A DNA stretch of 64,000 nt from Kiloniellales bacterium (lineage in GTDB: Bacteria > Pseudomonadota > Alphaproteobacteria > Kiloniellales > JAKSBE01). Where the stretch lies: positions 104,716-168,715 of the forward strand of contig JASJBF010000051.1 of assembly GCA_030066685.1 (NCBI GenBank), in the 5' to 3' direction. The position numbers and the translations under genes are program-made. Below are positions 1 to 64,000 of the stretch, piece by piece. Position 1 is the stretch's first letter. Every line of letters begins with the position of its first letter. The notes below the pieces were generated by a model. It was not told where the DNA came from. It did no database searches and saw nothing but the letters and a program-made list of their open reading frames with translations.

Positions 1-4
1 ACCC

Positions 5-1378
<1,374 letters not shown>

Positions 1379-1391
1379 TCCCACAATTAAT

Positions 1392-1516
1392 CCCCTCCCC
1401 CCTTGTGGGGGAGGGCCAGGGTGGGGGGTATCACGAAGCGACAAGCCGACATCGAGGCAATCCGTGCGGCCTTCGGCCGCCACCCCCTCCTGTATCCTCC
1501 CCCATCAAGGGGGAGG
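1392..1516. repeat. composite GC-rich palindromic repeat (type B)
   Basis: Two short hairpins, CCCTCCCCCCTTGTGGGGGAGGG-like at 1392-1415 and CCTCCCCC-ATCAA-GGGGGAGG-like at 1496-1516, face each other with GGGTGGGGGG at 1419-1429 and CCACCCCCTCC at 1480-1490 between them, so the whole unit is itself an imperfect inverted repeat. The same architecture recurs at 38137-38240 and 45178-45302, and a looser version at 5018-5103. This looks like a dispersed non-autonomous palindromic element. No coding content was seen. Confidence 0.75.
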
Positions 1517-1608
1517 AGGCCTTTGTTGGCGCCGTTCGAGCTGAAACTGAAAGGCCGTGGATCTGGCCAGCAGATGCCAGCAGGAGCGGGTGGTGCGGTA
1601 AGGTGCCC

Positions 1609-1660
1609 TAGAGCACGATGATATGAGGTTGAACCAACCTCATATCTGAATCGTGCTCTA
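1609..1660. repeat. 52-bp intergenic palindrome (type C, copy 1)
   Basis: The unit begins TAGAGCACGATGATATGAGG and returns as its reverse complement, ending in ATCGTGCTCTA, with arms of about 23 bases around a short GTTGAACCAAC centre. A near-identical unit overlaps the argF stop codon at 16379-16429. There is no T-run to make it a convincing Rho-independent terminator in either direction, though as RNA it would form a strong hairpin. Confidence 0.8.
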
Positions 1661-1671
1661 AACTGTTGAAA

Positions 1672-1720
1672 TAGAGCGGGATGATTTGAAGTCCAATCGA
1701 CTTCAAATCATCCCGCTCTA
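1672..1720. repeat. 49-bp intergenic palindrome (type C, variant copy 2)
   Basis: This unit begins TAGAGCGGGATGATTTGAAG and returns as its reverse complement, ending CATCCCGCTCTA. It shares the TAGAGC ends and the GATGAT core with the neighbouring palindrome 11 bases upstream, but its arms differ at several positions in a compensatory way, so base pairing is kept. It ends 27 bases before the ATG of the SDR gene, so it may form a structured leader for that mRNA. Confidence 0.78.
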
Positions 1721-1747
1721 GGGGACACGATGCGCGGGAGGCAGGTC

Positions 1748-2497
1748 ATGCTCTTGAAGGACAAGGTCGCCGTCATCACCGGCGGCGCGTCGCGGGCCGG
1801 GATCGGCCGGGCCACCGCGCAGCTCTTCGCGGCCGAGGGCGCCCGGGTCGCGATCCTCGACCTGGCGGAGGAGGAACCCGAAGCCGCGGCCGCGGAACTG
1901 GGCGAGGCGCACTACGGCGCGGTCTGCGACGTCCGCGACCGTGAGGCCTGCCTCGACGCCGTGGCGGCCATCGCCGCGCGCCTCGGCGGCATCGATATCC
2001 TGATCGGCAACGCCGGCGTGGTCTTCGGCACCCCGCTGGCGGAGATCGCTCCTGCCGAGTACGACCTGGTGATGGACGTCAACCTGCGGGGCAACTTCCA
2101 GATGGCCCAGGCCGTGGTCCCGCACATGGAGGCGCGCGGCGGCGGCAGCCTGGTCTTCGTCTCCTCCATCGCCGGGCAGGTCGGCGGCGGCCTCTTCGGC
2201 CGCTCCCACTACGCCGCCGCCAAGTCCGGGATCTTCGGCCTGGCCAAGGCCCTGGCCCGCGAGCTTGCGCCCGAGGGCATCCGCTCAAACGCCATCGCGC
2301 CGGGGGTCATCGACAACGACTTCACCAAGGGCCGGATGACTCCTGAGGACAAGGCGCGGATCGCCGAGACCGTGCCGCTGGGCCGCCTCGGCCGCTCCGA
2401 GGACATCGCCGAGGCCTGCCTCTACCTGGCCTCGGACCGGGCCGCCTACGTCACCGGCCAGGTGCTCTCGGTCAACGGCGGCCTGCACATCTTCTGA
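1748..2497 (+). CDS. SDR-family oxidoreductase (FabG-like)
   Basis: NAD(P)-dependent short-chain dehydrogenase/reductase of 249 residues, the usual length for classical FabG-like enzymes. Rossmann motif near the amino terminus (VITGGASRAGIG), NAG motif (LIGNAGVV), catalytic Ser in VFVSSIAG and the YxxxK pair in HYAAAKSG are all present, and the tail AAYVTGQVLSVNGGLHIF is typical. The glycine motif is odd: TGGASRAGIG has two extra residues between Ser and Gly compared with the common TGGASGIG. I chose the ATG at 1748 because GGGAGG lies 6 bases upstream; an in-frame ATG 18 bases earlier has no such site. The substrate cannot be told from sequence; a 3-oxoacyl-ACP or sugar/alcohol substrate are both possible. 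It stands alone between repeats and cimA. Confidence 0.9.
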   Translation: MLLKDKVAVITGGASRAGIGRATAQLFAAEGARVAILDLAEEEPEAAAAELGEAHYGAVCDVRDREACLDAVAAIAARLGGIDILIGNAGVVFGTPLAEIAPAEYDLVMDVNLRGNFQMAQAVVPHMEARGGGSLVFVSSIAGQVGGGLFGRSHYAAAKSGIFGLAKALARELAPEGIRSNAIAPGVIDNDFTKGRMTPEDKARIAETVPLGRLGRSEDIAEACLYLASDRAAYVTGQVLSVNGGLHIF

Positions 2498-2596
2498 GCC
2501 GGGACCCGCGGTCCCTGGGCCTCCAGGGTTAACGCCGCTCAAGTTGACCGCCCGGGCGCCCTGGGGCTGAATAGCCGGCCTGGCGGGAGGCGGGAC

Positions 2597-4216
2597 ATGG
2601 CCGAGGACAAGCGGGTCTATCTCTTCGATTCGACGTTGCGCGACGGCGCCCAGACCCAGGGCGTCGACTTCACCGTGCCCGACAAGGTCGCAATCGCCGA
2701 GGCTCTGGACGGCCTGGGTATCGACTACGTCGAGGGCGGCTGGCCCGGCGCCAACCCGACCGACGACGCCTTCTTCGGCGCGCCGCCGGCCCTGGGCTCG
2801 GCGCGCCTGGTCGCCTTCGGCATGACCCGGCGGCCCGGCCGCTCCTGCGCCAACGATCCCGGCCTGTCGCAGGTCCTGCGCGCCGGCGCGCCGGCGGTCT
2901 GCCTGGTCGGCAAGGCCTGGGACTTCCACGTCGAGGTCGCCCTGGGAGTCCCCTTGAGCGAGAACGTCGAGATGATCGCCGACAGCCTGGCCTACGCGGG
3001 GTCCAAGGCCGAGGAGGTCATGTTCGACGCCGAGCACTTCTTCGACGGCTACAAGGCCAACCCCGGCTACGCCCTGGACTGCCTCAAGGCGGCGCTCGAG
3101 GCCGGGGCCCGCTGGATCGTGCTCTGCGACACCAACGGCGGCACCCTGCCGGCCGAGGTCGAGCGCATCGTCGGCGAGGTGGTCGGCACGATCCCGGGCG
3201 AGCGCCTGGGCATCCATTGCCACAACGACACCGAGAACGCGGTCGCCAACTCCCTGGCCGCGGTCAAGGCCGGCGCGCGCCAGGTCCAGGGCACCCTGAA
3301 CGGCCTGGGCGAGCGCTGCGGCAACGCCAACCTGGTCTCGCTGATTCCCTCCCTCATGCTCAAGACCGACTACGAGGTCGGGATGTCCGAGGCGCAGCTC
3401 AGGCAGCTGACCTCGGTCTCGCGGCTGCTGGACGAGCGGCTCAACCGGGCGCCGGCGCGCAACGCCGCCTACGTCGGCGAGAGCGCCTTCGCCCACAAGG
3501 GCGGCCTGCACGTCTCGGCGGTCGAGAAAGACCCCAAGACCTACGAGCACATCGAGCCCGGCCTGGTCGGCAACCAGCGGCACATCGTGGTCTCGGACCA
3601 GTCCGGGCGCTCCAACATCCTGGCCCGCTTCCGCGAGGCCGGCTTCGAGGTTGACCCCAAGGATTCCAAGGTCGCGGCCCTGGTCGACACGGTCAAGGAG
3701 CGGGAGTTCCAGGGCTACGCCTACGACGGCGCCGAGGCCAGCTTCGAGCTCCTGGCCGGCCGCGCCCTGGGCCGGATCGTCGACTACTTCACCCTCAGCC
3801 GCTTCCGGATCATGGACAACCGGCGCTGGAGCGCCCGCGGCGAGCTGGTGACCGAGTCCGAGGCCACGGTGAACCTGGTGGTCGACGGCGAGGAGCGCCA
3901 CGAGGTGGCCAACGGCAACGGCCCGGTCAACGCTCTCGACATCGCCCTGCGCAAGGCCCTGATCGCCAGTTACCCGGGCCTCGAGGACCTGCACCTGGTG
4001 GACTACAAGGTGCGCATCCTGACCCCCTCCGACGGCACCCGGGCGATCACCCGGGTGATGATCGAGAGCGCCGATTCCACGGGCCGGCGCTGGACCACGG
4101 TCGGGGTCTCGACCGACATCATCGACGCCTCCTTCAACGCCCTCCACGACGCCTACACCTGGAAGCTCTACCGCGACGGCGCCCGGTCCCTCAACGGCCG
4201 GGCCGCGGCCAAGTAG
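2597..4216 (+). CDS. cimA: (R)-citramalate synthase
   Basis: Condenses acetyl-CoA and pyruvate to citramalate, the entry to threonine-independent isoleucine synthesis. The 539 residues comprise an HMGL-like TIM barrel (about 5-290, starting LFDSTLRDGAQTQG with the catalytic Arg-Asp pair and the metal-binding HCHNDTENA segment) followed by a LeuA-type allosteric domain (about 400-530). The sequence GGWPGANPTDDAFF early in the barrel fits the CimA group better than LeuA or homocitrate synthase. An alternative name would be a 2-isopropylmalate synthase/homocitrate synthase family protein. The start ATG is preceded by GGGAGG about 9 bases upstream. It is probably co-transcribed with the methyltransferase gene 25 bases downstream. 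Confidence 0.92.
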   Translation: MAEDKRVYLFDSTLRDGAQTQGVDFTVPDKVAIAEALDGLGIDYVEGGWPGANPTDDAFFGAPPALGSARLVAFGMTRRPGRSCANDPGLSQVLRAGAPAVCLVGKAWDFHVEVALGVPLSENVEMIADSLAYAGSKAEEVMFDAEHFFDGYKANPGYALDCLKAALEAGARWIVLCDTNGGTLPAEVERIVGEVVGTIPGERLGIHCHNDTENAVANSLAAVKAGARQVQGTLNGLGERCGNANLVSLIPSLMLKTDYEVGMSEAQLRQLTSVSRLLDERLNRAPARNAAYVGESAFAHKGGLHVSAVEKDPKTYEHIEPGLVGNQRHIVVSDQSGRSNILARFREAGFEVDPKDSKVAALVDTVKEREFQGYAYDGAEASFELLAGRALGRIVDYFTLSRFRIMDNRRWSARGELVTESEATVNLVVDGEERHEVANGNGPVNALDIALRKALIASYPGLEDLHLVDYKVRILTPSDGTRAITRVMIESADSTGRRWTTVGVSTDIIDASFNALHDAYTWKLYRDGARSLNGRAAAK

Positions 4217-4241
4217 GCGAGGGGCGGGAAGGCTTAGGGAC

Positions 4242-5003
4242 TTGGCCGGCACCGACAAGACCAAAGCGGCGGCCGAAGGCGGCCCGGTCGTGATCCTGGT
4301 CGACCCGCAGCTCGGCGAGAACATCGGCATGTGCGCCCGGGCCATGCTGAACTGCGGCCTGACCGAGCTGCGCCTGGTCCGGCCGCGCGACGGCTGGCCC
4401 AGCGAGGCCGCGGTCTCGGCCGCCTCGGGCGCCGACCGGATCCTGGCCGAGGCCCGGCTCTTCGACGACACCGCGGCGGCGGTGGCCGACCAGCAGCGGG
4501 TCTTCGCCACCACGGCGCGGCTGCGCGACATGGAGAAGCCCCTCCTGACCCCGCGCGAGGCGGCGGCCGAGCTCAGGGCCGCGGCGGACGCCGGGGCGCG
4601 GGCGGGCCTGCTCTTCGGGCCGGAGCGCGCCGGCCTGGTCAACGACGACGTCGCCCTGGCCGACGTCGCGATCACGGTGCCGCTCAACCCGGCCTTCTCC
4701 TCGCTCAACCTGGCGCAGTCCGTCCTGCTGATCGGCTACGAGTGGTTCCAGGCTAGCGCCGAGGCGCCGCCCGGGCGCCTGACCCGGACCGGCGCCGCGC
4801 CGGCCAGCAAGGCCGAGCTGGTCAACTTCTTCGGCCGTCTGGAGCAGGCCCTGGACGAGACCGGCTTCCTCCACCCGGTCGAGAAGCGCCCGGTGATGGT
4901 CCGCAACATTCGCAACCTCTTCACCCGGGCCGAGCTGACCGCCCAGGAGGTCCAGACCCTCCACGGCATCCTCAGCGCCCTGCGCAAGGGCGAGGGACGT
5001 TAA
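4242..5003 (+). CDS. TrmJ-like tRNA/rRNA 2'-O-methyltransferase (SpoU/TrmH superfamily)
   Basis: SAM-dependent ribose methyltransferase of the SPOUT class, 253 residues. The amino-terminal segment PVVILVDPQLGENIGMCARAM and the deep-knot motifs LLFGPERAGLVNDD and ITVPLNPAFSSLNLAQSV match the TrmJ (tRNA Cm32/Um32) group. The C-terminal helical extension (residues about 185-253, ending RAELTAQEVQTLHGIL) is also typical of TrmJ. The start is a TTG at 4242; no in-frame ATG precedes the VVILVDP motif, so a TTG or a later start must be used. It lies 25 bases after cimA on the same strand. Exact target nucleotide is inference from the family. Confidence 0.85.
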   Translation: MAGTDKTKAAAEGGPVVILVDPQLGENIGMCARAMLNCGLTELRLVRPRDGWPSEAAVSAASGADRILAEARLFDDTAAAVADQQRVFATTARLRDMEKPLLTPREAAAELRAAADAGARAGLLFGPERAGLVNDDVALADVAITVPLNPAFSSLNLAQSVLLIGYEWFQASAEAPPGRLTRTGAAPASKAELVNFFGRLEQALDETGFLHPVEKRPVMVRNIRNLFTRAELTAQEVQTLHGILSALRKGEGR

Positions 5004-5017
5004 AGCGCCGGGGCCTT

Positions 5018-5103
5018 CCCCTCACCCGCTCGCGGCTTGCGCCGCTCCCACCCTCTCCCGGTGGGAGAGGGTTGTGGAGCCTTAGCCGGAGCTGGGTGAG
5101 GGG
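5018..5103. repeat. GC-rich palindromic repeat (type B, variant)
   Basis: Outer arms CCCCTCACCC (5018-5027) and GGGTGAGGGG (5094-5103) enclose an inner hairpin CCCTCTCCCG/GTGGGAGAGGG at 5051-5071. It lies in the 294-base gap between the methyltransferase gene and rpsD. The remainder of the gap, about 5104-5297, must hold the rpsD leader; I see no clear promoter in it. Confidence 0.65.
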
Positions 5104-5297
5104 AGTGGCGCAGTCCGTGCCGAAAAGCACCCCGACGCCACGGTTTGACAAATCCGGCGGCGGCCCTATAGTCCGGCCGCCAATTTCCGGGAACGTGGGC
5201 TGGGCGCCTGAGGCCCAGACCCCGCCCGCCCCGAGAAGATCCTCTGCGATCGCGGGGCCGGGACTACCGGGACAAAAACAGAAGGAACCGACCGCAA

Positions 5298-5912
5298 ATG
5301 TCGAAACGCGAGACCTCCAAGTACAAGATCAACCGCCGCCTGGGCGTCAACCTTTGGGGCCGGCCCAAGAGCCCGGTCAACAAGCGCGAGTACGGCCCCG
5401 GCCAGCACGGCCAGCGCCGCCGCAAGCCTTCGGACTTCGGCACCCAGCTGATGGCCAAGCAGAAGCTCAAGGGCTACTACGGCAACATCGGCGAGAAGCA
5501 ATTTCGGCGCTATTACGCCGAGGCGGTTCGTCGGCGCGGCGACACCGGCGAGAACCTGGTCGAGATCCTGGAACGCCGCCTGGATGCGATGATCTACCGC
5601 GCCAAGCTGGTGCCGACCGTCTTCGCCGCGCGGCAGTTCGTCAACCACGGCCACATCCAGGTCAACGGCAAGCGGGTGACCATCCCCTCCTACCAGCTGC
5701 GCGACGGCGACGTGGTCCAGATCAAGGCCAAGAGCCGGGAGCTGCCGCTGGTGCTGGACGCCGTCCAGTCGAGCGAGCGCGACGTGCCGGACTATCTCTC
5801 GGTCGATTACAACCAGATGAAGGCCCAGTTCGTCCGCGGGCCCAAGCTCGCCGACGTGCCCTACCCGGTGCAGATGGAGCCGAACCTGGTGACCGAGTAC
5901 TACTCGCGCTAA
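5298..5912 (+). CDS. rpsD: 30S ribosomal protein S4
   Basis: Primary 16S rRNA-binding protein that nucleates small-subunit assembly. It is 204 residues long and begins [22 protein letters not shown], the alphaproteobacterial form that lacks the zinc-binding cysteines of some other S4 proteins. The S4 RNA-binding domain occupies about residues 94-160 ([20 protein letters not shown] through [15 protein letters not shown]). The tail ends [10 protein letters not shown] as in relatives. The gene is followed within 30 bases by a strong terminator, so it seems to be the end of its transcript. It lies apart from the main ribosomal protein operons, as is usual in this class. Confidence 0.97.
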
Positions 5913-5938
5913 CCCCGCCGCGACCCAGAAAGATCGAG

Positions 5939-5970
5939 GGCCCGCCGCCGGAGAGGCGGCGGGCCGTTTT
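5939..5970 (+). terminator. Rho-independent terminator after rpsD
   Basis: GGCCCGCCGCC at 5939-5949 pairs perfectly with GGCGGCGGGCC at 5955-5965 across a GGAGA loop, followed by GTTTT. It sits 27 bases after the rpsD stop codon and 30 bases before the convergent TctC gene stop. Confidence 0.9.
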
Positions 5971-5999
5971 GAGCCTCGGCCTGGACGAAGGATCGGGCG

Positions 6000-6992
6000 T
6001 TAGTTGATCTCGCCCATCTTGGCCAGGAGGCTGCGGTGGATGTCGCGCTCCTGGAGCCAGTAGCTCTTGAGGTCCTTGCCGGTCAGGAAGGTGCCGCGCA
6101 GGCTGGCCTGGTTCATGTAGTCCTGCCAGTCCTTGGACTCGTAGACCTCGCGGAAGAGGTCCTGGTAGAAGGCGGCGGCTTCCTGGCTCATCCCCGGCGG
6201 GCCGACGATGCTGCGCTGCATGAAGTAGACGATCTCGCGTCCCTTCTCCTTGAAGGTCGGGACGTCGGTGAACATGTCGAGGCGTTCCGGGGTGAACACG
6301 GCCAGGGGACGGGTCTTGCCATCGAGGTAGTAGTCCTCCTGCTCCGCCGGGTTGTTGACCGTCGAGTCGGCGCGCTTCTCGACCAGCTCCTTGGCGACCC
6401 GGCCGCCGCCCTTGAAGGGCACGTACTTCATCCTGAGGCCGTAGGTGGCGTTGAGGGAGTCGGTCAGCAGGTTGTCCTCGGAGGACTTGCCGGTCCCGGC
6501 CATGATCCACTTGTCGCCCTTGGCCTTGGCGGCGGCGATGAACTCGTCGAGCGAGGTGATGTTGGTGTCGGCGTGGACCCAGAGCACGAAGGTGTCCTCG
6601 GCCATGCGGCCGATCGGCGTGAAGGTGTCGATGTCGATCTTCAACTCGGGCCGGCGCAGCGGCGTGGTATAGAAGCTGTTCAGGGTCACCATGACGACGT
6701 GCGGGTTGCCCCTGTTCTTGGCCATGTAGCTCAAGGCCTCGGCGCCCGAACCCTCGGGCTTGTTGATCGGGACGAAGGGCACCGGCGAAAGCTCCTCGTC
6801 CTCGATGATCCGCTTGAAGCGCCGGGCCATCTTGTCGGCGCCGCCGCCCTTGCCGGCCATGATGACCAGCTCGACCGGCTTGCGTGGTTCCCAGCTCTGC
6901 GCCGTCGCGTCGCTTGTCGCGAAGCCCAGCGCGAGGACCGCGGCAAGGCAGATTCCCAAAACCAGACTTCCGCGTGACCCTGCTTTCGCCAT
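6000..6992 (-). CDS. Tripartite tricarboxylate transporter receptor (TctC/Bug family)
   Basis: Exported solute receptor of a TTT-type secondary transporter, 330 residues. A signal peptide is visible (MAKAG, hydrophobic LVLGICLAAVLALGFA, cleavage near ATAQS). The mature part starts WEPRKPVELVIMAGKGGGADKMARRF, a typical Bug-family opening, and has the VPFKGGGRVAKELVEKRAD segment of the ligand-binding site. The ATG at 6992 follows GGAGGAG about 4 bases upstream; an upstream in-frame ATG at 7049 would give a signal-less extension and was rejected. No TctA or TctB membrane subunits are in the window, so this receptor is an orphan here. Bug proteins bind carboxylates or amides; the ligand is not known. 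Confidence 0.9.
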   Translation of the reverse strand: MAKAGSRGSLVLGICLAAVLALGFATSDATAQSWEPRKPVELVIMAGKGGGADKMARRFKRIIEDEELSPVPFVPINKPEGSGAEALSYMAKNRGNPHVVMVTLNSFYTTPLRRPELKIDIDTFTPIGRMAEDTFVLWVHADTNITSLDEFIAAAKAKGDKWIMAGTGKSSEDNLLTDSLNATYGLRMKYVPFKGGGRVAKELVEKRADSTVNNPAEQEDYYLDGKTRPLAVFTPERLDMFTDVPTFKEKGREIVYFMQRSIVGPPGMSQEAAAFYQDLFREVYESKDWQDYMNQASLRGTFLTGKDLKSYWLQERDIHRSLLAKMGEIN

Positions 6993-7511
6993 ACTTCTCC
7001 TCCTGGTGACGAAGCCAGCACCGACTTTGGCCCGATCCCTAGCGGCCATGGCTGACGCTCAATCCTGGGACGGTGGGCGCGCGCACCTGCAACCGATCCG
7101 ATTTTGCAGCTCAAGCCTTCTCGCGCAAGCGGATAGGTCGGCGGCTCTGCGTCGACTTGCCGTTCGAGCGACCCCAACCTTTCGGGTCCCAAGTGTCGGT
7201 TTCCATGATTGCCGAAGGATATACGTGATCTCCGGGCACGGTGGCGATGCAAAAGACCCGGTCCACAAAAAAGACACAAGAGATTGATAAAAGCCATAGT
7301 CTTTCCGCAGCTTCGGCGGATCCAAATCAATTTGGGGTTGTTGCTTGAGGCGCTGCTGTGCTTTATCCTGAAACTCAGGTCACACGAGCTGGCAACTCCA
7401 TTGCTTTTTTTGTCTATGGAGAAGACCATACCCCACTAGATATATCCCTGGATCTTCACGCAGGGGTGGTGATCTCCGACCCGAGCTTCTGAAAAAAGGA
7501 GGCGATTGAGC
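6993..7511. other. divergent intergenic region between two binding-protein genes
   Basis: A 519-base gap with no convincing gene. It must carry the promoters of both divergent genes. The right half (about 7280-7440) is visibly richer in A and T than the surroundings, including a run of seven T at 7407-7413. Short open frames across it in both strands lack ribosome sites and recognisable sequence, so I left them out. Confidence 0.6.
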
Positions 7512-8642
7512 ATGTTGAGGCCAGGAGGATCGTTTAGGAATACGTTCCTGCTCTGCGCCGCGGTCGTTGTGGCGGCCACAAGTGCACAGGCGGAAAGCTA
7601 CTTCCAGCTGAGAAAGAAGGTCAACGCCAACACGGTGCGCATCGTCACCGGCAGCATCGAGGACACGGCCTTCCGGATCGGCGCCGACATGTCCGCGGTC
7701 CTCGACAAGGGCGACGACCTGCGGATCCTGCCGATCATGGGCAAGGGTTCGCTGCAGAACGTCACCGACATCCTCTATCTCAAGGGCGTGGATGTCGGCA
7801 TCATCCAGTCCGACGTCCTGGCCTATGTCCGCGACCGCAAGATCCACAAAGGCCTGGACCGCCGCCTCAACTACATCACCAAGCTCTACAACGAGGAATT
7901 CCATCTTCTGGCGCGCAAGCAGGTCGGGAGCCTCAAGGAGCTTGTCGGCAAGCGGGTGAACATCGGCGAGCCGGGCAGCGGATCGACCGTCACGGCCTCG
8001 ATCGTGTTCCAGACCCTGGGGATCCAGATCACGCCGACCAACTACGATCAGGCCCTGGCCCTGGAGATGCTGAAGAGCGGCAAGATCGACGCCATGGTCT
8101 CGGTGGCGGCCAAGCCGACGGGCCTCCTGAGCACGGTCAAGGCCGAGGACGGGCTGCATCTCTTGGGCATCCCGCGGACCCCGGCGCTGCTGCAAACCTA
8201 TCTGCCCGGGCGCTTGAAGGCCGAAGACTATCCGAAGCTGATCGCCGCCGGCAGCGAGATCGAGACGCTCTCGGTCGGCGCCGTCCTGGCGGTCTTTGCC
8301 TGGAAGCAGGACACCAAGCGCTATCGGAACGTCGAGCGCTTCGTAAACGCCCTTTTTGACAACATCTCCGAGTTCCAGAAGAGGCCACGGCACCGGAAGT
8401 GGACCGAGGTCAGCCTTCAGGCTTCTGTGCCCGGCTGGACCCGTTTTCCGGCCTCCGAGGCCTGGCTGCAGAGGCGGCTCGCCGTCGCCCGTTCCGGCGG
8501 GAGCAGCCAGGAGGACCAGCTTCAGGCCGCCTTCAAGGCCTTCCTGGCCAAGGAGGCGCCGGGCTTGGCCGACAAGATGAACCAGCGCCAGCAGGACGAG
8601 CTGTTCCAGCGCTTCCTGATCTGGGCCAAGGAAAACCAGTAA
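7512..8642 (+). CDS. TAXI-family TRAP-type solute-binding protein
   Basis: Periplasmic binding protein of the TAXI group (376 residues) with a signal peptide (hydrophobic TFLLCAAVVVAATSAQA then ESYFQ). The body has the TAXI pattern: VRIVTGSIEDTAFRIGADMS near the start, then VGIIQSDVLAYV, and VGKRVNIGEPGSGSTVTASIVFQTLG around the middle, where ligand-binding residues lie in relatives. I chose the ATG at 7512, nine bases after AGGAGG (7497-7502); a TTG six bases earlier is too close to that site. No TRAP membrane subunits (DctQ/DctM) are nearby. The C-terminal 60 residues (SGGSSQEDQLQAAFKAFLAKE to the end) are highly charged and helical and look like an addition to the usual fold. Confidence 0.85.
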   Translation: MLRPGGSFRNTFLLCAAVVVAATSAQAESYFQLRKKVNANTVRIVTGSIEDTAFRIGADMSAVLDKGDDLRILPIMGKGSLQNVTDILYLKGVDVGIIQSDVLAYVRDRKIHKGLDRRLNYITKLYNEEFHLLARKQVGSLKELVGKRVNIGEPGSGSTVTASIVFQTLGIQITPTNYDQALALEMLKSGKIDAMVSVAAKPTGLLSTVKAEDGLHLLGIPRTPALLQTYLPGRLKAEDYPKLIAAGSEIETLSVGAVLAVFAWKQDTKRYRNVERFVNALFDNISEFQKRPRHRKWTEVSLQASVPGWTRFPASEAWLQRRLAVARSGGSSQEDQLQAAFKAFLAKEAPGLADKMNQRQQDELFQRFLIWAKENQ

Positions 8643-8668
8643 CCGATCGGCACGAGATCGCAGAGCTC

Positions 8669-8707
8669 CGGGCCGCCGGCCTATTGGCTGGCGGCCCGTT
8701 TTCTTTT
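8669..8707 (+). terminator. Rho-independent terminator after the TAXI gene
   Basis: CGGGCCGCC (8669-8677) pairs perfectly with GGCGGCCCG (8690-8698), followed by TTTTCTTTT. It lies between convergent genes and serves the plus-strand gene, whose stop codon is 27 bases upstream. Confidence 0.87.
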
Positions 8708-8718
8708 CACCGGGGTCT

Positions 8719-9108
8719 TCAGGTCGCCGCCGCCGCCTCGTCGGGCGCGAAGGCGACCTCGACGTGGTTGCCGTCGGGGTCCCGCAGGTGGATCTGGCGG
8801 ATCCCCCAGTCGGGCACGGTGCGAAGCTCGTAGGCGATCTCGGCAGCGCGCAGACGCTCGAGGAAGGCCTCCAGCCCCTTGGCCGTGAAGGCGAAGTGCT
8901 CGATGCCCGAGATCCCGCCGCCCGCTGCCGGCGTCTCGATCTCGACCAGATGAATGGCCGCCTTGCTGCCGCAATAGAGCCAGGTGCCGTCGAAGCTGAA
9001 GGGCGGCCGCGGCCCGACTTTGAGGCCCAGGACCTCCCGATAGAAGCGGACGAGATCGGGGCTGCGGGCGGTGCGGATGTTGACGTGGTCGAGATCGATC
9101 AGGGCCAT
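8719..9108 (-). CDS. VOC-family (glyoxalase/bleomycin-resistance/dioxygenase) protein
   Basis: Small metal-dependent enzyme fold of 129 residues with paired beta-alpha-beta-beta-beta modules. The first metal-ligand segment is LDHVNIRTARSPDLVRFYREVLGL (His near residue 8) and a second ligand pair is in GISGIEHFAF and HLRDPDGNHVEVAF (terminal Glu). These fit the VOC superfamily, but the substrate cannot be read from the sequence; lactoylglutathione lyase, a fosfomycin-type thiol transferase or an isomerase are all possible. It stands alone, convergent with the TAXI gene and downstream of the terminator that ends grxD. Confidence 0.85.
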   Translation of the reverse strand: MALIDLDHVNIRTARSPDLVRFYREVLGLKVGPRPPFSFDGTWLYCGSKAAIHLVEIETPAAGGGISGIEHFAFTAKGLEAFLERLRAAEIAYELRTVPDWGIRQIHLRDPDGNHVEVAFAPDEAAAAT

Positions 9109-9135
9109 GATTCGGCCAGTCTGACCGAGGCGCCG

Positions 9136-9169
9136 AAAAACGCAAGGGCCGCCCGATCCCGGGCGGCCC
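9136..9169 (-). terminator. Rho-independent terminator after grxD
   Basis: On the minus strand GGGCCGCCCG and CGGGCGGCCC (plus coordinates 9146-9155 and 9160-9169) form a perfect 10-bp stem with a four-base loop, followed by TTGCGTTTTTC. It terminates the purine/bolA/grxD transcript. Confidence 0.88.
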
Positions 9170-9195
9170 CGCAGGTCGTCCGACAGGCCGGCCGC

Positions 9196-9534
9196 TCAGG
9201 CGACGGCTTCGGTCTTGACGCCGCTCTTGGCCAGCAGGTCCTGGAGCTCGCCGCTCTGGAACATCTCGCGGATGATGTCGCAGCCGCCGACGAACTCGCC
9301 CTTGACGTAGAGCTGCGGGATCGTCGGCCAGTTGGTGAAGTCCTTGACTCCCTGGCGCAGGCCCGGGTCCTGCAGGACGTCGATGCCCTTGAACTTGACC
9401 CCCAGGTGGTTGAGGACCTGGACCACGGTGGCGGAAAAGCCGCACTGTGGGAAGACCGGCGTGCCCTTCATGAAGAGCACCACCTGGTTCTCGTCCAGCT
9501 CCTGTTGAATGCGCTCGTTGATCGTTTTGTCCAT
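9196..9534 (-). CDS. grxD: monothiol glutaredoxin, CGFS type
   Basis: Iron-sulfur cluster carrier of 112 residues. The single active-site cysteine is in the CGFS motif at residues 31-34 (PVFPQCGFSATVVQ), and the glutathione-binding motif WPTIPQLYVKGEFVGGCDI is intact. CGFS glutaredoxins bind a [2Fe-2S] cluster with glutathione and pair with BolA proteins. A bolA gene lies 45 bases upstream in the same direction, which supports that role. Start ATG at 9534 follows AAGGA about 7 bases upstream. Confidence 0.95.
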   Translation of the reverse strand: MDKTINERIQQELDENQVVLFMKGTPVFPQCGFSATVVQVLNHLGVKFKGIDVLQDPGLRQGVKDFTNWPTIPQLYVKGEFVGGCDIIREMFQSGELQDLLAKSGVKTEAVA

Positions 9535-9579
9535 GCTGTCCTTCCTTGCGGTCCGGTCCAGGACCCCTGCCTTGCAGGC

Positions 9580-9819
9580 TTAGGCCTCCGGCGGCGCCGA
9601 GGTCTGCAGCGCGAGGGCGTGCAGCTCGTTGCCCATGCGTCCCTGAAGGGCCTGGTAGACCATCTGATGTTGCTGTACCCGGTTCTTGCCTTTAAAGGCG
9701 GAGGAGACGACGTAGGCGGCGTAGTGGTCACCGTCGCCGCGCAGATCCTCGATCTTCACCTCCGCGTCCGGCAGGGCGTCCTTGATCAGCTTCTCGATTT
9801 CCGCCGGATTCATCGGCAT
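9580..9819 (-). CDS. bolA: BolA/IbaG family protein
   Basis: A 79-residue single-domain BolA protein, partner of monothiol glutaredoxins in iron-sulfur cluster trafficking and regulation. The sequence MPMNPAEIEKLIKDALPDAEV, then GDGDHYAAYVVSSAFKGKNRVQQHQMVYQAL, carries the conserved His ligands (GDHY and VQQHQ). Short BolAs of this type next to grxD are common in alphaproteobacteria. The start could be either of the two closely spaced ATG codons. It lies 29 bases after purL and probably shares its transcript. Confidence 0.94.
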   Translation of the reverse strand: MPMNPAEIEKLIKDALPDAEVKIEDLRGDGDHYAAYVVSSAFKGKNRVQQHQMVYQALQGRMGNELHALALQTSAPPEA

Positions 9820-9848
9820 GTCATTGCGTCCCCACCGCTTGTTCGATG

Positions 9849-12100
<2,252 letters not shown>

Positions 12101-12104
<4 letters not shown>

Positions 12105-12790
12105 GACAGCGCCTCCACCAGGCCGTCGAACATCGCCCGGCCGTCGTTGCCGCCGAGCTGCGGATCGGCGAGCCGCTCCGGATGGGGCATCAGGCCGAGC
12201 ACGGTCTTGGCCTCGTTGTAGACCCCGGCGATGTTGGCCATGGAGCCGTTGGGATTGGCCGCCGGGCTCGGCGTGCCGTCGCGCTCGCAGTAGCGGAAGG
12301 CGATCTGCTCGCGGTCCTCAAGCCGCTTGAAGGTGTCCGCGTCGGCCTCGTAGTTGCCGTCGTGGTGGGCGACCGGGATGCGCAGGACCTGGCCGGTCTC
12401 GTAGCGTGCGGCGAAGAGGCTCTGACTGGTCTCGACCCGGATCAGCACGTCGCGGCAGACGAACCTGAGCTCGGCGTTGCGCATCAGGACGCCCGGCAGC
12501 AGACCGGCCTCGGTGAGGACCTGGAAGCCGTTGCAGATGCCCAGGGTCGGCACCCCGTCGCGGGCCCGGCGCACCACCTCGGTCATGACCGGCGAGTGCG
12601 CGGCCATGGCGCCGCAGCGCAGGTAGTCGCCGAAGGAGAAGCCGCCCGGCAGGACCATCAGGTCGACGGCCTCGAAGTTCGCCTCCTTGTGCCAGACCAT
12701 GATGGGCTCGCCGCCCATGGACTGCGCCAGCGCGACCTTCACGTCGCGGTCGCAGTTCGAACCCGGAAAGACGATCACCGCGGCTTTCAT
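12101..12790 (-). CDS. purQ: phosphoribosylformylglycinamidine synthase, glutaminase subunit
   Basis: Class I glutamine amidotransferase of 229 residues that feeds ammonia to PurL. It opens [21 protein letters not shown], has the nucleophile elbow [19 protein letters not shown] with the catalytic Cys, and ends with the His-x-Glu pair in [13 protein letters not shown] chose the ATG at 12790, since the open frame extends upstream without family-like sequence. It overlaps purL by four bases and lies about 116 bases after purS. Confidence 0.97.
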
Positions 12791-12906
12791 CGAGGCCACT
12801 GTCTCCTGAGGGTTTCGGGGACTTCGGCGATCGGGCCGTCGAGCCCGACCGCCGGCGACCCTTCGCTTCGCCAGGGAAGATCTTGTGTCGCCGGGAGGAC
12901 CAAGTC

Positions 12907-13149
12907 CTAAGCGTCCAGTTCGACCGAGTAGTTCTCGATCACCGTGTTGGCGAGCAGCTTCTCGCACATGGCCTCGACCTCGCGCCGGGCGCGCTCGGGA
13001 TCACTCTCGGTCAGCTCGATCTCGAGGAACTTGCCCTGGCGAACGCCGGTCACCGAATCGAATCCCAGGGTGCCGAGGGCGTTGTGGATGGCCTTGCCCT
13101 GAGGGTCCAGAACGCCGGCCTTCAGCGTGACGTGAACTCTGGCTTTCAC
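12907..13149 (-). CDS. purS: phosphoribosylformylglycinamidine synthase subunit PurS
   Basis: Small subunit (80 residues) that joins PurL and PurQ in the FGAM synthase complex. The product reads (V)[20 protein letters not shown] and ends [10 protein letters not shown], a complete PurS. The start is a GTG at 13149 with GGAGA 8 bases upstream, which fits the length of other PurS proteins. However, the reading frame stays open upstream to an ATG at 13443 and encodes an NrtS-like membrane segment, so a fused product is also possible (see the overlapping entry). Confidence 0.92.
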
Positions 13150-13443
13150 GGGGCTTTCTCCATCGCCGGATTCGCGCGTGGAGACTAGCCCTGGGCCCTG
13201 GGACTGACAAGCGGCCGCACGGTCCGGGGCCGCCGATTTTGCCCCCAGCGCGCCGATCGTCGCGAAGACGTAGGGCACCACGAAAGTCAAGATCACCTTC
13301 CACCAGACCAGGGCTTGGGCGCCGGTCAGAGCCTCGAACTGGTTTATGGCGGTGAGGACCGGGCCGACGACCAGAGCGACGATCGCAGCCCGCCGCGGGA
13401 TGCCGCCGGAGACCGCGAGTCGTAGCCAGGTCATCAGCGCCAT
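12907..13443 (-). CDS. NrtS-like two-helix membrane segment in frame with purS
   Basis: The frame that contains purS is open for 178 codons from an ATG at 13443 (GAGAG about 4 bases upstream). Residues 1-70 ([20 protein letters not shown], then [18 protein letters not shown] and [18 protein letters not shown]) have two hydrophobic helices and resemble the small NrtS nitrate/nitrite transport proteins, which normally end shortly after the second helix. Residues 71-98 are a low-complexity linker, and PurS starts at residue 99. Two readings are possible: a separate gene that lost its stop codon, with purS translated mostly from its own GTG, or a real membrane-tethered PurS. The sequence does not decide. 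NrtS assignment is by recognition of pattern and is moderate. Confidence 0.6.
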
Positions 13444-13522
13444 GAGGCTCTCGCCCTCCGGGTCGGGGCAGGTGGCTCCAGGCGGACCAGTCTAGGGAGG
13501 TCAAAGGGTGCCGGCCAATTGC

Positions 13523-13551
13523 AAAGGGCGGCGCCTTTCGGGTGCCGCCCT
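13523..13551 (-). terminator. probable terminator downstream of purC
   Basis: On the minus strand GGGCGGC and GCCGCCC (plus coordinates 13544-13550 and 13526-13532) form a hairpin with extra pairs ACCC/GGCG inside, followed by only TTTGC. The T-run is short, so termination may be partial, letting some transcripts reach the downstream purine genes. Confidence 0.6.
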
Positions 13552-13575
13552 GAAGCAACCTCGGTCCGGCCCCGG

Positions 13576-14337
13576 CTACTGCATCACGCGGGGCCCCTTG
13601 ATGTCGATCGGGCCGGCTTCGGGCAGCACGCCCAGGCGGCGGGCGACCTCCTGGTAGGCCTCGGCGACCTGGCCCAGGTCGCGGCGGAAGCGGTCCTTGT
13701 CCAGCTTCTCGTTGGTCTTGGTGTCCCAGAGCCGGCAGGAGTCCGGGCTGATCTCGTCGGCGAGGATGATCCGCATCTCCTCGTTCTCCCAGAGCCGGCC
13801 GAACTCCAGCTTGAAGTCGACCAGGCGCAGGCCGACCCCCATCAGCAGGCCCGAGAGGAAGTCGTTGACCCTCAGCGAGAGCTGCAGCATGTCGTCGAGG
13901 TCCTGGGTCGAGGCCCAGCCGAAGGCGGTGATGTGCTCCTCGGTGACCAGGGGATCGCCCAGGTCGTCGGACTTCAGGTAGTACTCGACGATGGAGCGGG
14001 GCAGGGGCGCGCCTTCCTCCATCTTGAAGCGCTGGGCGAAGGACCCGGCCGCGATGTTGCGGACCACCACCTCCAGCGGGATGATCTCGACCTCGCGGAC
14101 CAGCTGCTCGCGCATGTTCAGGCGGCGCATGAAGTGAGTCGGAATGCCCACCTCCGACAGCCGCACCATGAAGTACTCCGAGATCCGGTTGTTCAGGACG
14201 CCCTTGCCGGTGATGACGCCCTGCTTCTGGTTGTTGTAAGCCGTCGCGTCGTCCTTGAAGTACTGGACGAGGGTCCCGGGCTCGGGGCCTTCGAAGAGGA
14301 CCTTCGCCTTGCCCTCGTAGATCCGCTTGCGTCGCAT
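13576..14337 (-). CDS. purC: phosphoribosylaminoimidazole-succinocarboxamide synthase
   Basis: SAICAR synthetase, joining aspartate to CAIR in purine synthesis. It is 253 residues from the ATG at 14337 ([17 protein letters not shown]); an ATG three codons earlier is the alternative start. The ATP-binding opening IYEGKAK, the segment [19 protein letters not shown], and the substrate/metal motif VDFKLEFGR with [13 protein letters not shown] are all intact. It lies upstream of purS, purQ and purL in the order usual for alphaproteobacteria. Confidence 0.97.
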
Positions 14338-14470
14338 TCTTGTCACCCGATTTCGGCCAAAACCGTCTTTTTTCAGAGGCTTAGTAGGCCTTGCGATGGA
14401 CCCGGCCAGCGCCGGATCGACGCCCAGATATAGCAGTTGCGATCCCCCAAAACAACGTCATGAAGCGGCC

Positions 14471-15241
14471 TCAACCATGAAGATTCGCGGGCAGATAAGG
14501 CGCCTCGTCCGGCCGCCCTGCCGCGAAGAGCCATTGCAAATCAATATCTTGGGTCGCCAGATCCTGGCCTAGGGCGATCAGGGAGCTGGACACGGTCCCG
14601 AAGCCGCTGGCCAGGCCCAGGTTCATGGCGGCCATAGGGTCGGCGCCGCCGGGATCGCCACGATCCGCCAGTATCGCCTGCCAGGCGGCCCAGTCGCCGG
14701 TGCCGGGATCCGGCGCCGCCGCCGCCTCCAGGCGCGGCAGATAGCGCCGGATCCGGGGGCTGGAGGGATCGTTGCGGTCGCCGGCGGTCAGCAGGGTCAG
14801 GCCGGGGGGCAGGGGATGGGCCTCCGGGCCCCGCGTCGCCTCGGGCCCGAGGTGGCGCAGCCAGACCGCGTCGCGGCGGTCGGCGACGACCAGGTTGAAA
14901 CTGCGGTAGTCGGCCGGCGAGATCGCCGCCAGCTCTGCAGCGGCGGCCCGGGCGGACTCCGCGTCCAGGGCCCGCAGCACGAGCTCGCCGCGGGAGCGCT
15001 TGCCGGGCTGCGGGCCCAGGCTGCCGCGGCGGTTGAGGATCGCCGCGACCAGCCCGGTCGCGCTGTTCAGACCAAGCCAGGAGCCCCCGCCCAGCAGGTC
15101 GAGGCCGGCCATGACCTCGGGTCGCTCGGGCCAGTGCCGGCCGGGTGCCCGCCAGGGCCGGTCGCGCATCTCGTCCCGGTTGGCGCCGAGGATCAGGGGC
15201 CAGGGATGGGCGGGGCGGAACAACAGGATGAGCGTGCACAT
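14471..15241 (-). CDS. NRDE-family protein
   Basis: A 256-residue protein of the NRDE (TANGO2-like) family. It begins MCTLILLFRPAHPWPLILGANRDE, carrying the Cys-2 and the NRDE motif that define the family. The rest is typical in length with the AILNRRG segment. Family members in animals affect haem/lipid handling, but the bacterial role is unknown, so no function is assigned. It lies on the minus strand between purC and the divergent argF and has no recognisable link to either. Confidence 0.85.
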   Translation of the reverse strand: MCTLILLFRPAHPWPLILGANRDEMRDRPWRAPGRHWPERPEVMAGLDLLGGGSWLGLNSATGLVAAILNRRGSLGPQPGKRSRGELVLRALDAESARAAAAELAAISPADYRSFNLVVADRRDAVWLRHLGPEATRGPEAHPLPPGLTLLTAGDRNDPSSPRIRRYLPRLEAAAAPDPGTGDWAAWQAILADRGDPGGADPMAAMNLGLASGFGTVSSSLIALGQDLATQDIDLQWLFAAGRPDEAPYLPANLHG

Positions 15242-15379
15242 GATCCCTCAGGGCGCCACCGGGCGCCGTGATCGGCGGTTGACCCGGTGACCCGGAGTCT
15301 GCTGATCTGAGCCTTCGTTGCAGGGGAGGGCGGGATGCACGGGACAGCCGATCCGGTGGTTGCGGGCGAGGAGGCGAGC

Positions 15380-16381
15380 ATGACAGCTTCGCTGACGGAT
15401 CGCAGCTTCTTGAAGCTTGACGACTTCTCCTCGGCCGAGATCCAGAGCCTGCTCGACCTGGCCGCGAAGCTCAAGGCGGAGAAGCGGGCACGGCGCGAGG
15501 AGCGCCGGCTGGCCGGACGCAACGTCGCGTTGATCTTCGAGAAGTCCTCGACCCGGACCCGCTCGGCCTTCGAGGTCGCGGCCTTTGACCAGGGCGCGCA
15601 GGTCACCTACTTCGACAGCGCCGGCTCCCACCTGGGCGGCAAGGAGTCCATGAAGGACACGGCGCGGGTCCTGGGCCGCATGTACGACGGCATCGCCTAC
15701 CGCGGCCACGGCCAGAAGGTGGTCGAGGAGCTGGCGGCCTATGCCGGCGTGCCGGTCTGGAACGCCCTGACTCAAGAGTATCATCCGACCCAGAGCCTGG
15801 CCGACCTGCTGACCATGCAGGAGCATTGCGACAAGCCCTTCAACGAGATCGTCTGCTGCTATCTCGGGGACGCCGGCAACAACACCTGCAACTCCCTGGC
15901 CATGGGCGCGGCCAAGATGGGCCTCGAGCTGCGCCTGGCGGCGCCGGAGTCCTGTTGGCCCGAACGGGCCCTCTTCGAGAGCTGCCAGGCCGTTGCCGCC
16001 GCGGCCGGCGGCCGCTTGCTGCTGAGCGAGGAAATCGCCCCGGCCCTCGCGGGCGCCGACTTCGTCTACACCGACGTCTGGGTCTCGATGGGCGAGCCGG
16101 CCTCGGTCTGGGAGACCCGGATCGAGGCTCTGCGCCCCTATCGGGTGACCCCGGAGATCATGGCGGCGACCGGCAATCCCGAGACCCGCTTCCTGCACTG
16201 CCTCCCGGCGATCCACAACCGGGAGACCGAGCTGGGCGAGCGGGTGTTCCGCGACTACGGCCTCGACGGCCTGGAGGTCACCGAAGCGGTCCTCGAGTCC
16301 GAGGCCTCGATCGTTTTCGAGCAGGCCGAAAACCGGCTCCATACCATCAAGGCGGTGATGGTCGCCACCCTCGCCGGCTAG
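15380..16381 (+). CDS. argF: ornithine carbamoyltransferase
   Basis: Makes citrulline from ornithine and carbamoyl phosphate (arginine synthesis or, in reverse, the deiminase pathway). The protein has 333 residues from the ATG at 15380 (GAGGAGG about 8 bases upstream). The carbamoyl phosphate motif STRTR is at residues 57-61, HPTQ at 135-138 and the ornithine-binding HCLP at 273-276. Length and detail ([20 protein letters not shown]) resemble the longer enterobacterial-type/ArcB-like OTC rather than the shorter 305-residue enzyme common in this class, which may point to transfer. The stop codon TAG is part of a palindromic repeat. No arc or other arg genes adjoin. Confidence 0.94.
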
Positions 16382-16429
16382 AGCACGATGATATGAGGTC
16401 GAATCGACCTCATGTCTGAATCGTGCTCT
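16379..16429. repeat. 51-bp palindrome (type C, copy 3) overlapping the argF stop
   Basis: It begins with the argF stop codon TAG and reads TAGAGCACGATGATATGAGG, then the reverse complement with ATCGTGCTCT at the end. It matches the 1609-1660 unit except for a few bases. A hairpin directly at the stop codon could protect or end the mRNA. Confidence 0.8.
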
Positions 16430-16642
16430 CAACCGCTTTAGGTCCGGACAGAGCCGTCTTTCGGCCGCGCCGCCAGACCTTGCGCGAGATCAAGGCGGAG
16501 GTGGATCGCCGCCTGCGAGGCTTTCGACCTGGATCTTGACCTTCACCTTAAATAAGGGAAAACAGCGGCTATATATCCGGTAGGACGGCGTCAGGCGGCG
16601 AGTTCGGCCTGGCTTGAGGAATCTCCAGGGAGAGCGGCGGAA

Positions 16643-16963
16643 ATGACAACGTTCAACGATCGAGAGAAGGCTTTCGAGGACAAGTACAAGCACGACCAGG
16701 AGCTGCAGTTCAAGGTCGAGGTCCGGCGCAACAAGATGCTCGGCCTCTGGGTTGCGGAGCTCATTGGGCTGCAGGGTGCTGACGCCGAAGCCTACGCCAA
16801 GGAAGTGGTCGCCTCCGACTTCGAGGAGCCGGGTGATGCCGATGTCGTGCGCAAGGTCCTGGGCGACCTCGAGGCCAAGGGCCAGGAGATGACCGAGCAC
16901 CGGCTGCGCAAGAAGATGGACGAGCTGCTCCTCTCGGCGAAGCAGCAGGTGATGTCCGAGTAG
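16643..16963 (+). CDS. DUF1476 protein, F1Fo-ATPase inhibitor zeta subunit
   Basis: A 106-residue, highly charged, mostly helical protein starting MTTFNDREKAFEDKYKHDQELQFKVEVRRNKMLG. This is the alphaproteobacterial DUF1476 family, shown in Paracoccus to be the zeta inhibitor of ATP synthase. The N-terminal FNDREKAFE segment is the inhibitory part in the studied protein. The gene sits near purB and purC as in many alphaproteobacteria. GGGAGAG lies about 8 bases before the ATG. Confidence 0.92.
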   Translation: MTTFNDREKAFEDKYKHDQELQFKVEVRRNKMLGLWVAELIGLQGADAEAYAKEVVASDFEEPGDADVVRKVLGDLEAKGQEMTEHRLRKKMDELLLSAKQQVMSE

Positions 16964-16989
16964 GGCCGGCCGCCGCGGCGGCCAGCACA

Positions 16990-18318
<1,329 letters not shown>

Positions 18319-18421
18319 GCGGGTCTCGGCTGCAAGGGCGGCTGTGGCCTAACCAAGAGGAGCGTCCAGGCAATGTCAACGCCGGGCGACGCGCCCGCCG
18401 AGCCCGGCCTTGCAAGAGCGC

Positions 18422-19138
18422 TCAGTCGGCGTCCTCGCCCTGCACCATCAGCTCCAGGGTCTTCACGTCGGTCACGACGATGTAGCCGCCGCGGTCGTAG
18501 GTGATGACTCCCTGGTCCTGGAGCAGCCGCAGCGACTTGTTGGTGCTTTCCCGGGTCGCACCGAGCATGTTGCCGAGCTCTTCCTGGGAAAGCTTGATGT
18601 CCAGCTTGATCCCCTCGCGGCTTGGCGAGCCGTGGCCCCGGGTCAGGGTCAGCAGCCGCTTGGCCAGCCGGCGCGGGATGTTGAGGAAGATCGTGTCCTC
18701 GATGATGTCGCTGATCCAGCGGACGCGCTCGCAGAGCATCTCCATCATCCGTATGCAAAGCGCGGGGTGCTTCTCCAAAAAAGGGACGAAGTCCTTCCTG
18801 TCGACCCTCAGCAGCTTGGTCGGTGCCATGGCGACCGCGCCGGCGGTCCGTTCCCGTCCGTCCAGCAGGGCGATCTCGCCCAAGACCTGGCCCGGTTCCA
18901 TGATGTTCAGGAAGATCTCCCGTCCCTCATCCGACAGCGTGTTGATTCCGACCCGTCCGGCCAGGATCGCGTAGAGGCACTCGCCGGGAGCGCCCTTGTG
19001 GAAGATCACCTGGCCATCGGTGAAGACCTCGGTCTTGCAGAGGTTCAGGAACTCGTCGAGCTCTGCCGCCTGAAGCTGGCTCAACAGCCCTGTGGACAGG
19101 ATCTTCTTGAGCTCCGCAGACTCTCGGTTGAATGACAT
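18422..19138 (-). CDS. Crp/Fnr-family transcription regulator
   Basis: A 238-residue regulator with an N-terminal cyclic-nucleotide-binding fold and a C-terminal winged helix. The phosphate-binding cassette reads LGEIALLDGRERTAG, keeping the Glu (88) and Arg-Thr-Ala (97-99) that in E. coli CRP contact cAMP; Ser-143 matches CRP Ser-128 while the preceding Thr is replaced by Ile. There is no FNR cysteine cluster. The recognition helix (about 194-206, ATRESTNKSLRLL) keeps CRP's Arg-Glu pair (196-197) with Lys-201 where CRP has Arg, so TGTGA-type half-sites are expected. It follows TfuA by 108 bases on the same strand, and a perfect TGTGA-N6-TCACA site lies upstream of the peptide precursor gene, so it is a good candidate for the cluster's regulator. 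cAMP binding is inferred. Confidence 0.9.
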   Translation of the reverse strand: MSFNRESAELKKILSTGLLSQLQAAELDEFLNLCKTEVFTDGQVIFHKGAPGECLYAILAGRVGINTLSDEGREIFLNIMEPGQVLGEIALLDGRERTAGAVAMAPTKLLRVDRKDFVPFLEKHPALCIRMMEMLCERVRWISDIIEDTIFLNIPRRLAKRLLTLTRGHGSPSREGIKLDIKLSQEELGNMLGATRESTNKSLRLLQDQGVITYDRGGYIVVTDVKTLELMVQGEDAD

Positions 19139-19246
19139 TCCACAGGTTCCCGGCTTGGATGACGACGACAGAATACTCCCGCACTGTCGCCTTCGTCCAA
19201 TGGCATGGTTCGGTATTGGGAGTCGCCGGCGCCCCGGCGCCGAAAC

Positions 19247-19999
19247 TCAGGCCGTTCCGGGCCGATGACCCTGCCCGGACAGCCGGGTGGCCTGGTCCCA
19301 GTGGACTGTGTGCTCGAAGTGGAACTGAACCTGCTTGACCGGCGGCTCGCCCTTGAAACGGTCGCGCATGGTCCGCAGCATGAGCAAGGCATCCTCGCGC
19401 TTCTGGTCGACCCGGCCGCCGGGGAGCCAGGATCTGAAACGTTCGAGCTCGGCGTTCGACACGCCCGACGCGGCGGCATCCGAGATCATGGTGCCGTAGG
19501 TCCGCTCCCGGTAATGCCGGGCCTTGGCCGCGCTTTCGAGGCTCTGTCGCGAGGCTTCCGTCAGGACGTTGGCGGCGCAGGCATCGGAGAGGGTTCGGCG
19601 GATCGACACCATGGCCTCGGAGAGCAAAGGATACCCGAGTTCCGCCGGTCCATGGGTGACGGCAACCTCGTCGTCGTCCTCCAGGTGGCCGTCCCGAAAG
19701 GCCTGAAAGATCGCGCCCACGCCTTCCATGCCGAAAGGCGCGAGCTCTGCGGCGCGCAGGGCACCCATGCTCGAGGCGCCAAAGACGTGGACCCCGCGGC
19801 TCAGGGCGTAGAGGATCTCCTTGTGCCAGACCGAGGGCACGTTTTCGAAGTAGCCGTCGATGATCCCGATCGCCACCGGTTTCTTGAGCGTGACCCGGTA
19901 CACGTCGCCTTCGGAGACCGGCGGCAGGTACTCGGCCGGCAACTCCTCCCTCGCCTCCTCGGCCGGCAGCGTCGGCCCGGTGAAGATGTAGATCGTCAT
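19247..19999 (-). CDS. tfuA: TfuA family protein (YcaO partner)
   Basis: A 250-residue TfuA protein. The family is named from the trifolitoxin locus; TfuA partners of YcaO proteins are needed for thioamide formation in methyl-coenzyme M reductase and in thioamidated RiPPs. The opening MTIYIFTGPTLPAEEARE and the conserved block VFGASSMGALRAAEL (residues 73-86) are diagnostic. Its ATG overlaps the ycaO stop codon by four bases (ATGA), so the two are translationally coupled. The last 25 residues (HWDQATRLSGQGHRPGTA) look unconserved. Confidence 0.9.
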   Translation of the reverse strand: MTIYIFTGPTLPAEEAREELPAEYLPPVSEGDVYRVTLKKPVAIGIIDGYFENVPSVWHKEILYALSRGVHVFGASSMGALRAAELAPFGMEGVGAIFQAFRDGHLEDDDEVAVTHGPAELGYPLLSEAMVSIRRTLSDACAANVLTEASRQSLESAAKARHYRERTYGTMISDAAASGVSNAELERFRSWLPGGRVDQKREDALLMLRTMRDRFKGEPPVKQVQFHFEHTVHWDQATRLSGQGHRPGTA

Positions 20000-21231
20000 G
20001 TCTGGCCTCCCTTGAGGCGCCGAAGCCGCTCACCGGGAACGTAGCGTGCCGAGCTGTCAATCCCCTCCAGGCCGGGAATGATGACCCGCACCACGGGGAT
20101 CTTGAACTCCGGCCTGGTCAGATCGACGGCGATGACTTCTTCTATCCCGACGGCCCGGAGCCGGTCGAGCAGCAGGCGTAGATCCTCTTCGAAGCTGCGA
20201 CCGTGATAGGACGGTGCATCATGGAAGCTGCGGCCGCCGGTGCTGGGTGCCATGACCCTTCGCCAAGCGTCGTAGGTCTGGCGGTCGAGGAACGCCTCGT
20301 AGCCCTGCCTCGGCATGTCGTCGCGCGCGCCGGCGATGAAGGTGAGCCGGCTCTGCGCCGCTTCCGTCAGGGCACGCAGCAAAGCGACCTCGCGGACCAG
20401 GTGGCAGCCCATGCCGGCTGCGGGACGGACGGTCTGCGAAAGACCTGAATCCTCCTGGAGGATTCGGCAAAGGAAGACCGGCAGGCCGATATCGCTTGTG
20501 GTTTCCCATACCGCGACCATGACGCCGGCCTGCGCAAAGCGGTCCAGCAACTCGCGGCAACGGGGGTCATCGACCGTGTGGAGGTTGACCCTTGTCGCTT
20601 CGCGCTCGCTGTCTTCAAGCCGGTGCCAGAGCGTCATGGCATCCCGCTCGATCAATTCGCAGATCGCGTGGGTGGTCGCCTCCAGATAGTGGTTGCCAGA
20701 GGCCAGGCCGTTGGAACTGGCCTGGAAACAGCCGTGCCCGCTGGGCAGGGGCAAGGTGTAGTCCAGGTGAACCGTCTCGTAGGGAACCCAGCGCGGACTA
20801 TCGCCCATAAGGTCGTCGCCCTCGACCCAGAGAATTCGCTCGAAGGGCGTGAACCGGCTGTCGGAGAGCCGCGGGAGCCGATCCACATCGACCACGGCTT
20901 GGGTGTACCTCAGGTCTTCAAGGCTGCAGAGCTTGAGCGGATGGGAGATCCGCTCGGCGTGAAGGGATTCGACCGATTCCATCAGGCCGGAGACCTTGGC
21001 CGCGATCAGGTCGAAACCTTTGCCCTGGGCCACGGAAACGGAGCGCGAGTTCGGCCGGCACACCATGACCACCGGGATTCCGATAGTGTCGAGACCTGTG
21101 ACGTTTGCGATGCGTGTGATGCCCATGACCGGGACGAACGGCAAGACCCGCTCCAGGGTCTTCTCGGGCGGGACAAGACGATGGGTGGACTCACGATAGC
21201 CCTTGGTTGCTTCTGCGACTTCCAACCCCAT
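19996..21231 (-). CDS. ycaO: YcaO-family peptide-backbone cyclodehydratase/thioamide synthase
   Basis: ATP-dependent enzyme of 411 residues that activates backbone amides. The three ATP/Mg motifs are visible: SGLMESVE at residues 81-88, EATTHAICELIERDAM at 184-199, and EAAQSR at 290-295 followed by LTFIAGARDD. The protein lacks an azoline-type PxPxP C-terminus (it ends GERLRRLKGGQT), and its partner is TfuA rather than an E1-like or ocin-ThiF protein; together these favour thioamidation over azole formation. The start ATG at 21231 has AAGAGA about 5 bases upstream. It lies 148 bases after the repeat-containing precursor gene, with a hairpin between them. There is no methanogenesis here, so a RiPP role is most likely. 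Product chemistry is inferred. Confidence 0.92.
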   Translation of the reverse strand: MGLEVAEATKGYRESTHRLVPPEKTLERVLPFVPVMGITRIANVTGLDTIGIPVVMVCRPNSRSVSVAQGKGFDLIAAKVSGLMESVESLHAERISHPLKLCSLEDLRYTQAVVDVDRLPRLSDSRFTPFERILWVEGDDLMGDSPRWVPYETVHLDYTLPLPSGHGCFQASSNGLASGNHYLEATTHAICELIERDAMTLWHRLEDSEREATRVNLHTVDDPRCRELLDRFAQAGVMVAVWETTSDIGLPVFLCRILQEDSGLSQTVRPAAGMGCHLVREVALLRALTEAAQSRLTFIAGARDDMPRQGYEAFLDRQTYDAWRRVMAPSTGGRSFHDAPSYHGRSFEEDLRLLLDRLRAVGIEEVIAVDLTRPEFKIPVVRVIIPGLEGIDSSARYVPGERLRRLKGGQT

Positions 21232-21325
21232 CGTCTCTTGCCTCGTGAAGACCCAAGCTTCAGCCCGACAAAGCCTAGATCAAGTGAAAGCTTCCGTGCA
21301 GACCTGGCCGCTCGCAGTAGTGGAC

Positions 21326-21361
21326 GGCGCCGCAGCGGGGCATCCTGACTTGTGCGGCGCC
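21326..21361 (-). promoter_or_regulatory. hairpin between the precursor and ycaO genes
   Basis: GGCGCCGCA (21326-21334) and TGCGGCGCC (21353-21361) form a perfect 9-bp stem with an 18-base loop, 19 bases after the precursor stop codon. No T-run follows on the minus strand, so it is more likely a partial attenuator or mRNA 3'-end stabiliser than a full terminator. Such a structure would let precursor mRNA exceed enzyme mRNA. Confidence 0.6.
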
Positions 21362-21379
21362 TTTCCAACTTCGCGCCGT

Positions 21380-21847
21380 TTAGGCGTGAGATCTTGGTTC
21401 CATGCCTTCAGCCTCGATGTAGGCACGGCTGGCGCCGTGGTCGCCGGCCTCGATGTAGGCGCGGCTGGCACCGTGGTCGCCGGCTTCGATGTAGGCACGG
21501 CTGGCGCCGTGGTCGCCGGCCTCGATGTAGGCGCGGCTGGCGCCGTGGTCGCCGGCCTCGATGTAGGCGCGGCTGGCGCCGTGGTCGCCGGCCTCGATGT
21601 AGGCACGGCTGGCGTCGTGGTCGCCGGCCTCGATGTAGGCGCGGCTGGCGCCGTGGTCGCCGGCTTCGATGTAGGCGCGGCTGGCGCCGTGGTCGGCAAC
21701 GGCCGACACCCGACTCGGCTTTGCGGTCTGGGTGGTTGTGCCGGGAGACGCGGTCTCGGCTACTGGACGGCTTCCCGTATCGTCGACCAAATAGAGAAAC
21801 CCGTCCGCACCCCGGATCAGGGTGCAACGCTTTGTGATAGCAGTCAT
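21380..21847 (-). CDS. putative multi-core RiPP precursor with eight 12-residue repeats
   Basis: A 155-residue protein with a leader of 51 residues (starting MTAITKRCTLIRGADGFLYL, then a Thr/Ala/Pro-rich stretch), eight head-to-tail copies of DHGASRAYIEAG (residues 52-147) and a tail GMEPRSHA. Repeat 3 has DHDASR and repeat 8 ends in Glu; all others are identical. I chose the ATG at 21847 because GGGGG lies 5 bases upstream; an in-frame ATG at 21859 has no ribosome site. The gene heads the minus-strand set with ycaO and tfuA. In known thioamidated RiPPs such as the thiovarsolins the precursor also has repeated cores, which supports reading each repeat as a core peptide. Cysteine and threonine are absent from the repeat, so azole formation is unlikely except at Ser. 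No leader-family match is claimed. Confidence 0.85.
   Translation of the reverse strand: MTAITKRCTLIRGADGFLYLVDDTGSRPVAETASPGTTTQTAKPSRVSAVADHGASRAYIEAGDHGASRAYIEAGDHDASRAYIEAGDHGASRAYIEAGDHGASRAYIEAGDHGASRAYIEAGDHGASRAYIEAGDHGASRAYIEAEGMEPRSHA
21407..21694 (-). repeat. eight tandem 36-bp repeats inside the precursor gene
   Basis: Exactly 8 x 36 bases, each one codon-phased copy of the 12-residue unit. Copies differ at only nine positions in total from the consensus: seven are synonymous (GAG/GAA, CGC/CGT, GGC/GGT, GCC/GCT) and two change the protein (Gly to Asp in copy 3, last Gly to Glu in copy 8). There are no spacers, so it is not a CRISPR array. Confidence 0.97.
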
Positions 21848-21869
21848 GTATGCCCCCATATTGAGAGAA

Positions 21870-21892
21870 TTTAAGATAAATCTTATATAAGA
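21870..21892 (-). promoter_or_regulatory. AT-rich candidate promoter of the precursor gene
   Basis: This is a strikingly AT-rich block in a GC-rich genome. It contains TCTTATATAAGA, a perfect 12-bp palindrome (21881-21892), and on the minus strand the possible -10 sequences TATATA/TATAAG and TATCTT. With TATCTT as -10, transcription would start near 21866, placing the CRP-like site centre about 63 bases upstream, close to the class I spacing. This is inference from pattern only. Confidence 0.5.
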
Positions 21893-21920
21893 ATTTTTAT
21901 TCGGCGTTGCGGAAGGCCGT

Positions 21921-21938
21921 CTGTGAAGTGGCTCACAG
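21921..21938. promoter_or_regulatory. perfect CRP-type operator palindrome
   Basis: CTGTGAAGTGGCTCACAG contains TGTGA-N6-TCACA with both half-sites perfect and one further symmetric pair (C/G) outside. It lies between the divergent precursor gene (ATG at 21847) and the 87-residue gene (ATG at 22026). A Crp-family regulator with matching recognition-helix residues is encoded at 18422-19138. Binding has not been shown; it is a prediction. Confidence 0.7.
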
Positions 21939-22025
21939 CGCGCGGAATGGGCGGTCCCTAAACTGCGGGCAAATACGTTGGCGCTTAGGTTGTCGAGCGC
22001 ATCTTTTCCAGGAGGAATCAAAGGG

Positions 22026-22289
22026 ATGGCGACTTCTGATAGTCCAGAAGCGACCGACGAATTGTTTGCCTTGGGAACCCTCGTTTCGGACCTGAAGCGG
22101 CTGGAATCTAAGATGATGTCGCAGGGTTTCTTGATCGCGGCGACCTTGATCGGTGCCGCAGCCGAGGCGGTGACGGACGAAATGACCGATAATCTGAGGG
22201 CCTCGGCAGGAGAGCTGACGGAAGACAGGGCGCAACGCGGCCGTCATCTGGCCCCCCTGGATGCCTCGGGACCTGAGCGTATTCAGTGA
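22026..22289 (+). CDS. small protein divergent from the precursor gene, unknown function
   Basis: An 87-residue protein with an excellent ribosome site (AGGAGGA at 22010-22016, nine bases before the ATG). It starts MATSDSPEATDELFALGTLV, continues with a charged amphipathic stretch (SDLKRLESKMMSQ) and a hydrophobic segment GFLIAATLIGAAAEAV (about residues 34-49), then an acidic helix and a Gly/Pro tail. I do not recognise the family. It shares the CRP-type operator with the precursor and could be an immunity or accessory protein, or a second peptide. It is convergent with the large cyclase-like gene, 56 bases away. Confidence 0.7.
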   Translation: MATSDSPEATDELFALGTLVSDLKRLESKMMSQGFLIAATLIGAAAEAVTDEMTDNLRASAGELTEDRAQRGRHLAPLDASGPERIQ

Positions 22290-22345
22290 TGAATTTGGGG
22301 CGGCGGTAAAGGAGTCTCAGCGCGAGTTGGGGCGCTGGAGGACGT

Positions 22346-25300
22346 CTAGGCGACCGGCGTCGAGACCGATACCATCGCCTCTTTCGCCTCCAAAGCATAG
22401 AAACCCATGTCCAGGCTTTGGTAGAGCTGGAGCGCTTCTTCGGCGCGCTCTCGCCCCTTTTCGCACGCGGTCCGCTCAAGCTGCAGCTTTCCGAGTGCCA
22501 AGGTGCAGTGGCTGACCAGGGGAATCATGTTGCACCCTTCCGCAAGGGTGCGGGCCCGATTGAATGCGGCAGCCGCCTTGCGCGGCTTCGCGGAGGAGTC
22601 ACACCTGTAGACCTCGCCCAGTGCCCACTGCGCCCAGGCTTCGTCGCCCTTCTCCCCGTTCTTTCGCGCAATGTCCAGGGCCGTGGTCGCATGGGCAAGG
22701 GCCTGTTCCGGCTGGCCAGCGCGAAGCAGCGCCTCGGCCAGCCAGACGGTCTGCTGCGACAGCTGACCGAGCACAACGTCCTTGTTGGCAAGCTCGACGG
22801 CATGCTTCAGGTAGCCCAGGCCTTGGGCCACGCTTCCGGTGCGCACCAGAGCGTAGCCGAGCGATGCTTCGCTGAGGGGCAGCAGGAGCTTGATCTGGGT
22901 TGCCATGCAGAATCTGTGGGCCCGCTCGAGCAGCGGGATGCTGCGGGCGAAGTCCCCTTTGCGCAGCAAAGCCGTGCCGACCGAAAGACAAGCGTAGATC
23001 TGGCTGAAGCTGTGTCCGTTGTCGTCGGCAATGCGCAGCGCCTCGTCGCCGATCTTGAGGGCCGCCGAGAATTGTCCGAGTTCGCCCAGCGACCGCGCCA
23101 GGTCGGCCCGGCAGCCGACCGCGACGGCCGCAAGGGTGCCGAACTGCTTGTGCGAGGAGCCCTCCGAAACTCGCGGGATGATCCCTTCAAGCAGCTTCCT
23201 CGCATCGGCATAGTCGCCGCGATCGATGAGCATGCAGCCAAGCCGTGAAGCGACCTGGATCTCGAGCTGAGGGTCGTTGAGGCGGCGCGCGATTTCCAAT
23301 CCCTGGCGGCCCATTTCGATCGCGTTGCTGAGGTCGCCATCGACCCAGTGGCAGAGCATGCGCGCGGAGCAGATCCGCCCGAGCCTGCGCTCGTCATGCA
23401 ACGCCTTCGCGGCGGTCTCGGCGGCTTTCAGGACGCTGCGCACCGCCTCGGATCGGCCGAGTGTAAAAAGCGACTGCGCCAGCTCAAGCCGGATATCGAT
23501 GCCTCTGCGGCCGTTGCGCTCGGTCTGCGGCATCTGCGACTGCGCGTCCAGCGCCTTCGTGAAGAGCGCCTGCGCGGCGCCGTTCCGCGACGCCGATTGT
23601 GCTTTGCTGGCCGCGCGGCGGGAGTAGGCCGCGGCATAGGCCCAAGCCTGAGCCCGGTAGGCGTGGTGCGCGAGCAACTCGATCTTGATCGGCAATTCGT
23701 GCCCCGGCCGGCGACGAAGCACCTTCATGACCGTCGTGTGCAAGCGTAGCCGATCGCGCTTCAGCAAGGTGCCGTAGGCGACCTCGTGGGTGAGGGTATG
23801 GCGAAACCCGTACTCCAGGTTGGGCACGATCCGCGTGCGCTGCAGGAAGCCCTGCTGCTCGAGTCGAGCCAGGCGATCGGCCAAACGCCCGTCGTCGGGG
23901 GCCAGAAGCTGCTCTAGCAGGGCAACGTCGAAGTTCCGCCCGATAACAGCCGCACAGAGAAGCGTCTGTCGGTCGACGCGCGGCAGGCTGTCGATTCGTT
24001 CCGCGAGGACGCCATGGACCGTGACCGGGATCTCGATGTCGTCGAGCGGCACCACCAGCCGGTAGCCGCCGGGCGTGCCGTTCAGCGCCCCGCGCTCCAC
24101 CAGCGAGCGAACGCACTCTTCGATGAAGAAGGGGTTGCCTTGGGTCTTCTCGATCAGCTTTGGAACCAGCGCGCCGAGCTCCTCCGAATTTCCCAGGAGC
24201 GATCCTACGAAGCGAGCCGCATCCTCGGAGGGCAGGGCTCGGATCCTGTGTTCAGCGAACTTCGGCCAGCTGGTCCAGGGCCGTTCGTGATGCGTCCGCG
24301 AGGTCAGGACCAGTTGCACCCGGGTCCCATCCAGGCGGACAGCGATCTCCTTGCCGAGTTGCTGGACCTCCGCGCTGGCCCAATGAAAATCCTCGAGAAC
24401 AATAACCAGGGGCGACTTGCGGCCGAGGGCACGGGTCGCGTCGGCGATGGTGACGAGGGTCACACGCAAGCGTTCCGGCGGATCTAGGGTCTCCCAGCCC
24501 GGGTCGTTCGCGCTCTGTCCAAGCACTTCGAGAATCGCGGAAACGGCGTGGGTCCCGCCGACGTTCAGGGACTTGAGCCGCTCAGCGATGGCTGCCGCGA
24601 GTACCTCTGGCTCGGAGGCGGCTTCGAGTTCGAGCAGGGAACGGACCAGGCGCGCCACGGGATCGTCGAAGCGAGGCACGCCGGTCGGCTCCAGATCCAC
24701 CTTCAGGGCCCGGGCGACGCCGGTGTCGATCGTCCCCAGGAACTCGAGCATCAGCCGGGATTTGCCGACACCGGGATCGCCGGTGACCACGAAGACTTCG
24801 CCATGTCCCTCGCTGGCCCGAGACAGGCTTTCGCTCAAGGCGGTCAGATCCTGCGTTCGTCCGACGAAGGATGGCTTGCCCGGGCTCTCGAGCGGACGCA
24901 TCGACCGCTTGGTTATGGTCACGCCCTGCAGGGCGTAGGTGCGAACGCTGCGGGAGGCCTGGCTCAGCCTGATGTAACTCGCCGGCTCGACCCGCACCTG
25001 GCCGGCCACGAGGCGGTAGGTCTCCTCGGTCAGCAGGACCTCGCCCGGCCGGGCCGCTTCCTCGGCGCGTGCGGCGAGATGAACCGTGTCCCCGACGGCC
25101 CGATATTCGGTCAGCATGCCGCTGCGGATCGGCTGGGTGACAATGATCCCCGAGCTGATCCCGACCCGCAGGCGAACGGGCAGGGGTACCCCGCCCGCTT
25201 CGTCGGTCCTGGCGCAGCGCAGTTGAATCTCCTGCGCTGCCAGACAGGCACGGATCGCGTGATGCTCCTGCGCCGCCGGTGCGCCGAACAATGCCATGAC

Positions 25301-25525
25301 CCCGTCGCCCAGAAGCTGCGTGACCGTCCCGCCATAGCCGTCGATGGCTTCGACCATTGCCTGCAGCCAAGGTAGCAGCTTCTCGTTCGCTTCCTCGGGA
25401 TCGGCGTCCGCCACCAGGGCGGAGGAGTTCACGATGTCGGCGAAAAGAACGGTCGCGAACTTGCGCTCGCCCTCGAGGAGGCCACGCGTGCGGGATGGCG
25501 AGACGTAGTTTTGGCTCACAGCCAT
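22346..25525 (-). CDS. cyclase-like / AAA ATPase / TPR signalling protein
   Basis: A 1059-residue multidomain protein. Residues 20-180 are a class III nucleotide cyclase-like domain with both metal-binding Asp positions (FADIVNSS, Asp-30; LLGDGVMALFG, Asp-74). The base-specifying Lys is Gln-70 and the transition-state Asn is His-149 in GDTVHLAAR (Arg-153 kept), a variant common in this architecture, so activity is uncertain. Residues 220-560 are an AAA/STAND-type ATPase with Walker A GDPGVGKS (249-256) and Walker B-like LVIVLEDFHWA. Residues 620-1050 are TPR-like helical repeats. It lies near the YcaO/TfuA locus and has a CRP-like site about 250 bases upstream, so a link with the Crp-type regulator is attractive but unproven. 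Confidence 0.85.
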   Translation of the reverse strand: MAVSQNYVSPSRTRGLLEGERKFATVLFADIVNSSALVADADPEEANEKLLPWLQAMVEAIDGYGGTVTQLLGDGVMALFGAPAAQEHHAIRACLAAQEIQLRCARTDEAGGVPLPVRLRVGISSGIIVTQPIRSGMLTEYRAVGDTVHLAARAEEAARPGEVLLTEETYRLVAGQVRVEPASYIRLSQASRSVRTYALQGVTITKRSMRPLESPGKPSFVGRTQDLTALSESLSRASEGHGEVFVVTGDPGVGKSRLMLEFLGTIDTGVARALKVDLEPTGVPRFDDPVARLVRSLLELEAASEPEVLAAAIAERLKSLNVGGTHAVSAILEVLGQSANDPGWETLDPPERLRVTLVTIADATRALGRKSPLVIVLEDFHWASAEVQQLGKEIAVRLDGTRVQLVLTSRTHHERPWTSWPKFAEHRIRALPSEDAARFVGSLLGNSEELGALVPKLIEKTQGNPFFIEECVRSLVERGALNGTPGGYRLVVPLDDIEIPVTVHGVLAERIDSLPRVDRQTLLCAAVIGRNFDVALLEQLLAPDDGRLADRLARLEQQGFLQRTRIVPNLEYGFRHTLTHEVAYGTLLKRDRLRLHTTVMKVLRRRPGHELPIKIELLAHHAYRAQAWAYAAAYSRRAASKAQSASRNGAAQALFTKALDAQSQMPQTERNGRRGIDIRLELAQSLFTLGRSEAVRSVLKAAETAAKALHDERRLGRICSARMLCHWVDGDLSNAIEMGRQGLEIARRLNDPQLEIQVASRLGCMLIDRGDYADARKLLEGIIPRVSEGSSHKQFGTLAAVAVGCRADLARSLGELGQFSAALKIGDEALRIADDNGHSFSQIYACLSVGTALLRKGDFARSIPLLERAHRFCMATQIKLLLPLSEASLGYALVRTGSVAQGLGYLKHAVELANKDVVLGQLSQQTVWLAEALLRAGQPEQALAHATTALDIARKNGEKGDEAWAQWALGEVYRCDSSAKPRKAAAAFNRARTLAEGCNMIPLVSHCTLALGKLQLERTACEKGRERAEEALQLYQSLDMGFYALEAKEAMVSVSTPVA

Positions 25526-25816
25526 CGAGGTACTTCACCTCTCGCGCCGACCGAGCTGCAGCTGGCCGCCTTCGATTCCAGGGCGGTCGCCTGCGCTGCT
25601 CCAAAGCTCCCGAAGGCCGCTGTTCCGCTAGCCAATGGGACCGACATCAGGATAAACCCCTACAACATAAGAATACAGCCCAGCGCTTGCAAAGGCGAGT
25701 CCCGTAGTCCCACGGGCCGAAAGCCCCCGGTCAGATTATCTTCCGCACTTTCAATATACTTTTCAACTACTTCGTGAAGAATTTCACACAGACTTAAACG
25801 TGTATAGCCCTTGTAT
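25526..25816. promoter_or_regulatory. upstream region of the cyclase-like gene with a CRP-like site
   Basis: A 291-base gap, AT-rich at its distal end. CGTGA-AGAATT-TCACA at 25773-25788 matches the CRP consensus at nine of ten half-site bases. It is about 250 bases upstream of the cyclase-like ATG at 25525 and just beyond the stop codon of radC, so it can only serve the minus-strand gene. No gene is seen in the gap. Confidence 0.5.
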
Positions 25817-26500
25817 TTAAATCAAGCCTTTGCCGCGGAGGCTGGTTTCTCCCGACCGGGCCAGGATCAGATGGTCATGCACGGCGATCCCCAGGCTCTC
25901 GGCGGCGGCGGCCACGGCCCGGGTCATCTCGATGTCGGCGGGCGAGGGGGTCGGGTCCCCGGAAGGATGGTTGTGGACCAGGATCAGGGCGCAGGCCCCC
26001 AGCTCCAGGGCCCGTTTCACGACCTCCCGGGGGTAGACCGGGGTGTGGTCCACGGTGCCCTTCTGCTGGCGCTCGTCGGCGATCAGGCGGTTCTTGCGGT
26101 CCAGGAAGAGCACCCGGAACTGCTCGACCGTCTCGTGCCCGAGGGTGATCCGGCAATAGTCGACCAGGCGCTCCCAGGAGGACAGGATCGGCCGGTCCCT
26201 GAGGTCCTCCCGGGCGAGGCGGATTGCGGCCTCGCGGGCGACCTGCAGAGCGGCGATCTTGGCGTCGCCCACGCCGTCGACGCCGCGCAGGGCCGCGGGA
26301 TCGGCCGCCAGGACGGCGGCCAGGCTGCCGAAGCGCCGGATCAGGGCCTTGGCCAGGGGCTTGGTGTCCTGGCGCGGCTGGGCGCCGAACAGCAGGAACT
26401 CCAGGACCTCGTGGTCGGCCAGGCTTTCCGCCCCGCTGTCCAGGATCCGCGCCCGCAGGCGCGCCCTGTGGCCAAGGTAGTGACTGCGGTCCTCCGCCAC
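25817..26500 (-). CDS. radC: RadC/JAB-domain protein
   Basis: A 227-residue protein of the RadC (UPF0758) family. The N-terminal helix-hairpin-helix-like region (about 20-100) is followed by a JAB/MPN domain with the metal motif HNHPSGDPTPSPAD near residue 176. The name RadC is historical; a role in repair is doubtful, and a metal-dependent peptidase or nuclease role has been proposed. The ATG at 26500 lies 23 bases after the map stop codon, so the two are likely co-transcribed, as in many alphaproteobacteria. Confidence 0.92.
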   Translation of the reverse strand: MAEDRSHYLGHRARLRARILDSGAESLADHEVLEFLLFGAQPRQDTKPLAKALIRRFGSLAAVLAADPAALRGVDGVGDAKIAALQVAREAAIRLAREDLRDRPILSSWERLVDYCRITLGHETVEQFRVLFLDRKNRLIADERQQKGTVDHTPVYPREVVKRALELGACALILVHNHPSGDPTPSPADIEMTRAVAAAAESLGIAVHDHLILARSGETSLRGKGLI

Positions 26501-26522
26501 GGCCGCCCCGACCCGGCCGCGA

Positions 26523-27350
26523 TCAGGTTTCGTAAGGCGGCTGGTGCCAGCCCTTGGGCGAGGTCGTGAAGATCTCGCAGCCCTCGGCGGTGACTCCGAC
26601 GGAGTGCTCGAACTGCGCCGACAGCGACTTGTCCCGGGTCACAGCGGTCCAGCCGTCGTCCAGGATCTTCACGTCCGGGCGCCCGGCGTTGATCATCGGC
26701 TCGATGGTGAAGAACATGCCCTCGCGCAGGACCACGCCGGTGCCCGGCCGGCCGTAGTGCAGGACCGAGGGTGCGGTGTGGAAGACCCGGCCCAGGCCGT
26801 GCCCGCAGAAGTCCCGGACCACCGAGAAACGGTGCCCCTCGGCGTGGGCCTGGATCGCCGCGCCGATGTCGCCGAGGGTTGCGCCCGGACGGACCGCCGC
26901 GATCCCCCTCATCATCGCTTCGTAGGTCACCTCGACCAGCTTGCGCGCCTTCACGCTGGTCGCGCCGACGTGGAACATGCGGCTGGTGTCGCCATGCCAG
27001 CCGTCCAGGATCACGGTGACGTCGACGTTGATCGCGTCGCCCTTGACCAGGCGCTTACGGTCGCTGGGGATGCCGTGGCAGACGACGTGGTTGACCGAGG
27101 TGCAGATCGACTTGGGAAAGCCCTTGTAGTTGAGCGGGGCCGGGATCGCGCCGTGGTCCAGGATGAAGCCGTGGCACAGCCGGTCGAGCTCCTCCGTGGT
27201 CACGCCCGGCTGGACCTGCGGCGTGATGAAGTCGAGCGTCTCCGCCGCCAGCCGGCCGGCCTTGCGCATGCCCTCGAAGTCCTCGGGGCCGTGAATGGTG
27301 ATCCGGCGCTCCTCTGGGAAGGCCCCATAGGCGACGTCGCCCTGCACCAT
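26523..27350 (-). CDS. map: methionine aminopeptidase, type I
   Basis: Removes the initiator methionine from new proteins. The 275-residue product carries all five metal ligands of the pita-bread fold: Asp in NVDVTVILDGWHGD, Asp in GDTSRMF, His in GHGLG, Glu in TIEPM and Glu in FEHSV. The amino terminus (MVQGDVAYGAFPEERRITIH) extends about 20 residues beyond the catalytic core, within the normal range. It is preceded by sfsA on the same strand with a 44-base gap. Confidence 0.96.
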   Translation of the reverse strand: MVQGDVAYGAFPEERRITIHGPEDFEGMRKAGRLAAETLDFITPQVQPGVTTEELDRLCHGFILDHGAIPAPLNYKGFPKSICTSVNHVVCHGIPSDRKRLVKGDAINVDVTVILDGWHGDTSRMFHVGATSVKARKLVEVTYEAMMRGIAAVRPGATLGDIGAAIQAHAEGHRFSVVRDFCGHGLGRVFHTAPSVLHYGRPGTGVVLREGMFFTIEPMINAGRPDVKILDDGWTAVTRDKSLSAQFEHSVGVTAEGCEIFTTSPKGWHQPPYET

Positions 27351-27394
27351 AAATGAACTCCTTCAGAACGCAGACATGGACGACGCTACGGCGC

Positions 27395-28096
27395 CTAGTC
27401 GGCCAGGGGCAGCCGGCGGCCGATGTCGATTCCCTCCGGCGTTACGTCGCAATCGTAGCACAGCGCTTCAACCCCCAGTCCCACGGCGTCGCGGAAGGCC
27501 ATTTCGTAGCCCGGATCGATGTCGCCCGCCAGGGAGAAACGGCTGCAATCCTGCCGCTGCACCAGGAAGAACATCACGGCCCGGGCGCCCGCCTGCGCCA
27601 CGGCGGACAGCTCATGCAGATGTTTGGCGCCCCGCGTGGTGACGGAGTCGGGGAACTCGGCGGCTTCCGGCCCGCGCTTGAGGTGCACGTTCTTGACCTC
27701 CAGGTAGCAAGGCGGCTGCGCCTCACGCTCGAGCAGAAGGTCGATCCGGCTGTTGCTGCCGTAGGGCACCTCGCGCCTCTGCCGGTCGTAGCCTGCCAGC
27801 TCCGGGATCCGCCCTGCCGCGACCGCCTCGGCGACGATAGCATTGGGGTGCCCCGTGTTGATCCCGACCAGGGTGCCCTCGGCCTCGATCAGCTCCCAAG
27901 TGAACTTGAGCTTGCGGGCCGGCTTGTCGGCCGGCGAGAGCCAAACCCGCGAGCCGGGCGCGTGCAGGCCGAGCATCGAGCCCGGGTTGGGGCAGTGCGC
28001 CGTGACTTCGCGGCCGTCCGCAAGGCGCACGTCGGCCAGGAAGCGCTTGTAGCGGCGGATCAAGCGACCTTCCAGAAGCGAGGTGTCGAAGCGCAA
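27395..28096 (-). CDS. sfsA: SfsA family protein (DNA/RNA nuclease SfsA)
   Basis: A 233-residue SfsA protein, once called sugar fermentation stimulation protein. The opening [21 protein letters not shown] and the block [11 protein letters not shown] are diagnostic, and a restriction-like catalytic pattern lies in RIDLLLE and YLEVKNVHL, consistent with the nuclease fold proposed for the family. It is upstream of map in the same orientation, an arrangement common in alphaproteobacteria. Confidence 0.93.
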
Positions 28097-28276
28097 GGGT
28101 CTGCTGCCGTGTCGGGGATTACGATCTTGTGCAAATCCGGGGGCCCTTTTTGGGCCGTGATTTCCGTACTTGCAAGACGCGGCGCTCTGACCCAGGCTAT
28201 CTCCGGATGCCGGGGGGCCGCAGATCTGGCGGCGGTCGGTCGATCCGGCGCCGGAGGCCTAACGTAAGGAACGGGT

Positions 28277-28684
28277 ATGAAAGTGTCGCCATCGCTCTCT
28301 TTGCTTTTGGCCGCCGTGCTGCTTGCGGGCTGCTCAAGCTTCCGTGTGCCCTTCTACGAACCGACGACCACGTCCCGGCCCGCACCGCCGTCCGGCAGCG
28401 CCGTCGAGGTGTCCGAGGACGGCCAGAAGTTCTGGATCAAGGAAGGCAGCGAGGACAACGAATCCCAGCGCCAGGCCGACATCTCCGACTGCTACGCCTA
28501 CGCCCGGGCCCAGACCGCCCGCGACACCCGGATCCAGGGCGATCGGGTCGACACCGGCCGGCAGGCCGCGATGGGCGGCGAGGAGACCTCCTTCATGACC
28601 CGCATGGACGAGTTCGAGCTGGGCAAGCAGCGCGAGGCGCTCTTCAACCGCTGCATGCGCGCCAAGGGCTACTCCAAGGGCTGA
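28277..28684 (+). CDS. small lipoprotein, unknown function
   Basis: A 135-residue protein with a clear lipoprotein signal (MKVSPSLSLLLAAVLLAGCSS, lipobox LLAGC with the modified Cys near residue 19). Asp is not at position +2, so outer-membrane sorting is expected. The mature part is polar and charged, with a Pro-rich linker after the Cys (FYEPTTTSRPAPPSG) and no recognised domain. It ends 16 bases before the CinA-like gene and may be co-transcribed with it. Confidence 0.85.
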   Translation: MKVSPSLSLLLAAVLLAGCSSFRVPFYEPTTTSRPAPPSGSAVEVSEDGQKFWIKEGSEDNESQRQADISDCYAYARAQTARDTRIQGDRVDTGRQAAMGGEETSFMTRMDEFELGKQREALFNRCMRAKGYSKG

Positions 28685-28700
28685 GCCGGATGCGGAGGGC

Positions 28701-29450
28701 ATGACCGAGGGGCAAGTCACCGCCGCCGTCCTGATCATCGGCAACGAGATCCTCTCCGGTCGCACCAAGGACGCCAATCTGCCCTACCTCGGCGAGCGTC
28801 TCGGCGAACTCGGTATCCGCCTGGCCGAGGCGCGGGTCGTGCCCGACCTCCGGGCGGAGATCGTTGCCGCCGTCAACGCCCTGCGGGACCGCTACACCTA
28901 TATCTTCACGACCGGCGGCATCGGCCCGACCCACGACGACATCACTGCCGAGTGCGTCGCCGCCGCTTTCGGCCTGCCCTTGATCCGCAACCCGGAGGCG
29001 CTGGCCCTGCTGCAGGCGCACTACGCGCCAGGCGACCTCAACGAGGCACGCCTGCGCATGGCCAACACGCCCGAAGGGGCGACCCTGATCGAAAACCCGA
29101 TCAGCCACGCCCCCGGCTTCCGGATCGGAAACGTCCACGTCATGGCCGGGGTGCCGGCGATCATGCGTGCCATGTTTGAGGGCCTGGCGCCGGGCCTGAC
29201 CGGCGGGCCGCCGCTGCGCTCCCGGACCCTGACCTCGAAGCTGCCCGAGGGCGCCCTGGCGGCCGGCCTCGGCGCGCTGCAGGCGCGCTACCCCGAGGTC
29301 GACATCGGCAGCTATCCCTCCTTCCGCGACGGCCGGCCCAGCGTTGCGGTGGTCCTGCGCGCGACCGACGAGCCCCGGCTGGCCGCCGCGGCCGAGGAGG
29401 TCGGCGCCTTGATCCGCGACCTCGGCGCCGAGCCGCGCGAGACCGGCTGA
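28701..29450 (+). CDS. CinA-like molybdopterin-binding domain protein
   Basis: A 249-residue protein with a MoCF-biosynthesis (MoaB/MogA-like) domain. It begins VTAAVLIIGNEILSGRTKDANLPYLGERL and has TTGGIGPTHDDITAE and NVHVMAGVPAIMRAMF, the pattern of the N-terminal half of CinA. The C-terminal amidase half of full-length CinA is missing, as in many stand-alone alphaproteobacterial members. It is often annotated as competence/damage-inducible protein A; the true substrate here is not known. Confidence 0.88.
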   Translation: MTEGQVTAAVLIIGNEILSGRTKDANLPYLGERLGELGIRLAEARVVPDLRAEIVAAVNALRDRYTYIFTTGGIGPTHDDITAECVAAAFGLPLIRNPEALALLQAHYAPGDLNEARLRMANTPEGATLIENPISHAPGFRIGNVHVMAGVPAIMRAMFEGLAPGLTGGPPLRSRTLTSKLPEGALAAGLGALQARYPEVDIGSYPSFRDGRPSVAVVLRATDEPRLAAAAEEVGALIRDLGAEPRETG

Positions 29451-29463
29451 GGGGAGGGCAGCG

Positions 29464-29718
29464 ATGGCGCCACCGCCCCGCAGGCAGCTGCCGCAGCTGA
29501 TCGTCTTTCTGCTGCGTCACCTCGCGGTCGGCGCCGGCGCCGGAATCCTGCTCGGGGTGCTCTGCCTTGCCGTGGATCTGGCCGGCCTGCGCGGCCTCCT
29601 GCTCGGTCCGGGCGGCGGGCCGCTGCCGCTCGCGCTGTTCTTCTTCGGCCTGATCGTGACCTTCGGCTCGGCGGCGATGGGCGCCGCGGTCATGGGCCTC
29701 GGCCGCCCGCGCAACTGA
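29464..29718 (+). CDS. small two-helix membrane protein, unknown function
   Basis: An 84-residue protein, 13 bases after the CinA-like gene with GGGGAGGG about 5 bases before its ATG. Two hydrophobic helices are seen (LAVGAGAGILLGVLCLAVDLA at about 22-41 and LALFFFGLIVTFGSAAMGAAVMGL at about 57-80), separated by a short Gly-rich loop. I do not recognise a family. Translation coupling with the upstream gene is likely. Confidence 0.7.
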   Translation: MAPPPRRQLPQLIVFLLRHLAVGAGAGILLGVLCLAVDLAGLRGLLLGPGGGPLPLALFFFGLIVTFGSAAMGAAVMGLGRPRN

Positions 29719-29785
29719 CGGCATCACCGGTCCGCACCACCGATCATTGCATCCGGCCCCGGCCTGCGGCACAACTTGCGCCCGG

Positions 29786-29870
29786 GCCCGCTTGGTGGAA
29801 CTGGTAGACACACGAGACTTAAAATCTCGGGCCGCAAGGCGTGGGGGTTCGAGTCCCTCAGCGGGCACCA
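29786..29870 (+). tRNA. tRNA-Leu (anticodon TAA)
   Basis: An 85-base tRNA including an encoded CCA end (29868-29870). The acceptor GCCCGCT pairs with AGCGGGC, the anticodon loop reads CTTAAAA between CGAGA and TCTCG, a type II long variable arm follows, and the T-loop is GGTTCGAGTCC. It reads leucine UUA and UUG codons. Confidence 0.96.
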
Positions 29871-29890
29871 AGCCTCGGCCGCAGCGCTCT

Positions 29891-31066
29891 CTAGGGCTGC
29901 CCCGCGTGGCGGGTCTCGACGCCCTGGACCCGGCGGTCGCGCAGCGCCTGGTCCTCTTCCCCGAAGAGGAAGCAGATCACCATGTAGCGGGTGCCGCGGG
30001 TCACCGGCAGGGCCTCGTGCAGCATCGAGCAGGAGAAGACGATGGCCTCGCCGGCGGCGGGGCGGTAGAGGTGCGGGCCGAACTCCGGGAAGCGCAGGTG
30101 GCCGCCCTCGTAGCCCTCGTTGAGGTTCAGCGTCATGGCGAAGCGGCGGTGCGCCACCCCCGGAGTGTCGTTGTCCCGGTGCACTCTGAAGTGCCCGCCC
30201 CGGTCGCCCTCGTAGCAGCCGATCTTGAGGTTGTCGTAGCGGGTCGCGGCGAAGTGGAAGAACTTGGCGATCTCGGGCACGACCCGGCGCTCCAGGCGCC
30301 GCCACATCTCGGCCAGCAGGGCCGGGTCGGGATGGTGGTCCAGGCGGATCTTCTCCTTGTCGTCGATGTAGTGCTCGCGGCGCCCGTCGGCGAGGTCGCG
30401 CAGGGTGCCGGTGCGCTGCTTCTCGCCGGCCTCGTAGGCGGCGATCAACTCGCGGCAGAAGGCGGGCTCGAAGGCCCGGGGGACCAGCAGCGCCGGGGCC
30501 GTGCCGCGCAGCGCCTGCGGCGTCTCGGCGGCCTGCGCCTCCAGCTCCGCGGCGACGGTCTCGGCCAGCTTGGGGTCGGCGCTGTCGCGAGCGGCAAGCA
30601 GGAGGCGCCCGCCCTTGTCGACTAGGAAGGCGGAGACCTTGGCCAGACCGAAAACCGGCTGCCGGGCCGCCGGGTCGTGGGCCACGCCGTAGGCCCGGGC
30701 GGCGGCGCCCTGGGGATCGCCGTAGAGCGGGAAAGGCAGCTGCAGCTGGCCGACCGCCGCGGCGTTCTCGGCGGCCGGCTGCCCGGTGACGGCAAAGACG
30801 TTCACGTGGGGCGCGAGGCGCGGGAAGGCGCCGGCGAAGGCGCGCAGCAGGGCCTGGCCGGCCGGATCCGCGGCGCTCGGCAGGAAGATCAGCACCGCGC
30901 CCTTGCCGCGCAGGGCCTGCGACAGGAAGCCGCCGCCGCCGCGGTGGTCGCGCAGCTTGACGTCCGGCGCCCGGTCGCCGGCCTCGGGCGGCGGGCCCTG
31001 CGGGCGGCTCTGCTGAAAGGCTTCGATCGCGCGTCTCCTGCTCCGGGTGCGCCCTGGAGTCGTCAT
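29891..31066 (-). CDS. peroxiredoxin-like domain fused to 2OG-Fe(II) oxygenase
   Basis: A 391-residue two-domain protein. Residues about 25-180 resemble an AhpC/TSA thioredoxin-like fold (GDRAPDVKLRDHRGGGGFLSQ, PFPLYGDPQGAAARAYGV) but lack the peroxidatic cysteine: the position reads ADPAGQALL where TxxC is expected. Residues about 200-375 are a prolyl-4-hydroxylase-like oxygenase with the iron ligands in GHFRVHRDND (His-x-Asp) and the distal His in SMLHEALPVTRGTRYMVI (Arg as 2OG ligand). The ATG at 31066 begins MTTPGRTRSRRR; the frame extends upstream without family sequence. It is isolated next to the tRNA-Leu gene. The substrate is unknown; hydroxylation of a protein or peptide is possible. 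Confidence 0.82.
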   Translation of the reverse strand: MTTPGRTRSRRRAIEAFQQSRPQGPPPEAGDRAPDVKLRDHRGGGGFLSQALRGKGAVLIFLPSAADPAGQALLRAFAGAFPRLAPHVNVFAVTGQPAAENAAAVGQLQLPFPLYGDPQGAAARAYGVAHDPAARQPVFGLAKVSAFLVDKGGRLLLAARDSADPKLAETVAAELEAQAAETPQALRGTAPALLVPRAFEPAFCRELIAAYEAGEKQRTGTLRDLADGRREHYIDDKEKIRLDHHPDPALLAEMWRRLERRVVPEIAKFFHFAATRYDNLKIGCYEGDRGGHFRVHRDNDTPGVAHRRFAMTLNLNEGYEGGHLRFPEFGPHLYRPAAGEAIVFSCSMLHEALPVTRGTRYMVICFLFGEEDQALRDRRVQGVETRHAGQP

Positions 31067-31128
31067 GGTGCCAAGGGCGCCGGGCCCGGGCAACAGGCTG
31101 GCAAGACACCTCGCCGGGCGCCCCGGCG

Positions 31129-31338
31129 CTAGCCGGTCTCGCAGCCGGCGCCTTCCTGCACCGGCGGGCAGGGCACCGTCCCGTAGGAGCAGAAGACGCA
31201 GCAATCGCCGGGCTTGGGCTTGAGGACCGCGCCGCAGCCCCGGCAGTCGTAGAAGTACTGGCAGGCCTCCGTCGGCATGGTCTCGCTCCGGCGATGGCCG
31301 CAGAGCGGGCAGGTCAGGGTCGATTCGAGGACGGTCAT
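31129..31338 (-). CDS. GDCCVxC-type cysteine-rich protein
   Basis: A 69-residue cysteine-rich protein with two Cys clusters (TCPLCGHRRSE near the start, FYDCRGCGAVL in the middle) and the terminal motif GDCCVFCSYGTVPCPPVQ. This family is commonly found beside merF and other metal-transport genes. It overlaps the upstream merF-like gene by four bases. A metal-binding role is inferred from cysteines and context; it may deliver or sense the metal. Confidence 0.85.
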   Translation of the reverse strand: MTVLESTLTCPLCGHRRSETMPTEACQYFYDCRGCGAVLKPKPGDCCVFCSYGTVPCPPVQEGAGCETG

Positions 31339-31565
31339 TCGGCCCGGTCCTGCTTCAAGCTGCGCCGCCGCAGGATCAGGAGCATGGCGTAGACCGACAG
31401 CCCGAGGAACAGCGTGAAGGCCGGCAGCAGAACGCGGTCGAGCCAGGCCAGCCAGGCCGAGAGCCCAAGCATGCCGAGCAGCAGGACCAGCGCCGGGGTA
31501 AAGCAGCAGACCCCGGCGATCACCGTGCCGACCGAGCCGATCTTGAGCAGGGTCACGTCCTTCAT
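31335..31565 (-). CDS. merF: MerF-like mercury/metal transport protein
   Basis: A 76-residue inner-membrane protein with two hydrophobic helices. The first carries the vicinal cysteines of MerF in AGVCCFTPALVLLLG, and the second (LPAFTLFLGLSVYAMLLIL) ends in a basic tail. In MerF these cysteines carry Hg(II) across the membrane. There is no merA, merR or merP in the window, so mercury resistance cannot be claimed; another soft metal is possible. It is the first gene of a two-gene unit with the GDCCVxC protein. Confidence 0.82.
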   Translation of the reverse strand: MKDVTLLKIGSVGTVIAGVCCFTPALVLLLGMLGLSAWLAWLDRVLLPAFTLFLGLSVYAMLLILRRRSLKQDRAE

Positions 31566-31670
31566 CGCCCGAGCCTAACAGATCGCGGCGGCCGACGTCT
31601 TTGGACCTCGATCCGATGTGAAGACGCTTGTCCTGTGAACTTCGCTTGGCATAGGCTCACCCCTGCAACG

Positions 31671-31840
31671 GTTCCCGTTCCGGGATCAAAAGGGAATGGG
31701 GTGAGACGCCCGCCGTCGGGTGTCGAAGCCCCGGCTGCCCCCGCAACTGTAGGCGGGTGACGCGGGTCCGATCGGTGCCACTGGGAAACCGGGAAGGCGG
31801 GACCCGCGGTCTAGACCCGCGAGCCAGGAGACCTGCCGTT
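31671..31840 (+). promoter_or_regulatory. cobalamin riboswitch
   Basis: Adenosylcobalamin-sensing leader with all hallmark segments in order: AAAAGGGAAT near 31688-31697, GAAGCCCCGGCTGCCCCCGC (about 31727-31746) with CAACTGTAGGCGGG, GCCACTGGGAAACCGGGAAG (about 31779-31798), and the B12-box GAGCCAGGAGACCTGCC (31821-31837). A short GGCGCC/GGCGCC hairpin at about 31893-31912 lies between it and the ATG at 31963 and may be part of the expression platform. It controls the HupE-type transporter gene and perhaps the cob genes that follow. Confidence 0.95.
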
Positions 31841-31962
31841 GCGCCCGCCACTTGCGATGCCGCCGGGCGGGGGAACCGGCGGGCTCTACGGCCGGCGCCA
31901 GACGGCGCCGCGCTCTTCGCAAAGGGCATGGGTCTTTGGACCGAGAAAGGGAAGGGAAACCC

Positions 31963-32589
31963 ATGTCACGCCGCACCCGCACCGCCGTCCTCGGCCTCGC
32001 TGCGCTCCTGTCGAGTTCCGGCAGCGCCTTCGCGCATCACGCGATGGACTACCAGATGCCGCAGACCTTTCTGCAGGGTCTGCTTTCCGGGTTTGGCCAT
32101 CCGATCATCGGGCCGGACCACCTGGCCTTCATCCTTGCGATCGGCCTGATCGGCACGCTCTTCGCGCGCGGATACCTGCTGCCGCTCGCCTTCGTGGCCG
32201 CGACCCTGGCCGGCTGCGTCCTCCACCTCGCCGAATGGAACCTGCCGGTGGTCGAGCCGGTGGTCTCCGGCACGGTGGTTCTCGGCGGCGCGCTGCTCGC
32301 CTTCTACCGCGCCCTCGACTTTCGCGTCTTCGCCGGCTTCATGGCCGTCGCGGGGCTGTTCCACGGCTACGCCTACGGTGAGTCCATCGTCGGCGCCGAG
32401 ACCACGCCGCTGGCCGCCTACCTGATCGGCTTCGCCGTGATCCAGGCCGCCATCGCCCTGGCCGCCTTCGGCCTCGGCAAGGCCCTGCTGGCCAGGCAGG
32501 CCACGGCTGCGGTCGGTGGCCTGCGGGCCTTCGGCGGGGCGATCGCGGCGGCGGGCGCCTACTTCCTGACCTCGGCCCTGGTCGCCTGA
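31963..32589 (+). CDS. HupE/UreJ-family cobalt (nickel) transporter
   Basis: A 208-residue membrane protein with a cleavable signal (MSRRTRTAVLGLAALLSSSG, cut near FAHH) and about six further helices. The mature start HHAMDYQMP places His residues and an Asp at the periplasmic entrance, as in HupE. Other family motifs are GPDHLAFILAIGL and FHGYAYGESIVGAE. Its location right after a B12 riboswitch and before cobU indicates cobalt uptake for corrin synthesis. The ATG at 31963 follows GGGAAGGGAAA. Confidence 0.92.
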   Translation: MSRRTRTAVLGLAALLSSSGSAFAHHAMDYQMPQTFLQGLLSGFGHPIIGPDHLAFILAIGLIGTLFARGYLLPLAFVAATLAGCVLHLAEWNLPVVEPVVSGTVVLGGALLAFYRALDFRVFAGFMAVAGLFHGYAYGESIVGAETTPLAAYLIGFAVIQAAIALAAFGLGKALLARQATAAVGGLRAFGGAIAAAGAYFLTSALVA

Positions 32590-32625
32590 GCTCCTCGCCG
32601 GCCGGGCCGGCGACGAGGGCGTATC

Positions 32626-33156
32626 ATGACGGGCGGTCTCCCACCCCTGACCCTGGTCCTGGGCGGCGCGCGCTCCGGCAAGAGCCGCCATGCCGAAGCC
32701 TTGGTCGAAGGCCAGTCCGGCCGCTGCACCTACATCGCCACCGCCGAGCCGGGCGACGCCGAGATGCAGCGGCGCATCGAAGAGCACCGGGCCCGGCGCG
32801 GCGTGCGCTGGCGGACCATCGAGGCGCCGCTCGACCTGGTCGGCGCACTGGAGCGCAGCTCGGCCTCCGACGGCGCCGTCCTGGTCGACTGCCTGACGCT
32901 CTGGCTGTCGAACCTCCTAGGCGCCGAGCGCGACGTCGCCGCCGAGACCCGGCGCCTGGTCGAGGTCCTGCCCCATCTCGACGGCGCCGTGGTCTTGGTC
33001 TCGAACGAGGTCGGCCTCGGCGTCGTGCCGGCCAACGCCCTGGCCCGGGCCTTCGTCGACCACGCCGGGCGCCTGAACCAGGCCGTGGCCGGCGTCGCCC
33101 AGTCGGTCGTCTTCCTCTCGGCGGGCCTGCCGCTGGCCCTCAAGTCCCCGCGCTAA
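32626..33156 (+). CDS. cobU: adenosylcobinamide kinase/guanylyltransferase
   Basis: Bifunctional enzyme that phosphorylates adenosylcobinamide and transfers GMP to it in nucleotide-loop assembly. The 176-residue product has the P-loop GGARSGKSRHAE near the start, TYIATAEPGDAEMQRRIEEHRARRG with the guanylated-His region, and LVSNEVGLGVVP followed by FVDHAGRLNQ. It lies 36 bases after the transporter gene and 9 bases before cobW. Confidence 0.95.
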   Translation: MTGGLPPLTLVLGGARSGKSRHAEALVEGQSGRCTYIATAEPGDAEMQRRIEEHRARRGVRWRTIEAPLDLVGALERSSASDGAVLVDCLTLWLSNLLGAERDVAAETRRLVEVLPHLDGAVVLVSNEVGLGVVPANALARAFVDHAGRLNQAVAGVAQSVVFLSAGLPLALKSPR

Positions 33157-33165
33157 GGAACCTTC

Positions 33166-34200
33166 ATGCCCCGACACAGCAAGATCCCCGCGACCGTGAT
33201 TACCGGCTTCCTCGGCGCCGGCAAGACCAGCATGATCCGCCACCTGCTGCAGACGGCAGGCGGCAAGCGCCTGGCCCTGATCATCAACGAGTTCGGCGAC
33301 CTCGGCGTCGACGGCGAGATCGTCAAGGGCTGCGGGATCGCCGGCTGCGCGGACGAGGACGTGATGGAGCTGGCCAACGGCTGCATCTGCTGCACCGTGG
33401 CCGAGGACTTCCTGCCGACCATGGAGAAGATCCTGGCGCGGCCGGAGCCGCCCGACCACATCGTCATCGAGACCTCGGGCCTGGCCCTGCCCAAGCCCCT
33501 GATCAAGGCCTTCAACTGGCCCGACGTGCGCAACCGGGTGACGGTCGACGGGGTGATCGCCGTGGTCGACGCCCCGGCCGTCGCCGCCGGCCGCTTCGCC
33601 GCCGATCCGGAAGCCCTGGAGGCCCAGCGCGAAGCGGACGAGGCCCTGGACCACGAGAGCCCCCTGGAGGAGCTCTTCGAGGAGCAGCTCGGCTCGGCCG
33701 ACCTCGTGGTGCTGAACAAGACCGACCTCCTGCCGGAAGGCGCCGTGGGTGCCGTCGAGGGCGAGGTGACGGCGCAGCTGCGCCCGGAGGTGAAGCTCCT
33801 GCCGGCCCGCCACGGCGGCATCGAGGCCGGCGTCCTGCTGGGCCTCGGCGCGGCGGCCGAGGACGACCTCGACTCCCGGCCCTCGCACCACGACGACGGC
33901 GAGGACCACGACCACGACGACTTCGCCAGCTTCGCCCTGGAGCTGGGCGAGCTCGCCGACCCCGCCGCCCTCCTGGCCCGCCTCGAGGACCTGGTCGCCG
34001 AGCACGACATCTTCCGGGTCAAGGGCTTCGCGGCCGTCGCCGGCAAGGGCATGCGCCTGGTCGTGCAGGGCGTCGGCGGCCGCTTCCAGAGCTACTACGA
34101 CCGCGACTGGGCGCCGGCCGAGCCCCGCGCCACCCGCCTGGTCTTCATCGGCCGCGCCGACCTCGACCGGGCCGGCATCGCCGCGGCGCTGGGGGCGTGA
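33166..34200 (+). CDS. cobW: CobW-type metal-chaperone GTPase
   Basis: A 344-residue G3E-family GTPase that handles cobalt for CobN-dependent insertion. Walker A is GFLGAGKTS, the CxCC metal site is ANGCICCTV, and the base-specifying NKTD is in VVLNKTDLL. A His/Asp-rich stretch (SHHDDGEDHDHDDF) at about residue 240 fits metal binding. The C-terminal CobW domain is complete. It lies 9 bases after cobU; a repeat-bearing gap follows before cobN. Confidence 0.95.
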   Translation: MPRHSKIPATVITGFLGAGKTSMIRHLLQTAGGKRLALIINEFGDLGVDGEIVKGCGIAGCADEDVMELANGCICCTVAEDFLPTMEKILARPEPPDHIVIETSGLALPKPLIKAFNWPDVRNRVTVDGVIAVVDAPAVAAGRFAADPEALEAQREADEALDHESPLEELFEEQLGSADLVVLNKTDLLPEGAVGAVEGEVTAQLRPEVKLLPARHGGIEAGVLLGLGAAAEDDLDSRPSHHDDGEDHDHDDFASFALELGELADPAALLARLEDLVAEHDIFRVKGFAAVAGKGMRLVVQGVGGRFQSYYDRDWAPAEPRATRLVFIGRADLDRAGIAAALGA

Positions 34201-34401
34201 TGCCTGTGCTTCGCTGCGCGACAGGACAGATGCCTGCGGCTTGGAACGAGGACCCTGCCCCCGCCCTCATGCTGAGCCGCGCGTATGCGCCGCGCTGCGC
34301 GCTGAAGCATGAGCTTCGACCGGGGGTCGAAAGGCCCGTGACCGGGGGCTCGCCCTTCGACAGGCTCAGGACGAGGCCGGTGAAAGGACCTGGAGGCTAA
34401 G
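34201..34401. repeat. palindromic repeat (type A) between cobW and cobN
   Basis: A 201-base gap. CCCTCATGCTGAGC at 34264-34277 with GCGCGCTGAAGCATGAG up to 34312, and CGCCCTTCGACAGGCTCAGG at 34351-34370 with ACGAGG after it, are the right- and left-arm sequences of an element that recurs inside the cbiG-cobJ gene (48409-48494 and 49779-49886). The only other signal is GGAGG, the cobN ribosome site. Confidence 0.75.
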
Positions 34402-37400
34402 ATGCACCTCCTGCAGGCCCAGCCCGGCGTCATCGCGGACGGCTCCGAGCCGGTCGACCTGGGCCAGAGCCCCGGCGAGATCGTCGTGCTCTCCGCCGCC
34501 GACACCGAGCTGGCCGGCCTCTCGACGGCCCGGGCCGGCTTCGGCGACGGCTTCCCCAGCCTGCGCCTGGCCAACCTCATGCAGCTCGCGCACAACTTCT
34601 CGGTCGACCTCTACGTCGAGAAGGTGATCGCAGGGGCGAAGCTCGTGGTCGTCCGCCTGCTCGGCGGGGTCGGCTACTGGCCCTACGGGGTCGAGCAGAT
34701 CGAGGCGGCCTGCCGCGAGGCCGGGATCCCCCTGGCCCTGCTGCCCGGCGACGACCAGCCCGACGCCGAGCTCGCCCGCCGCTCCACCCTGTCGGCCGAG
34801 GCCTGCCACCGGCTCTGGCAGTACGGCGTGCAGGGCGGCCCGGACAACGCCCGTGACTTCCTGGCCTACGCCGCGAGCCTGCTCGGCCGCGACCTCGACT
34901 GGCAGGAACCGCGGCCACTGCCGCGCGCTGGGGTCTACCGCCCGCCGGCCCTCTCCGCCGATCCGCTGGCCCTGGCCGGCACGCAACCGGTCGCCGCCAT
35001 CGTCTTCTATCGCGCCCTGCTGCAGGCCGGGACCACGGCACCGGTCGACGCCTTGGCCGAGGCGCTGCTGGCTGAAGGGGTCAGCCCCCTGCCGATCTAC
35101 TGCGCCAGCCTCAAGGAGCCGGTCTCGGCCGAGATCGTCGCCCGGCTCCTGGCCGAGGCCGGCGCCGGCCTGGTACTCAACGCCACCGGCTTCGCCGTCG
35201 GCCGGCCGGGCAAGGAGCTGGGCGAAACGCCCTTCGACGGCGTCGACGGCCCGGTGCTGCAGGTGGTCTTCTCCGGCGGCAACTTGGAGGCCTGGCGCGC
35301 CGGCAGCCAGGGTCTCTCGGCCCGCGACATCGCCATGAACGTCGCCCTGCCCGAGGTCGACGGCCGCATCCTCTCGCGCGCCGTCTCCTTCAAGGCCGAG
35401 GCGCGCTACGACCCCCTGACCGAGACCTCGGTCGTCACCTACGCCCAGGTCCCCGACCGGATCGCCTTCGTCGCCGAGCTGGCGGCGAACTGGCTGAAGC
35501 TGCGCGGAACGCCGCCGGCCGAACGCCGCCTCGCCCTGGTCTTGGCGAACTACCCCAACCGCGACGGCCGCATCGGCAACGGCGTCGGCCTCGACAGCCC
35601 CGCCGGCACGATCGAGGTGCTGCATGCGCTCGCCGGGGCCGGCTATGCGGTGGAGGACATCCCGCCCGACGGCAATGCACTGGTCGCGGCGCTCCAGGCC
35701 GGCCCGACCAACGCCGGCATCGCCGGTCGCACCGTGAGGGAGGAGCTGTCGCGTCCGGACTACGAGCTCTTCTTCGGCCGCCTGCCGCCCGACCTCCAGG
35801 AAGCGGTGGTGGCGCGCTGGGGCCCGCCGGAGCGCGATCCCTTCTACCTCCGGCGCGAGCTGGATTGCGGCGGATTCGCGATTCCGGTCCTGCGCCTGGG
35901 CCGGGTCGTCGTCGGCCTGCAGCCGGCGCGCGGCTACAACATCGATCCGGCCGCGACCTACCACGACCCGGACCTTGTGCCGCCGCACGGCTACTTCGCC
36001 TTCTACGCCTGGCTGCGCGAGACGGCCGGCGTCCATGCCATCGTCCACCTGGGCAAGCACGGCAACCTGGAATGGCTGCCGGGCAAGGCCCTGGCGCTAT
36101 CAGAAAGCTGCCATCCCGAGGCCGCGCTCGGGCCGCTGCCGCACCTCTATCCCTTCATCGTCAACGATCCGGGGGAGGGCAGCCAGGCCAAGCGCCGCGC
36201 CCAGGCGGTCATCCTCGACCACCTGACGCCGCCCCTGACCCGGGCCGAGAGCTACGGCCCCCTGGCGGAGCTGGAGCGTTTGGTCGACGAGTACTACGAG
36301 GCCGCCGGCGTCGATCCCCGGCGCCTCGAGCTGCTGAGCCGCGAGATCCTGGAGCTCAGCCAGCGCATCGGTCTCGACCTGGACTGCGGCATCGCGCCGG
36401 AGGACGACGAGGCGGCAGCGCTCGGCAAGCTCGACAACCACCTCTGCGAGCTGAAGGAGCTGCAGATCCGCGACGGCCTCCACGTCTTCGGCGTCTCGCC
36501 CCGCGACGGACAGCTCACCGATCTGCTGGTCGCCCTGACCCGCCTGCCGCGCGGCGACGGCCGAGGCGGCGGTGCCTCCCTGATCCGCGCGCTGGCCGCG
36601 GACCTCGGTTTGGGCGACTTCGATCCTCTCGACTGCGAGCTCGGCGCGGCCTGGGCCGGACGGAAGCCGACCGCCTTGCAGGCCGACGGCGCCTGGCGGA
36701 GCAACGGCGACACCGTCGAACGCCTGGAAGCACTCGCCCAGGCGCTGGTCGCCGGGCGGTCCAAGCCCGGCGCGACCTGGCAAAGCACGGCCGCCGTGCT
36801 CGAGACCATCGCGCAAGACCTGCGCCCCCGCGTCGAAGCCTGCGGCCCGGCCGAGATCGAGAGCCTGCTGGCCGGCCTCGACGGCCGCTTCGTCGCGCCC
36901 GGACCCTCGGGCGCGCCGACCCGCGGCCGGCCCGACGTCTTGCCGACCGGGCGCAACTTCTATTCGGTCGACACCCGCACCGTGCCGACCCCGGCGGCCT
37001 GGCAGCTCGGCTGGGCCTCGGCCGCTCGCCTGCTCGAGCGCCACCGCCAGGAGCAGGGCGAATGGCCGCGCGCCCTGGCGCTCTCCGCCTGGGGCACCGC
37101 CAACATGCGCACCGGCGGCGACGACATCGCCCAGGCCCTGGCCCTGCTCGGCGTGAAGCCGCAGTGGGAGCAGGCCTCAGGCCGGGTCGTCGGCTTCGAG
37201 GTGCTGCCCTTGTCAGTCCTCGGGCGGCCGCGGGTCGACGTGACCTTCCGTATCTCGGGCTTTTTCCGCGACGCCTTCCCGGCCCAGGTCGACCTGCTCG
37301 ACTCGGCGATCCGCGCCGTCGCTGCGCTGGACGAACCGGAAGCCGAGAACCCCTTGGCCGCCCGGGTGGGGCGCGACGCCGCCGCGCTGCGCGGTCAGGG

Positions 37401-38274
37401 CGAGGATCAAGACACGGCCGAGCGCCGTGCCGCCTGCCGCGTCTTCGGCGCCAAGCCCGGGGCCTACGGCGCCGGCCTGCAGGCGCTGATCGACGAGCGC
37501 GGCTGGCGCGACGAGGCCGACCTGGCCCGGGCCTACGTCGCCTGGGGCGGCTACGCCTACGGCGACGGCGCGGCCGGACGGGCCGAGCACGCGCTCTTCG
37601 AGCGCCGCCTGGCCGGGGTCGAGGCCGTGGTCCACAATCAGGACAACCGCGAGCACGACCTGCTCGATTCCGACGACTACTACCAGTTCGAGGGCGGCCT
37701 GGCGGTCTCGGTGCGGCATTTGAGCGGCGCCGCACCCGTGGTCTATCACAACGACCACTCGCGCCCCGAAAGCCCGAAGGTGCGCCGCCTGGAGGAGGAG
37801 ATCGCCCGCGTCGTCCGCGCCCGCGTGGTCAACCCGAAGTGGATCCGCGGGGTCATGCGCCACGGCTACAAGGGCGCCTTCGAGATGGCCGCGACCGTCG
37901 ACTACCTCTTCGCCTTCGCGGCCACGGCACGGGCGGTCGGCGACCACCACTTCGACGCGGTCTATGAGGCCTATCTCGAAGACGACGACGTCCGGGATTT
38001 CCTGGAAGCGAACAACGCGGCGGCCCTCGGCGACATTGCGGCGCGCCTCATCGAGGCCCAGGAGCGGGGCCTCTGGCGCCCGAAGTCGAACTCGGCGCGC
38101 GGACACTTGGAGACTTTGGCGGCGGACAATGGAGTGCACCCCCATCCTAACCCTCCCCCACCAGGGGTGAGGGGACCAGAGCCAGGCGTCGGCGCCGCCA
38201 CTCCCTCCCCCTTGATGGGGGAGGGTGGGGTGGGGGTGGCACACCGGCCGAGAAGAACGGAACGCGACCCATGA
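34402..38274 (+). CDS. cobN: cobaltochelatase subunit CobN
   Basis: Large subunit of the ATP-dependent cobaltochelatase that inserts cobalt into hydrogenobyrinic diamide in the aerobic pathway (partners CobS and CobT are not in the window). The 1290 residues match CobN along most of the length, for example [56 protein letters not shown] and [20 protein letters not shown]. The usual protein ends near [10 protein letters not shown]; here residues from about 1246 on ([17 protein letters not shown] through RRTERDP) are encoded by a palindromic repeat. GGAGG lies upstream of the ATG, and the stop overlaps the cobO start (ATGA). Confidence 0.95.
38137..38240. repeat. type B palindromic repeat read as the cobN C-terminus
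   Basis: CACCCCCATCC at the left end and GGGTGGGGTGGGGGTG at the right end enclose hairpins CCCTCCCCCACCAGGGGTGAGGG-like and CCCTCCCCCTTGATGGGGGAGGG-like. The whole unit lies within the open frame of cobN and adds about 35 residues rich in Pro and Gly. Confidence 0.8.
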
Positions 38275-38909
38275 CCGACGACCTGACCGAAGACGAGATC
38301 AACGCCCGGGCCAACGAGAAGGCGCGCAAGCGCAAGGCGGCGCGGGACAGGATGCTGGCCGACAAGACCGTCGAGAAGGGCCTGCTGATCGTCCACACCG
38401 GCAAGGGCAAGGGCAAGTCGACGGCGGCCTTCGGCCTGGTCTTCCGGGCCCTGGGCAATGGGATGCGGGTCGGCATCGTCCAGTTCGTCAAGGGCAAGTG
38501 GGAGACCGGCGAGCGCCACGCCCTGGAGCGCTTCGCCGACCAGGTCGAGGTCCACACCATGGGAGAAGGCTTCTCCTGGGACACCCAGGACCGGGCCCGC
38601 GACATCCGCGCTGCCCAGGCGGCCTGGGCCAAGTCGCAGGAGCTGATCGAGGCCTGCCGTGGGCCCGAGCCCAAATTCGATCTTCTCCTTTTCGACGAGA
38701 TCAACATCCCGCTGCGCTACGACCACCTGCCGCTGGACGAGGTGGTCGCGGTGCTGAAGGCCAGGCCGCCGGGGCTCCACGTCGTGGTCACCGGCCGCAA
38801 CGCCAAGCCCGAGCTGATCGAGGCCGCCGACCTGGTGACCGAGATGACCCAGGTCAAGCACCCCTTCCGCGAGCAGAACGTCAGGGCCCAGAGGGGCATC
38901 GAGTTTTGA
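38271..38909 (+). CDS. cobO: corrinoid adenosyltransferase (cob(I)alamin)
   Basis: Transfers the 5'-deoxyadenosyl group from ATP to Co(I) corrinoids. The 212-residue protein is the CobA/CobO/BtuR type, with P-loop [29 protein letters not shown] and [17 protein letters not shown], and the tail [16 protein letters not shown]. It overlaps the cobN stop and the cobQ start, so the three are translationally coupled. Confidence 0.97.
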
Positions 38910-40378
38910 CGGCTCAACGGGCCGTGATGCTGCAGGGCACCGGCTCGGACGTCGGCAAGTCGCTGCTGGTCGCCGGGCTCTGCCGGGCCTTCACGAGGCG
39001 CGGCCTGACGGTGCGGCCCTTCAAGCCGCAGAACATGTCCAACAACGCCGCGGTGACGGCGGAGGGCGGCGAGATCGGCCGCGCCCAGGCCTTGCAGGCG
39101 CGCGCCTGCGGCGTGGCGCCGGCGATCGACATGAACCCGGTGCTGCTCAAGCCCCAGAGCGAGGTCGGCGCCCAGGTCGTGGTCCAGGGCCGGGTCTGGG
39201 GCAAGGCCAAGGCGCGGGACTACCAGGCGCTCAAGCCGGAGCTACTGCCCAAGGTCCTGGAGTCCTTCGCCCGGATCTCGGCCGAGGCCGAGCTGGTCCT
39301 GGTCGAAGGCGCCGGCAGCCCGGCCGAGGTCAACCTGCGCAAGGGCGATATCGCCAACATGGGCTTCGCCGCGGCCGCCGACCTGCCGGTGGTCCTGGTC
39401 GGCGACATCGACCGCGGCGGCGTCATCGCCAGCCTGGTCGGCACCTGGACCCTGCTGCCCGAGGCCGAGCGGGCGCGCCTGGCCGGCTACATCGTCAACA
39501 AGTTCCGCGGCGACGTCTCGCTCTTCGACTCGGGCCTGGAGATCATCACCCGCGAGACCGGGCTTCAGAGCCTGGGCGTCGTGCCCTGGTTCGCCGAGGC
39601 GTCCCGGTTGCCGGCCGAGGACGCGGTCGCCGTCCAGCGCGGCGGCGCCAGCGTAGAGGGCGCGATCAAAGTCGCCGTGCCGGTGCTGTCGCGCATCGCC
39701 AACTTTGACGACCTCGATCCCCTGATCGCCGAGCCCGACGTCGCCGTCGACTTCGTCGAGCCCGGCCGCGCCCTGCCGGGCGACGCCGACCTGGTGGTGC
39801 TGCCCGGCTCCAAGGCGACCCTGGCCGACCTGTCGGTCCTGCGCCGCGAGGGCTGGGACCTCGACCTGAGGGCGCACCTGCGCCGCGGCGGCCAGGTGCT
39901 GGGCCTCTGCGGCGGCTACCAGATGCTCGGCCGCAAGCTGCGCGACCCCGAGGGCATCGAGGGCCTGCCCGGCTCGGCCGAGGGCCTGGGCCTGCTCGAC
40001 CTCGAGACCGAGCTCGCCGGCGACAAGACCCTGACCGAGGCCGCTGGCGAGGAGGTCGCCAGCGGTGAAGCCGTCCGCGGCTACGAGATGCACATCGGCA
40101 TCACCCGCGGCCCGGCCCTGGGGCAGCCGCTGCTGCGCCTCCGCGGCCGCGACGAGGGCGCTGTTTCGGCCGACGGCAAGGTCGCCGGCTGCTACCTCCA
40201 CGGCCTCTTCGCCGCCGACGGCTTCCGCCACGCCTTCCTCGCCCGCCTCAAGGCCCGCGCCGAAAGCGGCCTCGCCTACGAGGCCGAAATCGAACGGATC
40301 CTCGACGAGCTGGCCGACCACCTGGAAGCGAATCTTAACCTGAATCGCATATCTCGGATTGCAGGCTCGGCTTTCTGA
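38906..40378 (+). CDS. cobQ: cobyric acid synthase
   Basis: Amidates four carboxylates of adenosylcobyrinic diamide. The 490-residue protein has the DTBS-like ATP-binding start [19 protein letters not shown] and a class I glutaminase half with the nucleophile motif [11 protein letters not shown]. The final His lies in the CYLHGLFA motif. I start it at TTG 38906, which overlaps the cobO stop codon (the product then begins (M)[13 protein letters not shown], matching family length, with AGAGGGG upstream); an ATG at 38927 would remove seven residues but keep the P-loop. Confidence 0.95.
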
Positions 40379-40411
40379 GCCCGGCGCCACTTCCGAAGGA
40401 GATCCAGGGCG

Positions 40412-40960
40412 ATGCAGGTGGAGGTTCCTCTCTCGGCGGACGATATCAAACAGTGCCGCGTCAGGCTTCGAGATGGCGGGCTGTTGCGGCCAGGCCTGGG
40501 GGCCTTTGCCCAGGGCGGTCTTGCCGGAGGCCTGTTCCTGATGGTCGGCGGCGTGACTCTGATCGCGCCCGAGGTCTTCGGCGGAGCCGTGTCGCTCCTT
40601 GATAGGATGGATGTCCTGCTGGTTTTTGCCGGCGGCCTTCTCGCGGTCCTTTCGCTCCTTTGGCTCTGGCATGGGGACAACGCCTCCGTGCCGTTGGTCC
40701 CGGGCTCGCCGGGCCAGAGGCTGCGACTCGATGTCTCCGCGGAAGGCGTGACGCTCCAATCCGCACCGGATGCCTGGGACCTGCCCTGGACGCAACTGAC
40801 GACCGTCGAGGAGGACGACGGCTACGTCATTTTTCGCCTGAGGAGCGGTAGAGCCGTGATCCTTCCCAAACGGGCCTTTGCCTCCGCGGAGGCTTGCCGC
40901 GCTTTCGTCGACGAGGCCAAGGCCTCGGCCAAGCGAAGCAGGATCGCCACTGCGTCATGA
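40412..40960 (+). CDS. YcxB-like membrane protein, unknown function
   Basis: A 182-residue protein with GAAGGAGA upstream of its ATG. Two hydrophobic helices (about 32-50 and 68-86) are separated by a short loop. After them comes a soluble C-terminal domain with VSAEGVTLQSAPDAWDLPWTQL and VILPKRAFAS, a pattern like the YcxB family. Its stop codon overlaps the ATG of the next gene (ATGA). No link to cobalamin synthesis is evident. Confidence 0.7.
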   Translation: MQVEVPLSADDIKQCRVRLRDGGLLRPGLGAFAQGGLAGGLFLMVGGVTLIAPEVFGGAVSLLDRMDVLLVFAGGLLAVLSLLWLWHGDNASVPLVPGSPGQRLRLDVSAEGVTLQSAPDAWDLPWTQLTTVEEDDGYVIFRLRSGRAVILPKRAFASAEACRAFVDEAKASAKRSRIATAS

Positions 40961-41286
40961 AACCTCGGATCATGTACATCGAGTACAAGGGTGATGGGAT
41001 CAGCGGCCCGGCCCGGATCGGGCGCGTGAGCTTCTCAAGGACCGGACGCTCGCTCTACTACAGGGGCACGACCCTGCACCCGATCCAAGGCTACAAGGCC
41101 AACCATGCGGATTCAGAGACCGGCGAGCGGTATTGGGTCTCCGGTTGCCGCAAGGACGGCAACGACACGCTCTATCCGGGCGTCGTCGAGGTCGACGAGG
41201 ACGTCCGCGAGGAGTACTGGACCGAGATCCGCGAGCAGCCCGAGAACAAGCACCTGACCCGCTTCCGCTCGCCCGGCAAGCACTGA
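40957..41286 (+). CDS. conserved hypothetical protein
   Basis: A 109-residue soluble protein beginning MKPRIMYIEYKGDGISGPAR and ending HLTRFRSPGKH. The internal text (TGERYWVSGCRKDGNDTLYPG, VEVDEDVREEYWTEIR) is conserved in many proteobacteria where it has no assigned role; it is sometimes wrongly named deoxyxylulose-phosphate synthase. It is coupled by ATGA overlap to the YcxB-like gene. I do not assign a function. Confidence 0.78.
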   Translation: MKPRIMYIEYKGDGISGPARIGRVSFSRTGRSLYYRGTTLHPIQGYKANHADSETGERYWVSGCRKDGNDTLYPGVVEVDEDVREEYWTEIREQPENKHLTRFRSPGKH

Positions 41287-41290
41287 GAGG

Positions 41291-41866
41291 CTATGTCGCC
41301 CGGCGCCGGAACCAGGTCCAGATCGGCGGCGGCAGGCGGCCGCCGCGGCCCAGGCCTTTCAGCAGCCAGCCGACAAAGGCCAGGGCGATGCCGCCGCCGA
41401 AGAGGGTGCCCGGAATGATCAGGTCCGAGAGCTCCGGAGTCCGCCGGTAGTCGCTGGGGTCCTCGGGGTCGATGAGCAGGGGCAGGCTGTCGCCGGGCTG
41501 CAGCTTGCGGCCCTGATACCGGCTGATCTCGGTCCAGATTCGCCGCCCCTTTCCTTCCGGATCCGTGAACAGCAGATGCGTGCGGACATGCTCCCGGGTG
41601 CGGTAGGCCCGCTTGGGATTGGCCGCCTTGATCTCCGCGGCGGCGGTGCAGTCCATGGGGTCGCTGGTCTCGGAGGACTTTCCGCCGGACTTCCAGGTCA
41701 GGGTGCAGAGCCGCTCGACCTCCAGGACCCGCGCCTCGACCTCGGTTGCCGAAAGGAAGAAAGTCGCCTCGTAGATCGTGATCGCCAGGGTGGCCGGCGG
41801 AAAGATGACGCCCAGCCAGAAGCAGGTGCTCCCGATCCTGTAGATGAAGTACTTGATGAAGCTCAT
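41291..41866 (-). CDS. DUF3592-like membrane protein
   Basis: A 191-residue protein with one N-terminal helix (FWLGVIFPPATLAITIYEATFF), a periplasmic domain with two Cys (LCTLTW, PMDCTAA) and a second C-terminal helix (LIIPGTLFGGGIALAFVGWLL). The order resembles DUF3592 proteins (VEARVLEVE, then QPGDSLPLLIDPEDPSDYR). It is convergent with the hypothetical gene, only 4 bases away. Confidence 0.68.
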   Translation of the reverse strand: MSFIKYFIYRIGSTCFWLGVIFPPATLAITIYEATFFLSATEVEARVLEVERLCTLTWKSGGKSSETSDPMDCTAAAEIKAANPKRAYRTREHVRTHLLFTDPEGKGRRIWTEISRYQGRKLQPGDSLPLLIDPEDPSDYRRTPELSDLIIPGTLFGGGIALAFVGWLLKGLGRGGRLPPPIWTWFRRRAT

Positions 41867-42132
41867 TCTGCGCGCCGCGATTTCGCCCTGCCGTCCGAGA
41901 CGTGTTGTGCCGCGGCCGGCTTAATTTTCGCTGAAAGCTTGTGGCGGGTCGCGGTTCTTCGCCATCGCCACCCTCGGGCCTTGCACTCCATGGCCCTCAG
42001 CCGCCCGGCGTGCCGCCGGAGCGGGCGGCATTTTGGCGCCTTTTGCAGCTGCGACGGCCGCGCAGGACTTTTCCGGTGGGACTCCCGATTCCGTTCCGGC
42101 TAGGCTGTCGCCCTGCACGAGGGAGGCATCAC

Positions 42133-42978
42133 ATGAAACGTCTGTTCATCCTGGTTTTCCTGACCGCGGCGGCCCTGTCGACGCAGGCCGTGGCGCAGAC
42201 CCTGGAGCGGGTGCGCGACACCGGCGTCTTCAAGATCGGCTTTCGCGAGGACGCGGCGCCGTTTTCCTACAAGAACACGCTGGGCGAGGCCTCGGGCTAC
42301 GCTGTCGATCTCTGCCGCCAGGTTGCCGCGGACCTGAAGGCGGAACTCGGGCTGGACAGCATCGAGGTCGCCTACGTGCCGGTGACGGCGAAGAACCGCT
42401 TCGAAGCGGTCCAGCAGGCCAAGGTCGACATCCTCTGCGGCCCGACCTCGGTCACCTTCTCCCGCCGCGAGCTGGTCGATTTCTCGATCTTCACCTTCGC
42501 CGACGGCGCGAGCGTGCTCTACCAGGCCGGCGGCCCGAAGACCTTCGAGGAACTTGCCGGCAAGAAGGTCGGCGTGCACGGCGGCACGACCACCGAGATC
42601 GCGCTCAACAACACCTTGAAGGAGCTCTCGCTGGATGCGGAGGTCGTGCCGGTGGCCGACCATGCGGACGGCCTGGCCAAGCTGGAGCAGGGCGACATCT
42701 CGGCCTATTTCGCCGACCAGGCGATCCTGCTCTATCTGGCCGCCGGCAGCGCCGCGCCGGAGAAGCTGCGGCTGTCGAACCGCCACTTCACCAACGAGCC
42801 CTACGCCCTGGCGCTGCAGCGCGGGGACAACGACTTCCGGCTCCTGGTCGACCGCTCGATCAGCCGGCTCTACCGCTCGGGCAAGATCGTCCAGATCTTC
42901 AAGAACGCCTTCGGCGGCAGCGCCGCGCCGAGCGATCCCTTGAAGCTGCTCTACGCGGTGCACCGCATCCCGGAATGA
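42133..42978 (+). CDS. amino-acid-type ABC transporter substrate-binding protein
   Basis: Periplasmic binding protein family 3, 281 residues, with a signal peptide (MKRLFILVFLTAAALSTQAV, cut after QA). The mature start TLERVRDTGVFKIGFREDAAPFSYKN and the carboxylate-binding segment FSRRELVDFSIFTF are typical of polar amino-acid binders (glutamate/aspartate type). I chose the ATG at 42133, seven bases after GGGAGG. No permease adjoins; the amino-acid ATPase at 56059-56808 might belong to the same system, but this is speculative. Confidence 0.88.
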   Translation: MKRLFILVFLTAAALSTQAVAQTLERVRDTGVFKIGFREDAAPFSYKNTLGEASGYAVDLCRQVAADLKAELGLDSIEVAYVPVTAKNRFEAVQQAKVDILCGPTSVTFSRRELVDFSIFTFADGASVLYQAGGPKTFEELAGKKVGVHGGTTTEIALNNTLKELSLDAEVVPVADHADGLAKLEQGDISAYFADQAILLYLAAGSAAPEKLRLSNRHFTNEPYALALQRGDNDFRLLVDRSISRLYRSGKIVQIFKNAFGGSAAPSDPLKLLYAVHRIPE

Positions 42979-42981
42979 CGC

Positions 42982-43968
42982 TCAGACGGCGGTCATCAGC
43001 ACCATGACCGCCAGCACCGCGCCGGCGCGCAGGTAGAGGGCCAGGGCGGCGTTGATGTCTTGGGCGGTCAGGTTGCTGCGGCCGTCGCCCATCCAGGCGT
43101 CCTCGACCCGCTGGCCGCCGTAGCGCCGCGGCCCGGCCAGGGCGAAGCCGAGAGCGCCGGCGACCGCTGCCTCCTGCCAGCCGGCGTTGGGCGAACGGTG
43201 CTTCGGCGCGTCGCGCACCAGGGTCCGCCAGGCCCGGCCGGCGTCGGCGTCCTTCTGGAAGACCGCGGCCAGGACCAGGATCAGCCCGCTCAGCCGCGCC
43301 GGGATCCAGTTCGCGGTGTCGTCGATGCGCGCCGACGCCTTGCCGAAGGAATCGTGGCGCGGGGTCCGGTGGCCGATCATGGAATCCAGGGTGTTGATCG
43401 CCTTGTAGGCGCAGAGCCCCGGCAGGCCGAGCAGCAGATACCAGAAAGCCGGCGCGACCACCCCGTCGGAGAAGTTCTCGGCCAGGCTCTCGACCGCCGC
43501 CCGGGCGACTCCAGCCTCGTCCAGGCTCTCGGGATCGCGGCCGACGATGTGGGCCACGGCGGCGCGGCCCTCGGCCAGGCTGCCGGCCAGCGCGACGGCG
43601 ACCGCGCGGGCGTGGTCGAAGAGCGAGCGGTAGGCGATCAGGGTGCTGGCCAGGATCGCCTCGAGCAGCCAGCCGCCGCCGATCCCGCCCAGGATCCACG
43701 ACAGGGCCCAGCCGAGCCCGAAGGCGCCGCCGGCGATCCCCAGGGCGACCAGCAGGCCGCGCTGCAGGCGCTCCGAGCGTCGGCCGCCCTCCCGGTTGAA
43801 GCGCTCCTCGGCCCAGCCGATCGCGCGGCCGAGCAGCGCCACGGGATGCGGGACGGCGCGGTAAAGCCAGGGCGGGTCGCCCAGGATGGCGTCGAGCGCG
43901 ATGGCGACGAGGAGAATCATCGCGAGGTCGCCGCCGAAGGGCAGGCCCAGTGTGTCGGCCAGCAGCAT
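42982..43968 (-). CDS. cobD: adenosylcobinamide-phosphate synthase (CbiB/CobD)
   Basis: Membrane enzyme of 328 residues that attaches (R)-1-amino-2-propanol (or its phosphate) to adenosylcobyric acid. Several hydrophobic helices are present and the family motifs are clear: LDAILGDPPWLYRAVPHPVALLGR, RAAVESLAENFSDGVVAPAFWYL, and INTLDSMIGHRTPRHDSFGKASARIDDTANW in parts. The start is ATG 43968; the frame continues upstream without family sequence. It is on the strand opposite to its cob neighbours. Confidence 0.94.
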   Translation of the reverse strand: MLLADTLGLPFGGDLAMILLVAIALDAILGDPPWLYRAVPHPVALLGRAIGWAEERFNREGGRRSERLQRGLLVALGIAGGAFGLGWALSWILGGIGGGWLLEAILASTLIAYRSLFDHARAVAVALAGSLAEGRAAVAHIVGRDPESLDEAGVARAAVESLAENFSDGVVAPAFWYLLLGLPGLCAYKAINTLDSMIGHRTPRHDSFGKASARIDDTANWIPARLSGLILVLAAVFQKDADAGRAWRTLVRDAPKHRSPNAGWQEAAVAGALGFALAGPRRYGGQRVEDAWMGDGRSNLTAQDINAALALYLRAGAVLAVMVLMTAV

Positions 43969-44114
43969 GGGGCGCAGAGTGAGCGGCGCCGCGGGCCGGG
44001 TCAACGGCGCTCTCCGTAACCTTTCCCGGGCCCTTCTGCAGCCTTGTGGGGGCAGGGGCGGCGCCGTAACGTGGCCGGCGAGCGGGGCGGTCTGACGGGA
44101 GGGACTCGAAGCAG

Positions 44115-45152
44115 ATGGACAAGATCGGCGTGATGGTTTGCGGCCACGGCAGCCGCGATCCCGATGCGATCCGGGAGTTCGAGAGCGTCGCGCGCGGCAT
44201 CGAGGCGCGCCTGCCGCAATACGACGTCGAGAGCGGCTTCCTGGAGTTCGCCCGACCGGTGATCCGCGACGGCCTGGACGCGCTGCGTGCACGCGGCTGC
44301 GGCCGGATCCTGGCGGTGCCCGGCATGCTCTTCGCCGCCGGTCACGCCAAGAACGACATCCCCTCGGTGCTCAACACCTACCAGGCCCAGCACCCCGGCC
44401 TGCAGATCGACTACGGCCGCGAGTTGGCCATCGATCCGCTGCTGCTGCGCGCCGCCGGCGACCGGGTCCGCGCCGCCCTGGAGTCGGCCGGCGGCGAGGT
44501 GCCGCTGCACGAGACCCTGCTCTGCGTGGTCGGGCGCGGCGCCTCGGACCCCGACGCCAACTCCAACGTGACCAAGGTCATGCGGCTGCTCTGGGAGGGC
44601 TTCGGCTTCGGCTGGGGCGAGACCGCCTATTCCGGCGTCACCTTTCCGCTGGTCGAGCCGGGCCTGGAGCATGCCGCCAAACTGGGCTACCGCCGCATCG
44701 TGGTCTTTCCCTACTTCCTCTTCACCGGGGTCCTGGTGAAGCGGATCTACGACGCCACGGACGCCGTGGCGGCGCGGCATCCGGAGATCGACTTCGTCAA
44801 GGCTTCCTACCTCAACGACCACCCTGCCGTCCTGGACGCCTTCGCCGCGCGGGTCGAGGAGATCCTGACCGGCGAGAACACCATGAACTGCAAGCTCTGC
44901 AAGTACCGGGCCCAGGTCCTGGGCTTCGAGGCCGAGGTCGGGCTGCCCCAGGAAAGCCACCACCACCACGTTGAAGGCATCGGCACCGACGCCGACGAGG
45001 CGGCCGGCCACGGACATCACCATCACCACGATCATGATCATGGCCACAGACATGACCACGCGCAGGGCCACGACCACGGCCACCACCACCATCCCTATCC
45101 CCACGCCGACCACCCGCACGGCCCGCGCTCGATGAAGAAGGCGGCGGGCTGA
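44115..45152 (+). CDS. cbiX: sirohydrochlorin cobaltochelatase CbiX, long His-tailed form
   Basis: Inserts cobalt into sirohydrochlorin at the start of the anaerobic (early-cobalt) pathway. The 345-residue protein has two tandem CbiX repeats: residues 1-125 (VMVCGHGSRDPDAIREFE, catalytic His-11) and 126-250 (LLCVVGRGASDPDANSNVTK). A tail follows with a CKLCKY metal motif (about residue 260) and a long His-rich segment (HGHHHHHDHDHGHRHDH and more) to near the end. The tail is likely a metal store or sensor. This gene shares the locus with cobN of the late-cobalt pathway, which is odd. Confidence 0.93.
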   Translation: MDKIGVMVCGHGSRDPDAIREFESVARGIEARLPQYDVESGFLEFARPVIRDGLDALRARGCGRILAVPGMLFAAGHAKNDIPSVLNTYQAQHPGLQIDYGRELAIDPLLLRAAGDRVRAALESAGGEVPLHETLLCVVGRGASDPDANSNVTKVMRLLWEGFGFGWGETAYSGVTFPLVEPGLEHAAKLGYRRIVVFPYFLFTGVLVKRIYDATDAVAARHPEIDFVKASYLNDHPAVLDAFAARVEEILTGENTMNCKLCKYRAQVLGFEAEVGLPQESHHHHVEGIGTDADEAAGHGHHHHHDHDHGHRHDHAQGHDHGHHHHPYPHADHPHGPRSMKKAAG

Positions 45153-45159
45153 CCTACCG

Positions 45160-45966
45160 ATGTCGGATGCACCGAGAGCCACCCCCCTCCCAACCTCCCC
45201 CCATCAAGGGGGGAGGGGCCCGAAGGTGCGGTCCGCACAATCCCCCTCCCCCTCGATGGGGGAGGGGCGCGAATGCGCGGCGCTACGCGCGGGTGGGGGT
45301 GGAACACAGGCGTCCGACAAGAGCAACACAAACGTTGAGCCTCAGCCCTTCGACTACCTGCGCGACCCGGCGGAGATCACCCGCCGCTCCTTCGCCATCG
45401 TCGAGGCCGAGGCCGAGCTGTCCCGCCTGCCCGAGCCCCTGCGGCCGGTCGCGCGGCGCCTGGTCCACGCCTGCGGCATGCCGGAGATCATCGACGACCT
45501 GGCCTGGGGCGGCCCGCTCGCCGAGACCGGCCGTCTCGCGTTGGAGGCCGGCGCGCCGGTCCTGGCCGACTGCCGCATGGTCGCCGAGGGCGTCACCCGC
45601 GCGCGCCTGCCCCGGAACAACGCGGTGCTCTGCACCCTCGGCGATCCGCGGGTGCCGGATCTCGCGCTGGAGCTCGGCACGACCCGCTCTGCGGCCGCGC
45701 TGGAGCTCTGGGGCGACGACCTGGCCGGCGCCGTCGTGGCGATCGGCAACGCGCCCACCGCGCTCTTCCGCCTGCTCGAGCTGCTCCAGGCCGGCGCGCC
45801 GCGGCCGGCGGTGATCCTCGGCTTCCCGGTCGGCTTCGTCGGCGCTGCGGAATCCAAAGAGGCGCTGATCGAAACGGCGGGCGAGCTGCCCTACCTGACC
45901 CTGCGCGGCCGGCGCGGCGGCTCGGCCCTGGCGGCGGCGGCGGTCAACGCCCTCGCCGCGGGGTGA
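45160..45966 (+). CDS. cobH: precorrin-8X methylmutase
   Basis: Moves the C11 methyl to C12, giving hydrogenobyrinic acid (CobH/CbiC). Residues from about 61 on are typical: FDYLRDPAEITRRSFAIVEAEAEL, VHACGMPEIIDDLAW, ADCRMVAEGVTRARLPRNN and GFPVGFVGAAESKEAL. The His of the active site is in VHACGMP. The first 50 residues or so are foreign: from residue 7 to 48 they are encoded by a palindromic repeat, and no in-frame start exists between the repeat and FDYLRD. The ATG at 45160 is therefore the best start. Total 268 residues, about 58 longer than usual. Confidence 0.92.
   Translation: MSDAPRATPLPTSPHQGGRGPKVRSAQSPSPSMGEGRECAALRAGGGGTQASDKSNTNVEPQPFDYLRDPAEITRRSFAIVEAEAELSRLPEPLRPVARRLVHACGMPEIIDDLAWGGPLAETGRLALEAGAPVLADCRMVAEGVTRARLPRNNAVLCTLGDPRVPDLALELGTTRSAAALELWGDDLAGAVVAIGNAPTALFRLLELLQAGAPRPAVILGFPVGFVGAAESKEALIETAGELPYLTLRGRRGGSALAAAAVNALAAG
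45178..45302. repeat. type B palindromic repeat read as the cobH amino terminus
   Basis: GCCACCCCCCTCC at the left and GGGTGGGGGTGG at the right enclose the hairpins CCTCCCCCCATCAAGGGGGGAGG-like (45197-45219) and CCCTCCCCCTCGATGGGGGAGGG-like. The element starts 18 bases inside the cobH open frame. Confidence 0.8.
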
Positions 45967-45976
45967 GGGCGCGCCC

Positions 45977-47182
45977 GTGGGCCCCTGGCTGTCCATCGTC
46001 GGGATCGGCGAGGATGGGCTCGACGGCCTCTCCGCCGCGGCCCTCGCCCTGGTCGCGCGCGCCGAGCTCTTGGTCGGCGGCGAACGTCACCTGGCGATGA
46101 TCCCGGAGGACGGCCGCCGGCGCATCGTCTGGCCGAAGCCGCTGCGCGCCGCCTTCGACGACATCGCGGCCTGCAAGCCCCGGCCGGTCTGTATCCTGGC
46201 GACGGGCGACCCGCTCTGCTTCGGCGTCGGCCGCATGCTCCTGCAGCGCTTTCCGGTCGCCGAGGTCGCGGTCCTGCCGGCGCCCTCGGCCTTCAGCCTG
46301 GCCTGCGCGCGCCTGGGCTGGAGCCTGCCGGACGTCGAGACCCTCACAGTCCACGGCCGCCCGGTCGCGGCCCTGCAGCCCTTCGTCCAGCCCGGCGCGC
46401 GCCTGCTGATCCTCAGCGCCGGCGCCGAGAGCCCGGCCGCGGTCGCGAGCCTGCTGCGCGAACGCGGCTACGGCCGCAGCGAGGTCACGGTGCTGGAGCA
46501 CCTTGGCGGCCCCGAGGAAAGCCTGCGGCGCGCCACCGCCGACGACTGGAAGGAGAGTTCGGTCGCCGAGCTCAACACCATCGCCGTCGACTGCCGCGCC
46601 GCGCCGGGCACGCCGCTGCGGCCGCGCAGCCCCGGACTGCCGGACGAGGCCTTCCGCCACGACGGCCAGCTCACCAAGCGCGAGGTCCGGGCCGCGACCC
46701 TGGCCGCCCTGGCACCGGTCCCGGGCCAGCGGCTCTGGGACGTCGGCGCCGGCTGCGGCTCGGTCGCCATCGAGTGGCTGCGGGCCGCGCCGCGCAGCGC
46801 GGCGGTCGCCGTCGAGCGCCGCGTGGACCGCCTGGCCCTGATCGCCGAGAACGCCCAGGCCCTGGGCGTGCCCCGGCTCGCGGTCGTCGAGGGCGAGGCG
46901 CCGGCGGCCCTGGCCGAGCTCGAACCGCCCGACGCCGTCTTCCTCGGCGGCGGGGCCACCGCCCCGGGCGTCTTCGAGGCTTGCTGGGCGGCGCTGCGCC
47001 CCGGCGGCCGGCTGGTCGCCAACGTCGTCACCCTGGAGGGCGAGGCGGCATTGCTGCGCTGGCGCCAGGAGGTCGGCGGCGAACTGACGCGCATCGCGGT
47101 GTCCCGGGCCGAACCGGTCGGCGGTTTCCTCGGCTGGCGGCCGCTGATGCCGGTCACCCAGTTCGCGGCGGTGAAGTCGTGA
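45977..47182 (+). CDS. cobL: precorrin-6B C5,15-methyltransferase (decarboxylating), CbiE-CbiT fusion
   Basis: Methylates C5 and C15 and decarboxylates the C12 acetate. The 401-residue protein is the fused CobL type: a CbiE tetrapyrrole-methylase domain (about 1-205, WLSIVGIGEDGLDGLSAAAL, ATGDPLCFGVGRML) and a CbiT Rossmann methyltransferase domain (about 225-400, LWDVGAGCGSVAIEWLRAAP for SAM). The start is GTG 45977; the cobI GTG overlaps its stop codon. Confidence 0.95.
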   Translation: MGPWLSIVGIGEDGLDGLSAAALALVARAELLVGGERHLAMIPEDGRRRIVWPKPLRAAFDDIAACKPRPVCILATGDPLCFGVGRMLLQRFPVAEVAVLPAPSAFSLACARLGWSLPDVETLTVHGRPVAALQPFVQPGARLLILSAGAESPAAVASLLRERGYGRSEVTVLEHLGGPEESLRRATADDWKESSVAELNTIAVDCRAAPGTPLRPRSPGLPDEAFRHDGQLTKREVRAATLAALAPVPGQRLWDVGAGCGSVAIEWLRAAPRSAAVAVERRVDRLALIAENAQALGVPRLAVVEGEAPAALAELEPPDAVFLGGGATAPGVFEACWAALRPGGRLVANVVTLEGEAALLRWRQEVGGELTRIAVSRAEPVGGFLGWRPLMPVTQFAAVKS

Positions 47183-47883
47183 CCGGGCGGCTCTATGGCC
47201 TCGGCATCGGCCCGGGCGATCCCGAGCTGATCACCCTCAAGGCGCTGCGCGTCCTGCAGGCGGCCGCCGTCGTCGCCTATCCGGCGCCGGAGGTCGGCGA
47301 GAGCCTGGCCCGGCGGATCGCGGCGCCGCACCTCGACGGCCGCCAGGAAGAGATCGCCATCCGCATGCCGATCCACGATGCCTCCTTCCCCAAGGACGAC
47401 ATCTACGACGGCGCGGCCGAGACGCTGGGCCGGCATCTGGAGGCCGGCCGCGACGTCGCCGTGCTCTGCGAGGGCGATCCCTTCTTCTACGGCTCCTTCA
47501 TGTACCTCTTCGGCCGCATGGCCGAGCGCTATCCACTCGAGGTCGTGCCCGGCGTCTCCTCCCTGACCGCCTGCGCGGCGGCCCTCGGTGCGCCCCTGGC
47601 GGCGCGCAACGACGTGCTGACCGTGGTCCCGGCGCCGCTGGACGAAGCCGCGCTGCGCGCCCGGCTGGAGCAGGCCGAGGCGGCGGCGATCATCAAGGTC
47701 GGCCGGCACCTGCCCAAGGTGCGCCGGGTCCTGGATGCGCTGGGCCTGCTGGAGAGGGCCCGCTACATCGAGCATGCGACCATGGCGAGCCAGCGGGTTC
47801 TGCCGCTGGCTTTCCTGCCGGACGACGCCGCGCCCTACTTCTCGATGATCCTGGTCCACCGTCGGAGGGAGGCCTGGTCGTGA
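47179..47883 (+). CDS. cobI: precorrin-2 C20-methyltransferase
   Basis: SAM-dependent methylase of 234 residues acting on precorrin-2 (or cobalt-precorrin-2). The start GTG at 47179 overlaps the cobL stop. The protein opens (V)TGRLYGLGIGPGDPELITLKA and carries AVLCEGDPFFYGSFMYLF and VVPGVSSLTACAAALGAPLA, the standard order for CobI/CbiL. Its stop overlaps the next start (GTGA). Confidence 0.95.
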   Translation: MTGRLYGLGIGPGDPELITLKALRVLQAAAVVAYPAPEVGESLARRIAAPHLDGRQEEIAIRMPIHDASFPKDDIYDGAAETLGRHLEAGRDVAVLCEGDPFFYGSFMYLFGRMAERYPLEVVPGVSSLTACAAALGAPLAARNDVLTVVPAPLDEAALRARLEQAEAAAIIKVGRHLPKVRRVLDALGLLERARYIEHATMASQRVLPLAFLPDDAAPYFSMILVHRRREAWS

Positions 47884-49847
47884 GCCCCCCGGTCTTCGTC
47901 GCGCTGACCGCGCAGGGCCTGGCGTTGGCCCGCCGCCTGCAGCCCGTTTTCCCGGGCGCCGAGATCCACGGCCGCCGCGGCCGGGCCGAGGGCGCGGACC
48001 GCCTCTTCGACGACACCGCAGCCGCGCTGCGCGCTCGCTTCGCCGAGGGTCGCCCCATCGTCGGGCTCTGCGCCGCCGGGATCTTGATCCGCGCCCTGGC
48101 GCCCCAGCTCGCCGACAAGCGGAGCGAGCCGCCGGTGATCGCTTTGGCCGAGGACGGCGGCGCGGTCGTGCCGCTGCTCGGTGGCCACCGCGGCGCCAAC
48201 GACCTGGCTCGCCGGATCGCCGAGGCTCTCGGCATCGAGGCCGCGGTCACCACCGCCGGTGACCGCCGCTTTGGTATCGCCCTGGACGCGCCGCCGCCCG
48301 GCTGGGCCCTGGCCAACCCGGACGACTGCAAGGCCTTCGTCGCGGCTCTGCTGGGCGGCGCGCGGGTCCGCTTGACTGTGGATCCACCGGTGCAGCCGAT
48401 GGGCCTCGCCCTTCGACAGGCTCAGGACGAGGCTGAGAATGGACGGGACAAGGCTGAGAACCCCGGCCTCATGCTGAGCTTGTCGAAGTATGGGATAGAC
48501 TGGCTCGTAGGGTCGGAACTCCCCTTCGACGAGGACGGCGCTCTCGAAATCCTGATCACCGAACGGGCCGAGGCCGGCAACGCCGAGCGCCTCGTCTACC
48601 ACCCCCGCACCCTCGCCCTCGGTGTCGGCTGCGAACGCGGCTGCGCCGCCGGCGAATTGATCGACCTCGTCGGCAGCCGGCTTCAAGAGGCGGGGATCGC
48701 GGCTGGAGCAGTGGCCGGCGTCTTCTCCCTGGACCTCAAGGCGGACGAGCCCGCGGTCCACGCCCTGGCCGAAGACCTGGACCTGCCGGCCCGCTTCTTC
48801 GACGCCGCGGTCCTGCAGGCCGAGACCCCGCGCCTGGCCACGCCCTCCGAGGCGGTCTTCCGCGAGGTCGGCGTGCACGGCGTCGCCGAGGGCGCGGCCC
48901 TGGCCGCCGTGGGCGAAGCCGGGGTCTTGATCCTGCCCAAGGCCAAGTCCGCCCGCGCGACCTGCGCCCTTGGCCGGGCGCCGTCGCCCTTGGATGCGGA
49001 GTCCCTCGGCGCCCCGCAGGGCCGGCTCCTCGTCATCGGCACCGGCCCGGGCGCCCAGGCCTGGCGCACGCCCGAGACCCAGGCCGCGGTTGCCGCCGCG
49101 AGCGACCTTGTCGGCTACCGGCTCTACCTCGACCTGCTCGGCCCCGCGGCGGCGGGCAAGGCGCGCCACGACTTCGAGCTGGGGGAGGAGGAGGCGCGGG
49201 TCCGCCACGCCCTGGCCCTGGCCGCCGAGGGCCGCACGGTGGCCCTGGTCTCCTCCGGCGATCCCGGGATCTACGCCATGGCGAGCCTGGTCTTCGAGGT
49301 GCTGGAGGCCTGCGAGCGGCCGGACTGGCGGCGGGTCCGGGTCGAGGTCGCGCCGGGCATCTCGGCGCTGCAGGCCGCGGCGGCGCGGATCGGCGCGCCC
49401 ATCGGGCACGACTTCTGCACGGTTTCGCTCTCCGACCTGATGACCCCCTGGCCGGCCATCGAGAAGCGCTTGCGGGCGGCGGCCGAGGGCGACTTCGTGG
49501 TCGCGCTCTACAACCCGGTCTCCCGGCGCCGGCGGCAGCAGCTCGAACGGGCGCGCGACATCCTGCTGGAGCACCGCCCGCCCGACACCCCGGTGGTGTT
49601 GGCACAACGTCTCGGCCGCGCGGGCGAGGAAGTCACGGTCGTCGACCTCGCGGCGCTGACCCCGGAGCAGGTCGACATGCTGACCCTGGTGCTGATCGGA
49701 TCTTCGGCCACCCGCCGCGTGCCGCGCCGCGACGGCGGGCTCTGGGTCTACACCCCGCGCGGCTACGGTGCGGGCCTCGCCCTTCAGCGCGAAGCGCGGC
49801 GCGTACGCGCGGCTCAGGACGAGGCCGAGGAAACCTCCTCATGCTGA
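47880..49847 (+). CDS. cobJ: CbiG-CobJ fusion (cobalt-precorrin-5A hydrolase / precorrin-3B C17-methyltransferase)
   Basis: A 655-residue bifunctional protein. Residues 1-370 are CbiG/CobE-like (VGLCAAGILIRALAPQLADK, VPLLGGHRGANDLARRIAEA, and a C-terminal part LALGVGCERGCAAGELIDLV, LPKAKSARATCALGR). Residues from about 381 are CobJ (LLVIGTGPGAQAWRTPETQ, VALVSSGDPGIYAMASLVFE, VVALYNPVSRRRRQQL). CbiG opens ring A in the early-cobalt pathway; CobJ contracts the ring. Residues about 177-205 (LRQAQDEAENGRDKAENPG, then LMLSLSKYG) are an in-frame palindromic repeat inside the CbiG part, and the last 20 residues (LQREARRVRAAQDEAEETSS) are encoded by a second copy. Start GTG 47880 overlaps the cobI stop. 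Confidence 0.92.
   Translation: MSPPVFVALTAQGLALARRLQPVFPGAEIHGRRGRAEGADRLFDDTAAALRARFAEGRPIVGLCAAGILIRALAPQLADKRSEPPVIALAEDGGAVVPLLGGHRGANDLARRIAEALGIEAAVTTAGDRRFGIALDAPPPGWALANPDDCKAFVAALLGGARVRLTVDPPVQPMGLALRQAQDEAENGRDKAENPGLMLSLSKYGIDWLVGSELPFDEDGALEILITERAEAGNAERLVYHPRTLALGVGCERGCAAGELIDLVGSRLQEAGIAAGAVAGVFSLDLKADEPAVHALAEDLDLPARFFDAAVLQAETPRLATPSEAVFREVGVHGVAEGAALAAVGEAGVLILPKAKSARATCALGRAPSPLDAESLGAPQGRLLVIGTGPGAQAWRTPETQAAVAAASDLVGYRLYLDLLGPAAAGKARHDFELGEEEARVRHALALAAEGRTVALVSSGDPGIYAMASLVFEVLEACERPDWRRVRVEVAPGISALQAAAARIGAPIGHDFCTVSLSDLMTPWPAIEKRLRAAAEGDFVVALYNPVSRRRRQQLERARDILLEHRPPDTPVVLAQRLGRAGEEVTVVDLAALTPEQVDMLTLVLIGSSATRRVPRRDGGLWVYTPRGYGAGLALQREARRVRAAQDEAEETSSC
48409..48494. 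repeat. type A palindromic repeat inside cbiG-cobJ
   Basis: The left arm CCCTTCGACAGGCTCAGGAC (then GAGG) at 48409-48432 and the right arm CCTCATGCTGAGCTTGTCGA (then AGTATGGG) at 48467-48494 are imperfect reverse complements. The reading frame passes through without a stop. Confidence 0.85.
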
Positions 49848-49886
49848 GCTGCGCGTACGCGCCGCGCTTCGCGCTGAAGCATGAGG
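49779..49886. repeat. type A palindromic repeat spanning the cobJ stop codon
   Basis: The left half (CGCCCTTCAGCGCGAAGCGC, then GGCGCGTACGCGCGGCTCAG) and the right half (CCTCATGCTGAGCTGCGCGT, then ACGCGCCGCGCTTCGCGCTG) are reverse complements with a longer inner arm than at 48409. The TGA that ends cobJ is in the right half. Confidence 0.83.
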
Positions 49887-49911
49887 TCGCCGCAGGCGAG
49901 GGCCGGCCGAG

Positions 49912-50676
49912 ATGACCGTGCACTTCATCGGCGCCGGTCCGGGCGCGCCTGACCTGCTGACACTGCGCGGCAAGCGTCTGATCGAAGAGGCCGACCTCGT
50001 GCTCTACGCCGGCTCCCTGGTGCCGCGCGAGATTCTCGGCTTCGCGAGGCCCGGCGCGCGGGTCGTCGACACGGCGCCGCTGACCCTGGACGAGATCCTC
50101 GCCGAGATCCGCGCCGCGCAGGCCGCCGGGCAGAACGTCGCCCGTGTGCACTCCGGCGACCCCTCGCTCTACGGCGCCATCGCCGAGCAGATCCGGCGCC
50201 TGGAGTCCCTCGGCATCCCTTACGACATCACGCCCGGCGTGCCGGCCTACGCCGCCGCGGCCGCGGCCCTGGGCAAGGAGCTGACCCTACCGGGCATCAG
50301 CCAGACCGTGATCCTGACCCGCACGGCCATGAAGGCCTCGGCCATGCCGCAGGGCGAGGACCTGGCGGAGCTCGGGCGCAGCGGCGCGACCCTCGCCATC
50401 CACCTCTCGGTGCGCAACCTGCGCCAGGTGGTCGCGGACCTGACCCCGCACTACGGCGCCGATTGCCCGGTGGCGGTGGTCTACCGCGCCTCCTGGCCCG
50501 ACCAGCAGGTGATACTGGGCCGTCTGGACGAGATCCGCGACAAGGTCCGTGCCGCCAAGATCACCCGCACCGCGCTGATCCTGGTCGGCCGGGTTCTGGA
50601 CGAGAGCGGCTTCGCCGACTCCAAGCTCTACGATCCCGAGCACGTTCACGTCTGCCGCCACGTCCGCCGGTCCTGA
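49912..50676 (+). CDS. cobM: precorrin-4 C11-methyltransferase
   Basis: SAM-dependent methylase of 254 residues in corrin ring synthesis (CobM/CbiF). It begins [20 protein letters not shown] and contains [40 protein letters not shown] and [19 protein letters not shown], in the family order. The C-terminal tail is normal. It is 64 bases after cobJ. Confidence 0.95.
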
Positions 50677-50740
50677 ACCGCGCGTTGCGCCCGTGTCATG
50701 AAAAAGTGAAGCCGCCGGTCCCGCGCGGCAAGGAGGCCTG

Positions 50741-50769
50741 CCGTAACCGGCCGGTCACGGCCCTGTCAC
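50741..50769 (+). promoter_or_regulatory. Pho-box-like triple direct repeat upstream of the phoX-like gene
   Basis: CCGTAAC at 50741-50747, CGGTCAC at 50752-50758 and CTGTCAC at 50763-50769 are spaced by exactly 11 bases, the period of PhoB half-sites (consensus CTGTCAT). The last is the best match. It lies 138 bases upstream of the PhoX-like ATG. PhoB control is inferred. Confidence 0.5.
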
Positions 50770-50906
50770 GGCAGATCAACCAAAGCTTAATCGACGGGAA
50801 AGGTTAACGTCACGGCCCCACCCTAGGTTGCGCTCAAGCCCCCGGCGGCACGGGGGATTTAACTCCGAAATGGCTGCAACCTGTTCATCCCCGGGAGGGA
50901 TCACCT

Positions 50907-52442
50907 ATGTCGTTACCCGAAGACTCCGCCGGCGCGCCGGCGGCCGTGGACTCATCCAGCGAAGCCCGCCTCTCCAGGCGCTCCCTGCTCAAGGGCAGCG
51001 CGGTCGCTGTCGCCGGCCTCTCCGCGCCGGCGGCGGCCTTCCAAGCCTTCCTGGCCAAGCCGGCGCAGGCCCGCGGCCGGCGGATCAGCCCCGACTACGG
51101 CGCGCTGGTCGAAGTCGTCGATCCCAACACCGGCCTGCCGCTGCTGAAGCTGCCCCCCGGATTCCAGTACGTCTCCTTCGGCATCACCGGCGAGACCATG
51201 GCCGACGGCTCCCTGACCCCCGGCGGCCACGACGGCATGGCGGTCGCGCGGGAGATCGGCCGCCGGGTCGTTCTGGTGCGCAACCACGAGCTGGGCAGCG
51301 GGACGCCCTTCGGCTCCGAAAAGACTCCGACCTTCGCGCCCGACGCCGCGGGCGGCACGACCAACCTGGTCTTCGACCGGCGCCGGACGAAGCTGGTCGA
51401 GGACTGGGCCAGCCTGACCGGCACGGTGCGCAACTGCGCCGGCGGCCCCAATCCGCTCGCGCGCTCCTGGATCACCTGCGAGGAGACCACGACCGAGGGC
51501 CACGGCTACATCTTCGAAGTCCCGGCCAGCGGCCGTGTCTCGGCCGTGCCGATCCGCGACGCCGGGCGCTTCTCCCACGAGGCCGTCGCCGTCGACCCCT
51601 TCACCGGCCAGGTCTACGAGACCGAGGACTCCGGCATCTCCGGGTTCTACCGCTTTATCCCTCACCGCCGCTGGGACCTGGAGCGCGGCGGGCGCCTTCA
51701 GATGCTGCGCGTCAAGGGCTCCGACGGCCCGGTCAACCTGAACGGCGGCAATCCCAGCCGCAACGAGCTTGCGGTGGACAACGGTCTGCCGGAAGGCGGG
51801 CCGATCGAGGTCGGCGCCAGCTTCGAGGTCGACTGGGTCGACATCCCCGTTCCCGACCCGGGGCCCGAAGACGCGCCGGTGGTCGCTCAGGGGCTGGCCG
51901 AGGGGGCTGCCTTCTTCACCCGCGGCGAGGGCGCCTGGTACAGCCGCGGCTCGGTGTTCTTCACCTCCACCGACGGCGGCGAGGCGCGCCAGGGCCAGGT
52001 CTGGGAATACGACATCAGGCGGAAGCGCCTGACCCTGATCTTCGAGTCGGTCGACGCCTTCGCCCTCAACAACCCGGACAACATCACCGTGGCCCGCGGC
52101 GGCGGCATTCTGCTCTGCGAGGACGGCGGCGGCATCCGCGACGAGGACGGCAACATCATCCGCGGCGAGCAGCTGGTCGGCCTGTCGACCGAAGGCGACC
52201 TCTTCCCCTTCGCCGAGAACAACATCGTCATCCCCGAGGGTCAGACCTTGGGCGGGCAGACCGGCGATCAGCGCCGCAGGGAATGGGCGGGGGCGACCTT
52301 CACCCGGGACGGCGAATGGCTCTTCGTCAACATCCAGACCCCGGGCGTCACCTTCGCGATCACCGGACCCTGGGACCAGGGACCGCTCGGCCGCCGCGGT
52401 TTGGGCAAGTTCTTCGACGACGACGATGACGACGACGATTAG
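50907..52442 (+). CDS. PhoX/DUF839-family exported protein
   Basis: A 511-residue protein with a twin-arginine signal (SRRSLLKGSAVAVAGLSAPA at residues about 23-42), so it is exported folded. The body matches the DUF839/PhoX family (LPPGFQYVSFGITGETMADG, GGHDGMAVAREIGRRVVLVRNHE, SWITCEETTTEGHGYIFEV, FALNNPDNITVARGGGILLCEDGGG), a beta-propeller phosphatase group that uses iron and calcium. It ends in eight consecutive Asp residues, possibly Ca-binding. Phosphatase activity is likely but the subfamily is not certain. A Pho-box-like repeat upstream supports a role in phosphate supply. GGGAGG precedes the ATG. Confidence 0.85.
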   Translation: MSLPEDSAGAPAAVDSSSEARLSRRSLLKGSAVAVAGLSAPAAAFQAFLAKPAQARGRRISPDYGALVEVVDPNTGLPLLKLPPGFQYVSFGITGETMADGSLTPGGHDGMAVAREIGRRVVLVRNHELGSGTPFGSEKTPTFAPDAAGGTTNLVFDRRRTKLVEDWASLTGTVRNCAGGPNPLARSWITCEETTTEGHGYIFEVPASGRVSAVPIRDAGRFSHEAVAVDPFTGQVYETEDSGISGFYRFIPHRRWDLERGGRLQMLRVKGSDGPVNLNGGNPSRNELAVDNGLPEGGPIEVGASFEVDWVDIPVPDPGPEDAPVVAQGLAEGAAFFTRGEGAWYSRGSVFFTSTDGGEARQGQVWEYDIRRKRLTLIFESVDAFALNNPDNITVARGGGILLCEDGGGIRDEDGNIIRGEQLVGLSTEGDLFPFAENNIVIPEGQTLGGQTGDQRRREWAGATFTRDGEWLFVNIQTPGVTFAITGPWDQGPLGRRGLGKFFDDDDDDDD

Positions 52443-52479
52443 GCGTTACTCGCGACCCCGCCTCGCCGGGGGCGACGGC

Positions 52480-52511
52480 GGGGGCTGCTTCGGCAGCCCC
52501 CGTTCTTTCTT
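52480..52511 (+). terminator. Rho-independent terminator after the phoX-like gene
   Basis: GGGGGCTGC (52480-52488) and GCAGCCCCC (52493-52501) form a perfect 9-bp stem closed by a TTCG tetraloop, followed by GTTCTTTCTT. It lies 37 bases after the stop codon. Confidence 0.93.
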
Positions 52512-52552
52512 CGAAGGATCGCGGCGCGTGACGCGGCCGAAAGGGCTGCGCG

Positions 52553-53227
52553 TCAGTCCGGCTGGGCGTCGCGCCAGTCCCAGCGGACGTTGAAGGCGAC
52601 GGAGATGCGCGGCCGCCGGCCCCGGTAGGGGTGGACGTAGTGCCGCAGCCAGCCGGGGAACATGAAGAGCTGCCCGGCCTCGGGCCTGAAGAACAGCGGC
52701 TGGTCGAAGGGATCCCCGGGCACCAGCGGCGAGCCGACCCCGGCGCGCGGGTCGATGAATTCGATCAGGCCCGAGAGGTCGTCGGCCGGGTCGTCGTCGC
52801 CGATGTCGACGTAGTAGACCCCCGACCAGGCAAAGGCGTTATGGGTGTGCGCCTTGTTGTAGCCGCCGGGATAGAGCACGTTGGCCCAGCCGAGGACCGT
52901 GAAGTTGCCCCTGGTGGCGATCTCGCCGCCGCCGGTCGCCTGGGTCATCCCGGTGACCGCGGTGGTGATCCAGTCGAGGAGCCGCCGGACATGGGGGTCG
53001 CCGGACTTCAGGAAGTCGTTCGGCGAGTGCCAGCCGCCGACGTTGCTGCGATGGCTGGAGGGTTCCGGATTCGCCATCCCCAGGATGAGAGCCCTCAAGC
53101 CGTCGTTGAGCTGTTCGCAGTCCGGGAAGGCGCATTTCAGGACCGGGGTGACGAACCCCTGGATCATGGTCATCTGCGGCTTCGGCTCTCCCGGCCTTCC
53201 GCCTGTCTGGGCGCTGCTTAGCTGCAT
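52553..53227 (-). CDS. TIGR02466-type putative 2OG-Fe(II) oxygenase
   Basis: A 224-residue protein of the small 2-oxoglutarate/iron oxygenase family known from phage and marine bacteria. The family block SSHRSNVGGWHS, the iron-ligand pair in NKAHTHNAFAWSGVYYVDIG and the C-terminal LFMFPGWLRHYVHPYRGRRPRISVAFN (distal His and the 2OG-binding Arg) are intact. The first ATG at 53227 has GGGAG 6 bases upstream and is preferred; a second at 53173 would match the paralogue better. A paralogue lies 136 bases upstream on the same strand. Confidence 0.82.
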   Translation of the reverse strand: MQLSSAQTGGRPGEPKPQMTMIQGFVTPVLKCAFPDCEQLNDGLRALILGMANPEPSSHRSNVGGWHSPNDFLKSGDPHVRRLLDWITTAVTGMTQATGGGEIATRGNFTVLGWANVLYPGGYNKAHTHNAFAWSGVYYVDIGDDDPADDLSGLIEFIDPRAGVGSPLVPGDPFDQPLFFRPEAGQLFMFPGWLRHYVHPYRGRRPRISVAFNVRWDWRDAQPD

Positions 53228-53362
53228 TGCCGTCTCCCACGAGTCTCACGGCTAGCGTGGCCGGACCTCGGGACTCCGGCGGTCCGCCGAATCAGTGTGA
53301 TCCCCTCCGGCCGGGTGTACAAGCCATCCGGGTCGGCCCCGGCGCGCGGGGCCGCTCGCCGC

Positions 53363-54001
53363 TCAGGCCGTCCGGGCGTCGATCTCCTCCGGCTCGTTGA
53401 AGGCCACGTTGAAAGCGATCGAGATCCGCGGCGTCTCGCCCTTGTAGGGATGGACATAGTGCCGGAGCCAGCCGGGGAACATGAACATGCGGCCGGATTC
53501 GGGCTTGAAGCTGACCTTCTGCTTGAAGGGGTCGCCCGGCACCTTCGGCCAGCCGACGCCGACCCTGGGATCGATGAACTCGATGCGGCCGCTCAGATCG
53601 TCCCCCGGCGCGTCCTCGCCGATGTCGACGTAGTAGACCCCGGACCAGGCATATCTGTTGTGGTCGTGGACCTGGTTGTAGCCGCCCTGGTGCAGCAGGT
53701 TGGCCCAGGCGACCATCATGAAGCCGCCGCTCGCCGCCTCTTCCATGCCGTTGGTCGCCTGGGTCACGGCGTTGATCCCAGTCTTGATCCGTTCCACCAG
53801 CTCGGGAACCTCGGGCTCCTGCCACCTGAGCAGGTCCTGCGCCGAATGCCAGCCGCCGATGTTGCTGCGGTGGCTCTGCGCCTCTTCGGGCGCGCGCTCC
53901 AGGATCATGCGCTTCAGGCCCGCGTTGAGCTCGCCCGAGTCTTCCCAAAGGCACGACCAGATCGGCGTCGCGAAGGCCGGAAGCATCTGCTGTTTTGCCA
54001 T
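53363..54001 (-). CDS. TIGR02466-type putative 2OG-Fe(II) oxygenase, paralogue
   Basis: A 212-residue paralogue of the next gene, sharing QSHRSNIGGWHSAQDLL, the iron-ligand region VHDHNRYAWSGVYYVDIG and GRMFMFPGWLRHYVHPYKGE. The ATG at 54001 (MAKQQMLPAFATPIW) is chosen by comparison with the paralogue and because the upstream in-frame codons are not family-like. The two were probably produced by tandem duplication. The substrate is unknown. Confidence 0.82.
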   Translation of the reverse strand: MAKQQMLPAFATPIWSCLWEDSGELNAGLKRMILERAPEEAQSHRSNIGGWHSAQDLLRWQEPEVPELVERIKTGINAVTQATNGMEEAASGGFMMVAWANLLHQGGYNQVHDHNRYAWSGVYYVDIGEDAPGDDLSGRIEFIDPRVGVGWPKVPGDPFKQKVSFKPESGRMFMFPGWLRHYVHPYKGETPRISIAFNVAFNEPEEIDARTA

Positions 54002-54167
54002 CTCTGTCTTCACCCGGCCCGGTCCAGGGGCCGCTCCCTCGATTCCTGTTCTCTCGGAAACCCGCGAGGCCCGCTTGCCAGGCACGGCGAGCGCCTGCGG
54101 GCCGCGGCTCGTCTGAAGCCTCAATCTGATCCGCCGGGGCCGCTCGGGCAAGGCCGTGGGTCCGGAT

Positions 54168-54932
54168 TTATCGCGCAGCCCCGGTCAGCTGCCGGCGCAG
54201 CCAGTCGTCTGCCGCCGCCGGCTCCGGCACCGTCGGGCCGCCTGCCGGCGCGGGGCGGGCCAGCATCACCACCGGCAGCCCGAGCCGGCGGGCCGCGGCG
54301 ATCTTGGCGTAGGTCATGGCCCCGCCGCTGTTCTTGCTGACCAGCACCTCGATGCCGTGGCGCCGTAGCAACTCGACCTCCTCCTCGACGGTGAAGGGCG
54401 CGCGCCCCGGCGTGACCTCGTAGGCGGGCAGGGGCAGCGGCGCCGCGGGCGGGTCAATCAGGCGGATCAGGAACCAGTGTCCGGTCAGGTCCCGGAAGGC
54501 GCCGATTCCCTGGCGGCCCGAGCTGATGAAGACCCGCCGGCCCAGCTCCGGCAGCCGCCGCGCCGCCACTTCGCTGTCGGCGACCCGGATCCAGCGGTCG
54601 CCCGGTTCTTCGGGCCAGGGCGGCCGCAAGAGCTGCAGGCGCGGCACCCCGGCCGCCGACGCGGCTGCGGCGGCGTTGGCCGAGATCCGCTCGGCATAGG
54701 GATGGGTGGCGTCGACCAGGCAGGCGACGGCCTGGTCCCGCAGATAGGCCGCCAGGCCCGCCGCGCCGCCGAAGCCGCCGCGGCGCAGCTTACCCGGCGG
54801 CAGCTCCGGGTTGCGGGTAACCCCGGCCAGAGAGGTGACGACCTCCAGGCCCGGCCGGTCCGCCAGGCGCCGCGCCAGCGCGCGCGCCTCGGCGGTCCCG
54901 CCCAGGATCAGGACGCGCCGGGCCTCAGCCAT
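54168..54932 (-). CDS. cobK: precorrin-6A reductase
   Basis: NADPH-dependent reductase of 254 residues (CobK/CbiJ). It opens ARRVLILGGTAEARALARRLA, has CLVDATHPYAERISANAAAAA and GRRVFISSGRQGIGAF, and ends with LVSKNSGGAMTYAKIAAARRLGLPVVMLARP in pieces typical of the family. Its start overlaps the end of cbiD by eight bases on the same strand, so the two are coupled. Confidence 0.93.
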   Translation of the reverse strand: MAEARRVLILGGTAEARALARRLADRPGLEVVTSLAGVTRNPELPPGKLRRGGFGGAAGLAAYLRDQAVACLVDATHPYAERISANAAAAASAAGVPRLQLLRPPWPEEPGDRWIRVADSEVAARRLPELGRRVFISSGRQGIGAFRDLTGHWFLIRLIDPPAAPLPLPAYEVTPGRAPFTVEEEVELLRRHGIEVLVSKNSGGAMTYAKIAAARRLGLPVVMLARPAPAGGPTVPEPAAADDWLRRQLTGAAR

Positions 54933-56010
54933 GGGCGCGCCCGACCAGCCGGCCCCGGCGGTCGACGACCAGGACCTCGACCGCCGTCTCGCCCGCCAGC
55001 ACCTCCAGCGCCGTCGCCCGGGCCCGCGTCGCCACGGCGTCGGCCAGTGGCAGCCCGGCGGACTCGGCCAGGCCGAGGATCTCGCTTGCGGTGTTGGCTT
55101 CGCGCGCCCGAACCACGAGGTCGGCGTCGGCGCCCAGCTCGGCCAGCATCCCCGCCAGATAGTCGAAGTCCACCTGGCTGCGACCGGAGTGCAGGTCGAG
55201 GTGCCCGGCGGCCAGCTTGGCGAGCTTGGCGAAGCCGCCGCCCAGGCTGAGCCGGGGCAGGGGATGCCGGCGCAGGTACTTCAGCAGGCCGCCGGCGAAG
55301 TCGCCCATGTCCAGCAGCGCGATCTCCGGCAGGCCGTAGAGCGCCTGCACCGCGGCCTCGGAGGTCGAGCCGGTGCAGGCGGCGACGTGCGCCAGGCCGT
55401 TGGCCCGGGCGACGTCGATGCCCCGGTGGATCGAGTGGATCCAGGCCGCGCAGGAGAAGGGCACCACCACGCCCGTGGTCCCCAGGACCGAGAGGCCGCC
55501 CTCGATGCCCAGGCGCGGATTCCAGGTCTTCTTCGCCAGCTCGGCGCCGCCGGGGATCGCGATCTCGATCTCGACGTCGCCGGCCTCGCGGTGTTCGGCG
55601 GCGAGCTCGGCGACCACCCTGCGCATCATCTCCCGCGGCTTGGGGTTGATCGCCGGCTCGCCCACCGGCAGCGGCAGCCCGGGCTTGGTGACGGTCCCGA
55701 TCCCCGGCCCGGCGCGGAAGGCCACGCCGCTGCCCGCGGCGCCGCGGTGCAGGGTCGCCAGGACCAGGGCGCCGTGGGTCACGTCCGGGTCGTCGCCGGC
55801 GTCCTTGACGATCCCGGCCCGCGCGAAGTCGGAACCCAGCTCCTCGCGGGCCAACGGAAAGGCGGGCGCCTCGCCGCGCGGCAGGCGGATGGTCACCGGG
55901 TCGGGAAACGCGCCGGTCAGCAGCGCCGTGTAGGCCGCTCGGGTCGCCGCCGTGGCGCAGGCCCCGGTGGTCCAGCCGCGCTTCAGCGGCCCTTCGGGTC
56001 GTCTTGCCAT
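54925..56010 (-). CDS. cbiD: cobalt-precorrin-5B C1-methyltransferase
   Basis: Methylates C1 of the macrocycle in the early-cobalt pathway; CobF does this in the aerobic one. The 361-residue protein begins MARRPEGPLKRGWTTGACAT and has KDAGDDPDVTHGALV, GIGTVTKPGLPLPVGEPAINPKPR and LGTTGVVVPFSCAAWIHSI in the CbiD order. Together with cbiX and the CbiG domain it indicates early cobalt insertion. It overlaps cobK downstream. Confidence 0.95.
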   Translation of the reverse strand: MARRPEGPLKRGWTTGACATAATRAAYTALLTGAFPDPVTIRLPRGEAPAFPLAREELGSDFARAGIVKDAGDDPDVTHGALVLATLHRGAAGSGVAFRAGPGIGTVTKPGLPLPVGEPAINPKPREMMRRVVAELAAEHREAGDVEIEIAIPGGAELAKKTWNPRLGIEGGLSVLGTTGVVVPFSCAAWIHSIHRGIDVARANGLAHVAACTGSTSEAAVQALYGLPEIALLDMGDFAGGLLKYLRRHPLPRLSLGGGFAKLAKLAAGHLDLHSGRSQVDFDYLAGMLAELGADADLVVRAREANTASEILGLAESAGLPLADAVATRARATALEVLAGETAVEVLVVDRRGRLVGRAHG

Positions 56011-56058
56011 GCAGGCATCCTATACCGGCCGGCCTTCGGAGGCGCCAGACGTCGATCG

Positions 56059-56808
56059 CTAGAGGATCTGGCTCAGGAACTCCTTGGTGCGCGGATCCTT
56101 GGCCTCCTTGAAGAAGGTCTCCGGGGGACCGTGCTCGACGATCACGCCGCGGTCGGTGAAGTAGATGTGGTCCGCCACCTCGCGGGCGAAACCCATTTCG
56201 TGGGTCACCAGGATGCAGGTCATGCCCTCTTGGGCCAGATCCTTGATGGTGATCAGGACCTCCTTGACGGTCTCGGGGTCGAGCGCGGCGGTCACCTCGT
56301 CGAACAGCATCACGTCGGGCCGCATGGCGAGGGACCTGGCGATCGCGACCCGCTGCTGCTGGCCGCCGGAGAGCTCGCCCGGATAGCTGTCCTCCTTGCC
56401 CTGGAGGCGGACCTTGGCCATCAGCGCGCGGGCGCGTTGCTCGACCTCGGCCTTGGGTTCCTTCAGGACCTTGAGCGGCGCCATCATGATGTTCTCCAGT
56501 GCCGTCTTGTGCGGGAAGAGGTTGTACTGCTGGAACACCATGCCGATCTTCTTGCGCAGCTCGAGCTTGTCGAGGTCTGGGGCGTGGACCTCCTGCCCCT
56601 CGACCAGGATCGAGCCGGACTGGATGTCGTTGAGCGCGTTGATGCAGCGGATCAGCGTCGATTTGCCCGATCCCGAGGGGCCGATGATGCAGATCACCTC
56701 GCCCTTCATGACGTCGAGCGTCACGCCCTTCAGCACCTCGAGCGGGCCGAAGGACTTGTGCACCGCCTTGATCGAGATGATCGGCTGATCGGGGCTCCAG
56801 TCGGACAT
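56059..56808 (-). CDS. amino-acid ABC transporter ATP-binding protein (GlnQ/HisP type)
   Basis: A 249-residue ATPase. Walker A is GPSGSGKST, the Q-loop is [11 protein letters not shown], the signature is [13 protein letters not shown], Walker B/D-loop is [13 protein letters not shown] (DEVTAALDP rather than the more common DEPTSALDP) and the H-loop is VTHEM. The ATG at 56808 has GGGAG 8 bases upstream; an ATG five codons earlier lacks it. No permease of the amino-acid type is next to it. The substrate is not known. Confidence 0.92.
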
Positions 56809-56845
56809 CGCTGTGTCTCCCATCTGCTTGCGGTGGCGGTCTCAC

Positions 56846-57103
56846 ACCAAGGGGCGTTGATAATGACCCATTTGATGGCGCACGGCAGCCCGCCGGGCAG
56901 GCGCGGCCCGCGGCGCGATGCACCCGCAACGGGCAAGGGTCGCAACGCACCCGGCGGGCTGCCGTGCGCCACCGCAGGCCGGGTTTGCTTGACCGCCCGC
57001 TGCGTTGCGCTCCGCTTACGGTACATCGCACCGCTGCGCGAAGCGCGCCTGACGGGCGGGCAAGCAAACCCGGTCAAATGAGTCATTATCAACGCTCCTT
57101 GGT
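56846..57103. mobile_element. 258-bp MITE-like element with 30-bp terminal inverted repeats
   Basis: ACCAAGGGGCGTTGATAATG (then ACCCATTTGA) at 56846-56875 and its near-perfect reverse complement at 57074-57103 (28 of 30 matching) bound the element. Inside, a perfect 21-bp inverted repeat (56877-56897 with 56950-56970) and a second one with one mismatch (56979-56999 with 57053-57073) follow, so it folds as nested stem-loops. No transposase, and no clear target duplication. It stops one base before the permease stop codon at 57105. Confidence 0.8.
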
Positions 57104-57104
57104 A

Positions 57105-57953
57105 TTAGCCCCTGAATGCGCCGGCTGTGAGGCCGGAAACGATGCGCCTTTGGCATAGGAGAACCAGGGCGATAAGGGGCAGCGTCACAATGACCGAGGC
57201 CGCCATGACCCGGCCCCAGGGCAGCTCGTACGCGCTCGCGCCACTGATCAATGCGATGGCGACGGGCACGGTGCGCTGCTCCGGCGACAAGGTGAAGGTC
57301 AGAGCGAAGAGAAACTCGTTCCAAGCGAGAATGAAGGCGAGCAGACCTGTAGCGGCCAGCGCGGGCCCCATGATTGGCAGGAAGATATCGGCCAGGATAC
57401 GCCAGGGTGGTGCGCCGTCCACGATCGCCGCTTCCTCCAGTTCCCTCGGCATCTCACGCATAAACGCGGTCAACACCCAGGTGGTGAAGGGCAGCGTCAA
57501 AATCAGGTAGGACATCACCAATCCGAGGAGGTTGTCGTAGAGGCCGAGCCCGCGCACCAACTCGAACATGCCCGAGAGCACGGCGATCTGCGGGAACATG
57601 GAGACGCTTAGGATAGCAAGCAAGACCGTGGAACGGCCGCGGAAGCGGATGCGGCCCAAGGCGAAGGCGGCCAGGACCGCCAAAATCAACGAAATCGATG
57701 TCGCCAGCGTCGCCACGAAAAGCGAGTTTACGATAATGCGGGCGAAGGGCTGGTCGCGGAAGACCGCAGCGTAGTTCTCGAAGGTCGGGTTCCAGGGGAG
57801 CAGTTCGGCCTCGAAAAGAGCGCTGCCACTTTTCAGGGAGGAGACGATGGCCCAGTAGAAGGGAAAGACCGTGTAGACGAGGATCGCCGCGACAAGGAGG
57901 TAGAAGGCGAAGCGGCCGGCGATCCGTCTAATCCTATGCCGCCCTGCATTCAT
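57105..57953 (-). CDS. sugar ABC transporter permease (MalG/UgpE type)
   Basis: Inner-membrane permease of 282 residues with about six helices. The EAA-loop, which docks the ATPase, reads [29 protein letters not shown], typical of CUT1 sugar importers. The start overlaps the stop of the partner permease gene (ATGA). It is the second of the two permeases. The last residues sit at the edge of the MITE-like element. Confidence 0.92.
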
Positions 57954-58900
57954 CGTGTCGCGCTCTGCTCCCCCAGGTTCACCCGACCAGCGGTAATCAG
58001 CAAAGCGGTGGCCAACGCGACAACGAGGAAGAGGCAGGTCGCTGCAGCCGAGCCGTAGCCGACGTCTTGGAACTCGACCAGTTGCTGGCGGGCGTAGATC
58101 GACATGGAGGCGGTGGCGGCGCTGTTGCCGGTGAGCACGTAGATGACGTCAAAGACACGCAGCGCGTCCAAGCCGCGGAAGATGATGACGACGAGGATGG
58201 CCGGGCGGATCAACGGCAGGGTGATGCTGAAGAAGATTCTGACCGCTCCGGCGCCGTCGATGCGGGCGGCCTCGTAAAGCTCCCGAGGCAGGATCTGAAG
58301 GGCCGCCAGCGTCAGCAGGGCGACGAAGGGCGTCGTCTTCCACACGTCGACGGCGATGATCGCCGTCATCGATAGCACGGGGTCGCCCAGCCAAGCCCAG
58401 GGCTCTGCAATGAGTCCCAGGGTGAGCAGCACGGCGTTTACCACGCCGTAGAGATCATTCAGCATCCAGGCCCACATCTTCGCCGAAACCACCGTCGGAA
58501 TCGCCCAGGGGATCAGCACCGCGGCGCGCAGCAGGCCGCGGCCCGGCAGGTGAGCGTTCAGCGTTAGCGCGATACCGAGGCCGATCAGAGTTTCGAGGCC
58601 GACCGAGACGACTGTGAAGACCACCGTGTTGCCTACCGCGCGCCACCACAGCGGGTCCTGTGCCAGGACCAGGTAGTTGGCGACCCCCACGAACTGCCAA
58701 CCCGCAAGGTCGGAGAGATAGGCGTCGGTAAAACTGAAGGCGACGGTCCGCAGCAGCGGCCAAGCCGCGACGGCTGTGAGCGCCAGCAGCATTGGCGCCA
58801 GGAACAACCAGGCGGTCCGGCGGCGTCGGGCAGCGAGGGAAGTTTGCTTTGCCCGGGGCGTCGATGAAGGCGCGGCTTCGGCGCTACCAGCGTCCGCCAC
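57950..58900 (-). CDS. sugar ABC transporter permease (MalF/UgpA type)
   Basis: Inner-membrane permease of 316 residues with about six helices and a basic N-terminal cytoplasmic tail ([14 protein letters not shown]). The EAA-loop reads [28 protein letters not shown]. It overlaps the binding-protein gene at its start by 17 bases and the other permease at its end. It resembles the ThuF/LacF branch of CUT1 permeases. Confidence 0.92.
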
Positions 58901-60179
58901 GTCTCAGCCGCTCCAGCGCAGGGCCAAGTTCCGCGAGGTTCCCCGCGGCCGAGCCGTTACCGCTGAGGGTCGCGTGCACGGCGCGCACGAACGCGCTCGA
59001 CAGCTGGTTGTAGCGTCGACCAACGACGGTCGACGGCCTGGCCACAGCGTTGTCAAGGATCTCTAGAAACCTGCCGTAGAAGGGATTGGCCGCCAGGAGC
59101 TTCTCGTCTTCGTAGAGGCTGCGCCGCGTCGGATTGAAGGAGCCCTCAAGCGCACGCCGCTTCTGCTCCTCGTAGCCGGTGAGGTAGCGCACCATGTCGG
59201 CCGCTTCCTCAGGGTACGCCGAGTAGCGAGAGACGGCGAGCTGTTGGCCACCCAAGGTCGAGGCCCGTCGGCCCTCGCCGGCTTCGCCCGCCGGCAGCGC
59301 CGTCACGCCGACTTTACCCTTGACCGGGCTGTCGTCGGTATTGGCGAGCGCCCAGGCATAGGGCCAGTTGCGCATGAAGAGGGCGCGGCCAGACTGAAAG
59401 GCACCGCGCGCGTCCTCCTCGGCGTAGTTGAGAACGCCGCGCGGCGAGATTGTGCCGACCCAGCTCCGCGCCAACTCGAGCGCGGCAATGGCCTGGCTAT
59501 TGTCGACCGTCACCTTACCATCGGCGTCGACAATCGTGCCGCCGCCCTGGCTGGCGATCCATTCCAGCGCGTTGCAGGTGAGGCCCTCGTAGGCCCGGCC
59601 CTGCCAGACGAAGCCCTGGAGCTCGCGGTTGCCGCCCGCCCGTTCCGCCTCGACGATAGCCTTGGCGGTTTCGGTCAACTCCTTCCAGGTCTTTGGCACT
59701 GCCCGGCCGTGCTTTTCCAGGAGGTCCTTGCGGTAGTAGAGGAGGCCGGCGTCGACGAACCATGGCACCGCCACCAACTCATCCGCCACCGTGTTGTTGG
59801 TGAGCAGCTGGTCGAAATGATCCTCCAGCGTCCCCACGGGGATGTATTCGCTCAAGTCAACAAAGTGGCTGGCGAGGCTGCCCGGCCAGACGACATCGAT
59901 CTGGAAGACATCGATATCCGGCGACCCGGCGGCGAGCAGGGTCTGATAGAGCGCGAGCCGCTCGTTGGCGTCGGCGGGCGTCGAGACCAGCTTCACCCGA
60001 TTGCCGGTCTGCCGTGCCCAAGTCTCGGCGCCGCTCCTGCAGAGTTCCTGCTCCTGACCAAGCGAGGAACAGGAGATGGCAATCGTGATCTCGGACCTGG
60101 CAGGAGAGGTCGGTCCGACGCCGAGTCCGACTGTGAGGCACAGCACAATCGTAACGGCGATGGTCCCTACTGGGCGCAT
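58884..60179 (-). CDS. sugar ABC transporter substrate-binding protein
   Basis: Periplasmic binding protein family 1, 431 residues, with a signal peptide ([20 protein letters not shown], cut near ARSE). The mature region has [45 protein letters not shown] and [20 protein letters not shown], the pattern of trehalose/maltose (ThuE-like) binders. It is the first gene of the three-gene minus-strand set. The expected MalK-type ATPase is absent from the window. Confidence 0.9.
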
Positions 60180-60514
60180 GGTTTCGTCCCGATTGCTTTG
60201 TCGGTTCTCCCTATTCTTGAACTGGAACGTCGTGGCCGCCAGGGCAAATGTGAGCCTGAATCCAGGTTTCCTGGGACGAGGGTCATCAGGACAAGAGCGT
60301 CACCCTTTCAGCCTTGGGTCAGAGCCGGCCTTCCGCCGCTAGCCCGAGCGATGTCCGGAAGCAGGTGTGTATCGGACGAAACCGGCCGTGACGTCCGCTT
60401 TTGGGCCTTAACTCGCCGGCGCCTTGGTCTCGCCCGGGCTTGATTTGCATCATTGCCGCGATCGTTCAGGCCGATACTTAAAGCGGAGGTGGTGCGCTCT
60501 GGAGGGCGAAGCTG
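60180..60514. other. divergent intergenic region
   Basis: A 335-base gap between the sugar-binding-protein gene (minus) and the small gene at 60515 (plus). It presumably holds both promoters. I saw no gene, riboswitch or convincing operator in it; GGAGGG at 60501-60506 is the ribosome site of the plus-strand gene. Confidence 0.55.
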
Positions 60515-60820
60515 GTGAAGACCTTCATGCTGCTAACGGCCAGCGGGCCGCTCGTGATCATCACGTCCTACGACTCGGTCGCTGCGCCGGAGTTGCTGCG
60601 CAAGTTCGAGGCCAAGGGTATCACCAAGTTCGTTGCCTACCAGATCCCTCTGGAGCTCGCTCGCGAACGCTACGGAGGCCATTTCTTCGTTGTCGAACAC
60701 GACCTCGATGAGACCGACGATCTGCGCGTGCTCGACCACAACGGCGCGCGGGCGTTTTCGCTGTTCAAGTTCAGCGAGCTCGGACCGCCAGAGACCCACG
60801 AGGCAACGGCTACGGATTGA
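60515..60820 (+). CDS. small protein upstream of PEP synthase, unknown function
   Basis: A 101-residue soluble protein with a GTG start at 60515 and GGAGGG eight bases upstream. It reads (V)KTFMLLTASGPLVIITSYDS, then APELLRKFEAKGITKFVAYQIPLE and FFVVEHDLDETDDLRVLDHNGARAFSLF. It has no Cys cluster and no signal. I do not recognise the family. It ends 6 bases before the ppsA start and is likely co-transcribed, so it may modulate that enzyme. Confidence 0.72.
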   Translation: MKTFMLLTASGPLVIITSYDSVAAPELLRKFEAKGITKFVAYQIPLELARERYGGHFFVVEHDLDETDDLRVLDHNGARAFSLFKFSELGPPETHEATATD

Positions 60821-60826
60821 TTGCTA

Positions 60827-63262
60827 ATGGCGCACAGTACCGACGACTTCCGCTACCTCAAGACCTTCGGTGAAATCGGGATCAACGACGTGGCGCTGGT
60901 CGGCGGCAAGAACGCCTCGCTCGGCGAGATGGTGCGCGAACTCGAGCCCCTCGGCGTGCGCGTGCCCGACGGCTTCGCGATCACGGCCGACGGATTCCGG
61001 GCGTTCATCGACGGCGCTGGGCTGCGCCCAAAGCTCGAGAACTTGCTGGCCGGCATCGACAAGGGAGATCTCGACGACTTCGCTCGGCGCGGTCGCGCGC
61101 TCCGCGAGACCGTCTACGCCGCGCCGCTGCCGGACGACCTCGCAGCCGAAATCCGCGAGGCCTACGCCAGGCTTGAGGACGAATACGGGGCGCATACCGA
61201 TGTCGCTGTGCGCTCCTCCGCGACCGCCGAGGACCTGCCGAGCGCCTCCTTCGCCGGCCAGCACGACACCTTCCTCAACATTCATTCGGCCGGCCAGCTG
61301 CTCGATGCGGTCAAGCGCTGCTTCGCCTCGCTGTTCACCGACCGCGCGATCAGCTACCGGATCGATCAGGGCTTCCCCCATCTCAAGGTCGCGCTGTCGG
61401 TCGGAATCCAGAAGATGGTGCGCGCCGACCTCGCGTCCTCGGGCGTGATCTTCACGCTCGATACCGAATCCGGGTTCCGCGATGTCGTCTTCCTCACGGC
61501 CGCCTATGGTCTTGGCGAGAACGTCGTCCAGGGCACTATCGATCCCGACGAGTTCTACGTCCACAAGCCGACATTCGAGGCCGGCCACCGTTGCGTCTTG
61601 CGGCGCGTGCTTGGGGCGAAGCAGCTCAAGATGGTCTATGCCGAGGGCAGGAGCCGCCAGGCGGTACGCAACGTACCCACCTCGGACGCCGAGGCCGCGC
61701 GCTTCTGCCTCAGCGACGACGAGGTTCTCGAGCTCACCGATGCCGCGATCAAGATCGAGCGGCACTACTCCGAGGTGGCTGCGGCGGACAGGCCCATGGA
61801 CATCGAGTGGGCCAAGGACGGGCAGACCGGCGCCCTCTATATCATCCAGGCCCGCCCCGAGACCGTGATATCGCAGCGCGGGCACGACGTTTACCAATCC
61901 TATGTCCTGAAGGAGCGCGGCCCAGTATTGGCGCGCGGCCGCGCGGTTGGCGCACGCATTGGTGCTGGCGCTGTGCGCATTGTCCGAAGTGTCGCCGAAC
62001 TCGAGACGGTGGCGCCGGGCGACGTGCTGGTCGCCGACAACACGACGCCCGACTGGGAGCCGGTCATGAAGACGGCCACGGCGATCGTCACCAACCGTGG
62101 CGGCCGCACCTGCCACGCCGCCATCGTCGCCCGGGAGCTCGGCATTCCGGCGGTGGTTGGCGCCGAAGACGCGACTGAGCGGCTTCCCGATGGGCGCAGC
62201 GTCACCGTCTCTTGTGCCGAGGGCGACGAGGGACTGGTCTTCGACGGCGAATGCGCCTTCGCGGTCGAAGAGCTCGACCTCAAGTCACTGGAACGCCCGG
62301 CAACCCATGTCATGATCAACCTCGGCAACCCGGAGATCGCCTTTCAGACGCGCTTCATACCCAACGATGGAGTCGGCCTCGCGCGGCTCGAGTTCATTAT
62401 CTCGGAGTCGATTCGGGCCCACCCGTTGGCGCTTCTGCAGCCCGAACGCATCGAGGACGCCGCCGTGCGCAAGGAGATCGAAACCCTGACCCGCGGCTAT
62501 GCAAGCGGCGCCGATTACTTCGTCGAAAAGCTGTCGGAGGGGGTCGGGACCATCGCCGCCGCGTTCTGGCCGAAGCCGGTGATTGTGCGGATGTCCGACT
62601 TCAAGACCAACGAGTACCGGAGCCTGCTCGGAGGCGCGCCCTTCGAAGAGAAAGAACCCAACCCGATGATTGGCTTCAGGGGCGCCGCGCGGTACACCCA
62701 TCCCAAGTACGAGGCGGGCTTCGCACTAGAATGCGCGGCGATGCGCCGCGTGCGTGCCGAGATGGGGCTCAAGAACGTCAAGCTGATGATCCCCTTCTGC
62801 CGCCGCGTCGACGAGGGCCGCCGCGTGCTCGATCGCATGGCGGAGCATGGTCTCAGGCGCGGTGAGGACGAGCTCGAGATCTACGTGATGTGCGAGATTC
62901 CCAACAACGTGGTTTCGATCGACGCCTTCTCGGAGATATTCGACGGTTTCTCGATCGGCTCCAACGACTTGACCCAGCTCGTGCTCGGCGTAGACCGTGA
63001 TTCGGAGGTCGTCGCCTTCGACTACGACGAGCGCGACCCTGGTGTGCTCGAGATGATCAAGCTGGCGGTCGAGGGCGCGCGGCGCAACGGACGACATTCA
63101 GGAATATGTGGTCAGGCGCCGTCCGACTACCCCGAGATCGCCGAGTTCCTGGTCCGTGCCGGAATCGACTCCATCAGCCTGACGCCCGATACGGTGGTCC
63201 CGACCACCCGTGCGATCCTGGCGCTAGAAAAGGCGTTGGGGCGGAGGCCGCGAGTGGCCTAG
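60827..63262 (+). CDS. ppsA: phosphoenolpyruvate synthase
   Basis: Makes PEP from pyruvate and ATP, giving AMP and phosphate (gluconeogenesis). The 811-residue protein has an ATP-grasp domain (about 20-340, VGGKNASLGEMVRELEPLGV, VRSSATAEDLPSASFAGQHDTFLN), the phosphohistidine swivel with His-430 in GGRTCHAAIVARELGIPAVVG, and a PEP-utilising TIM barrel ending GICGQAPSDYPEIAEFLVR with SISLTPDTVV. I chose the ATG at 60827; a TTG two codons earlier is the alternative. A small gene lies just upstream. Confidence 0.94.
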   Translation: MAHSTDDFRYLKTFGEIGINDVALVGGKNASLGEMVRELEPLGVRVPDGFAITADGFRAFIDGAGLRPKLENLLAGIDKGDLDDFARRGRALRETVYAAPLPDDLAAEIREAYARLEDEYGAHTDVAVRSSATAEDLPSASFAGQHDTFLNIHSAGQLLDAVKRCFASLFTDRAISYRIDQGFPHLKVALSVGIQKMVRADLASSGVIFTLDTESGFRDVVFLTAAYGLGENVVQGTIDPDEFYVHKPTFEAGHRCVLRRVLGAKQLKMVYAEGRSRQAVRNVPTSDAEAARFCLSDDEVLELTDAAIKIERHYSEVAAADRPMDIEWAKDGQTGALYIIQARPETVISQRGHDVYQSYVLKERGPVLARGRAVGARIGAGAVRIVRSVAELETVAPGDVLVADNTTPDWEPVMKTATAIVTNRGGRTCHAAIVARELGIPAVVGAEDATERLPDGRSVTVSCAEGDEGLVFDGECAFAVEELDLKSLERPATHVMINLGNPEIAFQTRFIPNDGVGLARLEFIISESIRAHPLALLQPERIEDAAVRKEIETLTRGYASGADYFVEKLSEGVGTIAAAFWPKPVIVRMSDFKTNEYRSLLGGAPFEEKEPNPMIGFRGAARYTHPKYEAGFALECAAMRRVRAEMGLKNVKLMIPFCRRVDEGRRVLDRMAEHGLRRGEDELEIYVMCEIPNNVVSIDAFSEIFDGFSIGSNDLTQLVLGVDRDSEVVAFDYDERDPGVLEMIKLAVEGARRNGRHSGICGQAPSDYPEIAEFLVRAGIDSISLTPDTVVPTTRAILALEKALGRRPRVA

Positions 63263-63710
63263 ATCCCTGTTGCGGCGTGCACCAACATGCCATTTGCGGG
63301 TGCGGCGGTGGTCGACCACTGAGTGAGGCGTGACGCACCCCAGTGGAAGAACACCTTTGCGGAACAAAGGGTGAGTCTATCGGGCCCGATTGTCGCCTTT
63401 GGGTCACACCTTGCCGTGGGGCGGACCGTCACCGCAGGTCCGGAGCTGGAATGACAGTGGTCGCAATCGCTTCAATATCGGACATCGGTTCCGACAGGTC
63501 CGGAGATGGGGCCAGCCCGAACGTCGCGGCCAGAAGATCCAAAGCCGAAGGCTCGGTTGACCAGCAACTCATAGGGGGCGCCCTTGTCCCCGTGGCCGTC
63601 GGGCGATGGGCGAAGCGCGCGCCCAACCCATTGAAAACACAGAGAAACGCTTTGCCGCCACGATAAGTACAAAGAAATAGGGCCCAGCTTCCGCCAAGCC
63701 CTCGAGATAT
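63263..63710. other. 448-base region without a supported gene
   Basis: Between ppsA and the tRNA-Gly gene. An open frame on the minus strand runs from inside the tRNA (its start codes for tRNA sequence) down to about 63429 and another on the plus strand is about 107 codons, but neither has a ribosome site or recognisable sequence. It may hold remnants of a lost gene. I see no promoter or repeat of note. Confidence 0.55.
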
Positions 63711-63785
63711 TGGAGCGGGTGAGGAGAATCGAACTCCCGACACGAAGCTTGGGAAGCTTCTGCTCTACCACTGAGCTACACCCGC
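63711..63785 (-). tRNA. tRNA-Gly (anticodon CCC)
   Basis: A 75-base tRNA on the minus strand with encoded CCA (63711-63713 in plus coordinates). The acceptor GCGGGTG pairs with CACCCGC, the D-arm is GCTCAGTGGTAGAGC, the anticodon loop is TTCCCAA between GAAGC and GCTTC, and the T-arm has GTTCGATTC. It reads GGG. Confidence 0.95.
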
Positions 63786-64000
63786 CCGAGGCGCGCGAGT
63801 CTAGGCCAGCCGCTGCGGCCAGGCAAGGCGCAGGGCCGAGGCCGGTCCGGCTCGGCGCGGTCAGCGGAAGGACTTCTTAACCTCGAACCCCTAAGCATGG
63901 CGGCACTTCTGGCCTTTCCGCCCGGCGTCCGGGCAGAGCAGGAGACGCCCCTTGGGTCACGACCCGCCGCAGCGCAGGCAGCGCACGGTCATCTCCTTCC

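What the first reader, a model, noticed from the sequence alone, without database searches (positions are those of the whole stretch)
18422..25525. Candidate multi-core RiPP locus: eight-repeat precursor with a YcaO/TfuA pair
Seen: a 155-codon gene at 21380-21847 with a 51-residue leader and eight tandem DHGASRAYIEAG units, followed on the same strand by ycaO and tfuA (coupled by ATGA overlap) and a Crp-type regulator gene. Known: TfuA-partnered YcaO proteins install thioamides, and thiovarsolin-type precursors carry repeated cores. Inference: each 12-residue unit is a core that is thioamidated and released, giving up to eight copies of one product per precursor. I do not recognise this core in any described family. 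The unit has no Cys or Thr and a charged DH..R.Y.E pattern, so it would be chemically unlike the azole or lanthionine families.
Basis: partly seen in the sequence, partly recalled or inferred. Interest (0 to 1): 0.93.

Follow-up and report, generated by a model that had tools for sequence, protein, structure and literature searches.

The report
Multi-copy peptide pheromone with cyclase receptor
A Kiloniellales bacterium encodes a protein with eight copies of one 12-residue peptide beside enzymes predicted to put sulfur into its backbone, and in its Azospirillum relatives the peptide's two variable residues change together with the sensor domain of the neighbouring cyclase, so the locus is likely a private peptide-signal circuit.

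Summary
In detail: a 155-codon gene with a 51-residue leader and eight near-identical 12-residue units lies ahead of ycaO, tfuA and a crp gene. It recurs in Kiloniellales (tandem cores) and in 41 of 45 Azospirillum genomes (one C-terminal core), with the leader motif RGADGxLY. In single-core relatives the two residues after an invariant Arg are hypervariable (59 dipeptides in 95 distinct rows); inside tandem arrays they are mostly uniform. In 38 Azospirillum loci they track the cyclase's TPR domain: at YcaO identity of 93% or more, mean TPR identity is 95/62/40% for 0/1/2 core differences, while the ATPase and cyclase domains stay near 90% and 96%. The modelled TPR domain resembles MalT and the pheromone receptors Rap, NprR and AimR. 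Best reading: a YcaO/TfuA-modified peptide pheromone read by a TPR cyclase that drives its own operon through cAMP and Crp. Thioamidation, secretion, binding and cAMP are inferred, not shown; in three Kiloniellales the TPR effect is weak.

The parts
21380..21847 (-). precursor gene, 155 codons: 51-residue leader + eight 12-residue units + 8-residue tail
   Evidence: homologues P0002-P0007
21791..21814 (-). leader motif RGADGFLY (RGADGxL is invariant in the 17 aligned family members, which were picked with a looser pattern)
21411..21695 (-). tandem array of 36-bp units encoding DHGASRAYIEAG x8; the dipeptide after Arg is Ala-Tyr in every unit
19996..21231 (-). ycaO, TfuA-type; ends ...GERLRRLKGGQT, no PxPxP tail
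   Evidence: Pfam PF02624 E 2e-85; TIGR03266 below cut-off; nearest solved chain MJ1094 6pe3
19247..19999 (-). tfuA
   Evidence: Pfam PF07812 E 7e-48; PDB 6xp8 E 6e-35
18422..19138 (-). Crp-family regulator gene
   Evidence: Pfam cNMP_binding + HTH_Crp_2; last gene of the module in relatives
22346..25525 (-). class III cyclase + AAA/STAND-type ATPase + TPR protein, 1059 aa; proposed peptide receptor
   Evidence: Pfam; TIGR03903 257 bits, cut-off 705.75; conserved upstream gene
22349..23605 (-). TPR sensor part of the cyclase (aa 641-1059)
   Evidence: AlphaFold2 pLDDT 92.6 for aa 611-1059; Rap/NprR/AimR/MalT-like fold; co-varies with the core in Azospirillum
24911..25483 (-). class III cyclase domain of the same protein (aa 15-205)
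   Evidence: Pfam Guanylate_cyc E 3.5e-17; FADIV and LGDG motifs
21922..21937 (.). perfect TGTGA-N6-TCACA operator upstream of the precursor
25773..25788 (.). second operator-like site (1 mismatch) upstream of the cyclase gene
   Evidence: 9/10 in 3 of 3 Kiloniellales tested, 8/10 or less in the other 67 loci
22026..22289 (+). small divergent ORF, 87 aa, between cyclase and precursor; relatives found only in Kiloniellales loci; role unknown

Best explanation
This locus is likely a self-contained peptide-pheromone circuit: the precursor gene carries eight copies of one core, which the adjacent YcaO/TfuA pair is predicted to thioamidate, and the neighbouring TPR-cyclase is the likely receptor. 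Shown by the sequence and comparisons: the tandem core; the conserved order cyclase, operator, precursor, ycaO, tfuA, crp; two hypervariable residues after an invariant Arg, mostly uniform inside an array; co-variation of those residues with the cyclase's TPR domain in Azospirillum; and an allelic block that starts at the ATPase/TPR border. Inferred: the leader (RGADGxLY) guides YcaO/TfuA, which puts sulfur for oxygen in the backbone, probably near the Ala-x-Arg of each unit, as in the Ala-Pro-Arg repeats of thiovarsolin. Inferred: general peptidases cut the array, as proposed for thiovarsolin, because no protease or transporter was found in the conserved module. Inferred: the peptide leaves and re-enters cells and binds the TPR superhelix of a cyclase with the matching allele. 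Inferred: this releases cyclase activity, and cAMP-loaded Crp binds the TGTGA-N6-TCACA site and raises precursor, ycaO, tfuA and crp expression. In Kiloniellales it would raise cyclase expression too. Tandem copies would raise the yield of one signal per translated precursor.
Against: No product, thioamide, binding or cAMP has been measured. The co-variation was tested in Azospirillum. In the three Kiloniellales with full cyclases it is weak: window against L031 and L032, both residues different, TPR 0.70 and 0.71 with ATPase 0.78 and 0.82; L031/L032, one residue different, 0.81 with ATPase 0.82. No allele swap like that of Azospirillum is seen there. Two distant Azospirillum with the same dipeptide (L202, L218, YcaO 0.77) have TPR only 0.46, and below 85% YcaO the trend nearly vanishes (0.46/0.41/0.35). 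With YcaO identity alone held constant, every other gene part also shows some association (tfuA -0.18, crp -0.25, cyclase domain -0.22, ATPase -0.30, leader -0.48, TPR -0.51). TPR segment and precursor are adjacent, so one recombination block can link them without contact. Pairs are not independent and permutation does not fully model descent. No exporter or importer was found in the module. The cyclase has His where class III cyclases usually have Asn (role recalled). Eukaryotic TPR proteins rank as high as or above the pheromone receptors. Niveispirillum cores lack the Arg, and arrays P0006, P0119 and P0121 are not uniform.
Confidence: 0.63

Rival explanations
1. Plain multi-core thioamidated RiPP with an offensive or metal-binding role: YcaO/TfuA modifies each unit, the products act outside the cell, and the cyclase and Crp only control expression in response to some other cue.
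Against: It does not predict that the cyclase's TPR domain, beyond TfuA, Crp and the cyclase domain, follows the core dipeptide, nor an edge of divergence at the TPR border.
Confidence: 0.19
2. Kin-recognition or toxin-immunity pair: the modified peptide inhibits cells with another allele, and the TPR cyclase is the target or gives immunity.
For: Allelic blocks with matched peptide and protein parts are also expected for bacteriocin-immunity pairs; two strains named A. oryzae carry different alleles.
Against: The protein partner is a signalling enzyme with a regulator gene and operator in the same module, not a membrane or nuclease-type immunity protein; the core is short and polar.
Confidence: 0.1
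3. Linkage only: an old recombination hot spot exchanges the 3' part of the cyclase gene and the precursor together, while the TPR domain and the peptide answer to different pressures.
For: The exchanged block is contiguous and includes intergenic DNA; precursor leader identity also falls with core differences, 0.93/0.77/0.64, and by itself gives a partial rho of -0.42.
Against: The TPR association survives control for leader identity (rho -0.38, 0 of 1000; without the HA group -0.465). One pair with identical leaders differs at the core and has TPR 0.61 (L192/L195).
Confidence: 0.11
4. The repeat protein is not a RiPP substrate but a structural or regulatory repeat protein that merely neighbours ycaO/tfuA.
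For: No modification has been seen; no processing enzyme was found in the module.
Against: Close co-occurrence, a short conserved leader over a variable core, and single-core relatives of 54-69 aa that could hardly be structural.
Confidence: 0.04

Closest known systems
Thiovarsolins (varA/varY/varT, Streptomyces varsoviensis)
   Same: Repeat-core precursor with a YcaO and a TfuA; varAYT suffices for thioamidated peptides; no specific protease; family ranges from a non-repeating precursor to five repeats (PMC6511847, section 19 and passages). Core APR, here A-[S/G/A]-R.
   Different: Thiovarsolin clusters hold VarO (heme-oxygenase-like), ATP-grasp, MFS and amidinotransferase genes; none is among the shared genes here nor among nine flanking window proteins. 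Here a TPR cyclase, a Crp gene and an operator instead, and a variable dipeptide after Arg.
RRNPP-type receptors (Rap-Phr, NprR-NprX, AimR-arbitrium)
   Different: Output is a class III cyclase with a STAND-like ATPase, not an HTH or Rap-type output; Gram-negative; the peptide is predicted to be modified by YcaO/TfuA.
TOMM kinase/cyclase protein (NCBIfam TIGR03903)
   Same: Cyclase and TPR-rich protein named for YcaO systems; 257 bits over aa 13-997.
   Different: Far below the curated cut-off of 705.75; our protein starts with the cyclase and matches the model only from position 277.
MalT / STAND signal-transduction ATPases
   Different: MalT binds maltotriose and DNA (recalled); here the N-terminal output domain is a cyclase.
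McrA-type YcaO/TfuA thioamidation (methanogens)
   Same: Nearest solved YcaO (MJ1094, 6pe3/6peu) and TfuA (6xp8); TIGR03266 and NF033432 are the best NCBIfam hits.
   Different: Predicted substrate is a small peptide, not methyl-coenzyme M reductase; both scores lie below the equivalog cut-offs.

Membership tests
TfuA-partnered YcaO thioamidation pair | adjacent ycaO and tfuA with full-length domains | tested here: met
   Pfam E 2e-85 and 7e-48, ATGA overlap; tfuA near ycaO in 79 of the 80 loci, the exception L118 ends at its ycaO
TfuA-partnered YcaO thioamidation pair | thioamide on the product | not testable with these tools
   needs mass spectrometry
Azole-forming (TOMM) YcaO | PxPxP C-terminus (recalled) and Cys/Ser/Thr-rich core | tested here: not met
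   C-terminus GERLRRLKGGQT; no Cys or Thr in the unit, one Ser that is often Gly or Ala in relatives
Thiovarsolin family | YcaO + TfuA + repeat precursor | tested here: met
Thiovarsolin family | VarO-type heme-oxygenase-like dehydrogenase in the cluster | tested here: not met
   not among shared genes and no such Pfam domain in the module or in nine flanking window proteins, which are mostly housekeeping; no dedicated VarO search was made
Thiovarsolin family | precursor homologous to VarA | not tested
   VarA sequence was not in hand
RRNPP receptors | TPR superhelical domain of the Rap/NprR/AimR kind | tested here: met
   [not shown]
RRNPP receptors | HTH or Rap-type output domain | tested here: not met
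   N-terminus is a class III cyclase plus AAA_16
RRNPP receptors | exported pro-peptide re-imported by an oligopeptide permease | not testable with these tools
   no transporter found in the shared module
TOMM_kin_cyc (TIGR03903) | score above curated cut-off 705.75 | tested here: not met
   257.0 bits
Pycsar anti-phage system | PycC cyclase with a Pycsar effector | tested here: inconclusive
   cyclase domain scores 51 bits to PycC and the Crp gene's cNMP part 43 bits to a PycTIR model; only these generic parts match and the Crp protein shows cNMP-binding and Crp HTH domains in Pfam

The most novel reading that the evidence does not exclude
A new class of bacterial cell-cell signalling: a YcaO/TfuA-thioamidated ribosomal peptide pheromone, made from one to nine tandem cores, whose two residues after Arg define dozens of pherotypes and are read by the swappable TPR domain of a co-encoded adenylate cyclase, with cAMP-Crp closing an autoinduction loop. 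It would be a peptide pheromone that acts through an adenylate cyclase receptor, for which I found no precedent, with the precursor found beside ycaO in 41 of 45 Azospirillum genomes searched.
Probability: 0.55. Interest if true: 0.94.

Novelty: new variant of a known kind. Interest (0 to 1): 0.87.

Why it matters
Azospirillum includes widely used plant inoculants (recalled), and 43 of 45 genomes searched hold this YcaO, 41 of the 43 loci with a precursor beside it, called a hypothetical protein where a name was seen. If the reading holds, it gives a function to a widespread orphan YcaO/TfuA family, joins two fields (thioamide RiPPs and TPR pheromone receptors), and offers a natural set of matched peptide-receptor alleles that makes specificity directly testable. 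The Kiloniellales arrays would show how a single-core signal gene and a multi-copy one are related.

Tried and rejected
Pfam hits of the precursor itself (gp37_trimer at 25.6 bits, above its cut-off of 21.7; TPR_8, DUF6324 and others) are taken as repeat artefacts: no single stretch passes, and the three best do not appear in six homologues. uL16-type thioamidation (PMC13063428, abstract and outline only) was considered and set aside, because this YcaO comes with its own TfuA and precursor. Pycsar/anti-phage defence was considered: only generic cyclase and cNMP parts match. A decaying second copy in G006 was suspected from a 32-residue YcaO match, but the contig ends there, so it is a cut-off second locus. 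Myxococcus, Polyangium and gammaproteobacterial loci with 50-57% YcaO show TfuA (L118 is cut off) but no RGADG leader near it by my pattern, and of the Chloroflexi loci only L087 and L101 show one; I did not look further for their precursors. A first run of the co-variation test with 20 loci and one with badly trimmed YcaO rows gave the same direction; only (38 of 43 loci) is used. Dropped there: L182, L213, L219 (no full cyclase in the stretch) and L199, L200 (no precursor found). In one search two weak hits (G098, G207; E 0.005-0.008) do not lie at a ycaO and are counted as misses; G269 (E 0.003) lies 2.5 kb from one. Same-core pairs can also diverge: in L188/L189 (both TM) nucleotide identity over the TPR part is mostly 0.72-0.83 with one window at 0.51. 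An operator upstream of the cyclase gene reaches 9/10 only in three Kiloniellales of 70 loci. No sigma-70-like promoter was found at 21200-22400. Literature: nine searches listed no paper whose title or abstract start describes this family; supplements could not be read, so the 797 precursor families of PMC8120280 (passages) may list members.
Full report
WHAT IS THERE. On the minus strand of the window five genes follow one another: a 1059-residue cyclase (25525-22346), the repeat precursor (21847-21380), ycaO (21231-19996), tfuA (19999-19247) and a Crp-family regulator (19138-18422). The precursor has a 51-residue leader and eight units DHGASRAYIEAG; unit 3 reads DHD and the last ends in E. 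The array at 21411-21695 is 95% uniform at DNA level. Seven of nine differences among the DNA units are synonymous, against 25 of 108 for random single changes. YcaO and TfuA match their Pfam families; their nearest solved relatives are the methanogen protein MJ1094 (E 7e-41) and 6xp8 (E 6e-35). Nine flanking window proteins include purine, arginine, RadC, SfsA and M24 peptidase families and one without a hit, none typical of RiPP clusters.

THE FAMILY IS REAL AND WIDER THAN THE REPEAT. A database search with the precursor finds six metagenomic homologues with the same leader motif and other repeats. Relatives of the YcaO were searched in 58 genomes of the order (22 with a match), in GTDB contigs (80 best of 253 loci), in a class-wide draw of 289 genomes (30 with a match) and in 45 Azospirillum genomes (43 with a match at E<=1e-150). 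Kiloniellales carry arrays of DHxA[SGA]Rxx[IV][ED][AP]; Azospirillum carries a like core once, at the C-terminus (for example DHEAARILITPGA), after the same leader motif RGADGRLY. Niveispirillum, Aerophototrophica and Oleisolibacter keep the leader with other short cores without that Arg. In the YcaO tree of 70 rows a clade of 36 (support 100/98) holds 34 loci with the leader; of the other two, L055 is cut by its contig end but shows the repeats, and L093 has none found. Five rows outside the clade also show the motif or its RGPDG variant somewhere in the locus, so the leader is not confined to it.

CO-OCCURRENCE. The precursor profile A2 matches 8 of 61 genomes of the order; these are the same 8 genomes (G000, G001, G002, G006, G013, G019, G023, G033) whose best YcaO is 63% or more identical, where 14 further genomes of the 58 have only more distant YcaOs. 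In G019 precursor and ycaO lie on different contigs, the ycaO at a contig end. Class-wide, profile A3 gives 8 of 289 at E<=0.01; all 5 at E<=1e-3 lie within 1 kb of the ycaO, one (G269) lies 2.5 kb away and two (G098, G207) are not at one. G250 has a good YcaO and no precursor hit. Taking the window, L060 and L077 as references and comparing ORFs of 90 aa or more with the other loci of a set of 17 from six groups, the sense-strand genes shared between Kiloniellales and the rest are cyclase, ycaO, tfuA and crp; the precursor is below the length limit, shadows on the other strand also match, and a ribbon-helix-helix gene is shared among Azospirillaceae-type loci. No protease or transporter is among them.

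THE OPERATOR. A 16-bp palindrome TGTGA-N6-TCACA lies at 21922-21937. Of 42 loci examined, 38 have a precursor found by the leader pattern, and all 38 have the site 63-163 bases before the start codon: 31 with 10 of 10 fixed bases, 6 with 9, 1 with 8. In 1471 background windows of the same loci 2 reach 10 and 5 reach 9. The 8/10 site has changed in both halves and stays a palindrome (AGTGA..TCACT, L073). In the 43 Azospirillum loci, which overlap the first set in species, 41 have a precursor and each of these has a site of 8 or more. The own genome has 6 perfect sites in all, so the regulator may have a few other targets. A second site with one mismatch precedes the cyclase gene at 25773-25788; such a site reaches 9/10 in the window and both same-genus relatives and in none of the other 67 loci.

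TWO HYPERVARIABLE RESIDUES. Of 180 homologues, 120 were listed; 108 of the new ones are short, 104 of these fit the core pattern, giving 95 distinct rows. Asp(-5) and Arg(0) never vary in these rows, though the pattern itself required them. Pro(+5) and Gly(+6), which it did not require, are at 0.34 and 0.23 bits. Arg+1 and Arg+2, also free in the pattern, reach 3.44 and 3.49 bits with 59 different dipeptides. In 19 tandem arrays (86 units; P0116 left out as a near copy of P0114) the same two positions differ between arrays in 82% and 85% of comparisons but within arrays in 11% and 13%, the highest ratios of the 11 positions; three arrays (P0006, P0119, P0121) are mixed. Such a pattern is expected when these two residues define the product.

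THE CYCLASE FOLLOWS THE PEPTIDE IN AZOSPIRILLUM. In 38 of the 43 loci cyclase and core could be compared. Mean identities over all pairs are YcaO 0.81, TfuA 0.79, Crp 0.79, cyclase domain 0.71, ATPase 0.65, leader 0.60, TPR 0.44. Among pairs with YcaO at 93% or more, TPR identity is 0.95, 0.62 and 0.40 for zero, one and two differences in the dipeptide (59, 18, 37 pairs), while the ATPase is 0.94, 0.88, 0.90 and the cyclase domain 0.97, 0.94, 0.96. Without the 13 loci of the HA group the values are 0.83, 0.62, 0.40 (6, 18, 37 pairs). At 85-93% YcaO they are 0.86, 0.57, 0.41; below 85% 0.46, 0.41, 0.35 (1, 41, 455 pairs). With YcaO, cyclase-domain and ATPase identity held constant the partial Mantel rho for TPR is -0.485 (0 of 1000 permutations as low), for the leader -0.42; with leader identity added TPR gives -0.38 (0 of 1000), TfuA -0.02 and Crp -0.01. 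With YcaO alone held constant all parts show some association (tfuA -0.18 to TPR -0.51). In 37 close pairs with both residues different the identity falls at aa 660-669 of the cyclase in 33, at 670-679 in 2 and at 770-779 in 2; this is the ATPase/TPR border.

KILONIELLALES. Only three full cyclases could be compared. Window (AY) against L031 (MA) and L032 (MV): TPR 0.70 and 0.71, ATPase 0.78 and 0.82. L031 against L032: TPR 0.81, ATPase 0.82. The order fits the idea, but there is no swap of the Azospirillum kind, and three loci are too few to test it.

HOW IT MOST LIKELY WORKS. Inferred chain: leader-guided thioamidation by YcaO/TfuA, likely near A-x-R of each unit; release by general peptidases, as the authors of the thiovarsolin paper propose for their cluster (PMC6511847, passages); exchange between cells by general transporters; binding to the TPR domain of the matching allele; cAMP synthesis; Crp binding at the conserved site; more precursor and enzymes. 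The cyclase keeps the Asp-bearing motifs F[AVC]DI[VI] and LGDG in nearly all variants listed and has His where class III cyclases usually have Asn (residue roles recalled), so the nucleotide made must be measured.

WHAT IS KNOWN. Repeat-core YcaO/TfuA precursors are known from thiovarsolin; TPR pheromone receptors from Rap, NprR and AimR. Nine searches of the held library listed no paper that, by title or abstract start, describes this leader family, a YcaO/TfuA pheromone or a peptide-sensing TPR cyclase; most listed papers were not opened, and supplementary tables could not be read. Of the papers named I saw: PMC6511847 passages and section 19; PMC8120280, PMC4603692 and PMC8939145 passages; PMC13063428 abstract and outline.

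Noticed in passing
G000:C29:16000-34000 (L047): The same genome holds a second, distant YcaO/TfuA locus (47% YcaO) with an unrelated ~200-aa protein (LLSPTNVLLYGR...IYAFSYEGHYYDL) and its own cyclase+TPR gene.
   Followed up: partly
L039/L120, L040, L042, L043, L105, L117, L122, L128: Relatives of that ~200-aa protein end in short tandem repeats: AYSGGK, SGQRVRA, RADLSA, RGASV, SGSKV, SGARV. It looks like a second, independent multi-core family beside YcaO/TfuA.
   Followed up: partly
L124:8160-9122: A Rhodospirillales MAG has an RGPDGRVY motif followed by about 16 copies of RGAMAA-like units.
   Followed up: no
window 22026-22289 (+): Small divergent ORF (87 aa, LIGAAAEA motif) between cyclase and precursor; homologues found only in Kiloniellales loci; no Pfam or NCBIfam hit.
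   Followed up: partly
L145:5207-5494 and other Azospirillum loci: In Azospirillaceae a ribbon-helix-helix gene lies antisense between cyclase and precursor, inside the divergent block, and in several loci a second one lies after crp.
   Followed up: partly
G006 (L035 and L168): One genome carries two copies of the system with different cores (RIM and RVL); the second is cut by a contig end.
   Followed up: partly
P0104/P0108 and P0094/L035: Near-identical precursors differ in repeat number, as expected for slippage or recombination in the array.
   Followed up: no
L145:4052-5167 (A. lipoferum 4B plasmid AZO_p4): An IS5-family transposase gene and a hypothetical gene lie after a cyclase gene annotated as 2571 bp, shorter than in relatives.
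   Followed up: no
L199, L200: Two Azospirillum loci keep ycaO, tfuA and crp but show neither precursor nor cyclase in the fetched stretch.
   Followed up: no
[not shown]
   Followed up: no
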